Below are positions 1 through 64,000 of a DNA stretch of 64,000 nucleotides, in pieces; position 1 is the first letter of the stretch; every line of letters starts with the position of its first letter. The notes beneath the pieces are model-generated. The model saw only the letters and a list, made by a program, of their open reading frames with translations, did not search any database and was not told where the DNA came from. Where the stretch lies: positions 3,499,074-3,563,073 of the forward strand of contig NZ_CP041186.1 in the NCBI RefSeq assembly GCF_006517175.1, in the 5' to 3' direction. Both the position numbers and the translations under genes were made by a program. The DNA is from Persicimonas caeni (GTDB taxonomy: Bacteria > Myxococcota_A > Bradymonadia > Bradymonadales > Bradymonadaceae).

Positions 1-78
1 GGGGTTGCGGATGGCGTAGAAGGCCCGAAAAATATACGAGGAGCCGTCGACGATGTAGAGGGTGTTGGAGTTGGGCAT
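1..78 (-). CDS. polA: DNA polymerase I, N-terminal fragment (cut by window edge)
   Basis: Only the first 26 codons are present; the gene runs off the left edge. The translation begins MPNSNTLYIVDGSSYIFRAF and ends YAIRNP. The LYIVDGSSYIFRAFYAI stretch is the classic start of the 5'-3' exonuclease domain of bacterial Pol I, where the Asp of VDG is a metal ligand and the following Ser/Tyr/Arg residues contact DNA. The ATG follows a 48-bp gap after the next gene upstream on the same strand. A stand-alone flap endonuclease would look the same at this length, so polA is the most likely rather than the only reading. Confidence 0.75.
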   Translation of the reverse strand, partial: MPNSNTLYIVDGSSYIFRAFYAIRNP

Positions 79-126
79 TGAACTGCAGGGGTCTGGGGGT
101 TTGGGTGCTCGGGGTCTCGGTTGGAG

Positions 127-1797
127 CTACAAGTAGCTCAGCAGCAGCAAAATCCCAAGGGTGAAGAAGACGAGGGTGGCCACGACGATGAAGATCTGCA
201 ATCCGGCCACCCAGTTGGCCTCGTTGATGCTCTTGTCGAGCTGGGCGTAAGCCTCGTCGCCCTCTTCGTCGAGAGACATCTCGAGCTCGACGTCGCGGAG
301 CATCTGGTTTTGCTGCTGATAGCTTTTGACGCCCATGAGTACGAGGTAGCCGACCACCGCCAGGCCGATCAAAAGCGCGATGGCGGTGAGGATCATTAGG
401 TCGCCTTTGACGTCGTCCTTCCACGCGGCGAGCTTCTCGCGAGCGGCTTTCTGGCTGTTGATCAGCAGCGGCGGCGCGTCGAAGTGGCGCGGCACTGCCT
501 CGAGCATCGCCACGATCCAGAGCCGAAGCTTCGCGGTGTCGACCGTCGTCACGAAGACGTCCGAGCCGGCGACGGCGTCAAAATAGGGATCGTCGGTGCG
601 TTCGGCCACATAATCGGCGAGCTTCTGGGCGGCTTGCTGGTAATCGTCGAGTCCCCGTCCCTCGGCTGCGACCAGATACTCGATGTCCCAGGCGCCGCCG
701 GCGTCGTAGATGCTCTTGTAGACCTGCACTCGGTAGAGCAATCCCTCCTCGTCGAGCGCGGGCACCTTCGCCCGAACGCCGCTTCGGTCGGGGCGAATGC
801 CAAAGGCAGCCGCGTCCACCCAGTCGTCGCCGTTGTACAGGTCGACCATCACGCCGCCCGACTGGAATAGGCTGTACACCACGCCGTCGGCCGGCTCGCC
901 GGAGACGGCCAGCGGCTCGTTCATCTGGAGCGCCACCTGCGTCGGGACCGTCGTCACGTGCAGCTTGGCGGAGCTGGGTTCTTCGCCTTCACGCTCGGGC
1001 TTCGTCGCCAGCGTCCAAGTTTGGTCGGTCATGGCGACGATATCGAGCCGCGCGAGGCCCATCTCATCGGTGCGAAGCTCTTTGGGGAGGTCCCCTTGGC
1101 GCATGCCTTCGGCTTTCTCGAAGACGAGTGCGACCGACACGGGCTCTTTGGTCTCACGATCGACGGTGCGCAGGAAGACTTCACTTCGCAATCCGCGCGA
1201 GACTCGGCCGTCGGCCGGCAGCAACTCGATCTGGATGGGGCCTTCTGAACTCGCGACCGTTTTCGTGCCTCGGCGGCCGTCGTCTTTCGGAAGCCGCTCG
1301 GTGCGCCGGGGCCAGTAGTCGACCGGAGCCGTTCGCTCGGCGACGGCGATTTTGGAGCCGGTGCGAAAGTTTTCGACGTTCGAACCATCGGCACGCACGA
1401 CCAGAGCCTGCTCACCGGCTGTCCAATCCTCCGGGACCGTTGCCTTCAGGTGGACGTGTCCGCTGGGCGCGGTCCGGGCCTTGGCGACGCCGGTGGAGGG
1501 GAGCGCGAGCAAGCTGTCGAGCTTTTCGTCGCTCTCGTAGGTTCCGTCGACCAGCGTCAACTCGATGCCCGCCCCGCGGATGAACTGGCCGCTCGGCGCG
1601 TCGAGCACCACCCCGCGCATGGCGTTGGGCCGCCCTTTTTCGAAGGTTTGATCCCCTTGGATATAGGCTGCGTATTCGACTTGGAGCAACGAGACCCAAA
1701 CATACACGCCAATCAGCGCCGCCAGGCACACCACGTACAGGCCGATGGCCGTGTGGCGAAACGTCGGGCTGGTCAGCTTTTGGGCCCAGTTGTTCAT
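127..1797 (-). CDS. Hypothetical membrane-anchored protein with Ig/carboxypeptidase-like extracytoplasmic region
   Basis: 556 aa. A hydrophobic segment near residues 17-37 (IGLYVVCLAALIGVYVWVSL) anchors the N-terminus; two more lie near 463-485 and 530-555. The long middle part has short beta-rich stretches such as RGVVLDAPSGQFIRGAGIEL and VPVQVAL-type sandwiches, resembling carboxypeptidase-regulatory or MG2-like domains. Between the two C-terminal helices is an acidic coiled stretch (QQQNQMLRDVELEMSLDEE). Its start codon overlaps the stop of the M23 peptidase gene (ATGA), so the two are translationally coupled and it may work with the peptidase in the envelope. No catalytic motif is recognised; function unknown. 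Confidence 0.8.
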   Translation of the reverse strand: MNNWAQKLTSPTFRHTAIGLYVVCLAALIGVYVWVSLLQVEYAAYIQGDQTFEKGRPNAMRGVVLDAPSGQFIRGAGIELTLVDGTYESDEKLDSLLALPSTGVAKARTAPSGHVHLKATVPEDWTAGEQALVVRADGSNVENFRTGSKIAVAERTAPVDYWPRRTERLPKDDGRRGTKTVASSEGPIQIELLPADGRVSRGLRSEVFLRTVDRETKEPVSVALVFEKAEGMRQGDLPKELRTDEMGLARLDIVAMTDQTWTLATKPEREGEEPSSAKLHVTTVPTQVALQMNEPLAVSGEPADGVVYSLFQSGGVMVDLYNGDDWVDAAAFGIRPDRSGVRAKVPALDEEGLLYRVQVYKSIYDAGGAWDIEYLVAAEGRGLDDYQQAAQKLADYVAERTDDPYFDAVAGSDVFVTTVDTAKLRLWIVAMLEAVPRHFDAPPLLINSQKAAREKLAAWKDDVKGDLMILTAIALLIGLAVVGYLVLMGVKSYQQQNQMLRDVELEMSLDEEGDEAYAQLDKSINEANWVAGLQIFIVVATLVFFTLGILLLLSYL

Positions 1798-3257
1798 TGC
1801 GCTCCGACCGCCGGTTGGTCGTCGATCTCCGCGGTGGGCAGGGCGGGCGCCGATTTCTTCAACTCGGCGTCGAGTTTCTCTTTGAGCGGCGTGGCGATCT
1901 CATCGACGAATCGCGTCTTCTCGGCGCCTTTGAGCGGCTCGGCCCGCGCGAAGTCGACCTTGCGTGGGTTGACGTACTTGCCGTGACGCTTCATGCCGAA
2001 GTGAAGGTGCGGACCGGTCGAGCGACCGGTGTTGCCCACTTGGCCGATGATCGTCTTCTTGGTGACGCGCTTGCCAGGGCGGATGCCCTTCGAAATCTTG
2101 TGCAGGTGCGCGTAGTAGGTGCGATAGCCGTTGGCGTGCTTGATGGCGATGAGCTTGCCGTTGGCGCCCTTCCAGCCGGCAAAAGTCACCGTGCCGTCGG
2201 CGACCGCGCGAATCGGCGTGCCGGTGGGGGCGCCGTAGTCGATGCCGTTGTGCATGCGCATGCGCTTCAACACCGGGTGGTAGCGCTTGCCGTAGGTACT
2301 CGTCACACGCACCGAGGCGAGCGGACTCTTGAGGAACTGGCGCTGCAGGTTTTCGCCGTTTTCGTCGTAATAGCCCGACTCACCGTCGTCGCTCTCGTAG
2401 TAGAAGCCGTAGTTGATCCCACCGCGACCGGCATACATGCCGGCGACGATGCGTCCGTAGCGCAAGAATTTGCCGTCGAGGTAAATCTTCTCGAAGGCCA
2501 GCGCGAAGCGATCCCCCGGGCGAGTTTCGGCGTTGAAGTCGACGGTATAGGCGAAGATGTCGGCGAAGCGATAGATGAGCGAGCCGTCCTCGCCCTGCTC
2601 GATCATCGCCTGCCACAGGCTGCTGTTGACGACGCCGGCGATAACCTCTTGGCGCGTTTGGACGGGGACCTCGACCTTTTCGGTCTCGTATTTACCCTCG
2701 CCGGTGCGCACCGTCTCCCAGATATCCTCCGGCGAGGTCTGGTAGCGAAAGCGGGTGATATTGCCCTCGTCGTCGACCTGGGCGAACCACTCGTCGCCGG
2801 GGCGACTGCGGCGAAAGTCGAATTTCTTGCCGGTCGCCGAGACCACCGCGTGGATCGCCTGCGCGGAGAGATTGCGATCTTGGAGCGCCAAGAAGACCGA
2901 CTGGTTCTTCTGCAAAACCCCGCGCACGGCGACCGACTCACCTTCGGTCCACTCGGCGGTGAGCTCCTCGTCGCGCTTGCTCGTGCCCAGATCTTCGGAG
3001 GCCTCCTCGACCTCGAGCGGAGCGCGCGCCGCGTCGACGCTCTCGTCGATCACCGCCGTGGCCGCGCTCAGCGCCACCCCGCGCATGTCTTTCTTCTCGG
3101 GCTGGACGTCCTCTTGGGAGTACCACCACCATCCACCGGCTGCCGCAGCGATCAGCACCAGCAAGAACAGCATGCGCCGCGGCCCACGATTGCGCCGTCG
3201 ACGCCTCCTGCGCCGCTGATTCCTGAGCAGATCATCCATCGGTGGATACTTCGACAT
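1794..3257 (-). CDS. M23 family metallopeptidase, membrane anchored
   Basis: 487 aa from the ATG preceded by AGGGAACGAG; a longer frame to 3329 exists but lacks a better ribosome site. An unusually Arg-rich cytoplasmic tail (about residues 15-28) precedes a membrane helix (29-46). The middle part (about 100-260) resembles the OapA/LysM-like region that precedes M23 domains in MepM-type enzymes. The C-terminal lysostaphin-like domain (about 320-440) has the zinc motifs HNGIDYG (HxxxD) and HLHFGM. Such enzymes cleave peptidoglycan cross-links at the periplasmic face, or bind amidase regulators if inactive; here all metal ligands are present, so activity is expected. It is divergently arranged from the nuclease gene to its right and coupled to the membrane protein to its left. 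Confidence 0.9.
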   Translation of the reverse strand: MSKYPPMDDLLRNQRRRRRRRRNRGPRRMLFLLVLIAAAAGGWWWYSQEDVQPEKKDMRGVALSAATAVIDESVDAARAPLEVEEASEDLGTSKRDEELTAEWTEGESVAVRGVLQKNQSVFLALQDRNLSAQAIHAVVSATGKKFDFRRSRPGDEWFAQVDDEGNITRFRYQTSPEDIWETVRTGEGKYETEKVEVPVQTRQEVIAGVVNSSLWQAMIEQGEDGSLIYRFADIFAYTVDFNAETRPGDRFALAFEKIYLDGKFLRYGRIVAGMYAGRGGINYGFYYESDDGESGYYDENGENLQRQFLKSPLASVRVTSTYGKRYHPVLKRMRMHNGIDYGAPTGTPIRAVADGTVTFAGWKGANGKLIAIKHANGYRTYYAHLHKISKGIRPGKRVTKKTIIGQVGNTGRSTGPHLHFGMKRHGKYVNPRKVDFARAEPLKGAEKTRFVDEIATPLKEKLDAELKKSAPALPTAEIDDQPAVGAQ

Positions 3258-3343
3258 TCTCGTTCCCTGCGATATAACTTCAGTGATCGAGTGGCTTTCT
3301 CTCGATCCCTCGAACCCTCGATCTCTCAATCACTCTCTGTACC

Positions 3344-4717
3344 ATGTCCTCGAAGTTCAAAAAACGGCTGAAACAACTGCACGGCTCTCGTGAAAAGCGC
3401 CGTCGTCAGTCGACGCAAGACGAGCAGTCGCGTGTGTTCACCGCCGATGACGTCGAGGAGCAGGATTTGGGCATCGCCACATCGGCGGTCGATGCGTGGC
3501 GCGACCACGGCGCCGACAGTCGCCCGACAGCCCGCGGTGAGGCCCATTTTCTAGTGCGCCATCACCCGCAGTCCCACCAACACGGCACGAAGCGGCTTGC
3601 CGAGGGTGCAGCGGTCACGCTCGAGGGCTTCCGAAAGCAACTCAACGATGCGCGCTTGCATTCCGCCGATCCGAGCCGCCTGGTCTTTTTGGACCTCGAG
3701 ACCAACGGGCTGTCGAAGACGAGCTTTCCGTTCTGTATCGGGATCGGCGTCTGGGAGGGCTCGCAGTTCGGGGTCTACCACTACTTCACCCCGACCGAGG
3801 CGGACGAGCCTGCCTCGCTGAGCGCGTGCGCCGAGATCTTACGCGATTGCGAGGGGTTGTGCACGTTCAATGGAAGCTCGTTCGATGTGCGCATGCTCCA
3901 GCGGCGCTTCAGTCATTACGGCATAGAGCATCCACTCGACGATCTTGCCCACCTCGACTTGCTGCATCTGGCTCGAAAACTGTTGCCCGATCGCAACGGC
4001 CACAAGCTCTCGCAACTCGAGGAGGACGTGCTCGGCTTCGGGCGCACCGATGACGTACCCGGCGCGAAGATCCCGGGCCGGTGGAAGCAGTACCTGAAGA
4101 CCGGGTCGCCCCATCTGCTGCTCGATGTCTTCGACCACAACAGACTCGACATCCTCTCGATGGTGGTGCTGCTGCCCGCACTTGCCGAAGGACTCGGAAG
4201 CAGCTCCGACAGCGCCCGCTTCAAGAACCGCGCTTCCAAATCCGATCTCGGAAACAGACCTTCGAGCAGTGGTTCGGATCAACAAGCTCGACCGCCGAAG
4301 GCAAAGCCGAAAACCAAGCTCGCCTCTCAACTCTCGCGCACTTACGCACTGCGCAAGAAGGCGCAGTCGGGCGGGCGTCGCCAGCCGGAGACTCGCCCGA
4401 CGGAGCAAGCACGACAAGAGGATGTTCCACGTGAAACAGTGAAACTTGCAGGATCGTTTTCACGCGCGAAGCTCCGGCGAGGCATGCCGATCGGCACGCG
4501 GCTTCGCGAATTGCGGGGGGAAGTCGAGCGGCTCGAAAGAGAAGGACGAGGCGATGAGGAGCGCGACGAAATCGTGCACCGTTTGCACGAAATGGTCGCG
4601 CTTTCGCCGCGCAACCCGTTCGCGCTCGAAAGACTTGTCGACTACTATCGAGGCACGGGCGACGCGGCCCTGGCCGATCATTTCGCCAAGCGGCTCGACG
4701 AGACGTCGCCCTTCTGA
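3344..4717 (+). CDS. YprB-type RNase H-like (DEDD) exonuclease domain protein
   Basis: 457 aa. The central domain (about residues 107-285) carries DEDD-family exonuclease motifs: LVFLDLETNGL (motif I Asp/Glu), CTFNGSSFDVRML (motif II Asp) and FDHNRLDILSM (motif III with the final Asp). The HKLSQLEEDVLG segment is typical of the YprB ribonuclease-H-like family (PF13482). The N-terminus is a basic tail (KKRLKQLHGSREKRRRQ) that could bind nucleic acid; the C-terminal third is low complexity followed by a helical region resembling a TPR pair. A perfect parS-like sequence lies inside the coding region. It converges on the next gene with only 22 bp between them. Substrate unknown; DNA or RNA processing is expected. 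Confidence 0.8.
   Translation: MSSKFKKRLKQLHGSREKRRRQSTQDEQSRVFTADDVEEQDLGIATSAVDAWRDHGADSRPTARGEAHFLVRHHPQSHQHGTKRLAEGAAVTLEGFRKQLNDARLHSADPSRLVFLDLETNGLSKTSFPFCIGIGVWEGSQFGVYHYFTPTEADEPASLSACAEILRDCEGLCTFNGSSFDVRMLQRRFSHYGIEHPLDDLAHLDLLHLARKLLPDRNGHKLSQLEEDVLGFGRTDDVPGAKIPGRWKQYLKTGSPHLLLDVFDHNRLDILSMVVLLPALAEGLGSSSDSARFKNRASKSDLGNRPSSSGSDQQARPPKAKPKTKLASQLSRTYALRKKAQSGGRRQPETRPTEQARQEDVPRETVKLAGSFSRAKLRRGMPIGTRLRELRGEVERLEREGRGDEERDEIVHRLHEMVALSPRNPFALERLVDYYRGTGDAALADHFAKRLDETSPF
4423..4438. other. parS-like ParB-binding site 1
   Basis: TGTTCCACGTGAAACA matches the widely conserved chromosomal parS consensus TGTTNCACGTGAAACA at every position. It lies inside the YprB-like nuclease gene, as many parS sites lie inside genes. 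Function is inferred from sequence; no parA or parB is in the window. Confidence 0.7.
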
Positions 4718-4739
4718 GCGATCAATTCAGATGATCGAC

Positions 4740-5078
4740 TCAGACGTCTCGGCGAGCGAGGTACTCTGCAAAGCTGATCTTGGGTCCGCTTTTGGACGTA
4801 TCGTCACCTTTGGGTGACTCGGCGGCGTCGACCTCGTCGTCGGCCTCGTCGGCGTCTTCCTCTTCGGACTGCGGCTCGTCGGGCTCTCGCGCCTTCTTCT
4901 CACGCGCTCGCCGGTCGTCGAAATCGGCCTTCTGCTCCATGAGCTTACTCTTTTTGACGACTTCGACCGATGCCTTGATCGCCTCACTGAGCAGCGTGGT
5001 CACGGCGGTGATCACCGCCTTTTCACCGACCTTTCGCCACAACGAATCGCTTGCCTTGCTCGCTAGATTCTCGATCAT
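4740..5078 (-). CDS. Hypothetical small protein with acidic C-terminal tail
   Basis: 112 aa. The first half (MIENLASKASDSLWRKVGEK onward to about residue 50) is predicted helical and amphipathic with no clear membrane span. The second half is strongly charged, with an acidic run rich in D/E/A near residues 68-90. AGGCGAGGACG precedes the ATG. It stands alone between a convergent nuclease gene and a divergent Sel1 lipoprotein gene. No family recognised. The overlapping frame at 4727-4987 is a poorer candidate because it is Arg/Ser-rich shadow sequence. Confidence 0.6.
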   Translation of the reverse strand: MIENLASKASDSLWRKVGEKAVITAVTTLLSEAIKASVEVVKKSKLMEQKADFDDRRAREKKAREPDEPQSEEEDADEADDEVDAAESPKGDDTSKSGPKISFAEYLARRDV

Positions 5079-5273
5079 CGTCCTCGCCTCGCTACGTCGA
5101 GCTTACCTACGACTAATTGTTGCCCCGTATTGTGTCGATATCAAGAGACGGGGGCTCGAGATCACAAAACGGCTTCACGTCGTCTATTCTTCCACCCTGT
5201 TCAAGATGCACAACACGTTTACGTTTTATCTACGACCCACTCCACAACCCATTTCTGCCATCGGGGGCTCGAA

Positions 5274-6011
5274 ATGAAGCGCTATTGTACTTGGATTGCT
5301 GTGTTTTTGATCGCACCACTGACCATGATGACCGGCTGCAGTCACACGCCGCAGGAGAAATACGAAGAGGCCGCGCAAAATCCCGAGGAGGCCCCGCGGT
5401 TGTACCGCGAGTCGTGTACCGAAGGCTACGCGCGCTCGTGCTACAAGATGGGCGTGATGCGCTACGAGGGGCACGGGATGGAACGCAGCATCGACAAGGC
5501 GCTCGGCTACTTCGACCAAGCGTGCGAGGGAGGCCACGCCGAGTCGTGTGGCATTCTGGGGGCCATCTACCTGCGCGGTGACCAAGTGCGCTCGGACGCT
5601 CCGCGCGCGCTCGACTACTTCAAGGAGAGCTGCGAGAACGGGTTTTCGCCCAGCTGCGTCACCGCCGGGCTGATGAACTACGAGGGTACGGGCATCCCGC
5701 AGAACTTCACCCGCGCGGTCGAGTGGTTCGAACGCGCTTGCGATGCCGATGACGGCACCGGCTGCGGGTTGGCGGGCGTGATGTACTCGGAGGCGCGTGG
5801 CGTCGATCGCGATTTGGCGCGTGCGCTGGGCTTCTACGAAAAGGGCTGCGACCTGGGTCGAGCGGAGGCGTGTCACGCCGCGGGCATCCTGTACGCCAAT
5901 GGCGGCGGCGTCACCCGCAGCCACGACAAGGCGCGCCAGTGGTTCCAGCGCGGCTGCGACGAGGGCCTGCAGGAGAGCTGCGAGATGCTCAACACCGGCG
6001 GCGCCTACTGA
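5274..6011 (+). CDS. Sel1-repeat lipoprotein (Hcp-like, cysteine-rich)
   Basis: 245 aa from the ATG just after TCGGGGGCTCGAA; the longer upstream frame would place 48 non-signal residues before the signal peptide. Residues 1-21 form a lipoprotein signal (MKRYCTWIAVFLIAPLTMMT then GC). The rest is about six Sel1-like repeats of roughly 36 residues, each with the GxxxLGxxYxxGxGVxxDxxKAxxxY pattern (for example GMERSIDKALGYFDQACEGG). Pairs of Cys seven to eight residues apart (SC..ACEGGHAESC) recur in every repeat, as in the disulfide-bridged Helicobacter cysteine-rich proteins, fitting an oxidising periplasmic or surface place. Such proteins are scaffolds for protein contacts; partner unknown. 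Confidence 0.9.
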   Translation: MKRYCTWIAVFLIAPLTMMTGCSHTPQEKYEEAAQNPEEAPRLYRESCTEGYARSCYKMGVMRYEGHGMERSIDKALGYFDQACEGGHAESCGILGAIYLRGDQVRSDAPRALDYFKESCENGFSPSCVTAGLMNYEGTGIPQNFTRAVEWFERACDADDGTGCGLAGVMYSEARGVDRDLARALGFYEKGCDLGRAEACHAAGILYANGGGVTRSHDKARQWFQRGCDEGLQESCEMLNTGGAY

Positions 6012-6206
6012 GCCGGTCCCGGTGGTGCGACTGACTGAATCTTCATTCACCGCAGGCACTTAGCCGCTTCAAGAAAAATCGCCTGTGGTTGTTGCGCCGG
6101 GGGCGCGGTTGTCCTAACACTGACCGTCGTACGTGGCGGGTTGACAGGTCATTTTTGGCCCGCACGTTGGTCAGCCATCATGGTCAACCATGCTCCCGGA
6201 GCGCAG

Positions 6207-7502
6207 ATGGACCTCGAAAACAAGCAGCAGAATATCGCCGCTGGCATGAAGCGCCTCGAAGCCCTCTCGGCGAGCTTCGATCGCCAGAGCCTCGACGCCA
6301 TTGCCAACCTGCAGCACTCGGCGCGTGTGCGCGAGCAGCCATGGTTGCTCGCGGGAGTCTCCGACGGTATGGGGTTGCACACCACATTGGCGGCCATCGA
6401 CGCCGGCGTGCTCCAGTACGGCGTGGGGGTGTACTACGAACCCGAGGCCCTGCTGAAGCTCGACGACGACGGCACGCCCGTCTCGCCCGTCCATTACGCG
6501 CGCTATCAGAACGCGCTCGCCCTCGAAGAGTACGCCAAACAGCGCGGCGTGGAGTTCGAGGTGCTCTTTGCCGACATCATGATGGCGCCCCGCCGCGGAC
6601 TCAAAGGGGACGTCAAAGAGGCCGCTCCTGCGTTTCCGTCCAAAGTGAAAGCAGCGTTCGAGAGGGTGCGCGCCCAGGCCCCGCGAAAGGCAGCCGTCTT
6701 CATCGACTCGGTGGCCTTCGGCAAGTGGATCTCGCCTCGGGAGGGCAAAGAGCCCATCGAGGTCCCCACCATCGACTTCGAAGGGCGAGTCATCAGCACG
6801 CGCACCAAGAGCTACCACCCGCGCGGCTACCAAGAGACGCTCGACACGATGGGGCGAAACCACGCCAAGCTTCTGCAGGCGATGGTCAGCTTCGACTGGC
6901 TCGAGCCCGCGTCGCTGACCGCCTTTTTCACGTGGGCCGGCGGCTCGCAGAACGTCGACGCGCTCGAAGGAGTCTACGGACGTGGGGCGCTGGGCGACGC
7001 CAAGATCATCGCCGAGCGTGACGTCACCGCCTTCCGCCTCTCACACGGGCTGACCTACGGCGCCCACGCCATCGTGCGTCTGCCGGCTTTCTTGTCGGCC
7101 GCACTCATGGCCATCCCCGGCGCCGGGCTCTTCGGCATGCTGTCGCGCAAGGTCTTGAGCGAGCACGGCGTCTACTGGGATATGCCCGAACTGTCGACGA
7201 TGATGCTCGACAAGCTGTTCGGGCCGGCCTGGGTACGCGAGAACCCGATCTCGCAGATCGAACTCGACACCGCCGAGATCTTGCACATGGACGAGATCTC
7301 CAACGCCGTCGAGGAGGCACACGCTCGCATCGCCGACTATCGCGCCACCCAATCTGAAGAAGAAAAGAAAAAGCCGATCCCGGTCGCCAAATCCCGCGAA
7401 CTGCTCGAGGGGCTCGTACCGGCCGACTACACCGACATCCTGGAGCGCTTCCAGCCCGACCTCAGCGGTAGCGACTCCGCCAAGACAGCCACTCCTGCAT
7501 AA
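6207..7502 (+). CDS. Divergent FabV-family enoyl reductase (enoyl-ACP / trans-2-enoyl-CoA)
   Basis: 431 aa from an ATG with GGAG five bases upstream. The order of features follows FabV/Ter: a dinucleotide-binding loop LLAGVSDGMGLHTTL near residue 50 (FabV VLGCSNGYGLAS), an AVFIDSVAFGKWISPREGK strand (FabV LIVYSLASPVRTDP), the active-site VYGRGALGDAK with the family's Tyr-x8-Lys pair, then a RLPAFLSAALMAIPGAGLFG-type helix leading to GVYWDMPELSTMMLDKLFG (FabV KGNHEGCIEQITRLY) and the closing DYTDILERF. It should reduce the enoyl double bond with NAD(P)H in fatty-acid synthesis or a related pathway. The usual AYSYIGPE segment is replaced by AFFTWAGG, so this is a distant member and substrate is uncertain. 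It stands alone, converging on a DMT transporter gene. Confidence 0.65.
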   Translation: MDLENKQQNIAAGMKRLEALSASFDRQSLDAIANLQHSARVREQPWLLAGVSDGMGLHTTLAAIDAGVLQYGVGVYYEPEALLKLDDDGTPVSPVHYARYQNALALEEYAKQRGVEFEVLFADIMMAPRRGLKGDVKEAAPAFPSKVKAAFERVRAQAPRKAAVFIDSVAFGKWISPREGKEPIEVPTIDFEGRVISTRTKSYHPRGYQETLDTMGRNHAKLLQAMVSFDWLEPASLTAFFTWAGGSQNVDALEGVYGRGALGDAKIIAERDVTAFRLSHGLTYGAHAIVRLPAFLSAALMAIPGAGLFGMLSRKVLSEHGVYWDMPELSTMMLDKLFGPAWVRENPISQIELDTAEILHMDEISNAVEEAHARIADYRATQSEEEKKKPIPVAKSRELLEGLVPADYTDILERFQPDLSGSDSAKTATPA

Positions 7503-7508
7503 AAGAGA

Positions 7509-7588
7509 TTCACCACGGGGAACACTGGGACACGGGGAACAGCTTTATATGCTTCTCCCCCGTGCTCTCCGTGTCCCCGTGGTGAGAT
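7509..7588. repeat. CACGGGG-type intergenic inverted repeat, copy 1 (possible bidirectional terminator)
   Basis: An imperfect long hairpin: TTCACCACGGGGA on the left pairs with TCCCCGTGGTGA on the right, with further GACACGGGGA/TCTCCGTG pairing inside. It fills almost the whole gap between two convergent genes. Similar sequences recur in three other gaps of this window. Confidence 0.7.
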
Positions 7589-8536
7589 CTAGTTCCCGCC
7601 GAACATCACCAAAGCCACGCCCGCGACCATTACGCCCGCGCCCAAGAAGCGTCGGGCGATGTCTTTCTCGCCGAACAGGAAGTAGCCGGCGACCATCGCG
7701 CCGACCACGCCGAGCGCGCGCTTGAGCGTCTCGACGTAGGCGATCTCGATGTAGGCGTACGAGGTGAGTTGCAGCACCATGGCGGCGACCAAGAAGAAAC
7801 CTGCGAGCACCAAGAACCAGGGCGTGAGCTTGAACTCCTGCCACACCTGCTTGGCTTTTCCGCGGGCAAAGAGCCACACGCTGAACGCCAGACCGACGCC
7901 CATGGCGAGCACCAGAGTGTGCCACATCGGGGATGTGAGGTCGCTGGCGCGCTTGTCGAGCACAGGCGTGATGCTCCAGATGATCGCCACGAGCAACACG
8001 TAAAAGCTGCCGCGTTCGGTCCACAGCGCCTTGAGCGGGGCGAGCACGCCGTGTTCCTTATTGCCCGGGTTCAGGAAGAACGCGCCGAGGCAAACCACCA
8101 GAATGCCGGCGACGCCCCAGGACGTAACGCCCTCGCCCAAGAACAGGAACGCAAAGAGCGCCGAGAAGACCGGCGTAAACGACAGGTACGGGGTCGTCAG
8201 GCTCAGCGGCGAGATCTGCATCGCGCGCAAAAAGAGGTAGTTTGCCGCCACGTTGAGCGTCACCGAGCCGAGCGCGAAGAGTAGGTAGGTGCCCGACAAC
8301 TCGGGAAACCCGGCGAAGAGAATCTCGGTCAGGGGAGTCTGCGCCTCGGGGGCAGCGCCCACTTCAGCGGCCGTCATAAACGGCAGCACGAACGGAAACT
8401 GGGTGATCATCATGCCCAGCAGCGCGATCGAAGCGGTCATCTTGCCGACGACGTGTTTTCTGGTGATATCGAGCGAGGTCCAGCAGATTGCCGAGACGGT
8501 GCCCAGAATAAGGCCAATTGTCCAAGGGGTGGTCAC
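7589..8536 (-). CDS. DMT superfamily transporter (EamA family)
   Basis: 315 aa with about ten hydrophobic helices and the two-fold EamA repeat: helices 1-5 (starting WTIGLILGTVSAICWTSLDI) and 6-10 (starting SFYVLLVAIIWSITPVLDKR). The ends of both halves carry the family signature seen as PVFSALFAFLFLGEG and LKRALGVVGAMVAGYFLFGE. Proteins of this kind export or import small metabolites such as amino acids or nucleobases through the inner membrane. It is divergent from the urate-degradation genes, so uptake of a purine breakdown product is possible but not shown by sequence. Confidence 0.88.
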   Translation of the reverse strand: MTTPWTIGLILGTVSAICWTSLDITRKHVVGKMTASIALLGMMITQFPFVLPFMTAAEVGAAPEAQTPLTEILFAGFPELSGTYLLFALGSVTLNVAANYLFLRAMQISPLSLTTPYLSFTPVFSALFAFLFLGEGVTSWGVAGILVVCLGAFFLNPGNKEHGVLAPLKALWTERGSFYVLLVAIIWSITPVLDKRASDLTSPMWHTLVLAMGVGLAFSVWLFARGKAKQVWQEFKLTPWFLVLAGFFLVAAMVLQLTSYAYIEIAYVETLKRALGVVGAMVAGYFLFGEKDIARRFLGAGVMVAGVALVMFGGN

Positions 8537-8729
8537 AGGTGTTACTTCTTGCTGCTTGAGACTTGCTACTTCAGAATTGCTGCTTGTGAGATGCTTCTCG
8601 AGTCTTCCGCGGTGCGCGGTGTTCTCGGCGCCCGAGTTATGCCAAGATGGCCCCCTGAGACAAGCCTGATCTTTGTAAGCTGCGTGCGCGTAGCCTCAGG
8701 ACCCTTCGAACGAGAGACAAGACCCGACT

Positions 8730-10094
8730 ATGCCCTTGAAATGTATACGAAGCCGCCGCGTCGTCACCCCGGACGGCGTCCAAGAGGCGAGCATCCACAT
8801 CCGCGACGGACGCATCGAGCACGTCGCGCCTTATGAAGAGGTGCCCGACGGCGCCGAACTCGATGAAGCGGGCGACGCGGTCGTCATGGCCGGTCTGGTC
8901 GACTCCCACGTCCACATCAACGAGCCGGGCCGCACTGATTGGGAGGGCTTCGAGACGGCGACGCGCGCGGCGGCAGCCGGCGGCGTGACCACGCTGGTCG
9001 ATATGCCGTTGAACTCGGTGCCGGCGACAACGACGACGAAAGGCTTCCAGGCGAAGCTCGATGCTGCTCACGGCAAATGCCACGTCGACGTCGGCTTCTG
9101 GGGCGGGGTTGTCCCGGGCAATACGGACGCGCTGGCTGCGCTGTACGAGGCTGGCGTGCTCGGCTTCAAGTGCTTTTTGTCCCCCTCGGGCGTCGACGAG
9201 TTCCAGAACGTCTCGCCGGCCGATCTCGAAGAGGCGATGCCCGTGCTGAGCGAGCTCGACGCCGTGCTTCTGTGTCACGCCGAGCTTCCCAGCGTCCTCG
9301 AAGACGCCGCTCAGGTGTGGCAACACGGCAACCCGCGCCACTACGGGCTCTACCTCGCTTCACGGCCGCGATCGGCCGAAGACCAGGCCATTGCTCTGAT
9401 GGCCGAGCTATCGCAGCGCTTCGACACGCGCGTGCACATCGTGCACGTGTCGTCGGCCACGGCCTTGCCCTTTATCGAGCGAGCCAAGGCCCGCGGCGCA
9501 CGCCTGACGGCCGAGAGCTGCACACATTACCTCTATTTCGGCTCCGACGACGTCGCCGAGGGTGCCACCGAGTTTAAATGTGCGCCCCCGATTCGACCAC
9601 GCGGGAACGCCGACGAGCTGTGGAAGGCCCTGCGCGACGGCTGCCTCGACCTGGTCGCCACCGACCACTCGCCGAGTCCGCCCGAGCTCAAATGCCTCGA
9701 CACCGGCCGCTTCGACGAGGCATGGGGTGGCATTGCCTCGTTGCAGCTACTTTTGCCGGTACTCTGGACCGCAGCCCGCGCTAGGGGTCACAAACTCGAA
9801 GATGTAGCTCAATGGGCTAGCTCCGCCCCGGCGAGGCTCGCTGGCATCTCCGAGCGCAAAGGCAGTCTGCGCCCGGGCTCCGACGCCGATATCGTCATCT
9901 GGGACCCCGACGCCGAATTCACCGTCGACGCCCAGAGCCTGCAACACCGCCACAAGCTGACCCCGTACGACGGCCGACGCCTCCAGGGCGTCGTCCACAA
10001 GACGTACCTGCGCGGCGAAGTCGTCTACGACGACGGCAATTTCGCCCACCCGACCGGAAAACCGCTCCTAAACCCCCAAACCCCAACCCCCTAA
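8730..10094 (+). CDS. allB: Allantoinase
   Basis: 454 aa, usual length. It hydrolyses allantoin to allantoate in the cytoplasm. An amidohydrolase barrel is shown by the metal motif VDSHVHINEPG near residue 58 (HxH), the TTLVDMPLNS segment typical of allantoinases, GFKCFLSP with the carboxylatable Lys near 148, later His residues in CHAELPS and VHIVHVSS, and LVATDHSPSP with the last metal Asp. The composite ending SLRPGSDADIVIWDPDAEFTVD is the family's C-terminal beta sandwich. GAGAGACAAG precedes the ATG. The next gene begins 10 bp downstream and acts on the product, so the two form an operon. Confidence 0.93.
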   Translation: MPLKCIRSRRVVTPDGVQEASIHIRDGRIEHVAPYEEVPDGAELDEAGDAVVMAGLVDSHVHINEPGRTDWEGFETATRAAAAGGVTTLVDMPLNSVPATTTTKGFQAKLDAAHGKCHVDVGFWGGVVPGNTDALAALYEAGVLGFKCFLSPSGVDEFQNVSPADLEEAMPVLSELDAVLLCHAELPSVLEDAAQVWQHGNPRHYGLYLASRPRSAEDQAIALMAELSQRFDTRVHIVHVSSATALPFIERAKARGARLTAESCTHYLYFGSDDVAEGATEFKCAPPIRPRGNADELWKALRDGCLDLVATDHSPSPPELKCLDTGRFDEAWGGIASLQLLLPVLWTAARARGHKLEDVAQWASSAPARLAGISERKGSLRPGSDADIVIWDPDAEFTVDAQSLQHRHKLTPYDGRRLQGVVHKTYLRGEVVYDDGNFAHPTGKPLLNPQTPTP

Positions 10095-10104
10095 ACCCTA
10101 AAAA

Positions 10105-11613
10105 ATGCCCTTCACAAAATACATCGACCTCGCCTCCGAACGCCTCGGCGGCGCCGTGCTCATCGCCAGCGACGAGTTCTTCGCCCCCAAAGAAAACCTG
10201 CTCAAGCCCGCCGAAGCCGTCTGGAAAGAGGGCGTTTACACCGATCGCGGCAAATGGATGGACGGCTGGGAGAGCCGCCGCAAGCGCACACCGGGCCACG
10301 ACTGGTGCATCGTGCGGCTGGGCCTGCCCGGTTTGATTCGGGGCGTGGTCGTCGACACGGCGTTCTTTCGCGGCAATTATCCGGAGGCCTGCTCCATCGA
10401 GGCGTGCGCGGTCGAAGGACAGCCCGAGCCTGAAGAACTCGCCAGCGGCGACATCGAGTGGGTCGAAATCCTGCCCCAATCGGACCTCGAGGGCGACTCG
10501 AAGAACCACTTCGAGCTCGACACCGACCGGCGATTTACTCACCTGCGCTTCCACATCTATCCCGACGGAGGCGTCGCCCGCCTTCGCGTGCACGGAGAGC
10601 CGCTGCCGGACCTCGACCGCTGGGAGCGTGTCGGCGAAATCGATTTGGGCGCCATCGAAAATGGCGGCCGCGTTGTCACCGCCAGTGACATGTTCTTCGG
10701 CGATGCCAACAACCTGCTGATGCCGGGGCGCGGCAAGGATATGGGCGACGGTTGGGAAACCAAACGCCGTCGTGGGCCCGGCTACGACTGGGTCGTGCTC
10801 GAATTGGGCGCCGAGGGCACCGTCGAGCACGTCGAGGTGGACACCAACCACTTCAAAGGCAACTACCCCGATCGCTTCTCGCTCGAAGGATGCAACGCGG
10901 AGGTTGGCGAGGGAGCTTTTGATCCCGACGCTCACGATTGGCAGGTGCTGCGCGACGAGACGAAGCTCCAAGCACACACGCGCCACCACTTCGCGTTGGA
11001 CGCCGATGAACCGATCACACACGTACGCTTCAATATCTATCCCGACGGCGGTGTGAGCCGGCTTCGCCTGCGCGGCCAGGTCAGCGAAGAGGGCTGGCGC
11101 GCCCGCAAGCTCGAGTGGCTGAACACGCTACCCGAGGGCGCCGCCAAAGAGGCGTTCATCACCTGCTGCGGCTCGACCCGCTGGGCCGACACCATGGTCG
11201 AGCAGCGTCCGTACGCCTCGATCGAAGCCCTCCAGCAAACCGCTGATGAAGTCTGGGCCGACCTGGGAGAAGAGGACTACCTCGAAGCCTTCTCGGCGCA
11301 TCCGAAGATCGGAGAGCGCAAGGCCGAGGGCGACCAGACCGAAAAGTCGAAGCAGTGGTCCGAGCAGGAGCAGAAGGGCGCGGCCGACGCCTCCAACGAG
11401 ATGCTCGACGCGTTGTTGGAGAAGAATGTCGCCTACCAAGAGCGCCACGGCTTCATCTTCATCGTCTGCGCCTCCGGCAAGAGCGCCGACGAGATGCTCG
11501 CCATGCTCGAGGAACGTCTCGAAAACGACCGCGCCACCGAGATCGAAAACGCCGCCGAAGAGCAGCGCAAGATCACCGCGCTTCGACTCGAAAAGTTGAT
11601 CGGGAAGCCGTAA
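10105..11613 (+). CDS. Allantoicase fused to OHCU decarboxylase
   Basis: 502 aa, about 160 longer than plain allantoicase. Residues 1-330 hold two tandem allantoicase domains, each a beta-jellyroll with the repeated pattern W(E/D)xRRKR.PGxDWxxVRLG, VDTxxFxGNYP and HxRFxIYPDGGVxRLR. Residues about 335-500 are a 2-oxo-4-hydroxy-4-carboxy-5-ureidoimidazoline (OHCU) decarboxylase: ITCCGSTRWADTM (the His/Ser active region), EAFSAHPKIGE with the catalytic His, and KNVAYQERHGFIFIVCASGKSADEML. One chain would thus catalyse two non-consecutive steps: OHCU to S-allantoin, and allantoate to ureidoglycolate plus urea; the intervening step is catalysed by the upstream gene. The start lies 10 bp after allB. 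Confidence 0.9.
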   Translation: MPFTKYIDLASERLGGAVLIASDEFFAPKENLLKPAEAVWKEGVYTDRGKWMDGWESRRKRTPGHDWCIVRLGLPGLIRGVVVDTAFFRGNYPEACSIEACAVEGQPEPEELASGDIEWVEILPQSDLEGDSKNHFELDTDRRFTHLRFHIYPDGGVARLRVHGEPLPDLDRWERVGEIDLGAIENGGRVVTASDMFFGDANNLLMPGRGKDMGDGWETKRRRGPGYDWVVLELGAEGTVEHVEVDTNHFKGNYPDRFSLEGCNAEVGEGAFDPDAHDWQVLRDETKLQAHTRHHFALDADEPITHVRFNIYPDGGVSRLRLRGQVSEEGWRARKLEWLNTLPEGAAKEAFITCCGSTRWADTMVEQRPYASIEALQQTADEVWADLGEEDYLEAFSAHPKIGERKAEGDQTEKSKQWSEQEQKGAADASNEMLDALLEKNVAYQERHGFIFIVCASGKSADEMLAMLEERLENDRATEIENAAEEQRKITALRLEKLIGKP

Positions 11614-11617
11614 CGGA

Positions 11618-11657
11618 AGTCACCCTTAGTCACCCTTAGTCACCCTTAGTCACCCTT
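11618..11657. repeat. 10-bp tandem repeat, AGTCACCCTT x4
   Basis: Four exact copies of AGTCACCCTT occupy nearly the entire gap before uraH. The same decamer family (TAACCCTTAG / ACTAAGGG) recurs at three other gene junctions in the window. It alters gene spacing in 10-bp steps. Confidence 0.95.
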
Positions 11658-11664
11658 AATACCT

Positions 11665-12006
11665 ATGAGCACCATCAGCACCCACGTTCTCGACACCTCG
11701 CTGGGCACGCCTGCAGAAGGCGTCCCGCTGATCCTCGAAGCCAACACCGACGACGGCTGGCAGGTCATCGGCGGAGGCACCACGAATGACGACGGGCGCG
11801 TTCGCGACCTGTTGAACGAAGGCGAGTCGCTCGACGTCGGCATGTACCGCATGACCTTCGAAACCGGCGTCTACTTCGAGATGAACGACACGAAGGGTTT
11901 TTACCCGGTGGTCAAAGTCGTCTTCGAAATCCAACACCCCGACGAGCACTACCACGTGCCGCTCTTGCTCAGCCCCTACGGCTACTCCACTTACCGCGGT
12001 AGCTGA
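11665..12006 (+). CDS. uraH: 5-Hydroxyisourate hydrolase (transthyretin-like)
   Basis: 113 aa, standard size. It hydrolyses 5-hydroxyisourate, the product of urate oxidation, to OHCU. The three family signatures are clear: ISTHVLDTSLGTPAEGVP at the N-terminus (catalytic His), GRVRDLL in the middle (catalytic Arg/His region), and HYHVPLLLSPYGYSTYRGS at the end, with the invariant YRGS tail. Third gene of the urate operon, separated from the fused gene by the decamer array; no obvious strong ribosome site, as the array runs to within 7 bp of the ATG. Confidence 0.96.
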   Translation: MSTISTHVLDTSLGTPAEGVPLILEANTDDGWQVIGGGTTNDDGRVRDLLNEGESLDVGMYRMTFETGVYFEMNDTKGFYPVVKVVFEIQHPDEHYHVPLLLSPYGYSTYRGS

Positions 12007-12018
12007 ACGAGATACTCA

Positions 12019-12086
12019 CCACAGAGGACACGGGGCCCACGGAGAGAAGAAGAAGTCGTTCTCCGTGGGCCCCGTGTCCTCTGTGG
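12019..12086. repeat. CACGGGG-type inverted repeat, copy 2 (perfect 27-bp stem)
   Basis: CCACAGAGGACACGGGGCCC continues into CACGGAGA on the left; the right arm is its exact reverse complement, giving 27 paired bases around a 14-base A/G-rich loop. It lies between convergent uraH and puuD, so it may end transcription from both sides even though it lacks a T tract. Confidence 0.85.
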
Positions 12087-12101
12087 CGAAATCGTCGTTG
12101 T

Positions 12102-13304
12102 CTACTCGATCTTGGCTCCTTGAACGACCCAAGCGCCCAAGATCTTGCGCTCTTCGTCAGTCATCCCGGTCTTGTTCGCGATAGGCATCGTCTTCTGGTC
12201 GTAGGTCCGCACCTTGATGCGCGGGGCGTACTTTTTGATGTCCGCCGGGGTGTCGAACACGACGCCCTGCGGGACCTTGAACACATCGTCGGTCGGGTTC
12301 TGCGAGTGGCACTGCACGCAACGTGCGTTGATGATGCCCTGCACCTCTTGGAAGGCCACGGGCTCCATCTGCTCGAGCGCCTTTTGTTCGTCAGCTTTGC
12401 CGAAGCCCGGCGAGGTCACCAGTCCCAGCGCGACCATGCCGACCAAGGCTGCGGCCATCGTCCAGGCCCACTTGTTGGTCTTGTGGCGCACGTTGAAGTG
12501 GTGGCGCACAGCGATGCCAATGGCCGACAGGCCGGCCAAGATCGCCCAGCCGTACTCGTTGCCGTAGGTGCTTGGGAAGTGGTTGCTGACCATGATGAAG
12601 AGCACGGGCAGCGTGAAGTAGTTGTTGTGGCGCGAGCGCAGCGAGGCGTACTGGCCGTCGCTGGCCTCCGGCTCGCGTCCTTCCTCGGCGGCTTGAACCA
12701 TCTTCTTTTGGTTCGGGATGATCACGAAGAAGACGTTGCCGGCCATCATCGTGCCGATCATCGCGCCGATATGGATGTACGCTGCACGCGCGCTGAGCAC
12801 CTCCGACAGAATGAACGCCGAGGCGACCATTAGCCCATACATCACGGCCAAGAAGAGGGTCGGACGCTTGAGCAAGGGCGTGCGGCACAACACGTCGTAG
12901 ACCACCCAGCCGCCTACGATCGAGCCGGCGCCGATGGCCACGGCGGTCGTGCTCGTGATGTCGGCCACGCCCGGATCGATCATCATCGAGCCGGCATTCA
13001 AGTAGTAGACCACGATGAGCAGCGACAGGCCGAAAATCCACGTGAAGTACGCTTCCCACTTGAACCAGTGCAGCGTCTCGGGGAGCTCATCGGGGGCGAC
13101 TTCAAACTTCTTGAGGTGGTAGAATCCCCCGCCGTGCACAGCCCACAGATCGCCTTCGACGCCCTCCGGTAAGCTGTCCTTGCCGCGCTCGAGCAGGTTT
13201 TCGAGCCAAACGAAATAAAACGAGGTGCCGATCCAGGCCACGCCGGCGATGACGTGCAGCCAACGGATCGTCAGATCGAGCCACTCATTGAAGTGGGGAG
13301 TCAT
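12102..13304 (-). CDS. puuD: Membrane urate oxidase (urate hydroxylase) with C-terminal cytochrome c domain
   Basis: 400 aa. It oxidises urate to 5-hydroxyisourate at the inner membrane and passes electrons to the respiratory chain. The N-terminal part has about eight helices with the family opening WLDLTIRWLHVIAGVAWIGTSF, then VHGGGFYHLKKF and LHWFKWEAYFTWIFG. The C-terminal cytochrome c domain begins near residue 329 with CVQCH (CxxCH haem site) and has KTMPIAN, where Met is the likely axial ligand. It faces the uraH operon on the opposite strand, completing urate to ureidoglycolate. Soluble uricase is absent, so PuuD is the first step here. Confidence 0.95.
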   Translation of the reverse strand: MTPHFNEWLDLTIRWLHVIAGVAWIGTSFYFVWLENLLERGKDSLPEGVEGDLWAVHGGGFYHLKKFEVAPDELPETLHWFKWEAYFTWIFGLSLLIVVYYLNAGSMMIDPGVADITSTTAVAIGAGSIVGGWVVYDVLCRTPLLKRPTLFLAVMYGLMVASAFILSEVLSARAAYIHIGAMIGTMMAGNVFFVIIPNQKKMVQAAEEGREPEASDGQYASLRSRHNNYFTLPVLFIMVSNHFPSTYGNEYGWAILAGLSAIGIAVRHHFNVRHKTNKWAWTMAAALVGMVALGLVTSPGFGKADEQKALEQMEPVAFQEVQGIINARCVQCHSQNPTDDVFKVPQGVVFDTPADIKKYAPRIKVRTYDQKTMPIANKTGMTDEERKILGAWVVQGAKIE

Positions 13305-13396
13305 GCTGCGATTCCTTCGAAAGATTACATTGTTCTTATCGAAGGGAGCCTATCGCGCCGCGACAGGCGTACGCAAGGTCGAGTCGACATGTCGAC

Positions 13397-13882
13397 TCAG
13401 TCAAAGAGGACGCGGCGGATGGTCGACTCGCGAAAGCCGCGGTACTTGAGGTGGCGAAATGCCTTTTTGCGCCCGTCGAAGTCGAGCTCGCCGGGCTCGC
13501 AGCGGTATTTCGAGCGGACGCGCTCGCGACATGCCTCCTGCCAGTCCCTCGCGCTGCCGAGATTGGCGATGGCCTCGTCGACGACCACGTCATCGAGCCC
13601 CGTATTGCCAAGTTTATAGCCGATCTGGCGCGGCCCCCAGCCCTTGCGTTTGAGAATCGCCGCCTGATCTTCGGCGAACTGCTCGTCGTCGAGATAGCCG
13701 AATTCGCGCATGCGCCTGCACACCTCGGCGATGAGCTCGTCCGGGTAGTCACGCTTGCGCAACTTGCGCTCCAACTCGCCCTGGGCGTGGGGCCGTCCTG
13801 CCAAAATCCGCAACGCGGACGCCTCGACGTCGCTCAGCTTGGGCTCGTCTTTGTCGTCTGATGGCTTGTCGAAGCTGGTCAT
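13397..13882 (-). CDS. recX: Regulatory protein RecX
   Basis: 161 aa. RecX binds RecA filaments and modulates recombination and the SOS response. The sequence shows the tandem three-helix repeats of the family: LRILAGRPHAQGELERKLRKR, then YLDDEQFAEDQAAILKRKGWGPRQIGYKL, and the final HLKYRGFRESTIRRVL. No recA is next to it in this window, unlike many genomes. It lies upstream of puuD on the same strand with a 92-bp gap, and is divergent from the small membrane protein gene. Confidence 0.92.
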   Translation of the reverse strand: MTSFDKPSDDKDEPKLSDVEASALRILAGRPHAQGELERKLRKRDYPDELIAEVCRRMREFGYLDDEQFAEDQAAILKRKGWGPRQIGYKLGNTGLDDVVVDEAIANLGSARDWQEACRERVRSKYRCEPGELDFDGRKKAFRHLKYRGFRESTIRRVLFD

Positions 13883-14023
13883 TCAGTGTGGTTTGTGTGT
13901 AGAAGCACTAGGCTATATGCTCCGCCCGAAATTCACGGCGCGCGCCGTCGGTTGAGGTTCGGACGCACCTCCGTTGTACTACCTGAACAGGCATGCAGGC
14001 AACCACAGGCAGATTGAATAGAC

Positions 14024-14296
14024 ATGAGCGATACCACTCCCCAACATCCAGTCGACGTCGTTGGCAAGGGCGCGCTCAGCGTGGCCGCCATCTTGATGGC
14101 TTTGCCGGCCGCCATCCCGGCCCTCGTGCTCATCGAGCCGAGTTTGGTCCCCTTCGTGGGGGATGTGGACACCACCGACACCGGCATGATTGCCTTTTTG
14201 GTCGGCATGTCCTTCGTCTTGCTGCTGCTCAACTGGGGCTTTCTGTACCTGATTTATCGCTGGCTGAACAAAATGGCGCAGGAGCAGGAGATTTAA
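14024..14296 (+). CDS. Small hypothetical protein with two membrane helices
   Basis: 90 aa. Two hydrophobic segments are obvious: about residues 16-40 (ALSVAAILMALPAAIPALVL) and 56-78 (MIAFLVGMSFVLLLLNWGFL), linked by an acidic loop (GDVDTTDTG), with a short charged tail NKMAQEQEI. No family recognised. It begins 141 bp after divergent recX and precedes a glycosyltransferase gene by 104 bp, so a shared transcript is possible. Confidence 0.65.
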   Translation: MSDTTPQHPVDVVGKGALSVAAILMALPAAIPALVLIEPSLVPFVGDVDTTDTGMIAFLVGMSFVLLLLNWGFLYLIYRWLNKMAQEQEI

Positions 14297-14400
14297 GGCG
14301 CAGAGGATTTGACGCGCATTGTGGCCTCCAAACTTGCACAACACCGCGCATCTCGCTAAAACCCACCGGTACTACGCAGTAATATCCGAAGAGCCGATTC

Positions 14401-15168
14401 ATGAATAAACGACCGGAAACCGAAATCGCGGACCTGGACGAGCAGCGCGAAGTCGACGTCACCATCGTCATCCCCATCTACAACGAGGAGGGGATTCTGT
14501 CGGCGTCCATCGCCGACCTGACCGAAAAGCTCGACAACGACCCGCGCTGGAACAACAGCTACCAGATTATCCTGGCCGAAAATGGCTCGACGGATAACAC
14601 GATCGCGGTCGCCAAAGAGCTCATGGAGCGCCACCCCGAGCTCGAGCTGATGCACAACCCGGAGCCGGACTACGGCCTGGCGCTGCGCCGAGGCATCCTG
14701 GCGGCCAAAGGCGAGTACGTCATCTGTGACGAGATCGACCTGTGCGACACCGATTTCTACGTGCGCGCGCTCGGCAAGATGCGCGACGAGGGCTTCGACC
14801 TGGTGGTGGGCAGCAAGGCGCTCAAAGAATCCTCCGATCGCCGCCCGCTGTACCGGCGTTTGGCCACGCGCGTGCTCAATTCGTTGCTGCACATCTTCTT
14901 GGGCTTCAAGGGCACCGACACCCACGGACTCAAGGCCTTCAAGCGCAAGCGCCTGCTCGACGTGATCGATCGCTGCGTGGTCAACAAAGACCTGTTCGCC
15001 AGCGAGTTTGTCATTCGAGCCGAGCGCATGAACTTCCGCATGACCGAGATCCCGCTGACGGTCGTCGAGAAGCGCCAGCCGTCGATCAACCTGTTTCGGC
15101 GCGTGCCCAACGTGCTCAAGAACCTCGCCCGGCTCGTCTGGGTTATCCGTATTCGTCACCGGCAATAA
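14401..15168 (+). CDS. Family 2 glycosyltransferase (dolichol-phosphate mannosyltransferase-like)
   Basis: 255 aa. A GT-A fold is shown by VTIVIPIYNEEGIL at about residue 20 and the substrate loop ILAENGSTDNT near 58. The usual DXD is represented by VICDEIDLCDTDF near residue 108. The rest (VVGSKALKESSDRRPLYRRL, FKGTDTHGLKAFKR) matches the DPM1-like subfamily that transfers sugars from NDP-sugars to lipid carriers. The basic C-terminus could sit at the membrane. Its stop overlaps the start of the deacetylase gene by one base, so a joint role in glycan modification is likely. Confidence 0.85.
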   Translation: MNKRPETEIADLDEQREVDVTIVIPIYNEEGILSASIADLTEKLDNDPRWNNSYQIILAENGSTDNTIAVAKELMERHPELELMHNPEPDYGLALRRGILAAKGEYVICDEIDLCDTDFYVRALGKMRDEGFDLVVGSKALKESSDRRPLYRRLATRVLNSLLHIFLGFKGTDTHGLKAFKRKRLLDVIDRCVVNKDLFASEFVIRAERMNFRMTEIPLTVVEKRQPSINLFRRVPNVLKNLARLVWVIRIRHRQ

Positions 15169-16133
15169 TGAGCGAACCCGCAGCCAACGGCGCCTCCTCG
15201 CCGCCCCGCGCGTGCCTGACGGTCGATCTCGACTCCCTTCGCTTCTATCGAGACATCCATGGGCTGGATCGACGCCGAGATGGCGGCCCCGACGCCGCCT
15301 ACACGGTCGGGGTGCGCCGGCTGCTCGACTTTTTCGCCGACCATCACGTGCCGGCGACCCTGTTCGTCGTCGGACGCGACGCCGAGCAGCCCGCCCACGC
15401 CGAGTTGTTGGCCGAAGCCGTCTCGAAGGGATTCGAGCTCGGAAACCACAGCTACTCGCATTTCTACGATTTGCCGCAGCGACCGCTCGAGATTCGCGAG
15501 CGCGAACTCGCGTTGGGTGAAGAGGCGATCGAGGCCGCCGGCGGGCGGCGTCCGGTCGGCTACCGCGCCCCCGGCTACAATATCACCGAAGATCTCCTGC
15601 AACTCGTCGCCTCGCGCGGCTACCTGTACGACTCGTCGGTCTTTCCCTGCCCACCCTACTACTTCGCCAAAGGCGCCATCATGGCCTGGCAGCGGCTTCG
15701 AAGTCGGCCCAGCCGAAGCGCGATGACGCCCGCGTCCAACTTGCTCGCCCCCATCGGGCCCTATCGCCCCTCACGCGACAAGCTTTGGAAGCCGGACGAG
15801 CGCTCGCGCATGCCGGTCGAAGTGCCGATGTGCCTGGTGCCGGGTCTGCGCTTTCCAATCATCGGTACCAGCTTGCATCTGCTCGGCGAGTCGGGCTTCA
15901 ACGCCGTCTACCCGCTTCTTGCCGGAGCCTACGACGAGATTTTCCAGCTCGAGTTTCACGCGATCGACTTCATGGACGCCGACGACGTCGACTCCCCCGA
16001 ACTCGTCGCCGCCCAACCCGACCTGCGCGTGCCGTGGGAAAAGAAGCGTGCCCTCTACACCCACGTCATCACGCGGCTTCGCGAAAAGTATATCTTCACG
16101 ACGCTCGAAGACGCCGTGCGCGCTCTTGCTTGA
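15168..16133 (+). CDS. Polysaccharide deacetylase (NodB homology domain)
   Basis: 321 aa, starting in TAATG where the previous gene ends. NodB motifs are seen in order: LTVDLDSLRFY (metal Asp pair in place of TFDDG), ELGNHSYSHFY near residue 92 (HxxxH zinc ligands), GYRAPGYN (motif 3 Arg), and a late EFHAIDFMDADD. The TVDLD form of motif 1 resembles the DUF3473/EPS-associated deacetylases that act on exopolysaccharide or lipid-linked sugars. It is coupled to the glycosyltransferase, which may supply the substrate. No signal peptide is visible, so it may act at the cytoplasmic side. Confidence 0.85.
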   Translation: MSEPAANGASSPPRACLTVDLDSLRFYRDIHGLDRRRDGGPDAAYTVGVRRLLDFFADHHVPATLFVVGRDAEQPAHAELLAEAVSKGFELGNHSYSHFYDLPQRPLEIRERELALGEEAIEAAGGRRPVGYRAPGYNITEDLLQLVASRGYLYDSSVFPCPPYYFAKGAIMAWQRLRSRPSRSAMTPASNLLAPIGPYRPSRDKLWKPDERSRMPVEVPMCLVPGLRFPIIGTSLHLLGESGFNAVYPLLAGAYDEIFQLEFHAIDFMDADDVDSPELVAAQPDLRVPWEKKRALYTHVITRLREKYIFTTLEDAVRALA

Positions 16134-16173
16134 GCCACGACCTGGCGTTGCTAGTTTTCCTGCGCTCCACGCT

Positions 16174-16189
16174 TGTTTCACGTGAAACG
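16174..16189. other. parS-like ParB-binding site 2
   Basis: TGTTTCACGTGAAACG matches the parS consensus at 15 of 16 positions, differing only in the last base. It lies in the short gap before the WYL-like gene. Confidence 0.65.
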
Positions 16190-16204
16190 CCAACGAGACT
16201 GACG

Positions 16205-16897
16205 ATGGATTGGAAGGATTTTCTGCCCGGCCGCAAGCCCCGCGAAGATATCAGCGAGCCGTTCGCCGCCGACGCGTTCGACGTCGAGCACCCCGCACTG
16301 CTCACCGACAACTCCGTGCTCTCTGCCGCGGCCGTCGCCGCACGGGTGCTCGAAATCCTCGCGTTTCGCGGAGGCACCCGCATCAAGCCTTCGGCGGCCG
16401 AAAAACTGCGGCGCCTCGTCTGGCGCGCGCTCCCCAAGTCGGCGGCCAACCTGTGCGACGACGAAGCTTCGCGCGTACTTCGCTGGCTGACCGAAGGCGA
16501 AGCGTACGAACTCGACACCGGTGCGCACACCGACACCCCTGAAGTCGACATCATGTTCGACGCCGACATCGAGAGTCGCATCTCGGTGGCCCAATTCGCC
16601 CTCGACGAGGGCTATGATCTCGAGCTGGAGTACCTGGATGCGCGCGAGAATATCTGGCCGCGCATCCGCTGCACGCCCATCGAGTTGCTCTCGGCCGACG
16701 CCGACTCGAATGCCGACGCTGACGCCGAGGAAGCCGAACCGGCGCTCCTCGTCGACAGCGACTTCGGTGAGTTCGACATCCCCATCCACCACATTCGCTG
16801 GCTCATGCCGGTGAGCAGCCACCGCCACCGGCGCGCCGAGGGCACAAAAAAACCGGCCGGCAAGCTCTTGAGCTTCCCGACCGGTGAGGATGACTAA
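16205..16897 (+). CDS. Hypothetical protein with WYL-like C-terminal half
   Basis: 230 aa from the ATG 15 bp after the parS-like site. The first half (about residues 35-100) is helical and contains a possible helix-turn-helix-like stretch. The second half (ISVAQFALDEGYDLELEYLD, then IRCTPIELLSADAD and later IPIHHIRWLMPV) follows the pattern of WYL ligand-sensing domains: Y-x-D repeats, a P-x-x-L strand and a final R-I-x-x-L/M strand. The canonical W-Y-L triad is not evident, so membership is tentative. Low-complexity ADADSNADADAEEAE interrupts the domain. A decamer repeat array begins over its stop codon. Confidence 0.6.
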   Translation: MDWKDFLPGRKPREDISEPFAADAFDVEHPALLTDNSVLSAAAVAARVLEILAFRGGTRIKPSAAEKLRRLVWRALPKSAANLCDDEASRVLRWLTEGEAYELDTGAHTDTPEVDIMFDADIESRISVAQFALDEGYDLELEYLDARENIWPRIRCTPIELLSADADSNADADAEEAEPALLVDSDFGEFDIPIHHIRWLMPVSSHRHRRAEGTKKPAGKLLSFPTGEDD

Positions 16898-16960
16898 GGG
16901 TTACTAAGGGTTACTAAGGGGGACTAAGGGTTACTAAGGGGGACTAAGGGGGACTAAGGA
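16891..16960. repeat. 10-bp tandem repeat, (TT/GG)ACTAAGGG x7
   Basis: Seven consecutive decamers of the form NNACTAAGGG, with NN being TG, TT or GG; the last unit ends in A. The first unit contains the stop codon of the preceding gene. It is the reverse complement of the decamer seen before uraH and next to the S23 gene. Confidence 0.95.
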
Positions 16961-17016
16961 GGGGCAGTAACTCTTGATCACCCCTAGTCGCTAGTGAGCG
17001 CAGCTCTTCGTCGCCC

Positions 17017-18330
17017 TTACGAATCCGGCCCCTCCGCCTTTTTTTCCAGCTTCGCGGCGCTCTCGCCATGTGCCTCTTCAGCCGCTTGTTTGACGGCGAT
17101 GTCGACCAGGTCGGTCGCCGTGGCCTGCGGGTCCCACGGCGTCTTGACCGTGTGACCGTGGGCGACGAGCATTTCGGCGCGGCGCTGGGTGATGGGATCG
17201 TCGAGGAAGTGGCGCAGCCGCTCGAGCTTCTGGGAGGTCTGGGCGACCCACTCGTTTTGCTCGTCGCTGGTGCCGATACGCCGCGACAGCGACAGGTTTT
17301 TTTCGTAGACCTGCACCGCGCGCTCCATCAGCGGGCGGATATGCTTTTGGAGCTCCTCGAAATACAGCGCCACGTGCTCACGGTCGAGGTCGTCGGGGAT
17401 CTCGGCGTTGAAGATGTCCGTGTAGAAATCCTCGTACAGCTTGCCGATCATGTAGCCGGCGGCCATCGACCATTGCGGGTGATGGTGGCGCAGCGCCTCG
17501 ATGTAGTAGAGCTGAGCGCGGGTGAACAACTCGCCTTTCTTCTCGAGATCTTGGCCCATGCGCTCGGTCGGCAGGACCAGTTCGATATCGCGCACCCGCT
17601 CGTGATACGAGCGCCCGAGGCCGAAATGCGCCTGCACCACCAGGTGTGAATCATCCGAGAGCCGCTCGGTCGCCGCGGCCTTCTCGTTGAGCTCGAGCAT
17701 CGTGGTGTAGCCCTGCTCGGCTTCCTTCCAGTCCTCGAGTTCGAGCAACGAATTCGAGCGGCGCACATACGCTTCACACCGGTCGAAGTTACTCAGCTCC
17801 TTGCGAAGCAGCACCTCGGTCATCAATTCGACGACCATTTGGTGCTCGCCCATCTTCTCGTAGGCGTTCGCCAGGCGATAGTAGGCGTCCTTGGCGTCTT
17901 TCTCTTCGGGGTGTTCGTCGATGATCTGGCGGTAATACTTGGCCGCGGGCTGCCAACGCTCGAGCTTCTCGTAGCTCAACCCGGCGTTGTAGAGCGCCGG
18001 CAGATAGTATTTGCTGTCTTTGAAGTACTCGACGACCAGCACATAGTGCTTGGCGGCCTTTTCGTAGCGCCGATCCGAGTACGCCTCGTAGGCCATCTTG
18101 AAGACCTCGGTGACGTCGATCGTCTCGCCCTCGCCGTTTGCGCCCGCCCGAATCAACATCGGATCGAGTTCGAGTCGCTCCTCGGCCGTCGGCGTGCCAT
18201 CGAGCGTCTTCGCGCCCGAGGTCGTCGAACACGCCGAGCCCACCAGCATCACCCCGGCGAGCGCCGATGCCCCCATCAGCCGCCACCACTTGTTCTTCGT
18301 GCTTCGCCCCGAGCCTCTCAATCCCCGCAT
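17017..18330 (-). CDS. TPR-repeat lipoprotein
   Basis: 437 aa from the ATG with GGAG upstream; an alternative start at 18387 adds 19 residues. The N-terminus is a lipoprotein signal with basic region, hydrophobic core (MGASALAGVMLV) and lipobox GSAC near residue 34. The body is made of tetratricopeptide-like repeats: YSDRRYEKAAKHYVLVVEYF, YLPALYNAGLSYEKLERWQPAAKYYRQII, AYYRLANAYEKMGE and others to about residue 330. Such proteins scaffold envelope complexes. It is third in a leftward set with two ArsA-like ATPases, separated from them by about 170 bp, so a link is possible but unproven. Confidence 0.85.
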   Translation of the reverse strand: MRGLRGSGRSTKNKWWRLMGASALAGVMLVGSACSTTSGAKTLDGTPTAEERLELDPMLIRAGANGEGETIDVTEVFKMAYEAYSDRRYEKAAKHYVLVVEYFKDSKYYLPALYNAGLSYEKLERWQPAAKYYRQIIDEHPEEKDAKDAYYRLANAYEKMGEHQMVVELMTEVLLRKELSNFDRCEAYVRRSNSLLELEDWKEAEQGYTTMLELNEKAAATERLSDDSHLVVQAHFGLGRSYHERVRDIELVLPTERMGQDLEKKGELFTRAQLYYIEALRHHHPQWSMAAGYMIGKLYEDFYTDIFNAEIPDDLDREHVALYFEELQKHIRPLMERAVQVYEKNLSLSRRIGTSDEQNEWVAQTSQKLERLRHFLDDPITQRRAEMLVAHGHTVKTPWDPQATATDLVDIAVKQAAEEAHGESAAKLEKKAEGPDS

Positions 18331-18501
18331 TCGCGCTCCAACCTTCTGATTTTCCGATCCAATCGAGAATTCTTTCCCCGTAATCATAGCATCCCTGCAA
18401 GCGTTGTCATGTTCGAGTCGTGGCAGTAGCTACTATCGGCTACATATAGAACGACACCGACACCGACAATTTGTTCCGATCGGATTTCGAGCGGGGGAGT
18501 T

Positions 18502-19698
18502 TCAGGCGCCGAAGATCGCTTCGCGCACGCGGCTCAGGCCTTCGAGACTGTGGATGTCTTGAGCGAAGAAGGGCACTTGAACCATGGGGATGGATTGAGG
18601 GATCTCCTCGCGCAGGCGCAGGAGGCTGCCGGCGTCTTTGAGCGCCAGGGTGTAGAACTCGGCGGCGTTCTCGCGCAGGTTCTCGGCGAGTTCGCGACGC
18701 GTCTCTTCAGACAGCGCGCCGACAGGCTCTTCGAGGGCTTCGAGTTCGTTCATCAGGCTGACGAGCGGGCGTTTGAGCTCCGCTTCGGGCACCCAGTTGG
18801 GATGTACGCGGTTGACCACGAAACCACCCACCGCCACCTGCTGACGGGTGCCGAGTTGCTCGTAGAAGAACAGCGCCTCGTCGAGCTGCAGCGGATCGGG
18901 GGCGGTGACCACCACGAAGGTCGCCTTGTCGCCCATCAGCAGCTCGCGCACCTGGTTGGCGCGGTCGCGAAATCCCTCGAACATCGACGAGAAATTGCGC
19001 AAAAAGACGGCCAACTCGTCGAGAAAGGCGGTGCCGGTAAATTTGCTCAGCGCTTTGACGACGTAAGACGTCCCTGCCGAAAACAGGCCCAGGCCACTGC
19101 GGCCGGTCAGAAGGTTGGGCTTGTAGATCCACTGAAGCGCCTTGTTCTCGACGGCGTCGGCCAAGCGCACCGGCGCCTCCAGAAAGTCGAGCGCGTGGGT
19201 CGTCGGCGGGGTGTCGAGCACGATGAGGTCGTAATCCTCTTCGGTGTGCAACTCCAAGAGCCGCTCGGCCGCGGCATACTCTTGGGTGCCGGCCAAGCTC
19301 GTGGAGAAGTACTTGTAGATCTTGTTGTTGAGGATCTCTTGCCGGTTCTCCTCGCTGGCCGAGTAGCGATCGACCAGGTGATCGAACGACTGCTTCATGT
19401 CGAGCATCATCCCCCACAGCTCCCCTTTGGGCTCGAGTCCGTGCTCGCGAAACTGGTCGAGCGGGATGCGTTGCGGGGTATTCTCCAAGGAACTGACGCC
19501 CAGGCTATTGGCCAGGCGCTTGGCCGGATCGATCGTCAGTACGAGAACCTTTCGGCCCTCGACGGCTGCGTGGAGCGCGATGACGGCGCTGGTGGTCGTC
19601 TTGCCCACACCACCCGAACCGGCGCAAACCACCAGCTCACGTCCGGCGATCAGCTTCGAAAATGCTTCGCGATCAGCTTCCATCGATTGCAGGCTCAT
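18502..19698 (-). CDS. ArsA/Get3-like ATPase, subunit lacking the signature lysine
   Basis: 398 aa. The P-loop VVCAGSGGVGKTTTSAVIAL (about residue 23) is of the ArsA/MinD type, but the first Lys of the deviant Walker A (KGGxGKT) is Ser. Switch regions are present: LTIDPAKRLANSLG and LIVLDTPPTTHALDFL. The long insert (QEYAAAERLLELH; WIYKPNLLTGRSG) is typical of bacterial ArsA-like ATPases rather than arsenite pumps, and no arsB or arsR is near. Its start overlaps the stop of the second ArsA gene by ATGA. The pair probably forms a heterodimer of unknown client, perhaps in membrane-protein targeting. Confidence 0.9.
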   Translation of the reverse strand: MSLQSMEADREAFSKLIAGRELVVCAGSGGVGKTTTSAVIALHAAVEGRKVLVLTIDPAKRLANSLGVSSLENTPQRIPLDQFREHGLEPKGELWGMMLDMKQSFDHLVDRYSASEENRQEILNNKIYKYFSTSLAGTQEYAAAERLLELHTEEDYDLIVLDTPPTTHALDFLEAPVRLADAVENKALQWIYKPNLLTGRSGLGLFSAGTSYVVKALSKFTGTAFLDELAVFLRNFSSMFEGFRDRANQVRELLMGDKATFVVVTAPDPLQLDEALFFYEQLGTRQQVAVGGFVVNRVHPNWVPEAELKRPLVSLMNELEALEEPVGALSEETRRELAENLRENAAEFYTLALKDAGSLLRLREEIPQSIPMVQVPFFAQDIHSLEGLSRVREAIFGA

Positions 19699-20663
19699 TG
19701 CGCTGAGAGGGCAGTCGGCTCTTGTTCGCCCGAAATCTGGGCGGCGAGCTGGTCGGCGATTTTCGAGATGACCGGGAACGTGACGCGGTCGGTGAAGTGA
19801 TACGGCACGTAATACAGCGGCAGATCGACCTCGTTCTCGAGGCGCTCGAGGTACTCGTTCTGCAAGTCGACGCGCTGGCCGCGAAACGACGCCGCGTCCA
19901 AAAAGCCGCCGAGCAGCTCGCTGTCGGGGGCCACGGCGTCACGCGCCTCGTCGATCCAGTCGTATTGTTCTTGGCTGAAAAGCGGCGGGTAAACGCCGTT
20001 GGCGATGATCGAGGTCGTCGCCAGCCCCATGCGCTCTTGGAGCTCGTCGCGCATCATCAGCGTCTCGTTGACCGGCATTTCCTCGGGCAGCGTCACCAGG
20101 TTCAACGCCGTTTTCGCCGGATCTTGGAGCAGGTCTTGGATGCGCTTGGCCTCCTCGTACATATGCCCCGAGCTGATAAACCCGGTGATGACCGACGGGA
20201 TCTGCAAAAAGAAGAGCCCGTGGCCGGTCGCCGGCGCGTCGACCACGACCTTGTCCCACACGTACGAGCCGTCGGTGGCGACCTCGGTGGCGTGAAAATA
20301 GGCCTTGCCGAGCATCAACAGGTCGTTGAGGCCGGGAATCGAGCGCAGAAAGGAGCTGATGATGCGGTTCTCGAACACGGCCTTGTAGATGAGCTTGACC
20401 TTCAAGATCATCAGGCCGTACTCCTCCAGCGCAGCGTCCGGGGTGACGTTGACCGCGAAGAGGTTGTCCTCGACCTCCACGATGTCACTTCCCACGGACG
20501 ACGAGCCGAAAAAGGAGCTCACTTTGTCTTTGACGTTGAGCTCCATCAACAGCGTACGCTCACCGCGCCGCGCGCAGCTGAGCGCGTAGGCCGACGAGAT
20601 GACCGTCTTTCCGACGCCACCCTTGCCGGAGAAAAGCACGAAGCGTTGGTCTTGAAGGCTCAA
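19695..20663 (-). CDS. ArsA/Get3-like ATPase, subunit with intact signature lysine
   Basis: 322 aa. The P-loop FVLFSGKGGVGKTVISSAYA near residue 9 retains the signature Lys that crosses the dimer interface in this family. Switch I (LLMELNVKDKVSSFF) has lost the usual DPA but keeps Asp; switch II is VVVDAPATGHGLFFL. It is the upstream partner of the coupled ArsA-like gene and only about 35% similar by eye, indicating two specialised subunits. A 62-bp gap separates it from ygfZ. Confidence 0.88.
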   Translation of the reverse strand: MSLQDQRFVLFSGKGGVGKTVISSAYALSCARRGERTLLMELNVKDKVSSFFGSSSVGSDIVEVEDNLFAVNVTPDAALEEYGLMILKVKLIYKAVFENRIISSFLRSIPGLNDLLMLGKAYFHATEVATDGSYVWDKVVVDAPATGHGLFFLQIPSVITGFISSGHMYEEAKRIQDLLQDPAKTALNLVTLPEEMPVNETLMMRDELQERMGLATTSIIANGVYPPLFSQEQYDWIDEARDAVAPDSELLGGFLDAASFRGQRVDLQNEYLERLENEVDLPLYYVPYHFTDRVTFPVISKIADQLAAQISGEQEPTALSAQ

Positions 20664-20725
20664 GGGATTCGCCTCACTCGAAGAAACAACTGGCGAGAGT
20701 ACAAATGGGCCGCCCGGCGCGAAAT

Positions 20726-21826
20726 TTAAACCTTGGCTGACGTGGAAGCAAGCGCATATCCCAGCGCCTCGACGCTGGCCGGACGAGCTTCAACCTCGAC
20801 GTCGGTGCCGACCTCGTTGTGGTTGCGCTTGACGTAGCCCAGAGCGATCGGCTTTTGCAGGCGCGGGGACCATACCGAGCTGACCACCTGCCCGACGACC
20901 TTGCCCTCGCGCTCGATATCGGCACCCACGCGCGGCGCCGCGCCTTCTCCGAGCACCAGCGTGCGCAGCAATCGGGCCGGAGTGCCGCGGGTGTCGAGCC
21001 GCGCGATGATCTCTTGGCCCAAGTAGCAGCCTTTATTGAACGAGATGGCGTGGTCGAGTCCGGCTTCCAGCGGGATACGCTCCTCAGTCAGCTCTTTGCC
21101 AAACCTCGGCACACCCGCCTCGATGCGAAGGGTCTCGAGCGTATCGAAGCCCACCGGCGTGACCGCGTCGTTGGCGTCGATCAGGGTCCGCCACACCCGG
21201 TCGGCTGCTTCGCTGGCACAAGAGACGTCGAAGCCCGGCCCTCCTGTCAGCGGCACGCGCTGGATGACGACATCCTCGTCGCCCATCGCGCCCCAGGTGC
21301 CCGCGAACTCCTCCAGGGACGTCACCCGATGCTCGGTGTCACACACCCTGTCGAGCAGCTCGGCGGCCTGCTCGCCGTACAGGCTCACACGCGCGGTCTG
21401 CTCGCTGCGGTCGACCAGCGTGACGTCTTCGGTGATGATGTGCCGGCGAAGGTGCGACAAGAGTCCCGCCTCGAGCACACCCGGCTCGAGGTCGAGCACC
21501 AACATCTCGGGCATATGGAGGACGCGCGCTTCGGCGATGAGCCTGCCGACCTGGTTGACCGCCGTGGTGATCTGGCCGGAGCCTTCCTCAGCCAACTGGA
21601 ACAAATCGCTGGTCACGAGCCCCTGCAGCCACGGCACAGCATCGCTGCCGGTGACCACCAGTGTTTCGCGCCAGGAGTGGTCTGCCAACCCCAGCCCCTC
21701 GCCGCGCACCGCGTGATACTCGGTATCCGGATCGCCAAAATCACCGACGACCTCGACCGCACGCCACTCACTCCACTTGGCGCCGTGCTCGTCGAGCTGC
21801 TCTTTGAATGCCTTCGTTCTGCTCAT
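20726..21826 (-). CDS. ygfZ: YgfZ/GcvT-type folate-binding protein
   Basis: 366 aa. YgfZ proteins are folate-dependent factors for repair or assembly of certain iron-sulfur enzymes. The family signature KGCYLGQE appears at about residue 262 (FNKGCYLGQEIIARLDTRG), with the redox-relevant Cys. The N-terminal GcvT barrel is seen in GLGLADHSWRETLVVTGSDA and LQGLVTSDL, and the C-terminal barrel in GKVVGQVVSSVWSPRLQKPIALGYV. No glycine cleavage genes are near. It heads a leftward set with the two ArsA-like ATPases. Confidence 0.9.
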   Translation of the reverse strand: MSRTKAFKEQLDEHGAKWSEWRAVEVVGDFGDPDTEYHAVRGEGLGLADHSWRETLVVTGSDAVPWLQGLVTSDLFQLAEEGSGQITTAVNQVGRLIAEARVLHMPEMLVLDLEPGVLEAGLLSHLRRHIITEDVTLVDRSEQTARVSLYGEQAAELLDRVCDTEHRVTSLEEFAGTWGAMGDEDVVIQRVPLTGGPGFDVSCASEAADRVWRTLIDANDAVTPVGFDTLETLRIEAGVPRFGKELTEERIPLEAGLDHAISFNKGCYLGQEIIARLDTRGTPARLLRTLVLGEGAAPRVGADIEREGKVVGQVVSSVWSPRLQKPIALGYVKRNHNEVGTDVEVEARPASVEALGYALASTSAKV

Positions 21827-21956
21827 TGACCGCTACCTCGTTCTCACAGGTCGACCATCGACTTTTGCATAACCTAGACACGACCGCATTGCCACCCGCG
21901 CCTTCCGCGTGTTAATTCATCGCCGTCGTAATCGCCCCCCGCGCAGGGTAGTCCAA

Positions 21957-22766
21957 ATGCCGAAGAACTCTCCCAAACCCGCTCGTTCGACCGGTGAGCT
22001 GAGCGACCTGACGGTCGATGAACTGTTGCTCTCCGACTACGAGGGACCGATCCCCACCCACGTCGCCGTGATCATGGACGGCAACGGTCGCTGGGCGCAG
22101 CAACGCGGCATGCGCCGCATCAAAGGCCACCGCCAGGGCGCCCACTCGGTGCGTCGCGTCGTCGAGGCGTGCCGCTACTTGGGCGTCGAGGCGCTCACGC
22201 TGTACGCCTTTAGCACGCAAAACTGGGGACGCCCCGAAGACGAAGTCACCGGGCTGATGACGCTGTTCGACCTCTACATCAAAAAGGAGCGCGAGCGCCT
22301 GATGCGAAACGGGGTGCGAATCCAAGTCATCGGCCAGCGCTCACAGCTCGGCCGGCGCCTGCGCAAGTCGATCACCGATCTCGAAGAGGCCACCGCCGAC
22401 AATCGTGACCTGTTGTTGCAGGTGGCGGTGAGCTACGGCGGCCGTGAGGAGATCCTGCAGGCCGCGCGCAACCTCGCCAAGGCTGCCGTCGACGGCGCCC
22501 TCGCCCCCGACGATATCACCGAAGCCACCTTCGAAGAGCAGCTCTACACCAGCGGCGCCCCCGACCCCGATTTGGTCATCCGCACCAGCGGTGAGCTGCG
22601 CATCAGCAACTTCTTGCTCTGGCAGATTGCCTACAGCGAGCTGTACGTGACCGACGTGCTGTGGCCCGACTTCGACGAGGCGCAACTACTGCGCGCCTTC
22701 GACTCGTTTGGCGGCCGCGAGCGCCGCTTCGGCAAGACCAGGGAACAAATCAAACAATCCGACTAG
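21957..22766 (+). CDS. uppS: Isoprenyl transferase (undecaprenyl diphosphate synthase)
   Basis: 269 aa from ATG; a GTG 48 bp upstream would add residues with no family match. It makes the C55 lipid carrier for peptidoglycan and glycans. All cis-prenyltransferase motifs are present: [20 protein letters not shown] with the catalytic Asp near residue 42, [55 protein letters not shown] and [15 protein letters not shown]. It is followed by thiD after 13 bp. No uppS-frr-dxr-cdsA cluster is present. Confidence 0.95.
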
Positions 22767-22779
22767 TTTTGGAAACACC

Positions 22780-23628
22780 ATGAGCGATTTTCTTTCGGCC
22801 CTTACGGGCGACATGACGGGCGAGAAGAAAGAAGAGACGCCGCATCCCGTGGCCCTGACGATCGCCGGCAGCGACAGCGGCGGCGGCGCGGGCATCCAAG
22901 CGGACCTGAAGGCCTTCGCGGCGTGCGGCGTCCACGGAGCCTCCGTGCTCACGCTTGTGACCGCCCAGAACACCCAGGGCGTCTCGGGCTTGGAAATGCT
23001 CCCCGAGCATCTGGTTCGTGCTCAATTCGAAGCCGTGATGGGAGACCTGCGGCCCGCGGCCGCCAAGACCGGCGCCCTCGGAAGCGAAGCGGTCATCGGC
23101 ACCGTCGCCGAAGCGCTCTCCGAGCGTCCCATCGACAAACTCGTCGTCGATCCGGTCATTGTCTCGAAGCACGGGGATCCGCTCATGCCCGAGCGTGCCC
23201 AGCGCATGATCCGCGACCGGATGCTCGAAGGTGCGATGTTGGTCACGCCCAACCGTCACGAGGCCGAGGCGCTTTGCGGCCGCGAGGTCGGCAACGTCGC
23301 CTCGATGAAAGAGGCGGCCAAGCGCATCTACGACTTCGGGGTACAGCACGTGCTTATCAAGGGCGCACACTTCGACAAGATCGTGCGCGATATCTTCTTC
23401 GACGGCACCGGCTTTATCGAATTCGGCGCCGACCGCATCGACAGCAGCCGCGTACACGGCTCGGGATGCGTCTATTCGGCCGTCATCACGGCCCGTTTGG
23501 CGCTCGAGGACGAACTGCCCGAGGCGATTGGCTTTGCCCGCGACTTTATCAGCAAAGCCATCGAGAACGCGCCGCTAGTGGGTCGAGGCATCGCTCCCGT
23601 CAACCCGATGCACGAGTACTGGACGTAA
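22780..23628 (+). CDS. thiD: Hydroxymethylpyrimidine / phosphomethylpyrimidine kinase
   Basis: 282 aa; start chosen after GGAAACACC, in agreement with the family apart from a 25-residue extra N-terminus. It phosphorylates HMP and HMP-P in thiamine synthesis. Ribokinase-fold motifs are [20 protein letters not shown] near residue 28, [41 protein letters not shown], and HVLIKGAH; the anion hole and catalytic Cys/Asp appear in [15 protein letters not shown], where HGTGC is usual, so Gly-Ser-Gly-Cys is a mild change. No thiamine riboswitch is visible. Coupled downstream to murF-alr by 3 bp. Confidence 0.93.
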
Positions 23629-23631
23629 TTG

Positions 23632-26163
23632 ATGTCACAATCGCCACAGCTCACCCTCGAGCAGATCGCCCGGCTCACCGGCGGCGAACTTCTGTGCGGC
23701 GATGCAGACCTCGTCATCAGTGAAATCGGCACCGACTCACGAGCTCCCTTTGCGCAAAATAGCCTCTTTGTCGCTCTCGACGGCGAGCACTTCGACGGCC
23801 ATCGCTTTATCACCGAGGCGAGTGAGAAGGGCGCCGCTGCCGCGTTAGTGAGCCACGGTGACCCATTGGCTTACCCAGATGTGGCGCTCATCCGAGTCGA
23901 CGATACGCTCGAGGCCCTCCAGCGACTCGCGGCCAGTTGGCGCGGACTCTTCGACGTCCCGGTGGTCGGCATTACCGGCTCGAACGGCAAGACGATCGTC
24001 AAAGACATGCTCGCCAGCATCTTGGCGCAAGAGCAAACCGTCTTTCGCAGCCCCGGCAGCTACAACTCGCAGATCGGTGTGCCGCTCTCACTGCTCGGCA
24101 TCCGCCCCGAGCACGATATTGCCGTGATCGAAGCGGGCATCAGCCGTATCGGTGAAATGGAGCGTCTCGAGCCGATGATTCGCCCGACGCTGGGCATCAT
24201 CACCAATATCGGGCTCGCCCACGCCGCCGGCCTCAACGACCTCGCCACCACCGCGCGCGAGAAGCTCGAACTTTTTGCCAATCTGGACGACCGCCCGCTG
24301 ATCTATCCCGCCGAGAGCAAGCCCCTGGGGCGTTACAAGCTGCCCGGCACCCCTGTGTCATTTGCCATCGCACCTGGCAAAGATGCTCCTGGCGACGAAA
24401 AAACCGACGCTGATTATCTGGTCGAGCGAGTCGCGCAGACCTCCCAGGGGTTTGCATTCTCGGTGCAATTTCCCGACGGCGCACATCACCCGTTCGCCCT
24501 CAACGTGCCCGGTCGCCACAACCTAGCGAACGCGGCGGCGGCGATCGCAGCTGCCGATACTCTTGGTGTGTCTGTCGAGGCCATTCGCGAGGGCTTGGCT
24601 GCCTTCGAACTGAGTCCGTTGCGCCTCGAGATGCACACCACCCAGGAGGGTGTCACCTTCATCAACGACGCCTACAGCTCCGATCCGGTGAGCGCGCGGG
24701 CCGCGCTGAGTGTGCTCGAGCACTATGCCGGCCAACAGCGCGCAATCGCCATCTTGGGCGATATGCTCGATCTCGGCGCGCGCTCGACCGCCGCTCACCG
24801 TCAACTCGGCCAGGTGGTCGCACACACGGGCATCGACCGGTTGATCTGCTACGGCGAGCGCGCGCAGACCATCGGCAAAGCGGCGCAAACTGCCGGCATG
24901 ACGGCCGATCACATCGACTGCGTCGACTCCATCGACACGCTGCACGACCTGCTCGAGCGCGAATTGCGCTCGGGCGACGTGGTGCTGTTCAAGGCGAGCC
25001 GCACCATGGGACTGGAGCGCGCCGCCGAACGCCTCCTCGAGAGCGTGGCGCCGGCCCGGCTCTACATCGACCTCAACGCCATCCGCGACAACTATCACGC
25101 CATTCGCCGCCATGTCGGCGACGGCACGGGGCTGATCGCCGTGGTCAAGAGTTTTGGCTACGGCAACGACTCGACGCGCGTCTCGCAGACGCTCGCCCGC
25201 GAGGGGGTCGACGCGCTCGCCGTCGCATACGCCGACGAGGGCATCCCACTTCGAAAACGCGGCCTGACGCTGCCAATACTGGTCACCAACGCCCTCGCGT
25301 CCGAGGCGGACAAGCTCGTCAAATACGACCTCACCCCGCTGGTCTACTCGCGAGGAGTCGTCGACGCGCTTCGCACCCAAGCGCGCCGCTTCTCTAAACG
25401 CGTGCACGTTCACCTCGAGGTCGACACCGGCATGAACCGCGTGGGGCTCAAGCCCGACGAGACCTTGAGCTTCGCCCGCGAGTTGGCCGCGATCGACGAG
25501 ATCGTCATCGAAGGGCTGATGACCCACTTCGCCGCCGCCGACGACCCCGACGAGGACGCCTTCACCCGCCAACAGATCGACACCTTCAAAACGGTGCTCG
25601 ACCAACTGCACGCCGAAGGCATCCATCCGAATGTGGTCCACGCCGCCAACACCGCCGGCGCCTGGCGCTTTCCCGACGCCCATTTCGACCGCGTGCGCGT
25701 GGGACTCGGTCTCTACGGCCTCTCGCCGACTCCTGCCGTTTCACGTGAAACAGACGGTACACACGCGGCGCTAGCCTTCACCACCCGCATCATCCACCTC
25801 AAAGACGTCGCCGCCGGCGAAACGGTCGGCTACAACCGCACCTGGACCGCCGAGCAGCCCCGCACGATCGCCACGATCGCCGCCGGCTACAACGACGGCT
25901 TCCCCCGCTTCATGTCCAACGGCGGCGAAGTCCTCATCGGCGGCCGGCGCTGCCCGGTCGTCGGCAACGTCTGCATGGACGTGTCGATGGTCGACGTGAC
26001 CGACGTCCCCAACGCCAAGGTAGGCGACGAAGTAGTTATCTTCGGGCACCAAGGCAGCGAGGCGATCACCGTCGACGAAATCGCTGGGCGCGGGGGGACG
26101 ATCAGCTACGAGCTCCTGTGCAATATCTCGCCGCGCGTCCGACGCATCTTCGTTCGGCAGTGA
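23632..26163 (+). CDS. murF-alr: Bifunctional MurF ligase / alanine racemase
   Basis: 843 aa. The N-terminal ~450 residues are UDP-MurNAc-tripeptide:D-Ala-D-Ala ligase: P-loop GITGSNGKTIVKDML near residue 106, PGSYNSQIGVPLSLL, INDAYSSDPVSARAALSVL and ILGDMLDLG. The rest (from about 478, ARLYIDLNAIRDNYHAI) is PLP alanine racemase: AVVKSFGYGND with the cofactor Lys, VHLEVDTGMNRVG, VHAANTAG, and the second catalytic Tyr in GYNRTW, then VGNVCMDVSMVDVTD. It makes D-Ala and joins D-Ala-D-Ala to the wall precursor. ddl is not seen. A TTG three bases earlier is an alternative start. A parS-like site lies inside the racemase part. Confidence 0.95.
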   Translation: MSQSPQLTLEQIARLTGGELLCGDADLVISEIGTDSRAPFAQNSLFVALDGEHFDGHRFITEASEKGAAAALVSHGDPLAYPDVALIRVDDTLEALQRLAASWRGLFDVPVVGITGSNGKTIVKDMLASILAQEQTVFRSPGSYNSQIGVPLSLLGIRPEHDIAVIEAGISRIGEMERLEPMIRPTLGIITNIGLAHAAGLNDLATTAREKLELFANLDDRPLIYPAESKPLGRYKLPGTPVSFAIAPGKDAPGDEKTDADYLVERVAQTSQGFAFSVQFPDGAHHPFALNVPGRHNLANAAAAIAAADTLGVSVEAIREGLAAFELSPLRLEMHTTQEGVTFINDAYSSDPVSARAALSVLEHYAGQQRAIAILGDMLDLGARSTAAHRQLGQVVAHTGIDRLICYGERAQTIGKAAQTAGMTADHIDCVDSIDTLHDLLERELRSGDVVLFKASRTMGLERAAERLLESVAPARLYIDLNAIRDNYHAIRRHVGDGTGLIAVVKSFGYGNDSTRVSQTLAREGVDALAVAYADEGIPLRKRGLTLPILVTNALASEADKLVKYDLTPLVYSRGVVDALRTQARRFSKRVHVHLEVDTGMNRVGLKPDETLSFARELAAIDEIVIEGLMTHFAAADDPDEDAFTRQQIDTFKTVLDQLHAEGIHPNVVHAANTAGAWRFPDAHFDRVRVGLGLYGLSPTPAVSRETDGTHAALAFTTRIIHLKDVAAGETVGYNRTWTAEQPRTIATIAAGYNDGFPRFMSNGGEVLIGGRRCPVVGNVCMDVSMVDVTDVPNAKVGDEVVIFGHQGSEAITVDEIAGRGGTISYELLCNISPRVRRIFVRQ
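25737..25752. other. parS-like ParB-binding site 3
   Basis: CGTTTCACGTGAAACA matches the parS consensus at 15 of 16 positions, differing in the first base. It lies in the racemase-coding part of murF-alr, where it encodes Val-Ser-Arg-Glu-Thr, a loop absent from most racemases. Confidence 0.65.
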
Positions 26164-26211
26164 GTGCGCGGAGGGCGCGGAAGCGCGGAAGCGCGGAAGC
26201 GCGGAGGCCAT

Positions 26212-26392
26212 TGAACCACTCGAAACACGGAAGAGCTATGGAGTACCATGGAAGCACTGAAGAACACTGAGCAATGCCACGCCGCGCCCGGGCAGCGCGC
26301 GGCAACCTGAACTCCGTGTTCACCTCCATCTTCCTCCACGCTTCCACGGTCCTCCATAGCTCTACCGTGCTTCCACGGCCTCAAGGCCTCTA
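26212..26392. repeat. ~180-bp palindromic element, copy 1
   Basis: Begins CATTGAACCACTCGAAACAC and ends near CTTCCACGGCCTCAAGGCCT. Inside, GAGCTATGGAG near the left end is inverted as CTCCATAGCTC near the right end. It is preceded by an 8-bp GCGCGGAA tandem and followed by CCTCCACGG-like nonamers. A second copy, about 90% identical by eye, lies 900 bp away on the other side of the GxxExxY gene in the same orientation. Confidence 0.85.
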
Positions 26393-26842
26393 CGCCTCAA
26401 TGCCCTCCCTGTCCTCGGTGCCCTCCACGGCCTCCACGCCCTCCCCGGCCTCCAAGAGCTCGAAGTTGGTATATCGCCTGATCCCCACCGTCGCCGACCC
26501 GAAGTTGAGCACCAGCCCACGCGTTGCGTCAGCCGCCTTCACGTACCGCCCTAACTGATTGTAGTGCTCATCGGTGATCTGCTTGACGACCTTGAGTTCC
26601 ACCACGACGGTGTCGGCGATCCATAGATCGGCCCGGCCGGTCGTGACCGTGCGCCCGGCGTACTCGATCTCGATCGAGTGCTCCATCTCACAGGCGATCC
26701 CCTCATCGCGAAGCGCCTCGCACAACAACTCCTGGTACAACGACTCGCGCAGTCCGGGGGCGGTGTTCTTGTGGATATCGATCGCTTTGCCGATGATCGT
26801 CTCGGTCAGAACGTCATTCGCTACTTCCTCATGATATGCCAT
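26390..26842 (-). CDS. GxxExxY family protein
   Basis: 150 aa from the ATG with GGAGCATACAAA upstream; a longer frame to 26959 would start in the 54-bp repeat and looks non-coding. The family core is TETIIGKAIDIHKNTAPGLRES, whose last part (APGLRESLYQELL) is a variant of the GxxExxY motif, followed by YAGRTVTTGRADLWIADTVVVELK and LVLNFG. These proteins resemble PD-(D/E)xK nucleases: the R-x-D-x-x-x and VELK residues fit a D...ExK site. Role is unknown. The last ~20 residues (GVEAVEGTEDREGIEA) are encoded by the nonamer tail of the adjacent repeat, so the C-terminus has been replaced by the insertion. Confidence 0.8.
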   Translation of the reverse strand: MAYHEEVANDVLTETIIGKAIDIHKNTAPGLRESLYQELLCEALRDEGIACEMEHSIEIEYAGRTVTTGRADLWIADTVVVELKVVKQITDEHYNQLGRYVKAADATRGLVLNFGSATVGIRRYTNFELLEAGEGVEAVEGTEDREGIEA

Positions 26843-26892
26843 TTGTATGCTCCAAAATTGGTGGTTGAGTTTGTCTTGGAGGTAACGCACAT

Positions 26893-26946
26893 CCCCTCCA
26901 TTACTGTTTTCGGCAAAACCAACCAATTCGTTGCGTACTTTTTTGG
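26893..26946 (-). repeat. 54-bp conserved leader element, copy A
   Basis: Reads on the minus strand CCAAAAAAGTACGCAACGAA, then a variable 10-base middle, then TGCCGAAAACAGTAATGGAG. It ends about 50 bp before the GxxExxY start codon. A copy with 46 of 54 identical bases lies before sctR in the same orientation. Confidence 0.75.
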
Positions 26947-27022
26947 CAGGGGTGCTCAAATCGCGGCCTAGACGGCGTCAGAGGCCGCCCCACCAGCCCG
27001 CAGCTCTGTTGACGTAAAGGCC

Positions 27023-27094
27023 GTGGAGGCCGTGGAGGCCGTGGAGGCCGTGGAGGCCGTGGAGGCCGTGGAGGCCGTGGAGGCCGTGGAGGCC
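27023..27094. repeat. GTGGAGGCC nonamer tandem repeat, 8 copies
   Basis: Eight exact head-to-tail copies of GTGGAGGCC, flanked by diverged units GTAAAGGCC and ACGGAAACC. It sits directly left of palindromic element copy 2; reverse-complement nonamers follow that element's right end. Confidence 0.97.
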
Positions 27095-27110
27095 ACGGAA
27101 ACCCCGAGGC

Positions 27111-27295
27111 CATTGAGCCACTCGAAACACGGAAGAGCTATGGAGTACCATGGAAGCACTGAAGAACATTGAGCACCGCCACGCCCCGCCCAGGCAGCGC
27201 GCGGCAACCTGAACTCCGCGTTCACCTCCGTCTTCCTCCACGCTTCCACGGTCCTCCATAGCTCTACCGTGCTTCCACGGCCTCAAGGCCTCCAC
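27111..27295. repeat. ~180-bp palindromic element, copy 2, with nonamer tail
   Basis: Begins CATTGAGCCACTCGAAACAC and includes the same inverted GAGCTATGGAG / CTCCATAGCTC pair as copy 1. To its right, until about 27358, diverged CCTCCACGG/CCTCAAAG units form a second repeat tract. The 27.0-27.4 kb stretch holds no credible gene. Confidence 0.85.
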
Positions 27296-27435
27296 GCCTC
27301 AAGGCCTCCAAGCCTCAAAGCCTCCACGGCCTCCACGGCCTCAAAGCCTCCACGGCTTTTCGCCAGTTGCTACGTGAGGGGCATCAGAGCTAAAGATCAC
27401 CTTGAGGCACAAACCTTCCCCAAGAGGAGCCACCC

Positions 27436-28797
27436 ATGAGCCAGCAAGCTGTTGAATATATCGAGGAAAACAAAGAGCGTTTCCTCGACGAACTCAAAGA
27501 ATATTTGCGCATTCCGAGCATCTCGACCGACCCCACCCAGAAGGACGAAGTGGCGCGCTGCGCACGCTGGGTGGCCGACCACCTCGAAGAGATCGGCATC
27601 GACACCGTCGAGATCGAGGAGACCGCCGGCCATCCGATTGTCTATGCGGAGCACTGCAAGGCGCCGGGCAAGCCGACGATTCTTATCTACGGGCACTACG
27701 ACGTGCAGCCGCCCGATCCGCTCGACCTGTGGGATACGCCGCCCTTCGAGCCCGACGTGCGCGATGGCAAAATCTTTGCGCGCGGTGCCACCGATGACAA
27801 AGGGCAACTCTTTGCCCATGTCAAAGGCCTCGAGGCGCACCTTCAGACGAGCGGCGAATTGCCCGTCAACGTCAAGCTGCTCATCGAGGGGGAAGAGGAG
27901 GTCGGCAGCCCGAACCTCACTCCCTGGGTCCTCGAGAACAAGGAGCGCTTGGCGTGCGACGCCGTCGTCATCTCCGACTCGTCGATGTTCGCTCCGGGCG
28001 TGCCCACGATCACCTACGGGCTGCGCGGCCTGACCTACTTCGAGGTCACCGTGACCGGACCGAGCCACGACCTGCACTCGGGACTCTTTGGCGGCACCGT
28101 TCCCAACCCGATCAACGAGCTCGCCAAGATCATCGCGCAGCTGCACGACGCCGACGGCCGCATCGCCGTGCCCGGCTTTTACGACGACGTCATCGCCCTC
28201 GAAGACGACGAGCGCGAGCAATTCGCTTCGCTGCCGTTCGACGAGGAGGGCTACCTCGCCGAGACCGGTGCGCCGGGGCTCCAGGGCGAGGAGGGCTACA
28301 CCACCCTCGAGCGCAAGTGGGCGCGGCCAACCCTCGACTGCAACGGCATCTGGGGCGGCTTTATCGGCGAGGGCGCCAAGACGGTGCTTCCGTCGACGGC
28401 GTCGGCCAAAATTTCGTGTCGCCTGGTGCCGGGCCAAGATCCCGCCAAGGTGCTCGAGTTGTGCCAGAACTACATCGAGGAGATCGCCCCCGACACGGTC
28501 AAGGTCGAGTTCAAGCCCCACCACGGTGGGGATCCGGTGCTCATCGACCGCGACAACGAGACCGTACGCGCCGCCTGCCGCGCGCTGCAGAAGTCGTGGG
28601 ACGCCGAGACCGTCTTCACCCGCGGTGGCGGCTCGATTCCGGTCGTAGCGACGTTCTCCAATGAACTCGAGTCGCCGACGATCTTGATGGGTCTCGGCCT
28701 CGACGACGATCGGCTTCACAGCCCCAACGAAAAGTTCAACCTCGAATGCTTCTACAAGGGCATCGAGACGAGCGCATACCTGTGGAACGAATTGTAA
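27436..28797 (+). CDS. M20 family dipeptidase (zinc)
   Basis: 453 aa, usual length. It hydrolyses dipeptides or acylated amino acids. Metal-binding motifs of M20 are clear: ILIYGHYDVQPPDPLDLW near residue 77 (His and Asp), FARGATDDKGQLF near 115 (bridging Asp), LLIEGEEEVGSPN near 152 (catalytic Glu and ligand Glu), and LHSPNEKFNLECF at the end (last His). The lid domain starts about TYFEVTVTGPSHDLHSGLFG. AGAGGAGCCACCC gives a strong ribosome site. It overlaps or abuts a small lipoprotein gene. Confidence 0.93.
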   Translation: MSQQAVEYIEENKERFLDELKEYLRIPSISTDPTQKDEVARCARWVADHLEEIGIDTVEIEETAGHPIVYAEHCKAPGKPTILIYGHYDVQPPDPLDLWDTPPFEPDVRDGKIFARGATDDKGQLFAHVKGLEAHLQTSGELPVNVKLLIEGEEEVGSPNLTPWVLENKERLACDAVVISDSSMFAPGVPTITYGLRGLTYFEVTVTGPSHDLHSGLFGGTVPNPINELAKIIAQLHDADGRIAVPGFYDDVIALEDDEREQFASLPFDEEGYLAETGAPGLQGEEGYTTLERKWARPTLDCNGIWGGFIGEGAKTVLPSTASAKISCRLVPGQDPAKVLELCQNYIEEIAPDTVKVEFKPHHGGDPVLIDRDNETVRAACRALQKSWDAETVFTRGGGSIPVVATFSNELESPTILMGLGLDDDRLHSPNEKFNLECFYKGIETSAYLWNEL

Positions 28798-29129
28798 AGA
28801 GCACGCGTTTTCTAGGTGCGACCTGGTTGCCCGTCACCGCCGCCCTGCTCGGCTTGCTCATCGTGGGCTCGAGCGGGGTGGGTTGTGACCGGGCCTCGTC
28901 CACATCGGCGTCGGCCCGTGCCGACGCCGAGCACCGACAACAGCGCGAGCGTCTTTTGCGCGATCGTGCCTCGACCATCGCCGTCATCCACGCGCGACGC
29001 GTCAGGCTCATCGCCGAGGACATGGCCAAGCTACATCCTCGCTCTACACGCAGCGAGGCGTCACGCGAGGCCAAAAAGCTCCTCGAGGAAATCGTTCCGA
29101 ACGAATCTGAGAACCGAGGTCTACGATGA
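28782..29129 (+). CDS. Small hypothetical lipoprotein
   Basis: 115 aa from a GTG near the end of the peptidase gene; an ATG at 28746 is an alternative. A hydrophobic stretch (LPVTAALLGLLIVGSSGVG) is followed by Cys in GVGC, a plausible lipobox near residue 37. The mature part is short, basic and helical (ADAEHRQQRERLLRDRAST). It overlaps DUF423 by ATGA, so it is probably translated with it. No family recognised. Confidence 0.6.
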   Translation: MERIVKSTRFLGATWLPVTAALLGLLIVGSSGVGCDRASSTSASARADAEHRQQRERLLRDRASTIAVIHARRVRLIAEDMAKLHPRSTRSEASREAKKLLEEIVPNESENRGLR

Positions 29130-29494
29130 AATTGTTCGTCGCCATGGGAAGTCTGTTGGGGCTGCTCGGCGTCGCCGCCGGCGCGTTCGGCGCCCACGCG
29201 CTCGAAGCACGCCTCGACGCCGATATGCTCGCCGTCTGGGAAACCGCCGCCAAATACCAGATGTACCACGCGCTGGCGCTCTTTGGCGCCGCCTGGCTCG
29301 TCGGCCAGACTCAAACCACCTGGGCGACCGTCGCCGGCTGGGCCTTTTTGGGCGGCGTCGTCGTCTTCTCCGGCACGCTGTACGTCCTCGCCCTGTCGGG
29401 CATCAAATGGTTGGGTGCCATCACGCCCATCGGCGGCACCGCGATGATCGTGGGCTGGTTTTGCTGCTTTATGGCGGCGCTCAAGCTGAACTGA
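29126..29494 (+). CDS. DUF423 family membrane protein (YgdD-like)
   Basis: 122 aa with four hydrophobic helices. The opening LFVAMGSLLGLLGVAAGAFG followed by AHALE is the family hallmark (GAFGAHxL), and KYQMYHALALFGAAW and GGTAMIVGWFCCFMAAL also match. Function of these inner-membrane proteins is unknown. Coupled to the preceding lipoprotein gene by a 4-bp overlap. Confidence 0.9.
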   Translation: MKLFVAMGSLLGLLGVAAGAFGAHALEARLDADMLAVWETAAKYQMYHALALFGAAWLVGQTQTTWATVAGWAFLGGVVVFSGTLYVLALSGIKWLGAITPIGGTAMIVGWFCCFMAALKLN

Positions 29495-29596
29495 ATGAGT
29501 CTCAACTGCCGTCTGAGGCCCTCTTTTGACGGCTTCGCTACGCTACGCCGCCACCTCCCCGCTCGGGGAGGGGTGGCAATATAGGACGTACTAGAA

Positions 29597-31138
29597 ATGC
29601 ATATCGGTCATACCCCACTGAATCTCGAAACCATCGAACGCGTCGTCTTCGACCACGTGACGGTCGAGATCGCTCCCTCCGCCCATCCCAAGATCGAACA
29701 AGCCGCCCAATTCGTGCGTGAAATGGCCCAGAGCGGCGAAGCCGTCTATGGGGTGACCACCGGCTTTGGCGCCAACCGCGACCGTGTGATCCGCCCGGAG
29801 GACGCCGAAACGCTGCAGGAACGCCTTTTGGTGAGCCATGCGTGCGGCGTCGGTCAGCCCCTTCCCACGGAGGTGGTGCGTGCGATGATGCTGCTACGCA
29901 TCAACGCGCTGTCGCAGGGCAACTCCGGCATTCGCCTGTCTACGCTGCAACTGCTCGCCGACATGCTCAACGCCGGTGTCCATCCGGTCATCCCGGAGCT
30001 TGGCAGCGTCGGCGCCAGTGGCGATCTCTGCCCCCTGGCCCATATGTGCCTGCCGCTCATCGGCCTGGGCGAAGCGGAGTTTGAAGGCGAAAAACTCAGC
30101 GGCGAGGAGGCGATGATGCGCGCCGGTTTGCAGCCGGTCCGCCTGACCTACAAGGAGGGCCTGGCGCTCCTCAATGGCACCCAGGCGATGACCGCCGCCG
30201 GCGTGGTCGCCGCCATCCGCTTTCGCCAATTGCTCGACTGCGCCGATACGGTCGGCGCGATGAGCCTCGAAGCAGTCGCCGGCCGCCTCGCCGCGCTCGA
30301 CCCGCGCATCCACGAGATTCGCGGCCGCAAGGGACAAATCGACAGCGCACGTGCACTGCGCGCCTTATTGGCAGACAGCGAACTGGCTGGCGCCGCTCCC
30401 GGCACCGTCGAGGGCAAGGTCGAGTACGTCCAAGACTCCTACTGCCTGCGATGCATGCCGCAGGTTCACGGCGCGAGCCGCGATGTGCTCGACCACGTCA
30501 TCGACGTATTGACCACCGAGGCCAACGCCGTGACCGACAACCCATTGGTCTTCCCGCCCGAAGATGGCCGCGAAGGCGCGATTTTGTCGGGCGGCAACTT
30601 CCACGGCCAACCGGTGGCTCTCGCGCTCGACTACCTGAAGACTGCCATCGCCGAGATCGGAAGCGTCTCGGAGCGACGCTGCGCGAAGCTCACCGACAAG
30701 TACTTCTCGGAGGGCCTGCCGCCCTTCTTGGTGTCGAATCCGGGCCTGAACTCCGGGATGATGATCCCGCAATACGTCGCCGCCGCGCTCGTCTCGGAGA
30801 ACAAATCGCAGGCATTCCCCGCTAGCGTCGACTCCATTCCCACCAGCGCCAACATGGAAGATCACGTCTCGATGGGCATGCACGCCGCGCTGCACACACT
30901 GCGCGCGCTGACCAACGTCGAGACGATCGTCGGCATCGAATACCTCATCGCCGCCCAGGCGCTCGACCTGCGAAACGGCCATCGCCTCGGCGAAGGCACC
31001 CGCCGCGCCCAAACACTGTTGCGCGAACACGTCGAGTTCATGAAGCACGACCGCGTGCTCTACCCCGACATCGAAAAAGCCGCCACGCTGGTGCGTGACG
31101 GCTCACTCGCTGAGACGGTGTCGGATTTCTTTGAATGA
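29597..31138 (+). CDS. hutH: Histidine ammonia-lyase
   Basis: 513 aa. It deaminates histidine to urocanate. The MIO cofactor forms from Ala-Ser-Gly in ELGSVGASGDLCPLAHM near residue 137. Other family signatures are AVYGVTTGFGANRD (active Tyr), QDSYCLRCMPQVHGASRD, TDNPLVF, GGNFHGQPVALALDYLK and MEDHVSMGMHAA. No hutU, hutI or hutG is adjacent, so the remaining steps must be elsewhere. Tyrosine-specific lyases keep a different residue at the selectivity loop; SHACGVG with His fits histidine. About 100 bp of GC-rich inverted repeat precedes it. Confidence 0.94.
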   Translation: MHIGHTPLNLETIERVVFDHVTVEIAPSAHPKIEQAAQFVREMAQSGEAVYGVTTGFGANRDRVIRPEDAETLQERLLVSHACGVGQPLPTEVVRAMMLLRINALSQGNSGIRLSTLQLLADMLNAGVHPVIPELGSVGASGDLCPLAHMCLPLIGLGEAEFEGEKLSGEEAMMRAGLQPVRLTYKEGLALLNGTQAMTAAGVVAAIRFRQLLDCADTVGAMSLEAVAGRLAALDPRIHEIRGRKGQIDSARALRALLADSELAGAAPGTVEGKVEYVQDSYCLRCMPQVHGASRDVLDHVIDVLTTEANAVTDNPLVFPPEDGREGAILSGGNFHGQPVALALDYLKTAIAEIGSVSERRCAKLTDKYFSEGLPPFLVSNPGLNSGMMIPQYVAAALVSENKSQAFPASVDSIPTSANMEDHVSMGMHAALHTLRALTNVETIVGIEYLIAAQALDLRNGHRLGEGTRRAQTLLREHVEFMKHDRVLYPDIEKAATLVRDGSLAETVSDFFE

Positions 31139-31184
31139 ACGCCCTGCAGAAGTTGAAGCGCCCTCGCCCTTCAATAGAGAGCTC

Positions 31185-31565
31185 TCAGCTACCCGAAAGC
31201 TCCGCCAACAGCTTGGGAAGTTCAGCCTGGACGACGGGCATGCCGCCGTCTTTGGAGATGGCGCCGGCCGCACCGATGCGCTCGGCGGTCTCCTCGAGTT
31301 CTGCAGCCTCGATGCCCGAGACGATGATGACGGGCACCGACTCGAGTTGGGTGATCGCGTGCAGGGCGGCGACCGGGTCGCGCTCGCCGAGACCGGGCAA
31401 GTTCAAGTCGCTGACCACCACCGCGGGCGCCTCGTCGAGGACCACCTCGTCGACCTGGCTGAAGCTGTTGCACGTGATCGTCCGATAGCCCGCCTGTTGG
31501 CAGACCATGTCGAGCATCTGCAAAATCAGTTCGCTGTCGTCGATGATCAGAACCAGTGGTTTCAT
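31185..31565 (-). CDS. Single-domain response regulator (CheY-like)
   Basis: 126 aa from the ATG giving MKPLVLIIDDSELILQMLD; the longer frame to 31661 overlaps the neighbouring gene. A receiver domain fold with acidic pair IIDDSE, phospho-acceptor Asp in AVVVSDLNLPG near residue 53, Ser in VIIVSG and Lys in AISKDGG. No output domain, so it signals by protein contact. It lies 10 bp after the HPt-REC-REC gene on the same strand, and likely receives phosphate in the same relay. Confidence 0.9.
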   Translation of the reverse strand: MKPLVLIIDDSELILQMLDMVCQQAGYRTITCNSFSQVDEVVLDEAPAVVVSDLNLPGLGERDPVAALHAITQLESVPVIIVSGIEAAELEETAERIGAAGAISKDGGMPVVQAELPKLLAELSGS

Positions 31566-31575
31566 GGCTGTCGTC

Positions 31576-33180
31576 TCAGCTCTTAGTCGAAGCGACTTCT
31601 TCGATGATCTGACGCAGCGTCGCGCCGGGCACTTCGCCCTTGATGAGGAAGCGATTGGCACCGGCGTCGAGCGCCTCTTCTTGAACTTCGGGATCTTGTA
31701 GACTCGTCAACAAGATCACCGGCAACTCGGAGAACCTCTCGTGGCTCCGGACCGCTGCGAGTAGCTCCATACCACTCATCTCCGGCATCTGCACGTCGCT
31801 TAGCAACAGATCGTACGATTCTTCCTCGAGCCGGGCCAAAGCCTTGGCGCCGTTGCGCGCGATCTCGATCTCGAAGGGGCCTTCTGAAAGAACAAAAGCG
31901 ATGGACGCCGCGATGGTCTCGACGTCCTCGGCGATGAGGATCCGGTGCTGGCGAGCCTCGGGAGGAAAGTCGCCGGCGGGCACGTCGGGGGCGATCTCCA
32001 ACAACTCCTTGACGCGATTGAGGAGCTCGCCGCCTCCGATCGACCCCTTGATAATGTAGTCGGTGGCGCCGGCCTCGATGCCCGCGTCGCGCTCGTCGGG
32101 ACGGTCGAGGCTGGTGAGCAAGATCACCGGGATGTCGCTCATGTATTCGTCACTGCGAATCATGCGCGTGAGCGCCATGCCGTTCATTCGGGGCATGTCG
32201 ACGTCACTGACGACCAACGAGTAGGGACGCTCGCGAAGCATGTCGAGCGCCTCTTCGCCGTTTTCGGCCATGTCGATGGGGACGTCGAGCTCCGACAACA
32301 CGAAGCCCACGCTGGCGGCGATCGCCTCGATGTCGTCGACGATGAGAATGCGCTTTTCGACCGGCCCGTCATACTCCTCGAATCGCCGACGCGCCGGCTT
32401 TCGGGGCGCGGCTTCCAACGGCTGCGTCGTGCGCATCTGCGCCATATCTTCTGGTTGGTCAGACAGATTGGCGGCTTCGGCGGAGGACTCGGCAGACGAT
32501 GGCGAGTTTGCCGATGCCGCTTCACGGCACGTCTCGAGCATGCGTACCACGCCTCCGGCTTGTTCTTCGTCGATCTCGAGCCCAGGGTGATTGACGGCCC
32601 CTTCGAGCAATTGGAAGCCACGCATCAACGAGCGTACCGGCCATGTCCGCTCGTCGGGCTCGTAACGCTTCATGTCGAGCACGACCTTTTCCATGGCGCT
32701 GACAAGCTGGGCGATGGTGGTAAAGCCCACCATCGACGCGGCCCCTTTCATGGCGTGCAGGTGGCTGGCGGTCTGGTCGAGCGCGTCTTTGCTGGCGCGC
32801 TCGCTAAAGATCCCCATCATCGAGATCGACAAGCCCGACAAGCGCTTGCGCGCCTCTTTGCGGAACATCGCGTGGAATTGTGCGGCGGGATCGTCGGGCG
32901 CCTCGCTCCCGTGGGCGGCCACCTCGTCGGGCGCCTCGCGCGCCTCCAATACGTCGGCGAGGGCGCGCAACCCCTGCAGCACGACCCCCAGGCGCGCCTG
33001 ATCGGTCTCGGCCTCATCTTCGAGCTCCCCGAGCACCTGGCCGAGGCCGTCAGCGATCGTGCGAAAGCCTTTGGACAACTGCCCGTCGGTCAACGCCAAC
33101 TCAGCAAATCTCAGGCGAACGTCGACCAGCTCATCCACAAGCTCTTCGACAACGGCTTCGGCATCCGAATTCATGGACAT
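31576..33180 (-). CDS. HPt domain with two tandem receiver domains
   Basis: 534 aa from MSMNSDAEA; the longer frame to 33381 overlaps the TPR gene. Residues about 110-235 form an HPt-type four-helix bundle with the phosphorylatable His in LHAMKGAASMVGF. Two receivers follow: residues ~285-400 (ILIVDDIEAIAAS, Asp in LVVSDVDMPRMNG, Lys in YIIKG) and ~415-530 (ILIAEDVETIAAS, Asp in LLLSDVQMPEMSG, Lys in FLIKG). The two are near-duplicates. There is no kinase or DNA-binding domain, so it is a phosphorelay hub needing a separate kinase. The gene begins 28 bp from parS-like site 4 and 92 bp after the TPR gene, downstream of the type III export genes. Confidence 0.9.
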   Translation of the reverse strand: MSMNSDAEAVVEELVDELVDVRLRFAELALTDGQLSKGFRTIADGLGQVLGELEDEAETDQARLGVVLQGLRALADVLEAREAPDEVAAHGSEAPDDPAAQFHAMFRKEARKRLSGLSISMMGIFSERASKDALDQTASHLHAMKGAASMVGFTTIAQLVSAMEKVVLDMKRYEPDERTWPVRSLMRGFQLLEGAVNHPGLEIDEEQAGGVVRMLETCREAASANSPSSAESSAEAANLSDQPEDMAQMRTTQPLEAAPRKPARRRFEEYDGPVEKRILIVDDIEAIAASVGFVLSELDVPIDMAENGEEALDMLRERPYSLVVSDVDMPRMNGMALTRMIRSDEYMSDIPVILLTSLDRPDERDAGIEAGATDYIIKGSIGGGELLNRVKELLEIAPDVPAGDFPPEARQHRILIAEDVETIAASIAFVLSEGPFEIEIARNGAKALARLEEESYDLLLSDVQMPEMSGMELLAAVRSHERFSELPVILLTSLQDPEVQEEALDAGANRFLIKGEVPGATLRQIIEEVASTKS

Positions 33181-33207
33181 CCACGGCACTTCAGTACGGA
33201 ACGACAA

Positions 33208-33223
33208 CTTTTCACGTGAAACA
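33208..33223. other. parS-like ParB-binding site 4 (weaker)
   Basis: CTTTTCACGTGAAACA keeps the CACGTGAAACA core and matches 14 of 16 consensus positions. It lies just upstream of the HPt-REC-REC start codon. Confidence 0.5.
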
Positions 33224-33271
33224 ATTTCGTTCGCCCATGATACGACGCCGCTGCTTCGGAAGGCAAATGTG

Positions 33272-33658
33272 CTAGCTCCTCTGCCAACACCGCCACAGCG
33301 CGCGCCCTCGTCGCACCGCCGGCGTACTCGAGTCGCCGCTGCGCACCAGCGGCGCGAGCACCGCGGCGGCATCTTGGGCATACCCCTGCCCTCTCAATAA
33401 CTCGGCGAGGGCAACCCGCGCCGGCCACAGGTTCGCGTCGCAGCTAAGCGCCTGGTTGAGCGACTCGACCGCGCCACGAAAATCGCCCTGGTCGCGCCGC
33501 ACGAGCCCGAGGGCGTACCACTGGTAAGCCCCACGCGGCCGAAGCTGCAGCAGCCCGTGAAAGATCGCCGCCGCCTGCGCCAGCCGACCGCGCGAATAGA
33601 ACAAAAACCCGAGGCGCGACAAACTCCACGCCTCCACATCATCGAGCGCCATGATCAC
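33272..33658 (-). CDS. TPR-repeat protein, possibly a type III secretion chaperone
   Basis: 128 aa. Three tetratricopeptide repeats are visible: VEAWSLSRLGFLFYSRGRLA, AYQWYALGLVRRDQGDFRGA and LWPARVALAELLRGQGYAQD. Size and position next to sctU (4-bp ATGA overlap) are like the LcrH/SycD class of translocator chaperones, but no specific signature is seen, so this is inference from context. Confidence 0.8.
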   Translation of the reverse strand: MIMALDDVEAWSLSRLGFLFYSRGRLAQAAAIFHGLLQLRPRGAYQWYALGLVRRDQGDFRGAVESLNQALSCDANLWPARVALAELLRGQGYAQDAAAVLAPLVRSGDSSTPAVRRGRALWRCWQRS

Positions 33659-34698
33659 TCCCTTCGCAACTTGTAGACGTAACTGAGAACTTCAGCGACC
33701 GGCTCGTAGAATTCGGCCGGGATCTCGTGGTCGACGTCGAGATCGACCAGCGCACGGGCCAGCTCGACGTTTCGAATGGTCGGAATGCCGTGGCGCCGCG
33801 CGATCTTTTTGATCTGGCGCGCCAACTCGCCACGCCCCGCGGAGACCACCTGCGGCGCGCCCATCGACTCCTCTTCGTAGCGTAGCGCGACGGCTACATG
33901 GGTCGGGTTGACGACCACCGCGTCCGCCTTCTTGACGTTTTTGATGCCCGTGTCTTTGAGCAACTCGCGGTGAAACTGCTTGCGCTTGCTCTTGATCTGC
34001 GGGTCACCCTGACTCTCCTTGTGCTCGCGCTTGACCTCGTCTTTGGACATCATCAGGCTCTTCTCGTGCTTGTGGCGCTGCCACAAAAGGTCGATCACGC
34101 CGAAGACCACGAGCGCGCCGCCCAAATATGCACACAGGTCGAAGGCCACCGTGCCCAGCACCTCCATCGACTGCCACAGCCCCATACGTGGGAGTTGCAC
34201 GAGCACGCCGAGTTTGTCGCCGATGACGAAGTAGCCGAGCACCCCCGATACGCTCAATTTGCCGACATTCTTGGCCAAATCGACGAGCTTCTTTGGCTCG
34301 ACGAGGCGCTTGAGTCCCGCCGCCGGGTTGAGCCGCTCGCCCTTCGGGATCAACGGGTCCATCGTAAAGAGCGCGCCAATCTGCACGTAATTGAAGAACC
34401 CCGCGGCCACGAACCCCACCGCCAGCACGGGCGCGATCATCCACGACAGCTCCACCAGCGCCGCCATCATGAACGGCCCGATGTCGGCCGACGTCGGATC
34501 CCGGCTGGAAATGAGTCCAATGCTCTCGACCACCAGCCCCGCCGAACGCCGCACGATCTCGGTCATCCAAAACGCCAGCGCCGCCCCGGCAAAGAGCATC
34601 ACCATCGCACCGGTAAACTCTGCCGACTTGGCGACATTGCCCTCTTCGCGGGCCTTGCGCCGGCGTTTGGCAGTTGGTTTTTCGCTCTTCTCACTCAT
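33655..34698 (-). CDS. sctU: Type III export apparatus switch protein SctU/FlhB family
   Basis: 347 aa. The N-terminus SEKSEKPTAKRRRKAREEGN is the family signature; four membrane helices lie within residues about 28-210. The cytoplasmic domain has the self-cleaving NPTH site in AVVVNPTHVAVALRYEEE near residue 263, then GRGELARQIKKIARRHGIPT and a final EVLSYVYKLRRE. The protein controls substrate switching in the export gate. Both injectisome SctU and flagellar FlhB share these motifs; the missing flagellar neighbours make SctU more likely. Next in line after sctT across a hairpin repeat. Confidence 0.93.
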   Translation of the reverse strand: MSEKSEKPTAKRRRKAREEGNVAKSAEFTGAMVMLFAGAALAFWMTEIVRRSAGLVVESIGLISSRDPTSADIGPFMMAALVELSWMIAPVLAVGFVAAGFFNYVQIGALFTMDPLIPKGERLNPAAGLKRLVEPKKLVDLAKNVGKLSVSGVLGYFVIGDKLGVLVQLPRMGLWQSMEVLGTVAFDLCAYLGGALVVFGVIDLLWQRHKHEKSLMMSKDEVKREHKESQGDPQIKSKRKQFHRELLKDTGIKNVKKADAVVVNPTHVAVALRYEEESMGAPQVVSAGRGELARQIKKIARRHGIPTIRNVELARALVDLDVDHEIPAEFYEPVAEVLSYVYKLRRE

Positions 34699-34730
34699 GA
34701 GCCCAGCTCAGCTCTTTGAACGGCGAGTAA

Positions 34731-34795
34731 TCACCACGGGGGCCACGGAGTAAGAACAAAATCTCTTCCCCGTGCTCCCCGTGTCTCCGTGGTGA
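34731..34795. repeat. CACGGGG-type inverted repeat, copy 3
   Basis: TCACCACGGGGGCCACGGAG on the left pairs imperfectly with CTCCCCGTGTCTCCGTGGTG on the right. Unlike the other copies it lies between two genes in the same direction (sctT and sctU), where it could weaken transcription into sctU. Confidence 0.7.
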
Positions 34796-34803
34796 ACCCT
34801 CTC

Positions 34804-35619
34804 TCACATTAGCTCCATCAGGCCCATCACGTGTGTGACGCCCAACGCGGCCTCTTCCAGGAAGCGATCGACCACGACCTGCAACCCCACGAGCAACACG
34901 CCCACCCCCAACACCGCTTTGAGCGGCATGCCCAGGAAGAAGACGTTGATCTGCGGGGCGGCCTTATTGATGAGGGCGAGCATCAGGTTGGCGAGCAGGA
35001 TGGCGGCGACGACCGGGAACGCGAGCAACACGCCCAGGGCGATGGCGTCGGCGGTGAGCCGCACGATGCTGAAGGTGATCGCCTCGAGCTTGACCCCCAA
35101 TTCGGGGAAACTCTGCGGTGGTACGATGACATAGCTCTTGACCAACGCGGTCAAAAAGAGCCGGTGGCCGCCGGTGACCAGAAACATCACGACGCCCAGC
35201 TGGTACAGAAACTCCGCCGACACGCTCGTCTGCGTCTTGAGCTGCGGGACGAAGGCCGTCGCCATGGTCTGGCCGCGGGCGCCGTCGATGACCTGGCCAG
35301 CCACACGCAACGCCTCGAAGGCGAGCGCGGCGACGAAGCCGAGCATCAGGCCGACGACGAGCTCCTTGACGACCAGCGCGCCAAGCTCGAGCGAGCCAGC
35401 CGGCAGCGCGCCGGCCGCTCCCGTCTCCCACACCGCGGGGTACACCATCACCGTCAGCGCCATCGCGATGCCCATCTTGACCGGCTGAGGCACAGTTTGT
35501 CCGCCCAGATAGGGCACCAGATAGACCACCGGCACCAGCCGAGCGGTCACCAGCGCCGCCAGCACGATCATCTGGTTGATGCCCTGCTGGACACCCTCGT
35601 CTGTGAGAAACTCCCACAT
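34804..35619 (-). CDS. sctT: Type III export apparatus protein SctT/FliR family
   Basis: 271 aa with about six to eight helices. Typical segments are TARLVPVVYLVPYLGGQTVP, LVVKELVVGLMLGFVAALAF, AGQVIDGARGQTMATAFVPQ and ILLANLMLALINKAAPQINV followed by FFLGMPLK. The protein caps the SctR5-SctS4-SctT1 export gate in the inner membrane. It starts 9 bp after sctS. Confidence 0.95.
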   Translation of the reverse strand: MWEFLTDEGVQQGINQMIVLAALVTARLVPVVYLVPYLGGQTVPQPVKMGIAMALTVMVYPAVWETGAAGALPAGSLELGALVVKELVVGLMLGFVAALAFEALRVAGQVIDGARGQTMATAFVPQLKTQTSVSAEFLYQLGVVMFLVTGGHRLFLTALVKSYVIVPPQSFPELGVKLEAITFSIVRLTADAIALGVLLAFPVVAAILLANLMLALINKAAPQINVFFLGMPLKAVLGVGVLLVGLQVVVDRFLEEAALGVTHVMGLMELM

Positions 35620-35628
35620 GCGCGATTC

Positions 35629-35892
35629 CTAGAAGAGCCCTGGAAAACCCTCGAAGAGCATGCGCGTAAAGCGCAATAGCTGAGCGCCGATCCACGGCCC
35701 GGCGATGACCAAGCTCGCGAACACGGCGATGAGCTTGGGCACGAAGGTCAGCGTCTGCTCTTGGATCTGCGTCGTCGCCTGAAAAATGCTGATCAGCAGG
35801 CCCGTCACCAGGCTCGCCAGCACCGGTGGCGCCGAGGCGACCAAGATGAGCAAGAGGCCCTCACGAGCGATCTGCAAGATGTAGTCTTCCAT
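35629..35892 (-). CDS. sctS: Type III export apparatus protein SctS/FliQ family
   Basis: 87 aa, standard size, with two hydrophobic hairpin helices. Signature residues are REGLLLILVASAPPVLASLV and GLLISIFQATTQIQEQTLTF followed by VPKL, the invariant Q-I-Q-E-x-T-L-x-F-x-P-K. It forms the spiral around the export gate. Decamer repeats lie directly upstream, between it and the S23 gene. Confidence 0.96.
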   Translation of the reverse strand: MEDYILQIAREGLLLILVASAPPVLASLVTGLLISIFQATTQIQEQTLTFVPKLIAVFASLVIAGPWIGAQLLRFTRMLFEGFPGLF

Positions 35893-35896
35893 CGTT

Positions 35897-35920
35897 TAAG
35901 GGTGACTTAGGGTGACTAAG
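35897..35920. repeat. Decamer repeat, TAAGGGTGAC x2.4, left of S23 gene
   Basis: TAAGGGTGAC, TTAGGGTGAC and a partial TAAG. The stop codon of the S23 gene is within the last unit. Same family as the arrays before uraH and after the WYL-like gene. Confidence 0.9.
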
Positions 35921-36314
35921 CTCGCCGATTCGAACGCTTCGAATCTATCAGCCGCTGTAGAAAGTAGCTGACGCCATCGAGTTCATAATGGAGTTCGTCA
36001 GCCTCTCCGGCGTCTAAGAATCCCAAGTCCTGGCAAATGAAGATCTGTGTCGAGAGCTCGGACAGCGACGCACGGGAAATGTACAGAAAGCGGAGAAAGT
36101 CTCGATCTGAACCTCGAGCGGCTCCCTCGGCAATATTCGAAAGAACTGACACCGCCGACCGCCTCATCTGCGACTGCAAACCAAACTTCTCATTTTGAGG
36201 AAACGACGGCGTCACCCGATATACCCGCGCCACAAGCTCACGACCCTTTTTCCAAGCCAACAGTTCCTCATGCGGCCACTTCCCACGCCTCTTTTTCTTT
36301 CCGCGCCAACCCAT
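35916..36314 (-). CDS. Four-helix bundle protein (S23 / 23S rRNA intervening-sequence family)
   Basis: 132 aa. Matches the family of short helical proteins first noted in 23S rRNA intervening sequences: HEELLAWKKGRELVARVYRV, then FGLQSQMRRSAVSVLSNIAE followed by GAARGSDRDFLRFLYISRAS, LSELSTQIFICQDLGFL and LHYELDGVSYFLQRLI. The N-terminus adds a basic KKKRRGK run. Homologues are also found away from rRNA, often beside repeats; molecular role unknown. It interrupts the sctR-sctS order and is flanked by decamer arrays on both sides, indicating later arrival. Confidence 0.9.
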   Translation of the reverse strand: MGWRGKKKRRGKWPHEELLAWKKGRELVARVYRVTPSFPQNEKFGLQSQMRRSAVSVLSNIAEGAARGSDRDFLRFLYISRASLSELSTQIFICQDLGFLDAGEADELHYELDGVSYFLQRLIDSKRSNRRA

Positions 36315-36330
36315 CCGATCCTCCTCAAAG

Positions 36331-36420
36331 TAACCCTTAGTAACCCTTAGTAACCCCTAGTAACCCTTAGTAACCCTTAGTAACCCTTAGTAACCCTTAG
36401 TAACCCTTAGTAACCCTTAC
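36331..36420. repeat. Decamer repeat, TAACCCTTAG x9
   Basis: Nine units of TAACCCTTAG with one CCCCTAG variant and a final TAACCCTTAC. It fills the space between the S23 start and the sctR stop. No spacers, so not CRISPR. Confidence 0.97.
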
Positions 36421-36424
36421 TCGT

Positions 36425-37204
36425 TCACACGTAGCCAAGCACCAGCCCCTTCACGACCAAAAACCACCCGTCGACGAGCACGAAGAGCAGCAACTTGAAC
36501 GGTAGGCTGATCGTGGTCGGACTGAGCATGTGCATACCCAGGCTGAGCAAGATATTGGCGATGACCATGTCGATGACGATGAACGGCACGAAGAGGATAA
36601 ACCCGATGGTGAACGCCTCCTTGAGCTCGCTGACCACAAACGCCGGCACCGCGACGATCAGGTCGCTTTGCTCGAGGCCCTCGCGCTGGTCGGGTGGGCG
36701 CAACTCGCGGGCGAGCTCGTAGAGGAGCTGCTTTTCCATCGGGTGTGCGTGCTTGTTCAAAAAGCTCTTGAGCGGGGCGGCGGTGCGCTTGGCGAGGTCG
36801 CGGTACTCGTCGAAGCCGGGGCGCTCCTCGGTCTCCTCCATCTGGGCGACCATCGGCTCGACCTCCGTGTAGATCTGCATGCCCACGGGCGCCATGATGT
36901 AGATGCTCAACACGATGGCCAAGCCGGTGATCACCTGGTTGGGCGGCACCTGCTGCGCGCCGATCGCGGTGCGCAGCAAAGACAAGACGACCGCGACCTT
37001 CACGAAGCTCGTTACCATGATGAGCAAGAACGGCAGCAGCGCGAGCAAGCCCAACGCTACCACCAGCCCAATTGGGCTCTGCGAGCCACCGCCCGGCATT
37101 TGCGCAAACGCCGGCACCGCCGGCAGAAACAACGCACTGAACGTGATGAGCGAAGAAAATCGCCGACTACGACTGCGGCTATAAGCTGATTGACCGGCAC
37201 ACAT
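36425..37204 (-). CDS. sctR: Type III export apparatus protein SctR/FliP family
   Basis: 259 aa; GGAGAGGG precedes the ATG. A basic start and hydrophobic stretch ending VPAFAQ form a FliP-like cleavable signal peptide (cut near residue 34). Core: FLLIMVTSFVKVAVVLSLLR, then IGAQQVPPNQVITGLAIVLS followed by IYIMAPVG (injectisome-like QQVPPN), VPAFVVSELKEAFTIGFILF and SLPFKLLLFVLVDGW. It is the main ring of the export gate. A signal peptide is more usual in flagellar FliP while the core reads SctR, so it is intermediate in character. Confidence 0.94.
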   Translation of the reverse strand: MCAGQSAYSRSRSRRFSSLITFSALFLPAVPAFAQMPGGGSQSPIGLVVALGLLALLPFLLIMVTSFVKVAVVLSLLRTAIGAQQVPPNQVITGLAIVLSIYIMAPVGMQIYTEVEPMVAQMEETEERPGFDEYRDLAKRTAAPLKSFLNKHAHPMEKQLLYELARELRPPDQREGLEQSDLIVAVPAFVVSELKEAFTIGFILFVPFIVIDMVIANILLSLGMHMLSPTTISLPFKLLLFVLVDGWFLVVKGLVLGYV

Positions 37205-37258
37205 GCCCTACCCTCTCCGAAGAAGCGAACGCAGTGACGCAGTTCCAAGACCCCAAGA

Positions 37259-37312
37259 CCCCTCTATTACTGTTTTCGGCAGAGAGGGCCGATTCGTTGC
37301 GTACTTTTTTGG
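37259..37312 (-). repeat. 54-bp conserved leader element, copy B
   Basis: Minus strand begins CCAAAAAAGTACGCAACGAA and ends near CAGTAATAGAGGGG, 55 bp before the sctR start. 46 of 54 bases equal copy A in front of the GxxExxY gene, with most differences in a 10-base centre. Confidence 0.75.
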
Positions 37313-37363
37313 ATTTTTTTCGGGAGGGAGAAGCCGTCGCATCAATCGCGTCGGCGTTTTCGT

Positions 37364-37798
37364 CTATTCTTCAGACACTTGCGAGACAAGAAACTCACAC
37401 GCGTCTTCTTCAGAAAGTTCGCTCAGAAGCGAAATCCCTGTTTCGGTATTGCCGATCACCAAGAACCTACTAGCCACCCGAACGACCATAATCGAACGGT
37501 TCGGACCGACGGAAAGACGGTCCAGAATCTCCATGCGCTCGGTTCCGGCTTGGACTCCGGCGAGTCGCCCCAGTCCCCAGCGCAAGATCGCATAGGCGAG
37601 CAGGCAGACGAGGCCTACTGAGATGACCATCTTGAGGAGCATGCCGCCGTAATCGGAGTGGACGGCGGGCGTTTGCGCGGCCACATCGGCCGCAGGCGCG
37701 GGTGGTTGAGAGACGGGAAAGGCGAGGAGGAGCGCACCGCCCAGAAGAATGAGGCCGGCGAGGATAAAGGCCGTTTTGCGGTGCTTGGAGATGTTCAT
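37364..37798 (-). CDS. FliO-like flagellar/type III assembly protein
   Basis: 144 aa from the ATG after GGAGGG; the longer frame to 37963 runs through an inverted repeat. Two hydrophobic segments (residues ~9-28, a signal anchor, and ~50-72, MLLKMVISVGLVCLLAYAIL) are followed by the FliO fold: MEILDRLSVGPNRSIMVVRV, then RFLVIGNTETGISLLSEL. FliO helps assemble the FliP ring. It is normally flagellar, yet no other flagellar gene is seen here. Leftward, 160 bp upstream of sctR. Confidence 0.8.
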   Translation of the reverse strand: MNISKHRKTAFILAGLILLGGALLLAFPVSQPPAPAADVAAQTPAVHSDYGGMLLKMVISVGLVCLLAYAILRWGLGRLAGVQAGTERMEILDRLSVGPNRSIMVVRVASRFLVIGNTETGISLLSELSEEDACEFLVSQVSEE

Positions 37799-37820
37799 GG
37801 GACTTTCCCTCCGCGAGTCC

Positions 37821-37996
37821 TTGCTTTGCGGCGCCCCCCATCCGCCTCGCGCTGTACTTCGCGCTCGGCACCTTCCCCTGGGGGAAGGGCTGTCCTTGCG
37901 CAAAGCTACCACTGTGATTCTCGCTAAGGCATCCCTTCCCCTCGGGGAAGGTGCCCGAAGCACAGCGAAGGGCGGATGGGGGGCCTCGCAAAGCTA
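37821..37996. repeat. ~175-bp inverted-repeat element, copy 1
   Basis: Outer arms GCTTTGCGGCGCCCCCCATC and GATGGGGGGCCTCGCAAAGC pair over about 25 bp; inside, CTTCCCCTGGGGGAAGG and CCTTCCCCTCGGGGAAGG are further hairpins. A related element lies after the Rieske gene. It fills the gap between the PEBP-protein stop and the FliO-like start. Confidence 0.8.
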
Positions 37997-38012
37997 AGCC
38001 TGCATGAATTGC

Positions 38013-38642
38013 TCAAACATCCACGTTCGGATTCAAGCTATACAGCCCCACGATCGACGCCTCGTCGAGGATATGCGGCTCGATGGCGTCGAGCACGTCT
38101 GCGGCCGTGAAGGTGCCTTCGACCGGACACTTGGCCACGTCGAGCGCGTAGAGCGTGAAGTGGTAGTGGTGGACGATCGAGTCGTTCCACGGAGGACACG
38201 GTCCGTCGTAGCCGAAGAACTCACCCTCCATGTCGGGATTGCCGTCGAACCAGTTGGTGTAGTCGTTGATCCCCTGGCGGGTGCCGTGGGGAGCGTCCGG
38301 TCCTTTTTTACCGTGTGCGGTCACTTCCTCGGAGAATTCGCCCTCGTCGATCCCCTCGAGTTCGGGATCGATGTCGACGAGCACCCAGTGGTAGAAGTCG
38401 ATGCGGTCGAGGTCGGAGGGAACCTCGCGGCCCTCCTGGTTGACGTCGTCCGGCTTGCTGGGCACGTCCGGGTCGTGGCAAATCAACACGAGTGACTGGG
38501 TGTCCTCAGGCAGATCACTCCACGCCAGATGCGGGTTGAGGTTGTCGCTGAACGTGGCGTGGCTCGCCGGGTCGGGCACGCAAAACGCATACTGTCCAGG
38601 GATCTCGTCGCCGTCGTCGAAACTTTCGCTATACAGTTCCAT
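38013..38642 (-). CDS. YbhB/YbcL-type phosphatidylethanolamine-binding (PEBP) family protein
   Basis: 209 aa with GGAGGTTAACGGACG before the ATG. Family features: NPHLAWSDLPEDTQSLVLIC, HDPDVPSKP, FYHWVLVDIDPE and HHYHFTLYALD (the ligand-site His and Asp residues), and GPCPPWNDS (usually GPCPP). Bacterial members lack a known substrate; kinase inhibition is only proven in eukaryotes. Two acidic inserts make it longer than E. coli YbhB. No signal peptide, so cytoplasmic. Stands alone. Confidence 0.9.
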   Translation of the reverse strand: MELYSESFDDGDEIPGQYAFCVPDPASHATFSDNLNPHLAWSDLPEDTQSLVLICHDPDVPSKPDDVNQEGREVPSDLDRIDFYHWVLVDIDPELEGIDEGEFSEEVTAHGKKGPDAPHGTRQGINDYTNWFDGNPDMEGEFFGYDGPCPPWNDSIVHHYHFTLYALDVAKCPVEGTFTAADVLDAIEPHILDEASIVGLYSLNPNVDV

Positions 38643-38801
38643 CGTCCGTTAACCTCCAATTTGTGGTAAGTTCGCGAACGACTATAGGCAGCAGGTGGGG
38701 GGAAGGCAACTGACAACGACCGTTGCCATGTCTAAGATGAATAGTGAGGCCGCCCAGACCGTTGTTTCAGAGAGCTGTTTCTACCAAGGCCGATACATCC
38801 T

Positions 38802-39209
38802 ATGAGCAACTTCAAAGACAGGTTCGTTCGCGCGGTACGCGCTAACCTGAACGACGTTCTCGACCGGGTCAAAGACTTCGAGCAGCGTGGCGGGTTCGAA
38901 AAGCTGTTCGACTCGATCGCCGACGGTGATTGGGAGCAGATCGGCGGCGAACAAAGCAGCAAACGCTCGAGCAGCGCAGGCACGGGCTCCGGGGAGAAGA
39001 CGATCCGCGAGTACTACGCCAACCTGGAAGTGCCCTACGGCTCCGATCTCGAGACGGTCAAAGAATCCTACCGCCGTCTGATGCGCCGCTATCATCCCGA
39101 CCGCTACGCCAACGACTCGGACATGGAAGAGCTCGCCACCGAGCTCAGCCAGGAGATCACGCAGGCCTACCACGCGGTCAAAAACTGGCTCGAATCGGGA
39201 CGTTATTGA
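38802..39209 (+). CDS. J-domain protein (DnaJ-like co-chaperone)
   Basis: 135 aa. A C-terminal J domain (about residues 68-133) has the HPD motif in RRLMRRYHPDRYANDSDMEE, preceded by YYANLEVPYGSDLETVKESY and followed by a final helix QAYHAVKNWLE. The first 65 residues are helical with no G/F or zinc region, so it is a type III J protein that would activate a DnaK-type partner locally. No dnaK is near. Confidence 0.88.
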   Translation: MSNFKDRFVRAVRANLNDVLDRVKDFEQRGGFEKLFDSIADGDWEQIGGEQSSKRSSSAGTGSGEKTIREYYANLEVPYGSDLETVKESYRRLMRRYHPDRYANDSDMEELATELSQEITQAYHAVKNWLESGRY

Positions 39210-39217
39210 ACGTCATA

Positions 39218-39293
39218 TTCACCCCGGGGAGCACAGGGACACGGCGAAAAACCAAAAGGCCTTTCTCTGTGTCCCCCGTGTCTCCGTGGTGAA
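39218..39293. repeat. CACGGGG-type inverted repeat, copy 4
   Basis: TTCACCCCGGGGAGCACAGG on the left pairs imperfectly with CCCCGTGTCTCCGTGGTGAA on the right, between convergent J-domain and PilZ genes. Confidence 0.7.
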
Positions 39294-39295
39294 CC

Positions 39296-39664
39296 CTACT
39301 CCTCAACACCCGCGCGGCGGCAGATCTCGTCGATCAATTCTTTGCTGCCGCCGTCCAAGCGCGTAAACGCCACGCCCATGCCCGTATTTTCGGGCGACGA
39401 ATCGACCCGCACGACCTCACCCTCGCCTTTGACCTCCTCGATGTCGTCGAGGATGACCGAGAACTGCAAGGTGACCTTGGTGCCCACCGGCAGCGGGTTC
39501 TTCGAGCGGATGAACACCCCGCCCTGCGAGATATTCGAGACATACTCGGCGATGTAGTCCTCGATGCACTCGAACTCTTGGTTGATGATCACCCGCGTGT
39601 GCTGGCGGTGCTCGGCGGCAGCCCAAGAGCCGCTGCTGGTCGTCGCTGGGTCGTTTGTCGTCAC
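39296..39664 (-). CDS. PilZ domain protein
   Basis: 122 aa from a GTG with GGAG six bases upstream; a TTG at 39694 would add ten residues overlapping a hairpin. PilZ pattern: EHRQHTRVIINQEFECIEDY (R-x4-R position degenerate, with Arg present), VSNISQGGVFIRSKNPLPVG (D/NxSxxG, here NISQGG), and GEGEVVRVDSS then GMGVAFTRLD. PilZ domains bind cyclic di-GMP; the RxxxR is only partly kept. This compact form (TIGR02266-like) is common in myxobacteria. Downstream of rng by 95 bp. Confidence 0.87.
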   Translation of the reverse strand: MTTNDPATTSSGSWAAAEHRQHTRVIINQEFECIEDYIAEYVSNISQGGVFIRSKNPLPVGTKVTLQFSVILDDIEEVKGEGEVVRVDSSPENTGMGVAFTRLDGGSKELIDEICRRAGVEE

Positions 39665-39759
39665 GTCTGCTCCGTATTGACCGCTCAACCCCAAGATGAG
39701 TCTTGGGGCTGTAGCGGCGCTGGCTTCGCTGGGGGCGAGCCCCCGCTCCGCCCACTATA

Positions 39760-41268
39760 CTACGATGCCCCGGCGATCTCGAACGATTCCATGTGCCGGT
39801 CGCTTTGAGACTTGTAGTGAAACTTCTTGCCCGCGTCCTTGGCGAGCTTGTCGAGCGCCTTTCGCTCGACGCCGCGCAGCACCTGGATGACCTGTGGGGA
39901 CGCTTGGATGTAGATGTCTTCTTCTTTGATGAGCGGAATCTCGCGCTTGAGCTCGCGGATGAGCTCGTAGGCGACCGTCTCTTTGGACTTCACGAAGCCA
40001 CGCGAATCGCAGTACTCGCACGGCTCGCAGAGGAACTGGTGCAGCGACTCGCGCACGCGTTTGCGGGTCATCTCGACGAGACCGAAGTCCGAGATCGCCA
40101 GCGCGTTCGTGGTCACCCGATCTTTTTTGAGCGCCTCTTCGAGCGCGCGGTAGACCTTCTCGCGGTGGCCAGCCTCCTCCATATCAATGAAGTCGATGAT
40201 GATGATGCCGCCGATATTGCGAAGTCGAAGCTGGTAGACGATCTCGTCGACCGCCTCGAGGTTCGTCTTGAAGATCGTCTCTTCGAGACTGCTCGACCCG
40301 ACGAACTTGCCGGTGTTGATGTCGATGGAGGTCAGCGCCTCGGTCTTGTCGAAGACCAACTCGCCGCCCGACTCGAGCTCGACGTGACGCGACAGCGCCC
40401 CGTTGATCTCGGGCTCGATGCCGAACGCGTCGAAGATCGGCTCGTCGTAGTCGTACAGGTCGATGAAATCGACGTACTCGGGCATGAACTTCTCGACGTA
40501 GTTGCGCACGCGCTCGTACGCCTCCTTGTCGTCGACCACCAGCCGCTCGAGGTTGGGCGTGAACAGGTCACGCGCCACGCGCAGCAGAAGGTCGGGCTCT
40601 TCGTACAGCAGGTACGGAGCCTTCACCCGGCTGCACTTCTCGAGGATTTCTTCCCACTGCTTGGTGAGCACGTCGATCTCGCGACGAATCATCTCCTCGG
40701 AAGCGTTCTCGCTGACGGTGCGCACGATAAAGCCGGTGCCCGGCTGGCGCTGCTCCTCGACGATCTTGCGCAAGCGCTTGCGCTTTTTGTCGCTCGAGAT
40801 GCGCCGCGAGATGCCGATATGCGACACGGTGGGCATGAAGACCAAAAAGCGGCCCGGGATCGAGATATGGCTGGTCAGCCGCGCGCCCTTGGTGCCGATA
40901 GGCTCCTTGGAGACCTGGACCATGATCTCTTCGCCCTCGTTGAGGACGTCTTGGATATTGACGCGCTTTTTGTTCTGGCTGCGCGACGGCGGCGGCCAGA
41001 GCTCGGCGTCCTCGTCGACAAAGGCGGCCAGATCTTCTTCGAAATCGTAAAAATCGCTGACGTGCAAAAAGCCGGCTTTCTGCTGGGCGACGTCGATGAA
41101 CGAGGCCTGCATGCCCGGCAGGACGCGCACGACCTTGCCTTTGTAGATATTGCCGACGACATCGCGATCGCGCTTTCGCTCGATGTAGAACTCGCTGATG
41201 ATGCCGTCTTCGACCAGGGCTACACGTGTCTCTGCACTCGTGGAGTTAACTACCAGAAGGTCGGACAT
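39760..41268 (-). CDS. rng: Ribonuclease E/G family endoribonuclease
   Basis: 502 aa, RNase G size with no RNase E C-terminal scaffold. It processes rRNA and turns over mRNA. S1 domain: VGNIYKGKVVRVLPGMQASF and DVAQQKAGFLHVSD, with a 30-residue insert. 5' sensor and RNase H-like parts follow. Catalytic metal ligands: Asp in SIDINTGK near residue 310 and IIDFIDME near 353. The zinc-link Cys pair is CEPCEYCDSRG near 410. A three-hairpin motif lies about 60 bp upstream and could be a site of self-control. Confidence 0.95.
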   Translation of the reverse strand: MSDLLVVNSTSAETRVALVEDGIISEFYIERKRDRDVVGNIYKGKVVRVLPGMQASFIDVAQQKAGFLHVSDFYDFEEDLAAFVDEDAELWPPPSRSQNKKRVNIQDVLNEGEEIMVQVSKEPIGTKGARLTSHISIPGRFLVFMPTVSHIGISRRISSDKKRKRLRKIVEEQRQPGTGFIVRTVSENASEEMIRREIDVLTKQWEEILEKCSRVKAPYLLYEEPDLLLRVARDLFTPNLERLVVDDKEAYERVRNYVEKFMPEYVDFIDLYDYDEPIFDAFGIEPEINGALSRHVELESGGELVFDKTEALTSIDINTGKFVGSSSLEETIFKTNLEAVDEIVYQLRLRNIGGIIIIDFIDMEEAGHREKVYRALEEALKKDRVTTNALAISDFGLVEMTRKRVRESLHQFLCEPCEYCDSRGFVKSKETVAYELIRELKREIPLIKEEDIYIQASPQVIQVLRGVERKALDKLAKDAGKKFHYKSQSDRHMESFEIAGAS

Positions 41269-41330
41269 AAAAACCTATTTTTTGGTACTCGGAAAATGTG
41301 TTGAACCACCCGGCTGAGGCCGAAAGCTTG

Positions 41331-41377
41331 GGAGGCAGACCTTCAAGGTCTGGTCCAGCGCTGGACGCGCTGCCTCC
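41331..41377. repeat. Three-hairpin motif in the rng leader
   Basis: GGAGGCAG and CTGCCTCC pair at the ends and enclose two perfect hairpins, AGACCTTCAAGGTCT and GTCCAGCGCTGGAC, a cloverleaf-like three-way junction. It lies 60-110 bp before the rng start on the same transcript. It may be RNA structure or a repeat family member. Confidence 0.6.
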
Positions 41378-41645
41378 AAAACAAGGAGCCACAGCGAAGG
41401 TAGCAAGATAGCTGTCTTGGCCGCGAAATCTCGCGATTAGAGCTGCCCTCGACCCGCCGGCTTTTTTGGTGGCCGCGAGTGCTGGGCGCTCTGTAATAAA
41501 GCGTGCGCGAGCGAATTCATTTCGCGTTGGCCGCCCCCCTCCGATTCTGGCACGGAAGGAGCGCGACCGGTCGCATTTTTATAGCATACGATGTGGCGAT
41601 CAACTAGGAATGAGTAACAACGATGCGACAGCGCCGCCACTCGAA

Positions 41646-41669
41646 GATCATGACATCGATGTCATGATC
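41646..41669. promoter_or_regulatory. Perfect 24-bp palindrome (operator-like)
   Basis: The half-site GATCATGACATC is followed directly by its exact reverse complement GATGTCATGATC. It lies within the 1-kb gap between divergent rng and rho. No known regulator is implied. Confidence 0.6.
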
Positions 41670-41849
41670 GGAGCGGTGTTTCACAGAAATTGAAACATCT
41701 CTTGGGACCCGATCGCCCCGCCACGCCTCTCACGCGCCGATCCTCACTCTTGGCACGGCACGTGCAAGGTTCTGTCGGGCACGGGAGGCCAACACGTTCC
41801 CCCAACGATCCAGAGCACTCCCGACACGGACAATTGATCCGCACGAAAG

Positions 41850-41883
41850 CGCCGGCCTGCGGGCCGGCGTTTTCTGTTTTTGG
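41850..41883 (+). terminator. Rho-independent terminator with no known gene upstream
   Basis: CGCCGGCC-TGCG-GGCCGGCG stem followed by TTTTCTGTTTTT. It reads on the plus strand while rng lies on the minus strand to the left, so an unannotated plus-strand RNA ending here is implied. Confidence 0.7.
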
Positions 41884-41914
41884 AATGTCTTTGTTGTGCG
41901 CCGGGTTCTCCCTA

Positions 41915-41942
41915 TTGACAACGCCGAAATTGTCGCTACCCT
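41915..41942 (+). promoter_or_regulatory. Candidate sigma-70 promoter for rho
   Basis: TTGACA, 16 bp, then TACCCT. It would give a leader of about 320 bases before rho, in keeping with the long regulated leaders of rho in other bacteria. The -10 match is moderate. Confidence 0.4.
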
Positions 41943-42273
41943 CGTACCTGCTAGGCGACGTCTCGGTGTTCAATTCCTCCAGTTCGGGGAATTGTGCGTG
42001 AGTCTCAGCAGTACTTTCCGGTACGCCGAGTCGCATATACCAGCCAGTTTGTTTCCTCTGATAATATCGGTGTGCGCGACCCACGTTGGCTTCGGCTCTG
42101 CGTAGGGCCTCGGTCAGCGCCGCACGGCACCCCAAATTTTTTAATCTTGTCAAACCCACCTCGCCCGATCGTCGCTCGCTGCCGAACGTTCCCGTTCGTG
42201 TGTGCGTCTGTGACCTCGCGCGAAGGACGCAATACCTACCTACCTTGTTGAAAGGTCCCTTCGAGGAGTCTTC

Positions 42274-43521
42274 ATGAACCTGAAAGAACTCAAAGAAAAG
42301 AAAATTGGTGAGCTCACCAAGATGGCCAAAGAGGCCAAAATCGACGGCGCGTCGAACATGCGCAAGCAGGAGCTGATCTTCGCTCTGCTGCAGGCGCAAA
42401 CCGAAAAGGACGGCCAGATCTACGGGGAAGGCGTCCTGGAAATCCTGCCCGACGGTTTCGGTTTCCTGCGCGCTCCCGATTACAACTACCTGCCCGGGCC
42501 GGATGACATTTATGTCTCGCCCAGCCAGATCCGTCGCTTCAACCTGCGCACCGGCGACACCGTCAGCGGCCAAATTCGCCCGCCGAAGGACAACGAGCGC
42601 TACTTCGCGCTGCTCAAAGTCGAGGCCGTCAACTACGACGACCCCGAAGATTCGCGCGACAAGATCCTGTTCGACAACCTCACTCCGCTGTACCCGCAAG
42701 AGCGCATCGAGCTGGAGTGCGAGCCGGACAACTACAGCCTGCGCATCCTCGATCTGCTCACGCCGATCGGTAAGGGCCAGCGCGCGCTGATCGTGGCGCC
42801 GCCGCGTACCGGTAAGACCGTCCTGCTGCAGGACATCGCCCACGCCGTCGCGGCCAACCACCCCGACTCGGCCCTCATCGTGCTGCTCATCGACGAGCGT
42901 CCCGAGGAGGTCACCGACATGCAGCGCTCCGTCGACGGCGAAGTCGTCAGCTCGACCTTCGACGAGCCGGCCGAGCGTCACGTCCAGGTCGCCGAGATGG
43001 TCATCGAGAAGGCCAAGCGCCTCGTCGAGCACAAAAAGGATGTCGTCATCCTGCTCGACTCGATCACCCGTCTGGCCCGCGCCTACAACACCGTCGTTCC
43101 CCCGTCGGGCAAGATCCTGTCCGGTGGTGTCGACTCCAACGCGCTGCACAAGCCCAAGCGCTTCTTCGGCGCCGCGCGTAATATCGAAGAGGGCGGCAGC
43201 CTCACGATCATCGCCACCGCGCTGATCGACACCGGCAGCCGCATGGACGAAGTCATCTTCGAGGAGTTCAAAGGAACCGGTAACAGCGAGCTGCACCTCG
43301 ACCGCAAGCTCATGGAAAAGCGCATCTTCCCGTGCCTCAACATCAACAAGTCGGGCACGCGTAAGGAAGAGCTCCTGATGAACGATCAGCAGCTCAACCG
43401 CGTCTGGATCTTGCGCCAGCTCCTGCACCCGCTCAACGTGGTCGACTCCATGGAGTTCCTGCTCGACAAAATGGGCAAGACCGACTCCAACGAGGAGTTC
43501 CTTAACAGCATGAGCGGCTAG
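42274..43521 (+). CDS. rho: Transcription termination factor Rho
   Basis: 415 aa. Order of domains: N-terminal helical ([20 protein letters not shown]), cold-shock RNA-binding domain ([40 protein letters not shown]), then RecA-like ATPase: P-loop [17 protein letters not shown] near residue 171, [14 protein letters not shown]-loop [19 protein letters not shown] and R-loop. All expected residues are present and there is no large insertion, unlike many high-GC Rho proteins. GAGGAGTC precedes the ATG. prfA follows 250 bp downstream. Confidence 0.98.
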
Positions 43522-43772
43522 GGTCTGCATTGGCGTTGCCATTGCAGGAGCGCAGCGATGCCCCCGGTCGCCTTCGCTCCCGGCACCCCGCGCGGAGCGG
43601 CGGGGTGCGTATGGTCGGCCTTTCACAAGTGGTCAGTTTTCGGACCTTCGAGTTCGAACCACTTTCGAGAGAGCAACCATGACCACCCCCGCCGCCTCGC
43701 GCGGGGGTGGCGGCGCGTAGGCGCCGGGGGGCATCTGTACTACCGGCTACCACCTACAACCAAAGCCCCTCC
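43522..43772. other. rho-prfA spacer with GC-rich inverted repeats
   Basis: No gene. It contains CACCCCGCGCGGAGCGGCGGG and a later ACCCCCGCCGCCTCGCGCGG hairpin, plus GCGATGCCCCC and GGGGGCATC in opposite senses, making a ~190-bp folded element similar in style to pieces before the Rieske and after the sigma-factor genes. Confidence 0.6.
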
Positions 43773-44843
43773 ATGTTCGCCAAACTAGACGAAGTCCAAG
43801 GCCGCTACCGCGAGCTCAACAGCATGCTCGCCGATCCTTCTGTCGCCAGCGATCCGCAGCAGTATCAGAAGCTCGCCAAAGAGCATGCGCATCTGCAGGA
43901 GATCGTCGACGCCTACAAGCGTTTTCGCGCGGTCGAAGAGGAGCTCGAGGACAACAAGTCCCTGCTCTCCGAGGACGACCCCGAGCTCAAGGAGATGGCG
44001 CGCGCCGAGATCGCCCGCCTCGACGCCGAGCGCGAGGAGCTCGAAGAGCGGATCACGCGGCTTTTGATCCCCAAGGACCCCCTCGACGAGAAGAATATTC
44101 TCATCGAGGTCCGCGCAGGCACCGGCGGCGACGAGGCGGCGCTCTTCGCCGCAGATCTCTTCCGCATGTACGACCGCTACGCGGCCAACCAGGGCTGGAA
44201 GGTGGACATCGTCGAGGCGAGCGAGACCGACACCGGCGGCTTCCGCCAGATCGTCGCGCTCATCGAGGGCGACGACGTCTACAGCAAGCTCAAGTACGAA
44301 GGCGGCACCCACCGCGTCCAGCGCGTGCCGGAGACCGAGACCCAGGGCCGCATCCACACGTCCGCGTGCACGGTGGCGATCTTGCCCGAGGCCGAAGACG
44401 TCGAGCTCGACCTCGACATGAACGACCTCAAGATCGACACCTATCGCTCGTCGGGCCCCGGCGGCCAGTCGGTCAACACGACCGACTCGGCGATCCGCAT
44501 CACCCACGAGCCCACCGGCCTGGTGGTCACCTGCCAGGACGAAAAGAGCCAGCACAAAAACAAGGCCAAGGCCCTCAAGGTCCTCAAGACTCGCCTGCTC
44601 GAGCAAAAGCGCGAGGCCCAGCACCAAGAACGCGCCGCCGAGCGCCGCGAGCAGGTCGGCAGCGGCGACCGCTCCGAGCGCATCCGCACGTATAACTTCC
44701 CTCAGTCGCGTATCACTGATCACCGCATCGGCTACACGACGCGGCGTTTGGAAGATGTACTGAATGGAGACGTCGACGAGGTGCTCGTACCGGTGCACGA
44801 GCATTTTCAGGCCGAGAAGTTAAAGGCGCTGAACGACGAATAG
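43773..44843 (+). CDS. prfA: Peptide chain release factor 1
   Basis: 356 aa from the ATG giving [12 protein letters not shown]; the frame extends left without family match. RF1 reads UAA and UAG. Domain 3 GGQ is in [20 protein letters not shown] near residue 227; the codon-recognition motif PxT is PET in [17 protein letters not shown], within the range seen in RF1 rather than RF2 (SPF). The prmC methylase often adjacent is not present. Confidence 0.96.
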
Positions 44844-44993
44844 TGGTTGAGTGGTTCGGTGGCTAAGTGGTTTCTTGATTGGTGATGCACGGCCGTTCGA
44901 GGGTTTCCTGCGTAGAGACCTCCAGGCCAAACCGCTCCGAGCCGGAATGCCCTGCAGCCAAGAAACCACTCAACCACCGAACCACTCAACCAC
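44843..44993. repeat. Long inverted repeat (35-bp arms) after prfA
   Basis: GTGGTTGAGTGGTTCGGTGG and its continuation to TTTCTTG on the left pair with CAAGAAACCACTCAACCACC and its continuation on the right; only two of 35 pairs mismatch. Each arm is itself an internal repeat of GTGGTTGA. It separates convergent prfA and the Pmp-like gene. Confidence 0.85.
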
Positions 44994-44996
44994 CGC

Positions 44997-47288
44997 TCAA
45001 TTGAGCAGAAGCTGCTTCTTGGCGCGATCCCCACTATCCGACACCACCTCACGCGCCCACCGAACGACCAAGTCGCCCGTGCGCTCCGAGCCGCCGGCGG
45101 CTTTGTTATTTCGTACATACATCGGCTTTTCGATCGTCACCTTGATCGGGAACGTGGGCATGTCCTCTTGGTTGCCGACGAGTAGCCCGGCCGTCTGACC
45201 GGCCGACTTGTTGTGCCGAATCGCCACGTCCCGTGTGGTAAAGACGAACGGGAGCTTGAAGTCAGTGCGATTCATCAGCCCCTCCATCTCGGCGTTCGAC
45301 TCCGACAGACAGAACAACCCGCCGCCCTCGCCGCCCTGGGCGACATTCTCCTCGACATAGCAACCGTCGCTGAGCACCAGGCTCGCGTTGATCGCACCTG
45401 CAGCGCCGCCTCTCCCGGCCGTCTCATTGGCCCGAAACCGCGTCTCCTTGGCCATGAACTGCCCACCCTTGAGGCTCGCCACCGCGCCGCCCACCCCGTC
45501 GTTGGCGAGGCTTTGGTTCTCGACGAACTTCGCCCCCATCACCTGCGCGACGGCCAGTCCAATAATCGCAAGCGCGCCGCCGTCGGAGCCGGCCTCGTTG
45601 GCGAAAAACTTCGAGCCCTTCGCCTTGAGCGTCGCTCGACAGCCCGTCCAGCCGGCCACAAAGACCGCCCCGCCCACGCGCGCCTGGTTTTTCTTGAAGG
45701 AGTTGCCCGAGTCACGGCTGTCGAACACGGCTTGGGCGCCGAGCAACGCCAACGCACCGCCCGAAATCTTGCCCCTGTTTTCCAAGAACTTGCAGTCGGT
45801 GAACTTGATCTTCGAGCGCACCGCCGCCAGCGCACCACCCTGGCCGGGCCCGTGGCGCCAGTCCTCGAGTTTGACGACGTCCGGGCGCACCGTCAGCCGG
45901 TCCTCGGCGGTCGCCTCGTTGCCCCGAAACCCGACCGCGTCGAGTTGCAGGGGCCCGGAGGCGTCGACCACGAAGATCGCCCCGCCGAGTGTCGACGTGT
46001 TGTCCTCGAAGCGCGTCTTCTCGATACGCAGCGTGCCACCTCGCACAAACACCGCCCCTCCACGCACCGCCTTGTTATGGCGAAATCGGCAGCCGACCAC
46101 CTGCGCGGCGGTCTGTTTGGTGCCGCCGCCACAGTCGACAAAGTGCATCCCACCTTGCGTGAAGTCCTCGATCGCGCAGTGGACCACGGCCAGCCCGGTA
46201 CAGTGCTCGGCGACCAAGCCCTGTTGGCGTACGCCCTCGCGGCCGACCACATGGCAGCCAAAGATCCCCTGGCGTTGGCCGTGCTCGAACTTGATCGCGA
46301 ACTCGGCGTCGGCCGGAGGCAACAGCGTGACGCGGTCGGGGTGGCCCACCTCCTGCTGGGCGACCAGCCAGTCCAGATGCTGGCGAATGCTCCCCTCGGC
46401 CGGCAGGCGGTGGTTGACCAGCGAGACGTGCGTGGGCACGAAGAGCCGCTCCTGGTACACCCCCGGCGATACTCGCACCTGCACCGGCCCGCGCGTCGTG
46501 GTGAACAGCTTGCTGGCACGGTCGAGCGCGGCCTGGATGGTCTCGAAGGGCCGCTCGGGATTGCCCACCCGCGAATCCAGGTCGTCCATGGCATCACTCG
46601 CCGCCAGATTCGACGGGTCGACGTACAGGACGGGAGCGTCCTCGAGGCCCGGCGGGCAATAAAACCCGTCGATATCGGCCCCCGCCCCGCGGCCGCGCGG
46701 CCGCGCCTTCTCGGCCTCCTGGCGCACGTCCTCCTCCTCCTCCTCGAGGTAGTTGATGAGCGCGTCCAGGTCTTCTTCAGGCCCCTCCTCGCCGGGCAGG
46801 TCGATTTCGAGTTCTTGGCTGATCGTGATCGCTTCCGGGACGCCTCCACGACCACCCCCCGCACGACTCGAGGTCTCCATGCTGCGCCGGTCGCCGGTGT
46901 GCTGGCCTACCGGCGCGTCGCCGCGCGGCACGATTGGGCGGCTCTCGTTGCGCTTGGCAATCGCGCGGCTGATCAGCATCAGCAGCAGCGCCGCCACGCT
47001 CACGCCCCACCCCGCCTTTCGCTCCCCGAGCGGATGCCGCTGCCGACACACCGGCTCGGCGGCGCCGAGTCGGTCGAAAAACCCGGTCGACGCCGTCGGC
47101 ATCTTGCGATTGCGCGCCTCCTGAGCCAGCGTCAACGCACTGCCGTCGTTCTGGACGGGCGCAGGCAGATCTCCGCTCTGCGCGCTCGAAATCGAGCACT
47201 CCGCCCACGGATACAACGCGTAACTCCCCGCCAAAAACGCGACTACGATCGCGAAGTGGCCCACCGACCGCCAATTGATTGAATTCAT
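44997..47288 (-). CDS. Membrane-anchored Pmp-like right-handed beta-helix protein
   Basis: 763 aa from the ATG after GAGGGGATCTCA. Hydrophobic segments lie near residues 9-26 and 94-112 (WGVSVAALLLMLISRAIAK). An acidic linker follows (EEEEEDVRQEAEKARPRGRG). From about residue 225 the sequence is a pectate-lyase-like helix (RPFETIQAALDRASKLFTTT, VRVSPGVYQERLFVP), and from 400 to 720 has repeated chlamydial-Pmp style GGA(I/L/V) and N-x-A motifs: RHNKAVRGGAVFVRGG, EDNTSTLGGAIFVVDA, NRGKISGGALALLGA, ANEAGSDGGALAII. No autotransporter barrel is seen, so it is held by its N-terminal helices. Probably surface adhesion or scaffold. Confidence 0.85.
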   Translation of the reverse strand: MNSINWRSVGHFAIVVAFLAGSYALYPWAECSISSAQSGDLPAPVQNDGSALTLAQEARNRKMPTASTGFFDRLGAAEPVCRQRHPLGERKAGWGVSVAALLLMLISRAIAKRNESRPIVPRGDAPVGQHTGDRRSMETSSRAGGGRGGVPEAITISQELEIDLPGEEGPEEDLDALINYLEEEEEDVRQEAEKARPRGRGAGADIDGFYCPPGLEDAPVLYVDPSNLAASDAMDDLDSRVGNPERPFETIQAALDRASKLFTTTRGPVQVRVSPGVYQERLFVPTHVSLVNHRLPAEGSIRQHLDWLVAQQEVGHPDRVTLLPPADAEFAIKFEHGQRQGIFGCHVVGREGVRQQGLVAEHCTGLAVVHCAIEDFTQGGMHFVDCGGGTKQTAAQVVGCRFRHNKAVRGGAVFVRGGTLRIEKTRFEDNTSTLGGAIFVVDASGPLQLDAVGFRGNEATAEDRLTVRPDVVKLEDWRHGPGQGGALAAVRSKIKFTDCKFLENRGKISGGALALLGAQAVFDSRDSGNSFKKNQARVGGAVFVAGWTGCRATLKAKGSKFFANEAGSDGGALAIIGLAVAQVMGAKFVENQSLANDGVGGAVASLKGGQFMAKETRFRANETAGRGGAAGAINASLVLSDGCYVEENVAQGGEGGGLFCLSESNAEMEGLMNRTDFKLPFVFTTRDVAIRHNKSAGQTAGLLVGNQEDMPTFPIKVTIEKPMYVRNNKAAGGSERTGDLVVRWAREVVSDSGDRAKKQLLLN

Positions 47289-47488
47289 TGAGATCCCCTC
47301 ATATCGCACAGCAACGCTGTACCCTATGAGTATCGTGTTCTATGGTGTTTGGGAAGATCTTTAGGGATCCTATCAAAAACCGATCATGGTCGTGACTCCG
47401 ACCACATAGGCCCCCGTTGCCTCGCACGGGGGAAGGCCCCCCGGGGGCATCGTTCCTAACCAGCAATGCCATCAACCGAAGTTCAGCC

Positions 47489-47854
47489 ATGCGCCAAATC
47501 GCCACTATCAACGTCTCCGCTCTCACCCAAAACGGCGACGCCCAAAGCTTCGACTACACCGACGCCTTCGGCCGCCCCGCCAAAGGCCTCCTGCTGCGCT
47601 GGGCCGGCGAACTCCGCGCCTTCCGCAACCTGTGCCCCCACTGGTCGATGCCCCTCGACGCCGACACCGGCGAGTTCTTCGACGCCAACAAAAGCGCCCT
47701 GTTGTGCAAGATGCACGGCGCCCGGTTCGACCCTGCCAACGGCGAATGCATCATGGGCCCCTGCGAGGGCGATCGCCTCGAGGCACTGCAGGTCGAGGTG
47801 AGCGACGACGGCAACACGGCGACGATCCGGCGCGGCCGGACGTTGTCGTTTTAG
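47489..47854 (+). CDS. Rieske [2Fe-2S] domain protein
   Basis: 121 aa. Cluster ligands are CPH in LCPHWSMPLD near residue 49 and CKMH in LLCKMHGARFDPANGECIMG near 74, spaced wider than the usual 17 residues by the insert DADTGEFFDANKSA. No transmembrane segment or oxygenase domain, so it resembles stand-alone ferredoxin-like Rieske proteins. Partner unknown. Confidence 0.85.
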   Translation: MRQIATINVSALTQNGDAQSFDYTDAFGRPAKGLLLRWAGELRAFRNLCPHWSMPLDADTGEFFDANKSALLCKMHGARFDPANGECIMGPCEGDRLEALQVEVSDDGNTATIRRGRTLSF

Positions 47855-47868
47855 GTACGAGAAGCAAT

Positions 47869-48055
47869 ACGTAGCTTGCAGACGCCCCCCATCCGCCTCG
47901 TGCTAAACCGCGCACTCGGCACCTTCCCCACGGGGGAAGGGATGCCACTGCGAAAAGCCACGTACTTCAAATGAGCTAAGGCAACCCTTCCCCGGGGGGA
48001 AGGTGGCTCGCGCGCCGTACAGCGCGAGTCGGATGGGGGTCCCCAAAAAGCTACG
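47869..48055. repeat. ~175-bp inverted-repeat element, copy 2
   Basis: Outer arms ACGTAGCTTGCAGACGCCCC and GGGGTCCCCAAAAAGCTACG; the inner CATCCGCCTCGTGCT/AGCGCGAGTCGGATG and CTTCCCCACGGGGGAAGG hairpins match the element next to the FliO-like gene in layout and sequence. Confidence 0.8.
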
Positions 48056-48480
48056 TCCTTCAAGAAGATCGCAACAGAAAACCACCAACCTCCCACAAAT
48101 TTCCACCCCACCCAAAACCCTCGCCATATCAACCCTTTAACCGAAACCCCCAGACCCCCAAACCCCTAAACCCCCAAGAAAACACGCAACAAAACCCGCC
48201 TCCTCGCCGAAAACCGTAATGAGGGATGTACTACATCATCCCACATCGACACAGCGAGGACGCCAATGACCACAAACGTCGCATACACCGCAGCCAAAGC
48301 CGATTTCCCGTTGATCACATCAAATCGGCCTGCTAGGTTATACATAACTTGTCAAAAATTGTTGCAGCTTTTGCGTAACAGCCGACGCGCCCCGTCGGCC
48401 CGAGCGCACCGTAACCGCTGGGGCGGTAGTACGGCAGTAGCAGTGCCCCGCAATGTTCTCTGTAAACATGAGGAGGGGGC
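48056..48480. other. Non-coding leader of the sigma-factor gene with palindrome
   Basis: No convincing gene. A 13-bp palindrome GATGTA-C-TACATC lies at 48225-48237, about 250 bp before the sigma gene, within GGGATGTACTACATCATCCC. The stretch is AT-richer (CCCCAAACCCCTAAACCCCC runs) than its surroundings. A short frame from 48266 that overlaps the start codon has no recognisable content. Confidence 0.45.
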
Positions 48481-49278
48481 ATGACTACGCGCGACGACAC
48501 ACCCCGAGGGCCCCAAGGGCCCGAAAACCAGCCACCCGCCAACGAGGCATCGGCCGACGACCTCCCCCCGGAGCGCATCACCCAGATGACGCCCGAAGAG
48601 CTGGTCGAATCGTACGCCGGGCTGGTCAAGAACACCGGCCAGGAGCTCATCCAACAGCTCGACTGCCCGGTCGATCTCGAAGACCTCATCGCCTGGGGCT
48701 ACCAGGGCCTGCTCGAAGCCCACCAGCGCTTCGACCCGGCGATGGAGGTCTCCTTCGCCAGCTTCGCCTTCTACCGCATCCGCGGCGCGATGTACGACGG
48801 CTTGCGCGCCACCGGCTGGGGCATGCGCGGCACCGCCATCCAACTGCAGGACGCCATCCAGCTCAACGACTACATGGAGTCGAACCTGCTCGCCCAGGCC
48901 AAACTCCCCCAAACCAAGTCGCTCGCCTCGTGCATCAAATACCTCGACGGCATGGTCGGCGACTGCGTCACAATCTGCCTGCTCCAAAACACCAAGCTCG
49001 AGCAGCTCTCACGCAGCGAAGCCGCCACCCAGGGCAACTACGTCGAACGCCGCGAGCTCATCGCCGCCCTGCAGGCCGCCATCGAGCGACTCTCCGACAA
49101 CGAGCGCGACGTGCTCGTCGCCTACTACATCGAAGACTACTCGATGACCGAGATCGCCGAGAAGCTCGGCATCTCGAAGTCCTGGGTCAGCCGCATCAAC
49201 GCCCGCGCCGTCCAAAAGGTCCGCCGCATCATGTTCGAGGATGGGGACCCGTGGGAGCTGTATATGATTCGGGAGTAG
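48481..49278 (+). CDS. Sigma-70 family factor, FliA/SigB-like
   Basis: 265 aa, preceded by GAGGAGGGGGC. Region 2 is DLEDLIAWGYQGLLEAHQRF followed by DPAMEVSFASFAFYRIRGAM (FliA-like, with the core-binding and -10 recognition parts); a divergent region 3 follows; region 4 is ERLSDNERDVLVAYYIEDYS then MTEIAEKLGISKSWVSRINA, a clear helix-turn-helix. It would direct RNA polymerase to a specialised promoter set. No anti-sigma factor is adjacent. Confidence 0.92.
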   Translation: MTTRDDTPRGPQGPENQPPANEASADDLPPERITQMTPEELVESYAGLVKNTGQELIQQLDCPVDLEDLIAWGYQGLLEAHQRFDPAMEVSFASFAFYRIRGAMYDGLRATGWGMRGTAIQLQDAIQLNDYMESNLLAQAKLPQTKSLASCIKYLDGMVGDCVTICLLQNTKLEQLSRSEAATQGNYVERRELIAALQAAIERLSDNERDVLVAYYIEDYSMTEIAEKLGISKSWVSRINARAVQKVRRIMFEDGDPWELYMIRE

Positions 49279-49290
49279 CTGGGAAAACGG

Positions 49291-49362
49291 TGGCATTGCA
49301 GGTCAGCAACGATGCCCCGGGGAGGCCTTCGCCACCCCGGGCAGCGTCACAAATCGGCAATG
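49291..49362. repeat. Short inverted repeat GGCATTGC / GCAATGCC
   Basis: Arms GGCATTGC and GCAATGCC flank GATGCCCCGGGGAGG and CCACCCCGGGC hairpins between convergent sigma and membrane-protein genes. Pieces like GCAATGCC and GATGCCCCC also occur before the Rieske and prfA genes. Confidence 0.55.
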
Positions 49363-49422
49363 CCGTCATCCTGCTGCCCCAAGCTATCCATACAACTCAT
49401 CCGTTGACAGCGGAGGAGGGTG

Positions 49423-50568
49423 TTAGTCGTGGGTAAGAGAGGCGCGGGATGCGCTCAAACGCTGCTGAGCGGCTAAGATGGCGAAGGGAAGAAAACTGAC
49501 CCCGTAACCGGATTGAAGAAGACCCCAGCCACCCGCCCAAATCGTACTTACGACAACGACCGATACGATCGGAATGGCAAGGACGACAGCCGCCCCCCAA
49601 AGAAAGTGCTCGGCCCTCGCCACTCGCCGCGCCAATAGCAACGCAACGCAAGCCATGATCGTCAACACAATCCCCGAGAAAAAGGGGACCACCGAATTAT
49701 AGAGACCCAGCTTCGAGGAAGTATGTAAGGGCGAGAAGCTCGCGGGGTCGTACAAAAAGAAGGGAAGTGTGACGGCCAGAAAGCTTGCGCCCGCCACCGC
49801 GGCCAAGCTCCAAGCACTTTTCCATCCAACTCGACGAGCAACGAGCCCCAAGAGCAGCGGCGTAACGAACAGAAAATGCGCCCGCGAAGAGAGTAGAATC
49901 CCCAAAAGACTCGCAGTCGCCGCACCTTTCCAGCCGGGTTGGTCCTTGGAGAGGGAATCGATAACCCACAGGCATCCAAGAGCCACATAAATGGAGTTCG
50001 CGAGAAGATCGGTGCCGGTCATCGCCTGCTGCATGACTGCAGGCGAGCTCAGTAGAAGGCAGGTAAAGAACAACGCATCCCATGAGTCGCGACGCTTGCG
50101 CCACATCCAGGCGAAGAAAGCGCCAAGCCACAGCAGATTCTGAAGCGAGCTGGTCCAAACCACCGCAAACGGTACGGCGAGCAGGACCGCGCCAGGCATC
50201 GGCGAAATCGGATTCTCCAGATAGGTCTGCGGATAGTACGGATAGCGGCCGGCCAAGAGTTCACCGACCGCCAGATTGAGTGCGTCATCTGCATCACTGC
50301 CAGCCCCGAAGATTCCAGCATTGGCCATCGGATACAACACCACAAAAGCCAACGCCACGAACCCGAAGAGGCCGACGCTGGCCCAGCGAATATGCCGCGC
50401 GCTGACCCTCTTTCGCAGCGCCGGGTAGAAATGGCACACAGCATAAATTGCGGCCGCATTGAGCGGTAGGTACGCAGCGAGCCCCGCACCTCCAAAGTAC
50501 TTGTAAATGACCCCCAGCCCGGTAAAGCTCAGGCTGAGAAATAGCGCGGCAAGTAATCCATTTGGCAT
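49423..50568 (-). CDS. Polytopic membrane protein, GT87/DUF2029-like mannosyltransferase
   Basis: 381 aa with roughly ten helices. The luminal loop GSDADDALNLAVGELLAGRY and PYYPQTYLENPISPMPGAVL, with DADD in place of the catalytic Asp and a later P-x-P-G, is what GT-C glycosyltransferases using lipid-linked sugars show. Closest kind is GT87/PimE-like; not certain. Twelve bases separate it from the FG-GAP protein gene upstream, so they are probably co-transcribed. Confidence 0.7.
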   Translation of the reverse strand: MPNGLLAALFLSLSFTGLGVIYKYFGGAGLAAYLPLNAAAIYAVCHFYPALRKRVSARHIRWASVGLFGFVALAFVVLYPMANAGIFGAGSDADDALNLAVGELLAGRYPYYPQTYLENPISPMPGAVLLAVPFAVVWTSSLQNLLWLGAFFAWMWRKRRDSWDALFFTCLLLSSPAVMQQAMTGTDLLANSIYVALGCLWVIDSLSKDQPGWKGAATASLLGILLSSRAHFLFVTPLLLGLVARRVGWKSAWSLAAVAGASFLAVTLPFFLYDPASFSPLHTSSKLGLYNSVVPFFSGIVLTIMACVALLLARRVARAEHFLWGAAVVLAIPIVSVVVVSTIWAGGWGLLQSGYGVSFLPFAILAAQQRLSASRASLTHD

Positions 50569-50580
50569 GGGTTAGCCTTC

Positions 50581-53500
50581 TTACCCTCGCTGACGAGACC
50601 TGAAGCCCCACTGCCGAACGGCGATCAATACGAGAAGCGCGAAAGCCGAGGCCGGTACCGAGCGTGGGGAACTGTTCGACGAACTACAGGCACATCCGGG
50701 CTCCTCGGGGACCTTGATGTCCATGAAGTCGATGAGTTCGATGCCGGTCTCGGCTTCGGCTCGCAAACCGCTAAAGTCGACAGCTTCGACAACTACGCGG
50801 TAAAGGCCCGAAGGCAAGCTGCTTCCGTCAGCGGCACGACCATCCCAGTTCAACTCGATCTGAAACTCGCTCGTGTTAAGCTGAGCGCTTTCACCGTAAA
50901 CCAAGTTTCCCGCCATATCCCGAATATGGACAGAATAAGCAGCGAGCGGTGAAGGATCTTGTAAAGTGGCGCGAATCGTAGAGGTTCCACTTCCCACGAC
51001 GAATGCTCCGGGTTCGGCGGTCGGTCCGATAATAACAGGAGCCTCCCCCGGGTCGACCACCTGCGCACCGTCGCTCTCGTAGGGAAGAGAAACGCTCGCA
51101 TCGGTGCCCTCCCCTAAGTATGCCTGCACTCGCACGTGATAGGTATGCCCGATCAACAGCCGGATATCCTCGAACCGTACATTCGTCTGATTGCCCACGT
51201 CGACCGCTTCGGAGACCGGCGAGCCACTGTCGGACTCGACGAGTGTGGCGACATAGCCATCGACCTGGCGCTGGGGCAGGTTCCAAGAGGCACAAAACTG
51301 ATCGGTGAAGGTGATCGCGTCTACATCGGCGTCTGTTTCACAGTCGGTATCGCGTACAGTCAGCGCGGTATTCACGTCAGATTCATCGAGGATGATTGCC
51401 TGACCATCGAGTGTTGGCACAACCACCTCGCTGAAGCCATCGGCATCGACGTCCAGCGCAGATAAGTCTCCGAGTTCGACTCCAAGATTCCAAGACCGAA
51501 CAAAAATATTTTGAGGATAAGATGGATGCGTCGCATCGGCACCAAGTCGCAACAAGTACAGATATCCGCTCTTGCTGCTCGTCATGTAGAGAGCGTCACT
51601 CGTCGGGGTTTTATGGAACCCCACCCCGGCATTGAGGCTTTCATGAGTCGGATCTGAGTCAGCAAGCCTGACTTCCCCATTGGCGAGCACCAACTGGTGC
51701 ACCAACTTGCCATTGTCCGCATCGAGGACAACCAAGTTGTGGTTGTGAGGCAAAGCGGCCGCGCGTCCTTCGACGATGTACCGGCGATCAGCTCCCCGCA
51801 CCAAGGATGCACCTGTGCCAGTGTAGCGACTTCGATTCCGCTCATATATGCTCGAGTTGCTCCAAAGCGGCGCCAGCGTCTCGTCAAATGCATACCAGCG
51901 CGCAACGATTCGGGCATCGAGGACCAGTTGTGCACTTCGGCCCTCGCCAGCTGGCCAAGCACTCAAACAACAACTAAAGGGAACGTCGGTCGCAGGTGAA
52001 TGGAGGGTGCCGTCTGCACCATCAATTGGAACAAGTTCGCCGCGGATCCCAGAGACGATGACAGGCCCCGACTCAGTACGAATCGCCAACGACGGATTGG
52101 CGCCGCCGCCAACTGCGCTCGGCAGCTCGAAGGCGCCCGGCCACAAGAGGTCCCCGCTGGCTCCATCAATGGCGACAACGGAGAGGGTGTCGTAGGAGGG
52201 CTCATCGATTTGTAAGATGATGTCCGGTACCGAGTCTCCAGATAAATCGGCTACCACCGAGTTCGCCTGCCAGATCGCTTCATAAGTGGGGCTGCGCTCG
52301 ACGAGTCCCTCTCGAGCCCACAGGACCTGCTCGGTACGCCCATCGATGACGGCAAGATCATCTACATCGGCTCGATAGTCTCGATCCACAACAAGCCAAT
52401 CGAGGTATCCATCTGAATTGGCGTCGAGAAGTCCCAGTGCTGATGAGGGACGAGTTCGACGTAAAGCCGGCCGTCCGAGATGGGCGCTCGAGAGATCGAA
52501 AAACGAGTGCGACCGCGCCAGGCTCAACGCCTGCCCAGAAAGATCCGGCCCGCCTAGAAGTTCGTCGGCTTCCTGAGAAGGAGACACGATAGGCTTTTCT
52601 CCGGCAATTTCCCGCAAGGAGCCATCGAGGCGACGCACCGTGCCCGTGTCTGTTTCCACATGAACGAAGAGATTCCTTTCTCCAACGCGCGAGCCCTCGA
52701 GTACATCCTGCGCTGAATAGACATACTCCGAAGCCAGAACACCATTCGAGTCAAACGCAAGCAAGCGGTGCTCGGACAGAGTTTGGCCAGCAGCATCACG
52801 TTTATCGATGAGATAAAAGTAAGGAGACGAGTTCGCATGGGTTCGTGCTGTACTGAGTGTGGATCCGTTGGCACGCCATTCCATCACGGTAGGCATCAAC
52901 TCGTCTCCATCTAACTCGTGGAGAATCTCGAGCTTGGACCCCACCACTTGTAGCGCACGCAGTTGGCCAATTTCCTCATCCAAGATCAGCACCCAAGGGC
53001 GCTGCCGTTCGTGATGAACCACGCCCACTGGCCGTCCATCAACTCGGTCCAGTACTGCGGCAGAGGCCGGGGTCCGAACAAACGTGGTCCATTTATTCTC
53101 TCCTTGGTCATAGAAGGCGTGAATAAACTCCATCGTGCCATTCCCGTCGAGATCGACCAGCGGCTCATTGGGCCACGCATGCCGATCGCGCGAGACATCG
53201 TCGACATTCAGGTCCCACAAGATCGCAAGCTCGTCGGGTTCGCCTTCACTGCCGAGGAGCATAGCGCGGCGCGAGTTCTTATCGGGAGGATAGTTGTTGT
53301 TGGTAAGAAGCAGAACCTCGTGACGTCCATCGTCATCAATATCTTCGACGAAGAGGCGCGCCACCCCGTAGGGCAACGGGGGCGTAAACTCACCTGTAGC
53401 GCCGAGCCAGCGCCCGTCGACCGAGGAATAGACATGAACGTGTGAGGTGCTCGGAGCGAGAATCTCCTTGCGGCCGTCGCCGTCCAAATCGGCCAAGGCC

Positions 53501-54192
53501 ATGCGCCGACCGCAGTGATAGTTGCGGGTATTCTCCTCGAGCCGAAAGAGTTCGACCGGATTATCCGCCTGGGCAAAGGTGTACGCGATACCTCGACCGA
53601 TGCCTCGGGTGGGGGAGCCACAATCAGCTTCGGCAAAGAAGGCATCCGGCAAGCCGTCTCGATCGAAATCCTCGATCAACACTGAGCCAACCAGACCAAG
53701 CTCCGAGAGCGACGATTCCCAGAGAACCTTGCCATCACGACCACGCACCACGGCCACGCCCGCGGGCTGGCCTCGACCGATCAACTCAGGGCGCTGATCT
53801 CCATCAAGGTCCACCGGAGCGAGCACACTTCGGAGTCCTCGAGGTGTCGTGACCCATTCACGTCGGCCTTCATGCTCGAAGGCTGTGATGCGCCCTCCAC
53901 CGAGCAACATGATCTCGGTGCGCGGATCCCCGTCGATCTCAGCTAATGCGACACCTTCGGGAAGTCCGGGCGTCGGTAGGAACCAAGTTGGAGCAAGTGA
54001 TGGACTCTCCAGTGGCAACTCCGTGCTGCGTTGACGCCAGAAGTTGCCCCCCTGAGACACCCAGCTTTGAGCAGCTGCATCGTGGACGCCGGACAATATG
54101 CCGGTTGCGACAAAAAACACCCAGACCAGCTGTCGAAAGAGTCGAACTCCCACCTTCGAGCGCTTACGATGTGCTGGTATGCAACACCACAT
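50581..54192 (-). CDS. Large secreted FG-GAP/VCBS-repeat protein with MYXO-CTERM-like tail
   Basis: 1203 aa; the second in-frame ATG is chosen because GGAGG is nine bases before it. A signal peptide (LVWVFFVATGILSGVHDAAA) is followed by FG-GAP/VCBS beta-propeller repeats, each with a calcium-type D-x-D-x-D-G-x-x-D/E loop: AEIDGDPRTE, VDLDGDQRPELIG, EDFDRDGLPDAF, ADLDGDGRKEILA, LDANSDGYLDWLV, LDVDADGFSEVVVP. Near residue 1080 a FlgD-like/Ig stretch has WDGRAADGSSLPSGLYRVVV. The end GCACSSSNSSPRS, then ASAFALLVLIAVR and RSRQRG is a MYXO-CTERM-type sorting tail (Cys, helix, Arg). Probably an outer-surface protein. Confidence 0.9.
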   Translation of the reverse strand: MWCCIPAHRKRSKVGVRLFRQLVWVFFVATGILSGVHDAAAQSWVSQGGNFWRQRSTELPLESPSLAPTWFLPTPGLPEGVALAEIDGDPRTEIMLLGGGRITAFEHEGRREWVTTPRGLRSVLAPVDLDGDQRPELIGRGQPAGVAVVRGRDGKVLWESSLSELGLVGSVLIEDFDRDGLPDAFFAEADCGSPTRGIGRGIAYTFAQADNPVELFRLEENTRNYHCGRRMALADLDGDGRKEILAPSTSHVHVYSSVDGRWLGATGEFTPPLPYGVARLFVEDIDDDGRHEVLLLTNNNYPPDKNSRRAMLLGSEGEPDELAILWDLNVDDVSRDRHAWPNEPLVDLDGNGTMEFIHAFYDQGENKWTTFVRTPASAAVLDRVDGRPVGVVHHERQRPWVLILDEEIGQLRALQVVGSKLEILHELDGDELMPTVMEWRANGSTLSTARTHANSSPYFYLIDKRDAAGQTLSEHRLLAFDSNGVLASEYVYSAQDVLEGSRVGERNLFVHVETDTGTVRRLDGSLREIAGEKPIVSPSQEADELLGGPDLSGQALSLARSHSFFDLSSAHLGRPALRRTRPSSALGLLDANSDGYLDWLVVDRDYRADVDDLAVIDGRTEQVLWAREGLVERSPTYEAIWQANSVVADLSGDSVPDIILQIDEPSYDTLSVVAIDGASGDLLWPGAFELPSAVGGGANPSLAIRTESGPVIVSGIRGELVPIDGADGTLHSPATDVPFSCCLSAWPAGEGRSAQLVLDARIVARWYAFDETLAPLWSNSSIYERNRSRYTGTGASLVRGADRRYIVEGRAAALPHNHNLVVLDADNGKLVHQLVLANGEVRLADSDPTHESLNAGVGFHKTPTSDALYMTSSKSGYLYLLRLGADATHPSYPQNIFVRSWNLGVELGDLSALDVDADGFSEVVVPTLDGQAIILDESDVNTALTVRDTDCETDADVDAITFTDQFCASWNLPQRQVDGYVATLVESDSGSPVSEAVDVGNQTNVRFEDIRLLIGHTYHVRVQAYLGEGTDASVSLPYESDGAQVVDPGEAPVIIGPTAEPGAFVVGSGTSTIRATLQDPSPLAAYSVHIRDMAGNLVYGESAQLNTSEFQIELNWDGRAADGSSLPSGLYRVVVEAVDFSGLRAEAETGIELIDFMDIKVPEEPGCACSSSNSSPRSVPASAFALLVLIAVRQWGFRSRQRG

Positions 54193-54242
54193 TTGCATCC
54201 ACCTCCGGCGAGCGACTCTCGCCGAATCAACGAGCCGGTTCT

Positions 54243-55382
<1,140 letters not shown>

Positions 55383-55450
55383 AATGACCTCGATTCGGTG
55401 CCGGCCTGCGCGGCCGGCTTCTAGCTCAAGTGGAACACCATCGGCCCACG

Positions 55451-56080
55451 ATGTTCAAGTGTTTTCGAAAAATCGCCTATCGCACCACCAAGCGCTGCCT
55501 GGACATCGTCGGAAGCGGCGCCGGATTAGCTGTGACCGCTCCGTTGTGGCTGCCGGCGGCAGCGGCCGTTCGGCTTACCATGGGTAGCCCGATTTTCTTT
55601 CGCCAGACGCGACCCGGCCTCGGCGGACATCCCTTCGAGATGCTCAAGTTTCGCACGATGCGTGAACCCAAACCCGGTGAGGACCGGTTGAAGTCGGACG
55701 CCGACCGGCTAACCCCGGTGGGGGCCTTTCTTCGCGAGACGAGCATCGATGAGTTGCCCACGCTCTTCAACGTGCTCGAGGGCGATATGAGCCTGGTGGG
55801 CCCGCGCCCGCTGCTGATGCGCTACCTCGACCGCTACACGCCCGAACAGGCGCGCCGCCACGAGGTCAAACCTGGAGTGACTGGCTGGGCGCAGGTCAAC
55901 GGGCGCAACGCCTTGTCGTGGGAGGAGAAGTTCGCCCACGACGTGTGGTATGTCGACCACCAGAGCCTGCTTCTGGATGTCAAAATCTTGGCGATGACGG
56001 TCGCCAAGGTCCTCGCCCGCGAAGGGATCGCCGCCGAGGGGGAGGCGACCATGACCGAGTTTATGGGCACAGACGCTTGA
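55451..56080 (+). CDS. PglC-like phosphoglycosyl transferase (bacterial sugar transferase)
   Basis: 209 aa, the small monotopic type. The re-entrant helix near residues 18-40 (GSGAGLAVTAPLWLPAAAAV) is followed by SPIFFRQTRPGLGGHPFEML, KFRTM, and the Asp-Glu catalytic pair in SIDELPTLFNVLEGDMSLVG followed by PRPL; the end is WAQVNGRNALSWEEKF. It moves a sugar-1-phosphate to undecaprenyl phosphate to start glycan assembly. A GTG 21 bp upstream is an alternative start. It lies on the opposite strand from pglE- and pglD-like genes, ending 3 bp from the latter. Confidence 0.9.
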   Translation: MFKCFRKIAYRTTKRCLDIVGSGAGLAVTAPLWLPAAAAVRLTMGSPIFFRQTRPGLGGHPFEMLKFRTMREPKPGEDRLKSDADRLTPVGAFLRETSIDELPTLFNVLEGDMSLVGPRPLLMRYLDRYTPEQARRHEVKPGVTGWAQVNGRNALSWEEKFAHDVWYVDHQSLLLDVKILAMTVAKVLAREGIAAEGEATMTEFMGTDA

Positions 56081-56083
56081 GCC

Positions 56084-56743
56084 TCACTCGGCTTGCTTGA
56101 TCACCTTGCCCGGGTTGCCCACCACCGTCGCCTTGGCGGGGACATCGCGGATGATGACCGCGCCGGCGCCGATCACGACGTCATCCCCTACGCAAACTTG
56201 ATGGATTACGGTGCTCCCGGCGCCCACCCAGGTGCGTTGCCCAATTGTCGAGCCCCCACAAACGGCGGTGTTCGGCGAAAGGTGCGCTCCGTCACCGATA
56301 CGACAGTCATGCTCGATGACCGCCGCGGAGTTGACAATGACGCCGGAGCCGATCACGGCCGCGGCATTGATGACCGCGCCGGCAAAAACGACCGTACCCG
56401 AGCCGAGCTTCGCCGTAGAGCTCACGATGGCTCCCGGATGAACTACCGGCGGGGTCAACTCGTTGGGTAACCGTGCCAGCAGTTCGCTCCGGACGCGGTT
56501 GTTGCCAACGCCGAACGCTACCGCATCACCCAGCTCATCTAACGAATCCGCACTTACTCTATCGAAGAAGTCTCCCTGTGAGCAGATCACTGCGGCCCCC
56601 CCCGGTTCGACGACTTGCCCGAGCTTAGCTGGATCGATGTCGACGAAGCCGGCGACACGATCGCCGCTCGCCCGAATGGCATCAGCCACCACCTTTCCGT
56701 GGCCGCCAGCACCCACCACGATAAAACGTCTCGAGTGACTCAT
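56084..56743 (-). CDS. PglD-like sugar N-acetyltransferase
   Basis: 219 aa. An N-terminal Rossmann-like part (RRFIVVGAGGHGKVVADAIR) and a C-terminal left-handed beta helix of hexapeptide repeats (IVSSTAKLGSGTVVFAGAVI, VIGSGVIVNSAAVIEHDCRI, GDGAHLSPNTAVCGGSTIGQ) fit NeuD/PglD O/N-acyltransferases. The catalytic His is probably in IEHDCRIGDGAHL. It would acetylate the amino sugar made by the PglE-like enzyme. Overlaps the glycosyltransferase gene by 4 bp. Confidence 0.9.
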   Translation of the reverse strand: MSHSRRFIVVGAGGHGKVVADAIRASGDRVAGFVDIDPAKLGQVVEPGGAAVICSQGDFFDRVSADSLDELGDAVAFGVGNNRVRSELLARLPNELTPPVVHPGAIVSSTAKLGSGTVVFAGAVINAAAVIGSGVIVNSAAVIEHDCRIGDGAHLSPNTAVCGGSTIGQRTWVGAGSTVIHQVCVGDDVVIGAGAVIIRDVPAKATVVGNPGKVIKQAE

Positions 56744-57993
56744 CGTCTGCTCCCGTCGCCTACGACCTCCTTCATCACTTCCAGATAGCGCGCGGCGAGC
56801 TTCGGCCGAGCGAAGTTTTCCTCGACGAAGCGGCGGCCACGCTCACCCATCTGCCGAAGCTCATCGGGGTGCTCGACCATCCACTCGACAGTGTCGGCAA
56901 GCTCCTCCGGACGTTCCGGCTCCACAAAAATCCCGGACTCGGCCTGCTCCTCGATGACCTCGCGGGCGACGCCGTCGATCGCCAGTAACGTGGGACGTGC
57001 GCAGGCCATATAGTCGAAAATCTTGTTGGGATAGACCGTCTTGAAAGTGTCAACCCGCTTCAGCACAGCTGCGCCGACGTCGGCAGCGCGAAGAAGGCCG
57101 GGCATTTCAGTCTTGGAGACCGCGTCGAGCCACTGCATATTGGTCAGCCCCCGGCTTTCGGTTTCGGCGATCAAGTCAGCTTTCTGCGGCCCGTTCCCCA
57201 CTGAGGCCAAGATGATGTCGTCGCGCCCACGCTCGCGCAGGATTTCGGCGGCGTCGATGAGCTGCCACAGGTGATTGGCGATGCCATGCGCCCCGGCATA
57301 AAGGACCACGAATTTATCTTGCCAACCGTAGCGCTCGCGAACGTCGGGGTCAGCAGGTCCGGGGGTGAACAGATCGACATCCGCGCCGTTGGGGATAAAG
57401 GAGATCTTATCGAGCCCAGCCAAGCCGCGCTCGACGATGTTCTGGCGAAACGCGGGCGTGAGCACATTGATTTTGTCGGCGGCACGGTAACCGGTCTCCT
57501 CGAGCCAGTAGGCGAATTGAGTAACCGGGGAGGTCTCCGAAAGCACCCCGGTCGACACCGCCGACTCCGGCCAGAGATCGCGCACTTCGAAGATCAGGGG
57601 CCAGCCGCGAAGCGACTTAGCGAGCAGCCCGGGCACCAAGACCAGCAGCGACGGTGAAGTCGCTAAGACCACATCGGCATCGTCGATGTGTGTCATCAAC
57701 GCCAGCGAGGCGCCCAATCCGAAGCCGCCGAAGGCCCACATCCGACCGAGGATCGACTGGTGAAAGGTCGAGGGCGTGTACGCGCGAAGCACCCGCACAC
57801 CATCTTGCCACTCCTCGACGACCATTTTGCCCTTGTACTCGGCCGGCTTCTCGCCAGTGGCGTAATGCACTTGACCGGCGATGACGGTCACCTCGTGACC
57901 CTGCTCCACCCAAAACCGGGTCATCTCGTTGAAGCGAGACCCGCCGCCCTCCTCGGGCCGCAGGAAATACTGATGGATGACAACGATTTTCAT
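56740..57993 (-). CDS. Family 4 glycosyltransferase (WbuB/PglA-like)
   Basis: 417 aa. GT-B fold signs are IVVIHQYFLRPEEGGGSRFN at the N-terminus, SPLLFEVRDLWPES-type region (PLIFEVRDLWPESAVSTG), FIPNGADVDLFTP near residue 195, FVVLYAGAHGIANHLWQLID, then the nucleotide-sugar site KTVYPNKIFDYMACARPTLL with a later E-x7-E (ESGIFVEPE). WbuB-type enzymes add the second sugar of O-antigen or capsule units. Coupled to pglD-like gene. Confidence 0.9.
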   Translation of the reverse strand: MKIVVIHQYFLRPEEGGGSRFNEMTRFWVEQGHEVTVIAGQVHYATGEKPAEYKGKMVVEEWQDGVRVLRAYTPSTFHQSILGRMWAFGGFGLGASLALMTHIDDADVVLATSPSLLVLVPGLLAKSLRGWPLIFEVRDLWPESAVSTGVLSETSPVTQFAYWLEETGYRAADKINVLTPAFRQNIVERGLAGLDKISFIPNGADVDLFTPGPADPDVRERYGWQDKFVVLYAGAHGIANHLWQLIDAAEILRERGRDDIILASVGNGPQKADLIAETESRGLTNMQWLDAVSKTEMPGLLRAADVGAAVLKRVDTFKTVYPNKIFDYMACARPTLLAIDGVAREVIEEQAESGIFVEPERPEELADTVEWMVEHPDELRQMGERGRRFVEENFARPKLAARYLEVMKEVVGDGSRR

Positions 57994-58016
57994 AGGTTCG
58001 AGTCGGCTCTAAGTCG

Positions 58017-60050
58017 CTATTGTGCGAATTGAAAATGAGTAGTCAGCCGCAACGGCTTGGCACAGGATAGTTCGCAGCTCACGCCCAGCGCGGGCGTCCG
58101 CTCGCCGTAGTAGCGTGAATGCCAGCCATCAATATGCTCGCCTTCGGCAGCCCGTTCTACGTGGAACTTTGCCTGCGGGGTCATCGCAAGACCCGTGCGA
58201 GCATCTTCCGCCGAGATACTCACGCGCACCGAAAACGACCCGAGGTCGAGTGAAAGCACCCAGCGACCGCTCTCGTCGTGCTCGGAATGCCAACTCCCGT
58301 CGGCGAGCAGCCAGTGCAGCCGAAATTGGTGCGTTTGGTCGTCGTGTTTGTCCAACCAGTCGACCACTTTCCAGCCGTCCTCTAGGGAGCTGATCAGACG
58401 ACGGTGAGTCACTCCGAGCCCGCTATAGCCATAGTGGAGGCCTTCGACGCTGCTATCTTGGATACCGTTGCATTCGGCTTCGGTCCAGTACAGCCACTTG
58501 AACCGCCGGTGCAGGAGCATCTGATCACGTCCGTCGACGGTCACGGTGTTGTGCGACCCCGATCCCATAAACCAGCGGTGGAAGGCGAGTTCATCGTTGT
58601 AGCAATACGAGCCGCCGTCGATGGCGACGTTGACGCCGTCGTGCCACAGGTCGACGTGCAGCTGGTCGGCCTGGCCGAAGCGATCGATGACCGTGCCACA
58701 GCGCATGACCGCAAAGTTATCGGAGCTCTCTCGAAGCACATGGAGCCCAGACACCGGAAAGCTCTTCGAGCCGAGCTTGCCCATGGCGACAGGCGCCTCG
58801 CAAGCCTCGTTGCCGAAAAACCAAAACAACTCCTCGTCCCACGGGCCCGCCTCGAAGCCGCGCTTGCCGTCGACAAGAAAGCGAAGCGTAGTCAGTAGCG
58901 GCCGAAAGTCTGCGTAATCGCAGCTCGTCCACGGGTTGAGCAGGGCGCCGTCGTTGGCCCCCCAGTTGGGAAGACGCCCGTCGGGCTCGTTGACGAAGTG
59001 CGTCAGATAGTCGGCCGAGCGGGCGAGGATGCCCGCGATGCGCTCGCGCTCGGGTCCCTGTTCGAAAGCTCCCAGACGCCAGGCCCACACATAGTAGTGC
59101 AGCGCGAGCCGGTGGTAGGTATGCGACGACTGACAGTACCCGCCGTCGCTCCAGAACTGCGACAGGCAGTCGTCCAGGAGCAGCCTCTTGCCCTTGTCGC
59201 GCCAACCTTCGGCTTCGTCTAAAAACGGAAAGAGACTTCCGACCAAAAATAGGCCCAGCGCTTCGCCGATGAGGTGGTTGTTGTGCACCGCCAGACGCGC
59301 GTAGTCGATATTCGCGTCGATATGCTCGGCATGCAGGTAGGCGAGCCGCGCAAACCGACGAAAGTCTTCCTCTTTGAAGGCCGGGTCCCGCGTCATCACG
59401 GCTACCGCAAAGCACCAGGCCATCAATCGGATGGCGAGCTCCTGGCCGCTGCTCCAGTTGACGCCCAGCCGGTACGGGTTGGCCTGCTCCCATCGGGCGA
59501 GTTGAGTGGTAAACGCGCGCACCCACCGAGAGTCACCAGTGAGCACATACGCCCGAACCCACGCATACAGGTGCGGGAAGCGGTTGACCTCCCAGGTGAA
59601 TTTGACGTCTCCGCACTCAGCTCCGTGGCCGAGGGCGCTGGCCCAGTATTCGAGTGGCCAGCGCGCACCGGTGCGCGGGTTGAGGTGCCAATCGATCGGG
59701 TCGCCGTAGTCGGCCTGCCAGCGCGAAAAGCACTCGATACGCCCATGCAGCGCGTCCTCGGCTTCCATGAGCAGGCGCCCACGATCGTCGGTGCCCAGCC
59801 ATTGCTCCATCTTCGCGCGAGCTCGCCCCGAGCGCACCTCGGAGTCCAGCGAGACGAACCAATGCGTTGGGTCGAGATTGGCCCACCACTGCTCGATGGA
59901 CGGAAGGGGGGCGGGGGCAGGGTTGGCCTTCGCCGACTCCAGCCGGCGTCTCAGGCCCGAACGGTTGGACAGCTCGTACCAGACGCGAAAGGCCAGCTTC
60001 TTCGGGCCGAGCAGCTTGGCTTCCTCTAGGATGTTTCGCCAATTCTTCAC
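58017..60050 (-). CDS. Heparinase II/III-like protein
   Basis: 677 aa. The N-terminal two-thirds is an alpha-alpha toroid (heparinase II N domain: RFPHLYAWVRAYVLTGDSRW, NWSSGQELAIRLMAWCFAVA, VHNNHLIGEALGLFLVGSLF with the His/Asn region), followed by a beta-sandwich domain: RCGTVIDRFGQADQLHVDLW, INVAIDGGSYCYN, HRWFMGSGSHNTVTVDGRDQ. These lyase-like proteins are common in exopolysaccharide clusters and may trim or modify uronate chains. No signal peptide, so export or cytoplasmic role is open. It follows the bi-domain oxidoreductase by 3 bp. Confidence 0.87.
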   Translation of the reverse strand: MKNWRNILEEAKLLGPKKLAFRVWYELSNRSGLRRRLESAKANPAPAPLPSIEQWWANLDPTHWFVSLDSEVRSGRARAKMEQWLGTDDRGRLLMEAEDALHGRIECFSRWQADYGDPIDWHLNPRTGARWPLEYWASALGHGAECGDVKFTWEVNRFPHLYAWVRAYVLTGDSRWVRAFTTQLARWEQANPYRLGVNWSSGQELAIRLMAWCFAVAVMTRDPAFKEEDFRRFARLAYLHAEHIDANIDYARLAVHNNHLIGEALGLFLVGSLFPFLDEAEGWRDKGKRLLLDDCLSQFWSDGGYCQSSHTYHRLALHYYVWAWRLGAFEQGPERERIAGILARSADYLTHFVNEPDGRLPNWGANDGALLNPWTSCDYADFRPLLTTLRFLVDGKRGFEAGPWDEELFWFFGNEACEAPVAMGKLGSKSFPVSGLHVLRESSDNFAVMRCGTVIDRFGQADQLHVDLWHDGVNVAIDGGSYCYNDELAFHRWFMGSGSHNTVTVDGRDQMLLHRRFKWLYWTEAECNGIQDSSVEGLHYGYSGLGVTHRRLISSLEDGWKVVDWLDKHDDQTHQFRLHWLLADGSWHSEHDESGRWVLSLDLGSFSVRVSISAEDARTGLAMTPQAKFHVERAAEGEHIDGWHSRYYGERTPALGVSCELSCAKPLRLTTHFQFAQ

Positions 60051-60053
60051 TTC

Positions 60054-62249
60054 TTAAGATTGAACGACCGCAGTGAAGCTCGCCCGGGTAACCTCGACGA
60101 GCTCATCGAATCCGATGGGCGAGGGCCCGCCAGCGGCGACCGCGTCGACAAACGTGTCGATGCAATTCGCATGGCCCTTGTCCTGTGCCAGCGACCCGGT
60201 CGAGCCGAAGCCCGGCCAGCCAAAGCCACGCAGCTTTCGAAAGTTGTCGAGCTGCAGGATCCCGCCACCGCAAAAGACCTCCAGGCGCTCCTTGGGGAAC
60301 GACTTGTCGCCGTTGGCCAGGTAGTGGACCGTACCGAACGAGCCGTCGGCAAACGACAAGGTGATCGCCATTTTGTCCTCGGTCACCTCCACCGCCGGCG
60401 CGTCTCCCATGCGGGTGGCGCTCAAGCCGGTGATCGGGCTGCCCGCGAGGAAGCGCAGCAGATCGATGAAGTGGCAGCCCTCGCCGATGATGCGACCACC
60501 GCCGACCTGCGGGTCTTGCGTCCAGTGGTCGGCGGGGATGGCGCCGGCGTTGACCGTCATGATGAAGCTCTTCGGCTCGGAGGTCGCGTCCAACAGACGC
60601 TTCATCTCTTGGACGTGCGGGGCAAAGCGTCGGTTGAAGCCGACCATCAAGACCGGCGGATCTCTTTGCTCGGAGGCGTGTATATACGCCTGCTCGACCT
60701 GTTCGAGTTGCTCGGCGGTGATCGCCAAGGGTTTTTCGACGAAGACGTGCTTTCCGGCCGCCAGCGCCTGCTCGACCAGGCGCGCGTGGTTGTCGTGGCG
60801 CGTCAGGATGACCAGTGCGTTGATTTCAGGATCGGCGAACAGCCGCTCGGTGTCGGTGGTGGTCTGCTCGAAGCCAAACTTTTTGCCGGCGTAGTAGCCG
60901 CTCATGCCCCCGCGCGAGGCGACGGTTTTGAGACGCGCGCCGGTCTTTTGCAGCGCCGGCAGCATCACGCGGGTGGCATAGTTGCCCGCCCCGACGACCC
61001 CGACGACGGCCGAGGACCGATCGCGCCGAAGCAGCCTATCCCGGGCGTCGGCGACCACCTGTGCCGCCCGGCGCACCGGCGCGGAGACCAAACCTTCGGG
61101 GTTGAAGGCGACCGTGTCGGTCTCCCGCGGGTCTTCTTCGGGCTCCGGGTACTCCAGCAAAATCCCGATGGCCTCGCCATTTTCGGTCAGCTCCGTATAA
61201 GCGGCGGCGGCGTCGGCGATATCGAAGTGATGGGTCGTCAGCGGCGAGACGTCGAGCTTCTTGGCCGCGAGCATGTCGAGCACCGCCTCGAAATTTCGCT
61301 GCTCGGTCCAGCGCACAAAGCCCACCGGATAGTCGAGCCCGCGCTCCTCGTAATTGGTCTCGTAACGGCCCGGCCCATACGAGCAGGAAACCTGGAAAGT
61401 GAGCTCCTTTTCATAAAAGTCGGCGCGATTGAGCTCGAGGCCGGTCACACCCACCAGGACAATGCGCCCGCGCTTTCTGCACATCTGGGCGGCCTGGTGC
61501 ATCGGCTCGCTGCTCTTGGTGGAGGCGGTCACCAACACGCCGTCGACCCCGCGCCCGCGCGAAAACGCCATGCCTGCGGCCACCGGATCTTCGCCGGCGC
61601 TCAGGTTGACGGTGTCGGCGCCGAAGCTCTCGGCCATCTTCAGGCGCGTCTCGTCGAAGTCGATGCCCAACACCTCACAGCCGTGGGCACGCAGCAGTTG
61701 CACGGCCATCAGCCCGAGCAAACCCAACCCCGTGACCACAAAGCGCTCACCGAGGGTGGGCTGGACCAGCCTGATGCCCTGCAGCGAGATCGAGGCGGCC
61801 ACCGTAAAGGCGGCCTCGTCGAAGTCGACCCCGTCGGGGATCTTGGCGCACAAATTCTTGGGTACGTTGACCACCTCGGCGTGCGCCCCGTTGGAGACGA
61901 CGCGGTCGCCCGGCTCGAAGCCCTCGACACCGTCACCGACCTCGAGGACCACTCCGGCGTTGCAGTAGCCGAGCGCCAAGGGCTGGTCGAGCTTGGACTG
62001 GACTGCATCCAGCGTGGTCCACAACCCGTCGGTGCGCACCTTGTCGAGCACCTGCTTGACCTTCTCGGGCTGCTTGCGCGCCTTCTCGAGGTAATTGGCC
62101 TGCCCGAACTCCACCAGCATGCGCTCGGTGCCCGCCGACACCAGCGTGCGGCGGGTCTGGATGAGCAAGTGGCCCGGTTTGACCGAAGGGCAAGGAATCT
62201 CGACGATCTGGGTGTCGCCGGTTTTGAGGCTTTGGAGAACCTGTTTCAT
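60054..62249 (-). CDS. Bi-domain oxidoreductase (zinc-type dehydrogenase + Gfo/Idh/MocA)
   Basis: 731 aa from the ATG giving MKQVLQSLKTGDTQIVE; the first 103 codons of the longer frame are anti-sense to the asparagine synthase. Residues 1-350 are a medium-chain dehydrogenase (ALGYCNAGVVLEVGDGVEGF, FVVTGLGLLGLMAVQLLRAH); residues about 385-731 are Gfo/Idh/MocA with VVGVVGAGNYATRVMLPALQ, GKHVFVEKPLAI (EKP) and IIGEGCHFIDLLRFLAG. This fusion is regularly found with heparinase-like and asparagine-synthase genes in surface polysaccharide loci; the substrate is probably a nucleotide sugar. ATGA overlap with asnB. Confidence 0.92.
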   Translation of the reverse strand: MKQVLQSLKTGDTQIVEIPCPSVKPGHLLIQTRRTLVSAGTERMLVEFGQANYLEKARKQPEKVKQVLDKVRTDGLWTTLDAVQSKLDQPLALGYCNAGVVLEVGDGVEGFEPGDRVVSNGAHAEVVNVPKNLCAKIPDGVDFDEAAFTVAASISLQGIRLVQPTLGERFVVTGLGLLGLMAVQLLRAHGCEVLGIDFDETRLKMAESFGADTVNLSAGEDPVAAGMAFSRGRGVDGVLVTASTKSSEPMHQAAQMCRKRGRIVLVGVTGLELNRADFYEKELTFQVSCSYGPGRYETNYEERGLDYPVGFVRWTEQRNFEAVLDMLAAKKLDVSPLTTHHFDIADAAAAYTELTENGEAIGILLEYPEPEEDPRETDTVAFNPEGLVSAPVRRAAQVVADARDRLLRRDRSSAVVGVVGAGNYATRVMLPALQKTGARLKTVASRGGMSGYYAGKKFGFEQTTTDTERLFADPEINALVILTRHDNHARLVEQALAAGKHVFVEKPLAITAEQLEQVEQAYIHASEQRDPPVLMVGFNRRFAPHVQEMKRLLDATSEPKSFIMTVNAGAIPADHWTQDPQVGGGRIIGEGCHFIDLLRFLAGSPITGLSATRMGDAPAVEVTEDKMAITLSFADGSFGTVHYLANGDKSFPKERLEVFCGGGILQLDNFRKLRGFGWPGFGSTGSLAQDKGHANCIDTFVDAVAAGGPSPIGFDELVEVTRASFTAVVQS

Positions 62250-64000
62250 AACTGTACGTCCACGGGAGCTGGGCGGTCGCGGTCGACGAAGGTGCGACAC
62301 CACAGCTCGATACACATCAGCGAAAAGATCGGGTAACTCGCATCGATCTGGCGTTGGGCGTCGAGATCGACGAGGTGTCGCACGGCCTCCGGGTCGAAGA
62401 TGCCGCGCCGTTTGAGAGACTGCTCCCCGAGAAGCTCGTCGAGTAAGGGACGCAGATCGCTTCGAAGCCACCCTCGAAGCGGAGCGCCAAAGCCGCTCTT
62501 TGGCCGGTAGACGACCTCTTCGGGCAAATAGGGCTCCATCGCTTTCTTGAAGATCCATTTCCCAGTGCGACCGCGTTGTTTGTACCGCACCGGTAGGCTG
62601 GTCGCAACGCCGATGAGGTCGGGATCCAGCAGCGGGACGCGTACCTCCACACCGGTCGCCATGCTCATCTTATCGGTGTAGTTGAGGTTATGGTCAGCCA
62701 AAAAATGCTTGGCCTCCAGGTAGAGCATGCGGTTGAGCGGATCCGTCTCTCTCGGGATGCGCGCGAGGCTGCGAGCTAGCGGCGCCTTCGGTCGGCTCCC
62801 GCCGAGCACAGTCCGAAAGTGGTCGCTGTAGAGCCCGTCGCTTACCTCAGGGTTGAGCCAGTAGAAATAACTGATGAGCCGCGCATCATCGTCCAAGCCG
62901 GCATACTCGAAGGCTTTGCGCGCCCGGCGCGCCAACGGGTTGGCCGCGGGTACCGTCCGAGCGGCGGCGCTCATCGTCGAGCGCACCCCTGCAGGAAGCC
63001 AGCGCCACATCCGCTCGAGCGTCAGGGCGTAATGGCGCCGGTAGCCGGTGAAGATGTCGTCACCGCCGGCGCCCGACAGCAACACCTTGATGCCCTTCTG
63101 GCGCGCCAACTCACTGATGAACAGCGCATTGATAGGCGCCGGATCTGCTTGGGGCTCGTCGAGCAGGTAGATCATCTCCGGCAGCCGCTCGATCATGTCC
63201 GGGCCGACGTCGATGCGGTGCAGGTCGACTCCGAGGTGCTCGGCGACGCGCTCGGCGTAAGGGAGGTCTTGCGCGAACCCCTCGAAATCACCTGTCTGCT
63301 CGCCGGTAAACCCGATCGTAAAACACTGGATATTGCGGTCGGGCTGGAGCTTTCGATACATCGCCACGATCGACGAAGAATCGAGTCCCCCCGACAGGAA
63401 GGCGCCGACGTTGACGTCGGCGACCAACTGGCGGCGAACAGCCTGCTCCAGACCGTTGCGCACCCGGTCGACCGCCTCGTCGACGTCGATCTCGTCTGGG
63501 GGGGCTTGATAGGGAAGGTCGTAGAAAACCCAACGCCGGGCCACCGCCCCATCGCGCACCAGCATCGCCTCGCCAGGCTCGAGCTTTCGCACCGCGCGGA
63601 GCATCGTATGCGGCGCGGGGCACCAGAGGTAGGTCAGATGGTACTGGATTGCCTGGGGGTCGAGCTCGCGGCTAACCACGGGACTCTGTAAGATCGCCTT
63701 GAGCTCGCTCGAAAAGAGGAATCCGTGGTCGGTCTGGGCGTAGTACAACGGCTTGATACCGAGCCCGTCGCGAGCCACAAGCAACTCGCCTCGTTGCGGA
63801 TCCCACAGCGCGAAGGCAAAAATGCCGTTGAGCGCAGAGAGCATCTCGGCACCGTCTCGTCGGTACAAATTGAGCAGCACCTCGGTATCCGAATCGCTCC
63901 GGAACCGAAAACCTTGTTCGGCGAGTTCTTCTTTGAGTTCTCGATAGTTGTAGAGCTCGCCGTTATAAACGATGCACACGCTCTTCGAGCTGTCCCACAT
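62246..64000 (-). CDS. asnB: Asparagine synthase (glutamine-hydrolysing), cut at N-terminus by window edge
   Basis: 584 aa visible; the true start lies outside. The catalytic Cys2 and the early RGPD stretch of the glutaminase domain are missing, but VYNGELYNYRELKEELAEQG and RFRSDSDTEVLLNLYRRDGA followed by LNGIFAFALWD are seen. The synthetase domain has the PP-loop AFLSGGLDSSSIVAMYRKLQ near residue 207, LLSGAGGDDIFTGYRRH and MATGVEVRVPLLD. In glycan loci such proteins often amidate uronic acids rather than free Asp. Coupled to the bi-domain oxidoreductase. Confidence 0.92.
   Translation of the reverse strand: MWDSSKSVCIVYNGELYNYRELKEELAEQGFRFRSDSDTEVLLNLYRRDGAEMLSALNGIFAFALWDPQRGELLVARDGLGIKPLYYAQTDHGFLFSSELKAILQSPVVSRELDPQAIQYHLTYLWCPAPHTMLRAVRKLEPGEAMLVRDGAVARRWVFYDLPYQAPPDEIDVDEAVDRVRNGLEQAVRRQLVADVNVGAFLSGGLDSSSIVAMYRKLQPDRNIQCFTIGFTGEQTGDFEGFAQDLPYAERVAEHLGVDLHRIDVGPDMIERLPEMIYLLDEPQADPAPINALFISELARQKGIKVLLSGAGGDDIFTGYRRHYALTLERMWRWLPAGVRSTMSAAARTVPAANPLARRARKAFEYAGLDDDARLISYFYWLNPEVSDGLYSDHFRTVLGGSRPKAPLARSLARIPRETDPLNRMLYLEAKHFLADHNLNYTDKMSMATGVEVRVPLLDPDLIGVATSLPVRYKQRGRTGKWIFKKAMEPYLPEEVVYRPKSGFGAPLRGWLRSDLRPLLDELLGEQSLKRRGIFDPEAVRHLVDLDAQRQIDASYPIFSLMCIELWCRTFVDRDRPAPVDVQL

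What the first reader, a model, noticed from the sequence alone, without database searches (positions are those of the whole stretch)
35897..36420. S23 four-helix-bundle gene placed inside a type III export operon between decamer arrays
sctR and sctS are nearly always adjacent; here a 132-aa S23-type gene separates them, with TAAGGGTGAC units on one side and nine TAACCCTTAG units on the other. The array and gene look like one inserted cassette. S23-family proteins are known from rRNA intervening sequences but their use here is not known.
Basis: partly seen in the sequence, partly recalled or inferred. Interest (0 to 1): 0.6.

Follow-up and report, generated by a model that had tools for sequence, protein, structure and literature searches.

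The report
S23 gene cassette flanked by hairpin repeats
A small gene of unknown role has been inserted between two secretion-system genes together with matching short DNA repeats on either side, and the same gene-plus-repeats arrangement turns up in many distant bacteria, which points to a likely owner for repeat families whose origin has been unexplained.

Summary
A 132-aa S23 gene (23S_rRNA_IVP, PF05635) sits between sctR and sctS, with nine TAACCCTTAG decamers on its sctR side and about two inverted decamers on its sctS side. The junction lacks S23 in all 17 same-family relatives with sctR, so this is a lineage-specific insertion.

The 'same decamer elsewhere' idea is half right. The decamers occur as gene-less inverted pairs at tens of other loci, while the other S23 genes of this genome carry different units. 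The general rule is larger than the finding: S23 genes across phyla lie between mutually complementary arrays of short units (31 of 47 in relatives against 3 of 573 control genes). In the cases tested, the flanking unit is also the one dispersed genome-wide: GGGAATC in Xanthomonas and Luteimonas, GGGATTC in Rhodanobacter and Dokdonella, CGGRACT in one Geobacter, the decamer here. This is the anatomy of the rRNA intervening sequence (S23 ORF inside an inverted-repeat stem), but in protein operons.

Best reading: an IVS-like selfish cassette whose S23 protein serves its cognate array family. That S23 drives the spread is inferred; mobility and RNase III excision are untested.

The parts
35897..35920 (-). 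sctS-side arm of the cassette: about 2.4 decamer units (TAAGGGTGACTTAGGGTGACTAAG on +), inverted relative to the other array; contains the stop codon of S23; lies just upstream of the sctS start
   Evidence: sequence; pattern match, chance expectation 0.00; pairs with 36396-36419 in the predicted RNA fold
35916..36314 (-). S23 / 23S_rRNA_IVP four-helix-bundle gene, 132 aa, with a good Shine-Dalgarno (AGGAGG, 36320-36325)
   Evidence: PF05635 E=6e-35; TIGR02436; alignment A1 of it with 12 homologues hits PDB 2gsc (XCC0516) at 1.6e-42
36329..36419 (+). sctR-side arm of the cassette: nine TAACCCTTAG units
   Evidence: TRF 9.1 copies, 97%
36425..37204 (-). sctR (export apparatus), host gene upstream of the insertion
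   Evidence: TIGR01102 E=4.5e-70
35629..35892 (-). sctS (export apparatus), host gene downstream of the insertion; no obvious Shine-Dalgarno left in front of it
   Evidence: PF01313 E=4e-31; sequence
37272..37301 (-). promoter-like motif CGCAACGAAT...TGCCGAAAAC upstream of sctR, shared with other S23 genes of the genome
   Evidence: 34 exact sites in the genome, 0 for the reversed control pattern; present upstream of S23 genes L008-L011

Best explanation
The locus is an IVS-like selfish cassette: one S23 gene in the loop of an inverted pair of short-unit arrays, inserted between two adjacent operon genes. Shown by sequence: lineage-specific insertion; inverted complementary arrays; arrays of the same unit dispersed without a gene across the same genome and absent from 56 relatives. 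Inferred: (1) in the sct transcript the arms pair (23 predicted pairs) and the stem is cut by RNase III, as for rRNA IVSs, which would let the insertion be tolerated in an operon; (2) the S23 protein recognises its own array unit, as DNA or RNA hairpin, and promotes copying of the arrays, so that the gene-bearing locus is the autonomous copy and the gene-less hairpins are its non-autonomous offspring. I put about 0.9 on the cassette anatomy, about 0.5 on S23 as the trans-acting factor, and about 0.35 on RNase III processing of this transcript.
For: Junction without S23 in relatives. Complementary flanks: S23 31/47 against control genes 3/573 and random places 2/400 (Fisher 4e-37 and 1e-33); 31/79 loci from other phyla against 0/60 distal controls (2e-9). 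Unit-specific match between S23 flank and dispersed arrays: GGGAATC 155, 70, 84 and 149 hits in three Xanthomonas and Luteimonas but 0 in Rhodanobacter; GGGATTC 72 and 200 in Rhodanobacter and Dokdonella but 0 in Luteimonas; CGGRACT 24 in the Geobacter (seven sites away from S23) and at most 1 elsewhere; decamer 64 in this genome and 0 in 56 relatives; flank sequences. Same anatomy on several cyanobacterial plasmids, inside operons such as cas6-S23-cas4 and nrdB-S23-nrdA. Gene-less decamer hairpins have the same convergent orientation. S23 under purifying selection in Xanthomonadaceae, dN/dS about 0.06 between two Xanthomonas and 0.14-0.28 between genera where dS could be computed. Coxiella rRNA IVS: S23 ORF in a 28-bp inverted-repeat stem with tandem heptamers, excised by RNase III (PMC4990558).
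Against: No target-site duplication or defined ends were seen and no transposition has been observed. The sctS-side arm here is short. About a third of S23 loci in relatives and more than half in the wider sample do not pass the flank test, though many of the latter show a period of 7 below the threshold; one subgroup (L089, L090, L094, L189) looks like an ordinary fixed gene. In Xanthomonadaceae S23 is a stable neighbour of accB-accC, so it does not move often there. Density of periodic arrays does not follow S23 content in every genome (G016 with 3 S23: none in 260 kb; G013 with none: 5 in 180 kb, most of period 12). In two of ten plasmid cases S23 is antisense to the host operon, so excision cannot serve its expression there. 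The RNA fold z-score is only -2.1.
Confidence: 0.6

Rival explanations
1. The arrays are an independent repeat family (REP/BIME-like or slippage-driven) and S23 genes merely land in, or are tolerated in, such hairpins; S23 has no role in their spread.
For: Tens of decamer arrays lie away from any S23 gene and those inspected have no gene inside. Short-unit arrays can grow by slippage.
Against: Periodic intergenic arrays are rare (11-12 in 464 kb), so landing in one by chance cannot give 31/47; flank unit and dispersed unit change together between genera at the same accB-accC position. A strong insertion preference for arrays could still produce much of this.
Confidence: 0.25
2. A Y1 (IS200-like, RAYT-type) transposase mobilises the arrays and S23 is a passenger or cofactor.
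For: The genome has many Y1_Tnp-type genes (three confirmed by profile) that share the promoter-like motif with S23 genes.
Against: Ten such genes inspected have no decamers in their flanks; most have a REP-like palindrome of their own (ACGGTGTCAGACACCGT) or other repeats.
Confidence: 0.07
3. S23 has been domesticated in this operon as a partner of the export apparatus, or sets sctS expression by translational coupling.
For: The gene is intact, has a good Shine-Dalgarno, and its stop is 23 nt from sctS, which lacks one; the operon has the motif shared with other S23 genes.
Against: Absent from this junction in all same-family relatives; the same gene type sits in unrelated operons elsewhere (acc, cmr, cas, nrd).
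Confidence: 0.08

Closest known systems
23S rRNA intervening sequences (IVS) with S23 ORF (Coxiella, Leptospira)
   Same: S23-family ORF in the loop of terminal inverted repeats; short tandem units next to the ORF in Coxiella; insertion in a transcribed host gene (PMC4990558)
   Different: Here the host is a protein operon, the arms are decamer arrays, and gene-less copies of the arms are dispersed through the genome; excision not tested
GGGAATC heptamer arrays of Xanthomonas (Rehm et al. 2015, PMC4692102)
   Same: Short-unit arrays, many in convergent inverted pairs, dispersed between genes
   Different: The authors generally did not find them with mobile elements and did not mention S23; here S23 between accB and accC carries the same unit
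TAACTGA repeats of marine Beggiatoaceae (PMC4679880)
   Same: Dispersed intergenic heptamers; the authors suggest that a repeat-binding protein could be the mobile element
   Different: No S23 link proposed; not tested here
RAYT / REP systems
   Same: A gene flanked by, and matched to, a dispersed palindromic repeat family
   Different: S23 is a four-helix bundle with no known catalytic motif, not a Y1 transposase
Avd of diversity-generating retroelements
   Same: Related fold family (weak bAvd hit E=1e-5; homology of PF05635 and Avd noted in PMC10053308)
   Different: Below the Avd cut-offs; no reverse transcriptase or template/variable repeat was looked for at this locus

Membership tests
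S23 / 23S_rRNA_IVP protein family (PF05635, TIGR02436) | Profile score above the curated cut-off | tested here: met
   120.1 bits against 33.8; 114.7 against 24
rRNA intervening sequence (IVS) | Inserted in a ribosomal RNA gene | tested here: not met
   Inserted between sctR and sctS
rRNA intervening sequence (IVS) | Terminal complementary sequences able to form a stem around the ORF | tested here: met
   23 predicted pairs close the ORF
rRNA intervening sequence (IVS) | Excised from the transcript by RNase III | not testable with these tools
   needs RNA experiments
Autonomous element with gene-less offspring (RAYT/REP-like pairing) | Dispersed gene-less copies of the same repeat in the same genome and not in genomes lacking the gene | tested here: met
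   decamer 64 hits here, 0 in 56 relatives; unit by genome counts
Autonomous element with gene-less offspring (RAYT/REP-like pairing) | Gene product is shown to move the repeats | not testable with these tools
   needs an experiment
RAYT | Y1 transposase domain | tested here: not met
   S23 matches only PF05635 and, weakly, bAvd
Diversity-generating retroelement (Avd) | Avd profile score above cut-off | tested here: not met
   DivGenRetAVD 23.5 bits against cut-off 80
Diversity-generating retroelement (Avd) | Neighbouring reverse transcriptase and template/variable repeats | not tested
   not searched for

The most novel reading that the evidence does not exclude
S23 proteins are the trans-acting factors of a widespread class of mobile short-unit hairpin arrays in bacteria (and some archaea): each S23 co-evolves with one 7-10 bp unit, the gene-bearing cassette is the autonomous copy, and the heptamer/decamer arrays known from xanthomonads and cyanobacteria are its gene-less offspring; the rRNA IVS is one special landing site.
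Probability: 0.45. Interest if true: 0.88.

Novelty: new variant of a known kind. Interest (0 to 1): 0.7.

Why it matters
S23 proteins have had no known function since they were found in rRNA intervening sequences, and the dispersed heptamer arrays of xanthomonads and cyanobacteria have had no known source. The unit-by-unit match between the two makes a direct test possible: does each S23 bind and act on its own repeat? It would also explain why S23 genes keep appearing between partners of conserved operons (sct, acc, cmr, cas, nrd), where they have at times been read as functional members of those systems.

Tried and rejected
Same decamer around other S23 genes of the genome: none. Y1/RAYT as mobiliser of the decamers: none of ten inspected genes has decamers. 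S23 on phages: no match. Old stable operon member: excluded by the relatives. Density of periodic arrays as a simple marker of S23 content: mixed, small samples. Searching a family around a Xanthomonas locus failed because the tool wants a genome handle, so named loci were used instead. One profile scan failed on bad coordinates, so the recA, ssb and SctV readings in 'noticed' rest on my reading of the sequences. Literature searches for S23 together with tandem or inverted repeats found nothing linking them, but the library holds open-access papers only. No structure prediction was run, because the S23 profile already matches a solved structure.

Full report
What is there. Between sctR (36425-37204, -) and sctS (35629-35892, -) lies an intact ORF of 132 codons (36314-35916, -) that matches PF05635, 23S rRNA intervening sequence protein, at E=6e-35, and TIGR02436. 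In transcript order the arrangement is: sctR stop, 5 nt, nine decamers, Shine-Dalgarno AGGAGG, S23, about 2.4 decamers in the opposite orientation, sctS start. The S23 stop codon lies in the first unit of the second array. Nine copies at 97% match are not chance, and two-unit matches are expected 0.00 times in shuffled window sequence against 16 found. The sctS-side arm is short, and complementarity measured on this locus alone is marginal (score 33, shuffle maximum 32).

Insertion. SctR was found in 40 of 57 genomes searched, among them 17 same-family relatives besides the home genome. In all 17 the junction lacks S23; the two genes are 2-92 nt apart in 16 and about 390 nt apart in G017. The nearest relative, G008 (80% identity in SctR), has 23 nt. 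G017 carries at this same junction a gene-less element of about 390 nt with long inverted ends of another unit; G014 and G019 have short repetitive spacers there. G017 and G019 also have a GxxExxY gene on the same contig downstream of sctR, which by its distance lies around the sctT-sctU junction; I did not annotate that junction.

The decamer family. Two-unit decamer matches number 64 exact (151 with up to three mismatches to TAACCCTTAG pairs) at tens of places in the 8.05-Mb genome, and 0 in 56 relatives. Those inspected are mostly convergent inverted pairs next to stop codons, with a loop of a few tens of bases and no gene. The S23 locus has the same convergent orientation with the gene in the loop.

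Other S23 genes. The genome has five full S23 genes and a fragment. None of the others has the decamer, but they lie between their own short repeats. To test this I scored local complementarity between the 600 bp on either side. Among 47 S23 loci of this genome and its relatives, 31 score 44 or more; of 573 control genes in the same genomes 3 do, and of 400 random places 2 (Fisher 4e-37 and 1e-33). In 79 loci from other phyla, 31 score 36 or more and above 50 shuffles, against 0 of 60 distal controls in the same loci (Fisher 2e-9). The unit is mostly 7 bp, also 8-10. A third of the first set and more than half of the second fail the test. One subgroup (L089, L090, L094, L189; MNFRGYHGLTVWNRAVD type) looks like an ordinary fixed gene.

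Unit match. In Xanthomonadaceae S23 (the family of XCC0516, PDB 2gsc) sits between accB and accC in Xanthomonas, Luteimonas, Dyella, Rhodanobacter and Dokdonella (gene names are my reading of the neighbouring sequence). The flanks are GGGAATC-like in the first three and GGGATTC in the last two. Genome-wide counts follow: GGGAATC 155, 70 and 84 in the Xanthomonas, 149 in Luteimonas, 5 in Dyella, 0 in Rhodanobacter, 16 in Dokdonella; GGGATTC 72 in Rhodanobacter, 200 in Dokdonella, 0 in Luteimonas and Dyella, 6-17 in Xanthomonas; CGGRACT 24 in the Geobacter whose S23 has it, many of them in the S23 arrays themselves and the rest at seven other sites, and at most 1 in any other genome. GGGAATC arrays in convergent pairs were described in Xanthomonas without a mobile element being assigned (PMC4692102).

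Other operons and another cargo. On cyanobacterial plasmids S23 lies between cas6 and cas4, between cmr2 and cmr3, and between two ribonucleotide reductase genes, in four of ten cases with flank scores well above shuffles (57-63 or similar) and in others with short heptamer remnants. 23S_rRNA_IVP genes in cas loci had been noted before (PMC3936711). GxxExxY genes (TIGR04256) show the same flank pattern, 12 of 17 loci at 44 or more (Fisher 8e-19), so S23 is not the only gene carried in this way.

Mechanism. Predicted folding of the region as RNA pairs the two arms (23 pairs) around the S23 ORF, z-score -2.1. In Coxiella the rRNA IVS has an S23 ORF in a 28-bp stem with heptamer repeats and is cut out by RNase III (PMC4990558). 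I infer, and have not shown, that the sct transcript is treated alike. That S23 acts on its own unit is inferred from the unit match. S23 is under purifying selection in Xanthomonadaceae, so the protein is maintained for some function. What moves the DNA is unknown; no enzyme motif, target duplication or defined ends were found.

Known and new. The protein family, the rRNA IVS and the dispersed heptamers are each known. I found no paper in the library searched that links S23 to the dispersed arrays; the library is open-access only. I file the locus as a new variant of the IVS kind that works like an IVS, not as an rRNA IVS, since insertion in rRNA is not met.

Noticed in passing
window 37272-37301 and 33 other sites in the genome: Promoter-like motif CGCAACRAAT...GCCGAWAAC upstream of sctR, an FlhA/SctV-like gene, genes that look like recA and ssb by sequence, S23 genes, Y1 transposases and a GxxExxY gene; a shared alternative-sigma regulon is possible. 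The recA, ssb and SctV identities are my reading, not a profile match.
   Followed up: partly
window 26390-26842 (-), arrays 26372-26454 and 27018-27094: GxxExxY gene (TIGR04256) between complementary 9-bp arrays (CCACGGCCT / AGGCCGTGG) and a larger inverted repeat (L281, score 125): a second cassette of the same anatomy with another gene.
   Followed up: partly
window 34735-34800: Gene-less inverted CCACGGAG-type repeat between the sctT and sctU genes.
   Followed up: no
window 48453-49436 (+): Sigma factor with Sigma70_r2 and r4 domains, second-best FliA/WhiG match of the genome but under the cut-off, near the sct genes; candidate reader of the motif above.
   Followed up: no
L112 (G017), sctR-sctS junction: Independent gene-less inverted element of about 390 nt at the same junction, unit different from the decamer.
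   Followed up: partly
L057: Y1-type gene (my reading of its sequence) flanked on both sides by arrays of GGAGGCAGCGCTTCGAGCGCTGGTGGTT-like repeats.
   Followed up: no
L048, L049, L061, L066-L069: A family of near-identical Y1_Tnp-type genes (MGHPLRNQEKD...) with conserved upstream region and a REP-like palindrome ACGGTGTCAGACACCGT in the flanks.
   Followed up: partly
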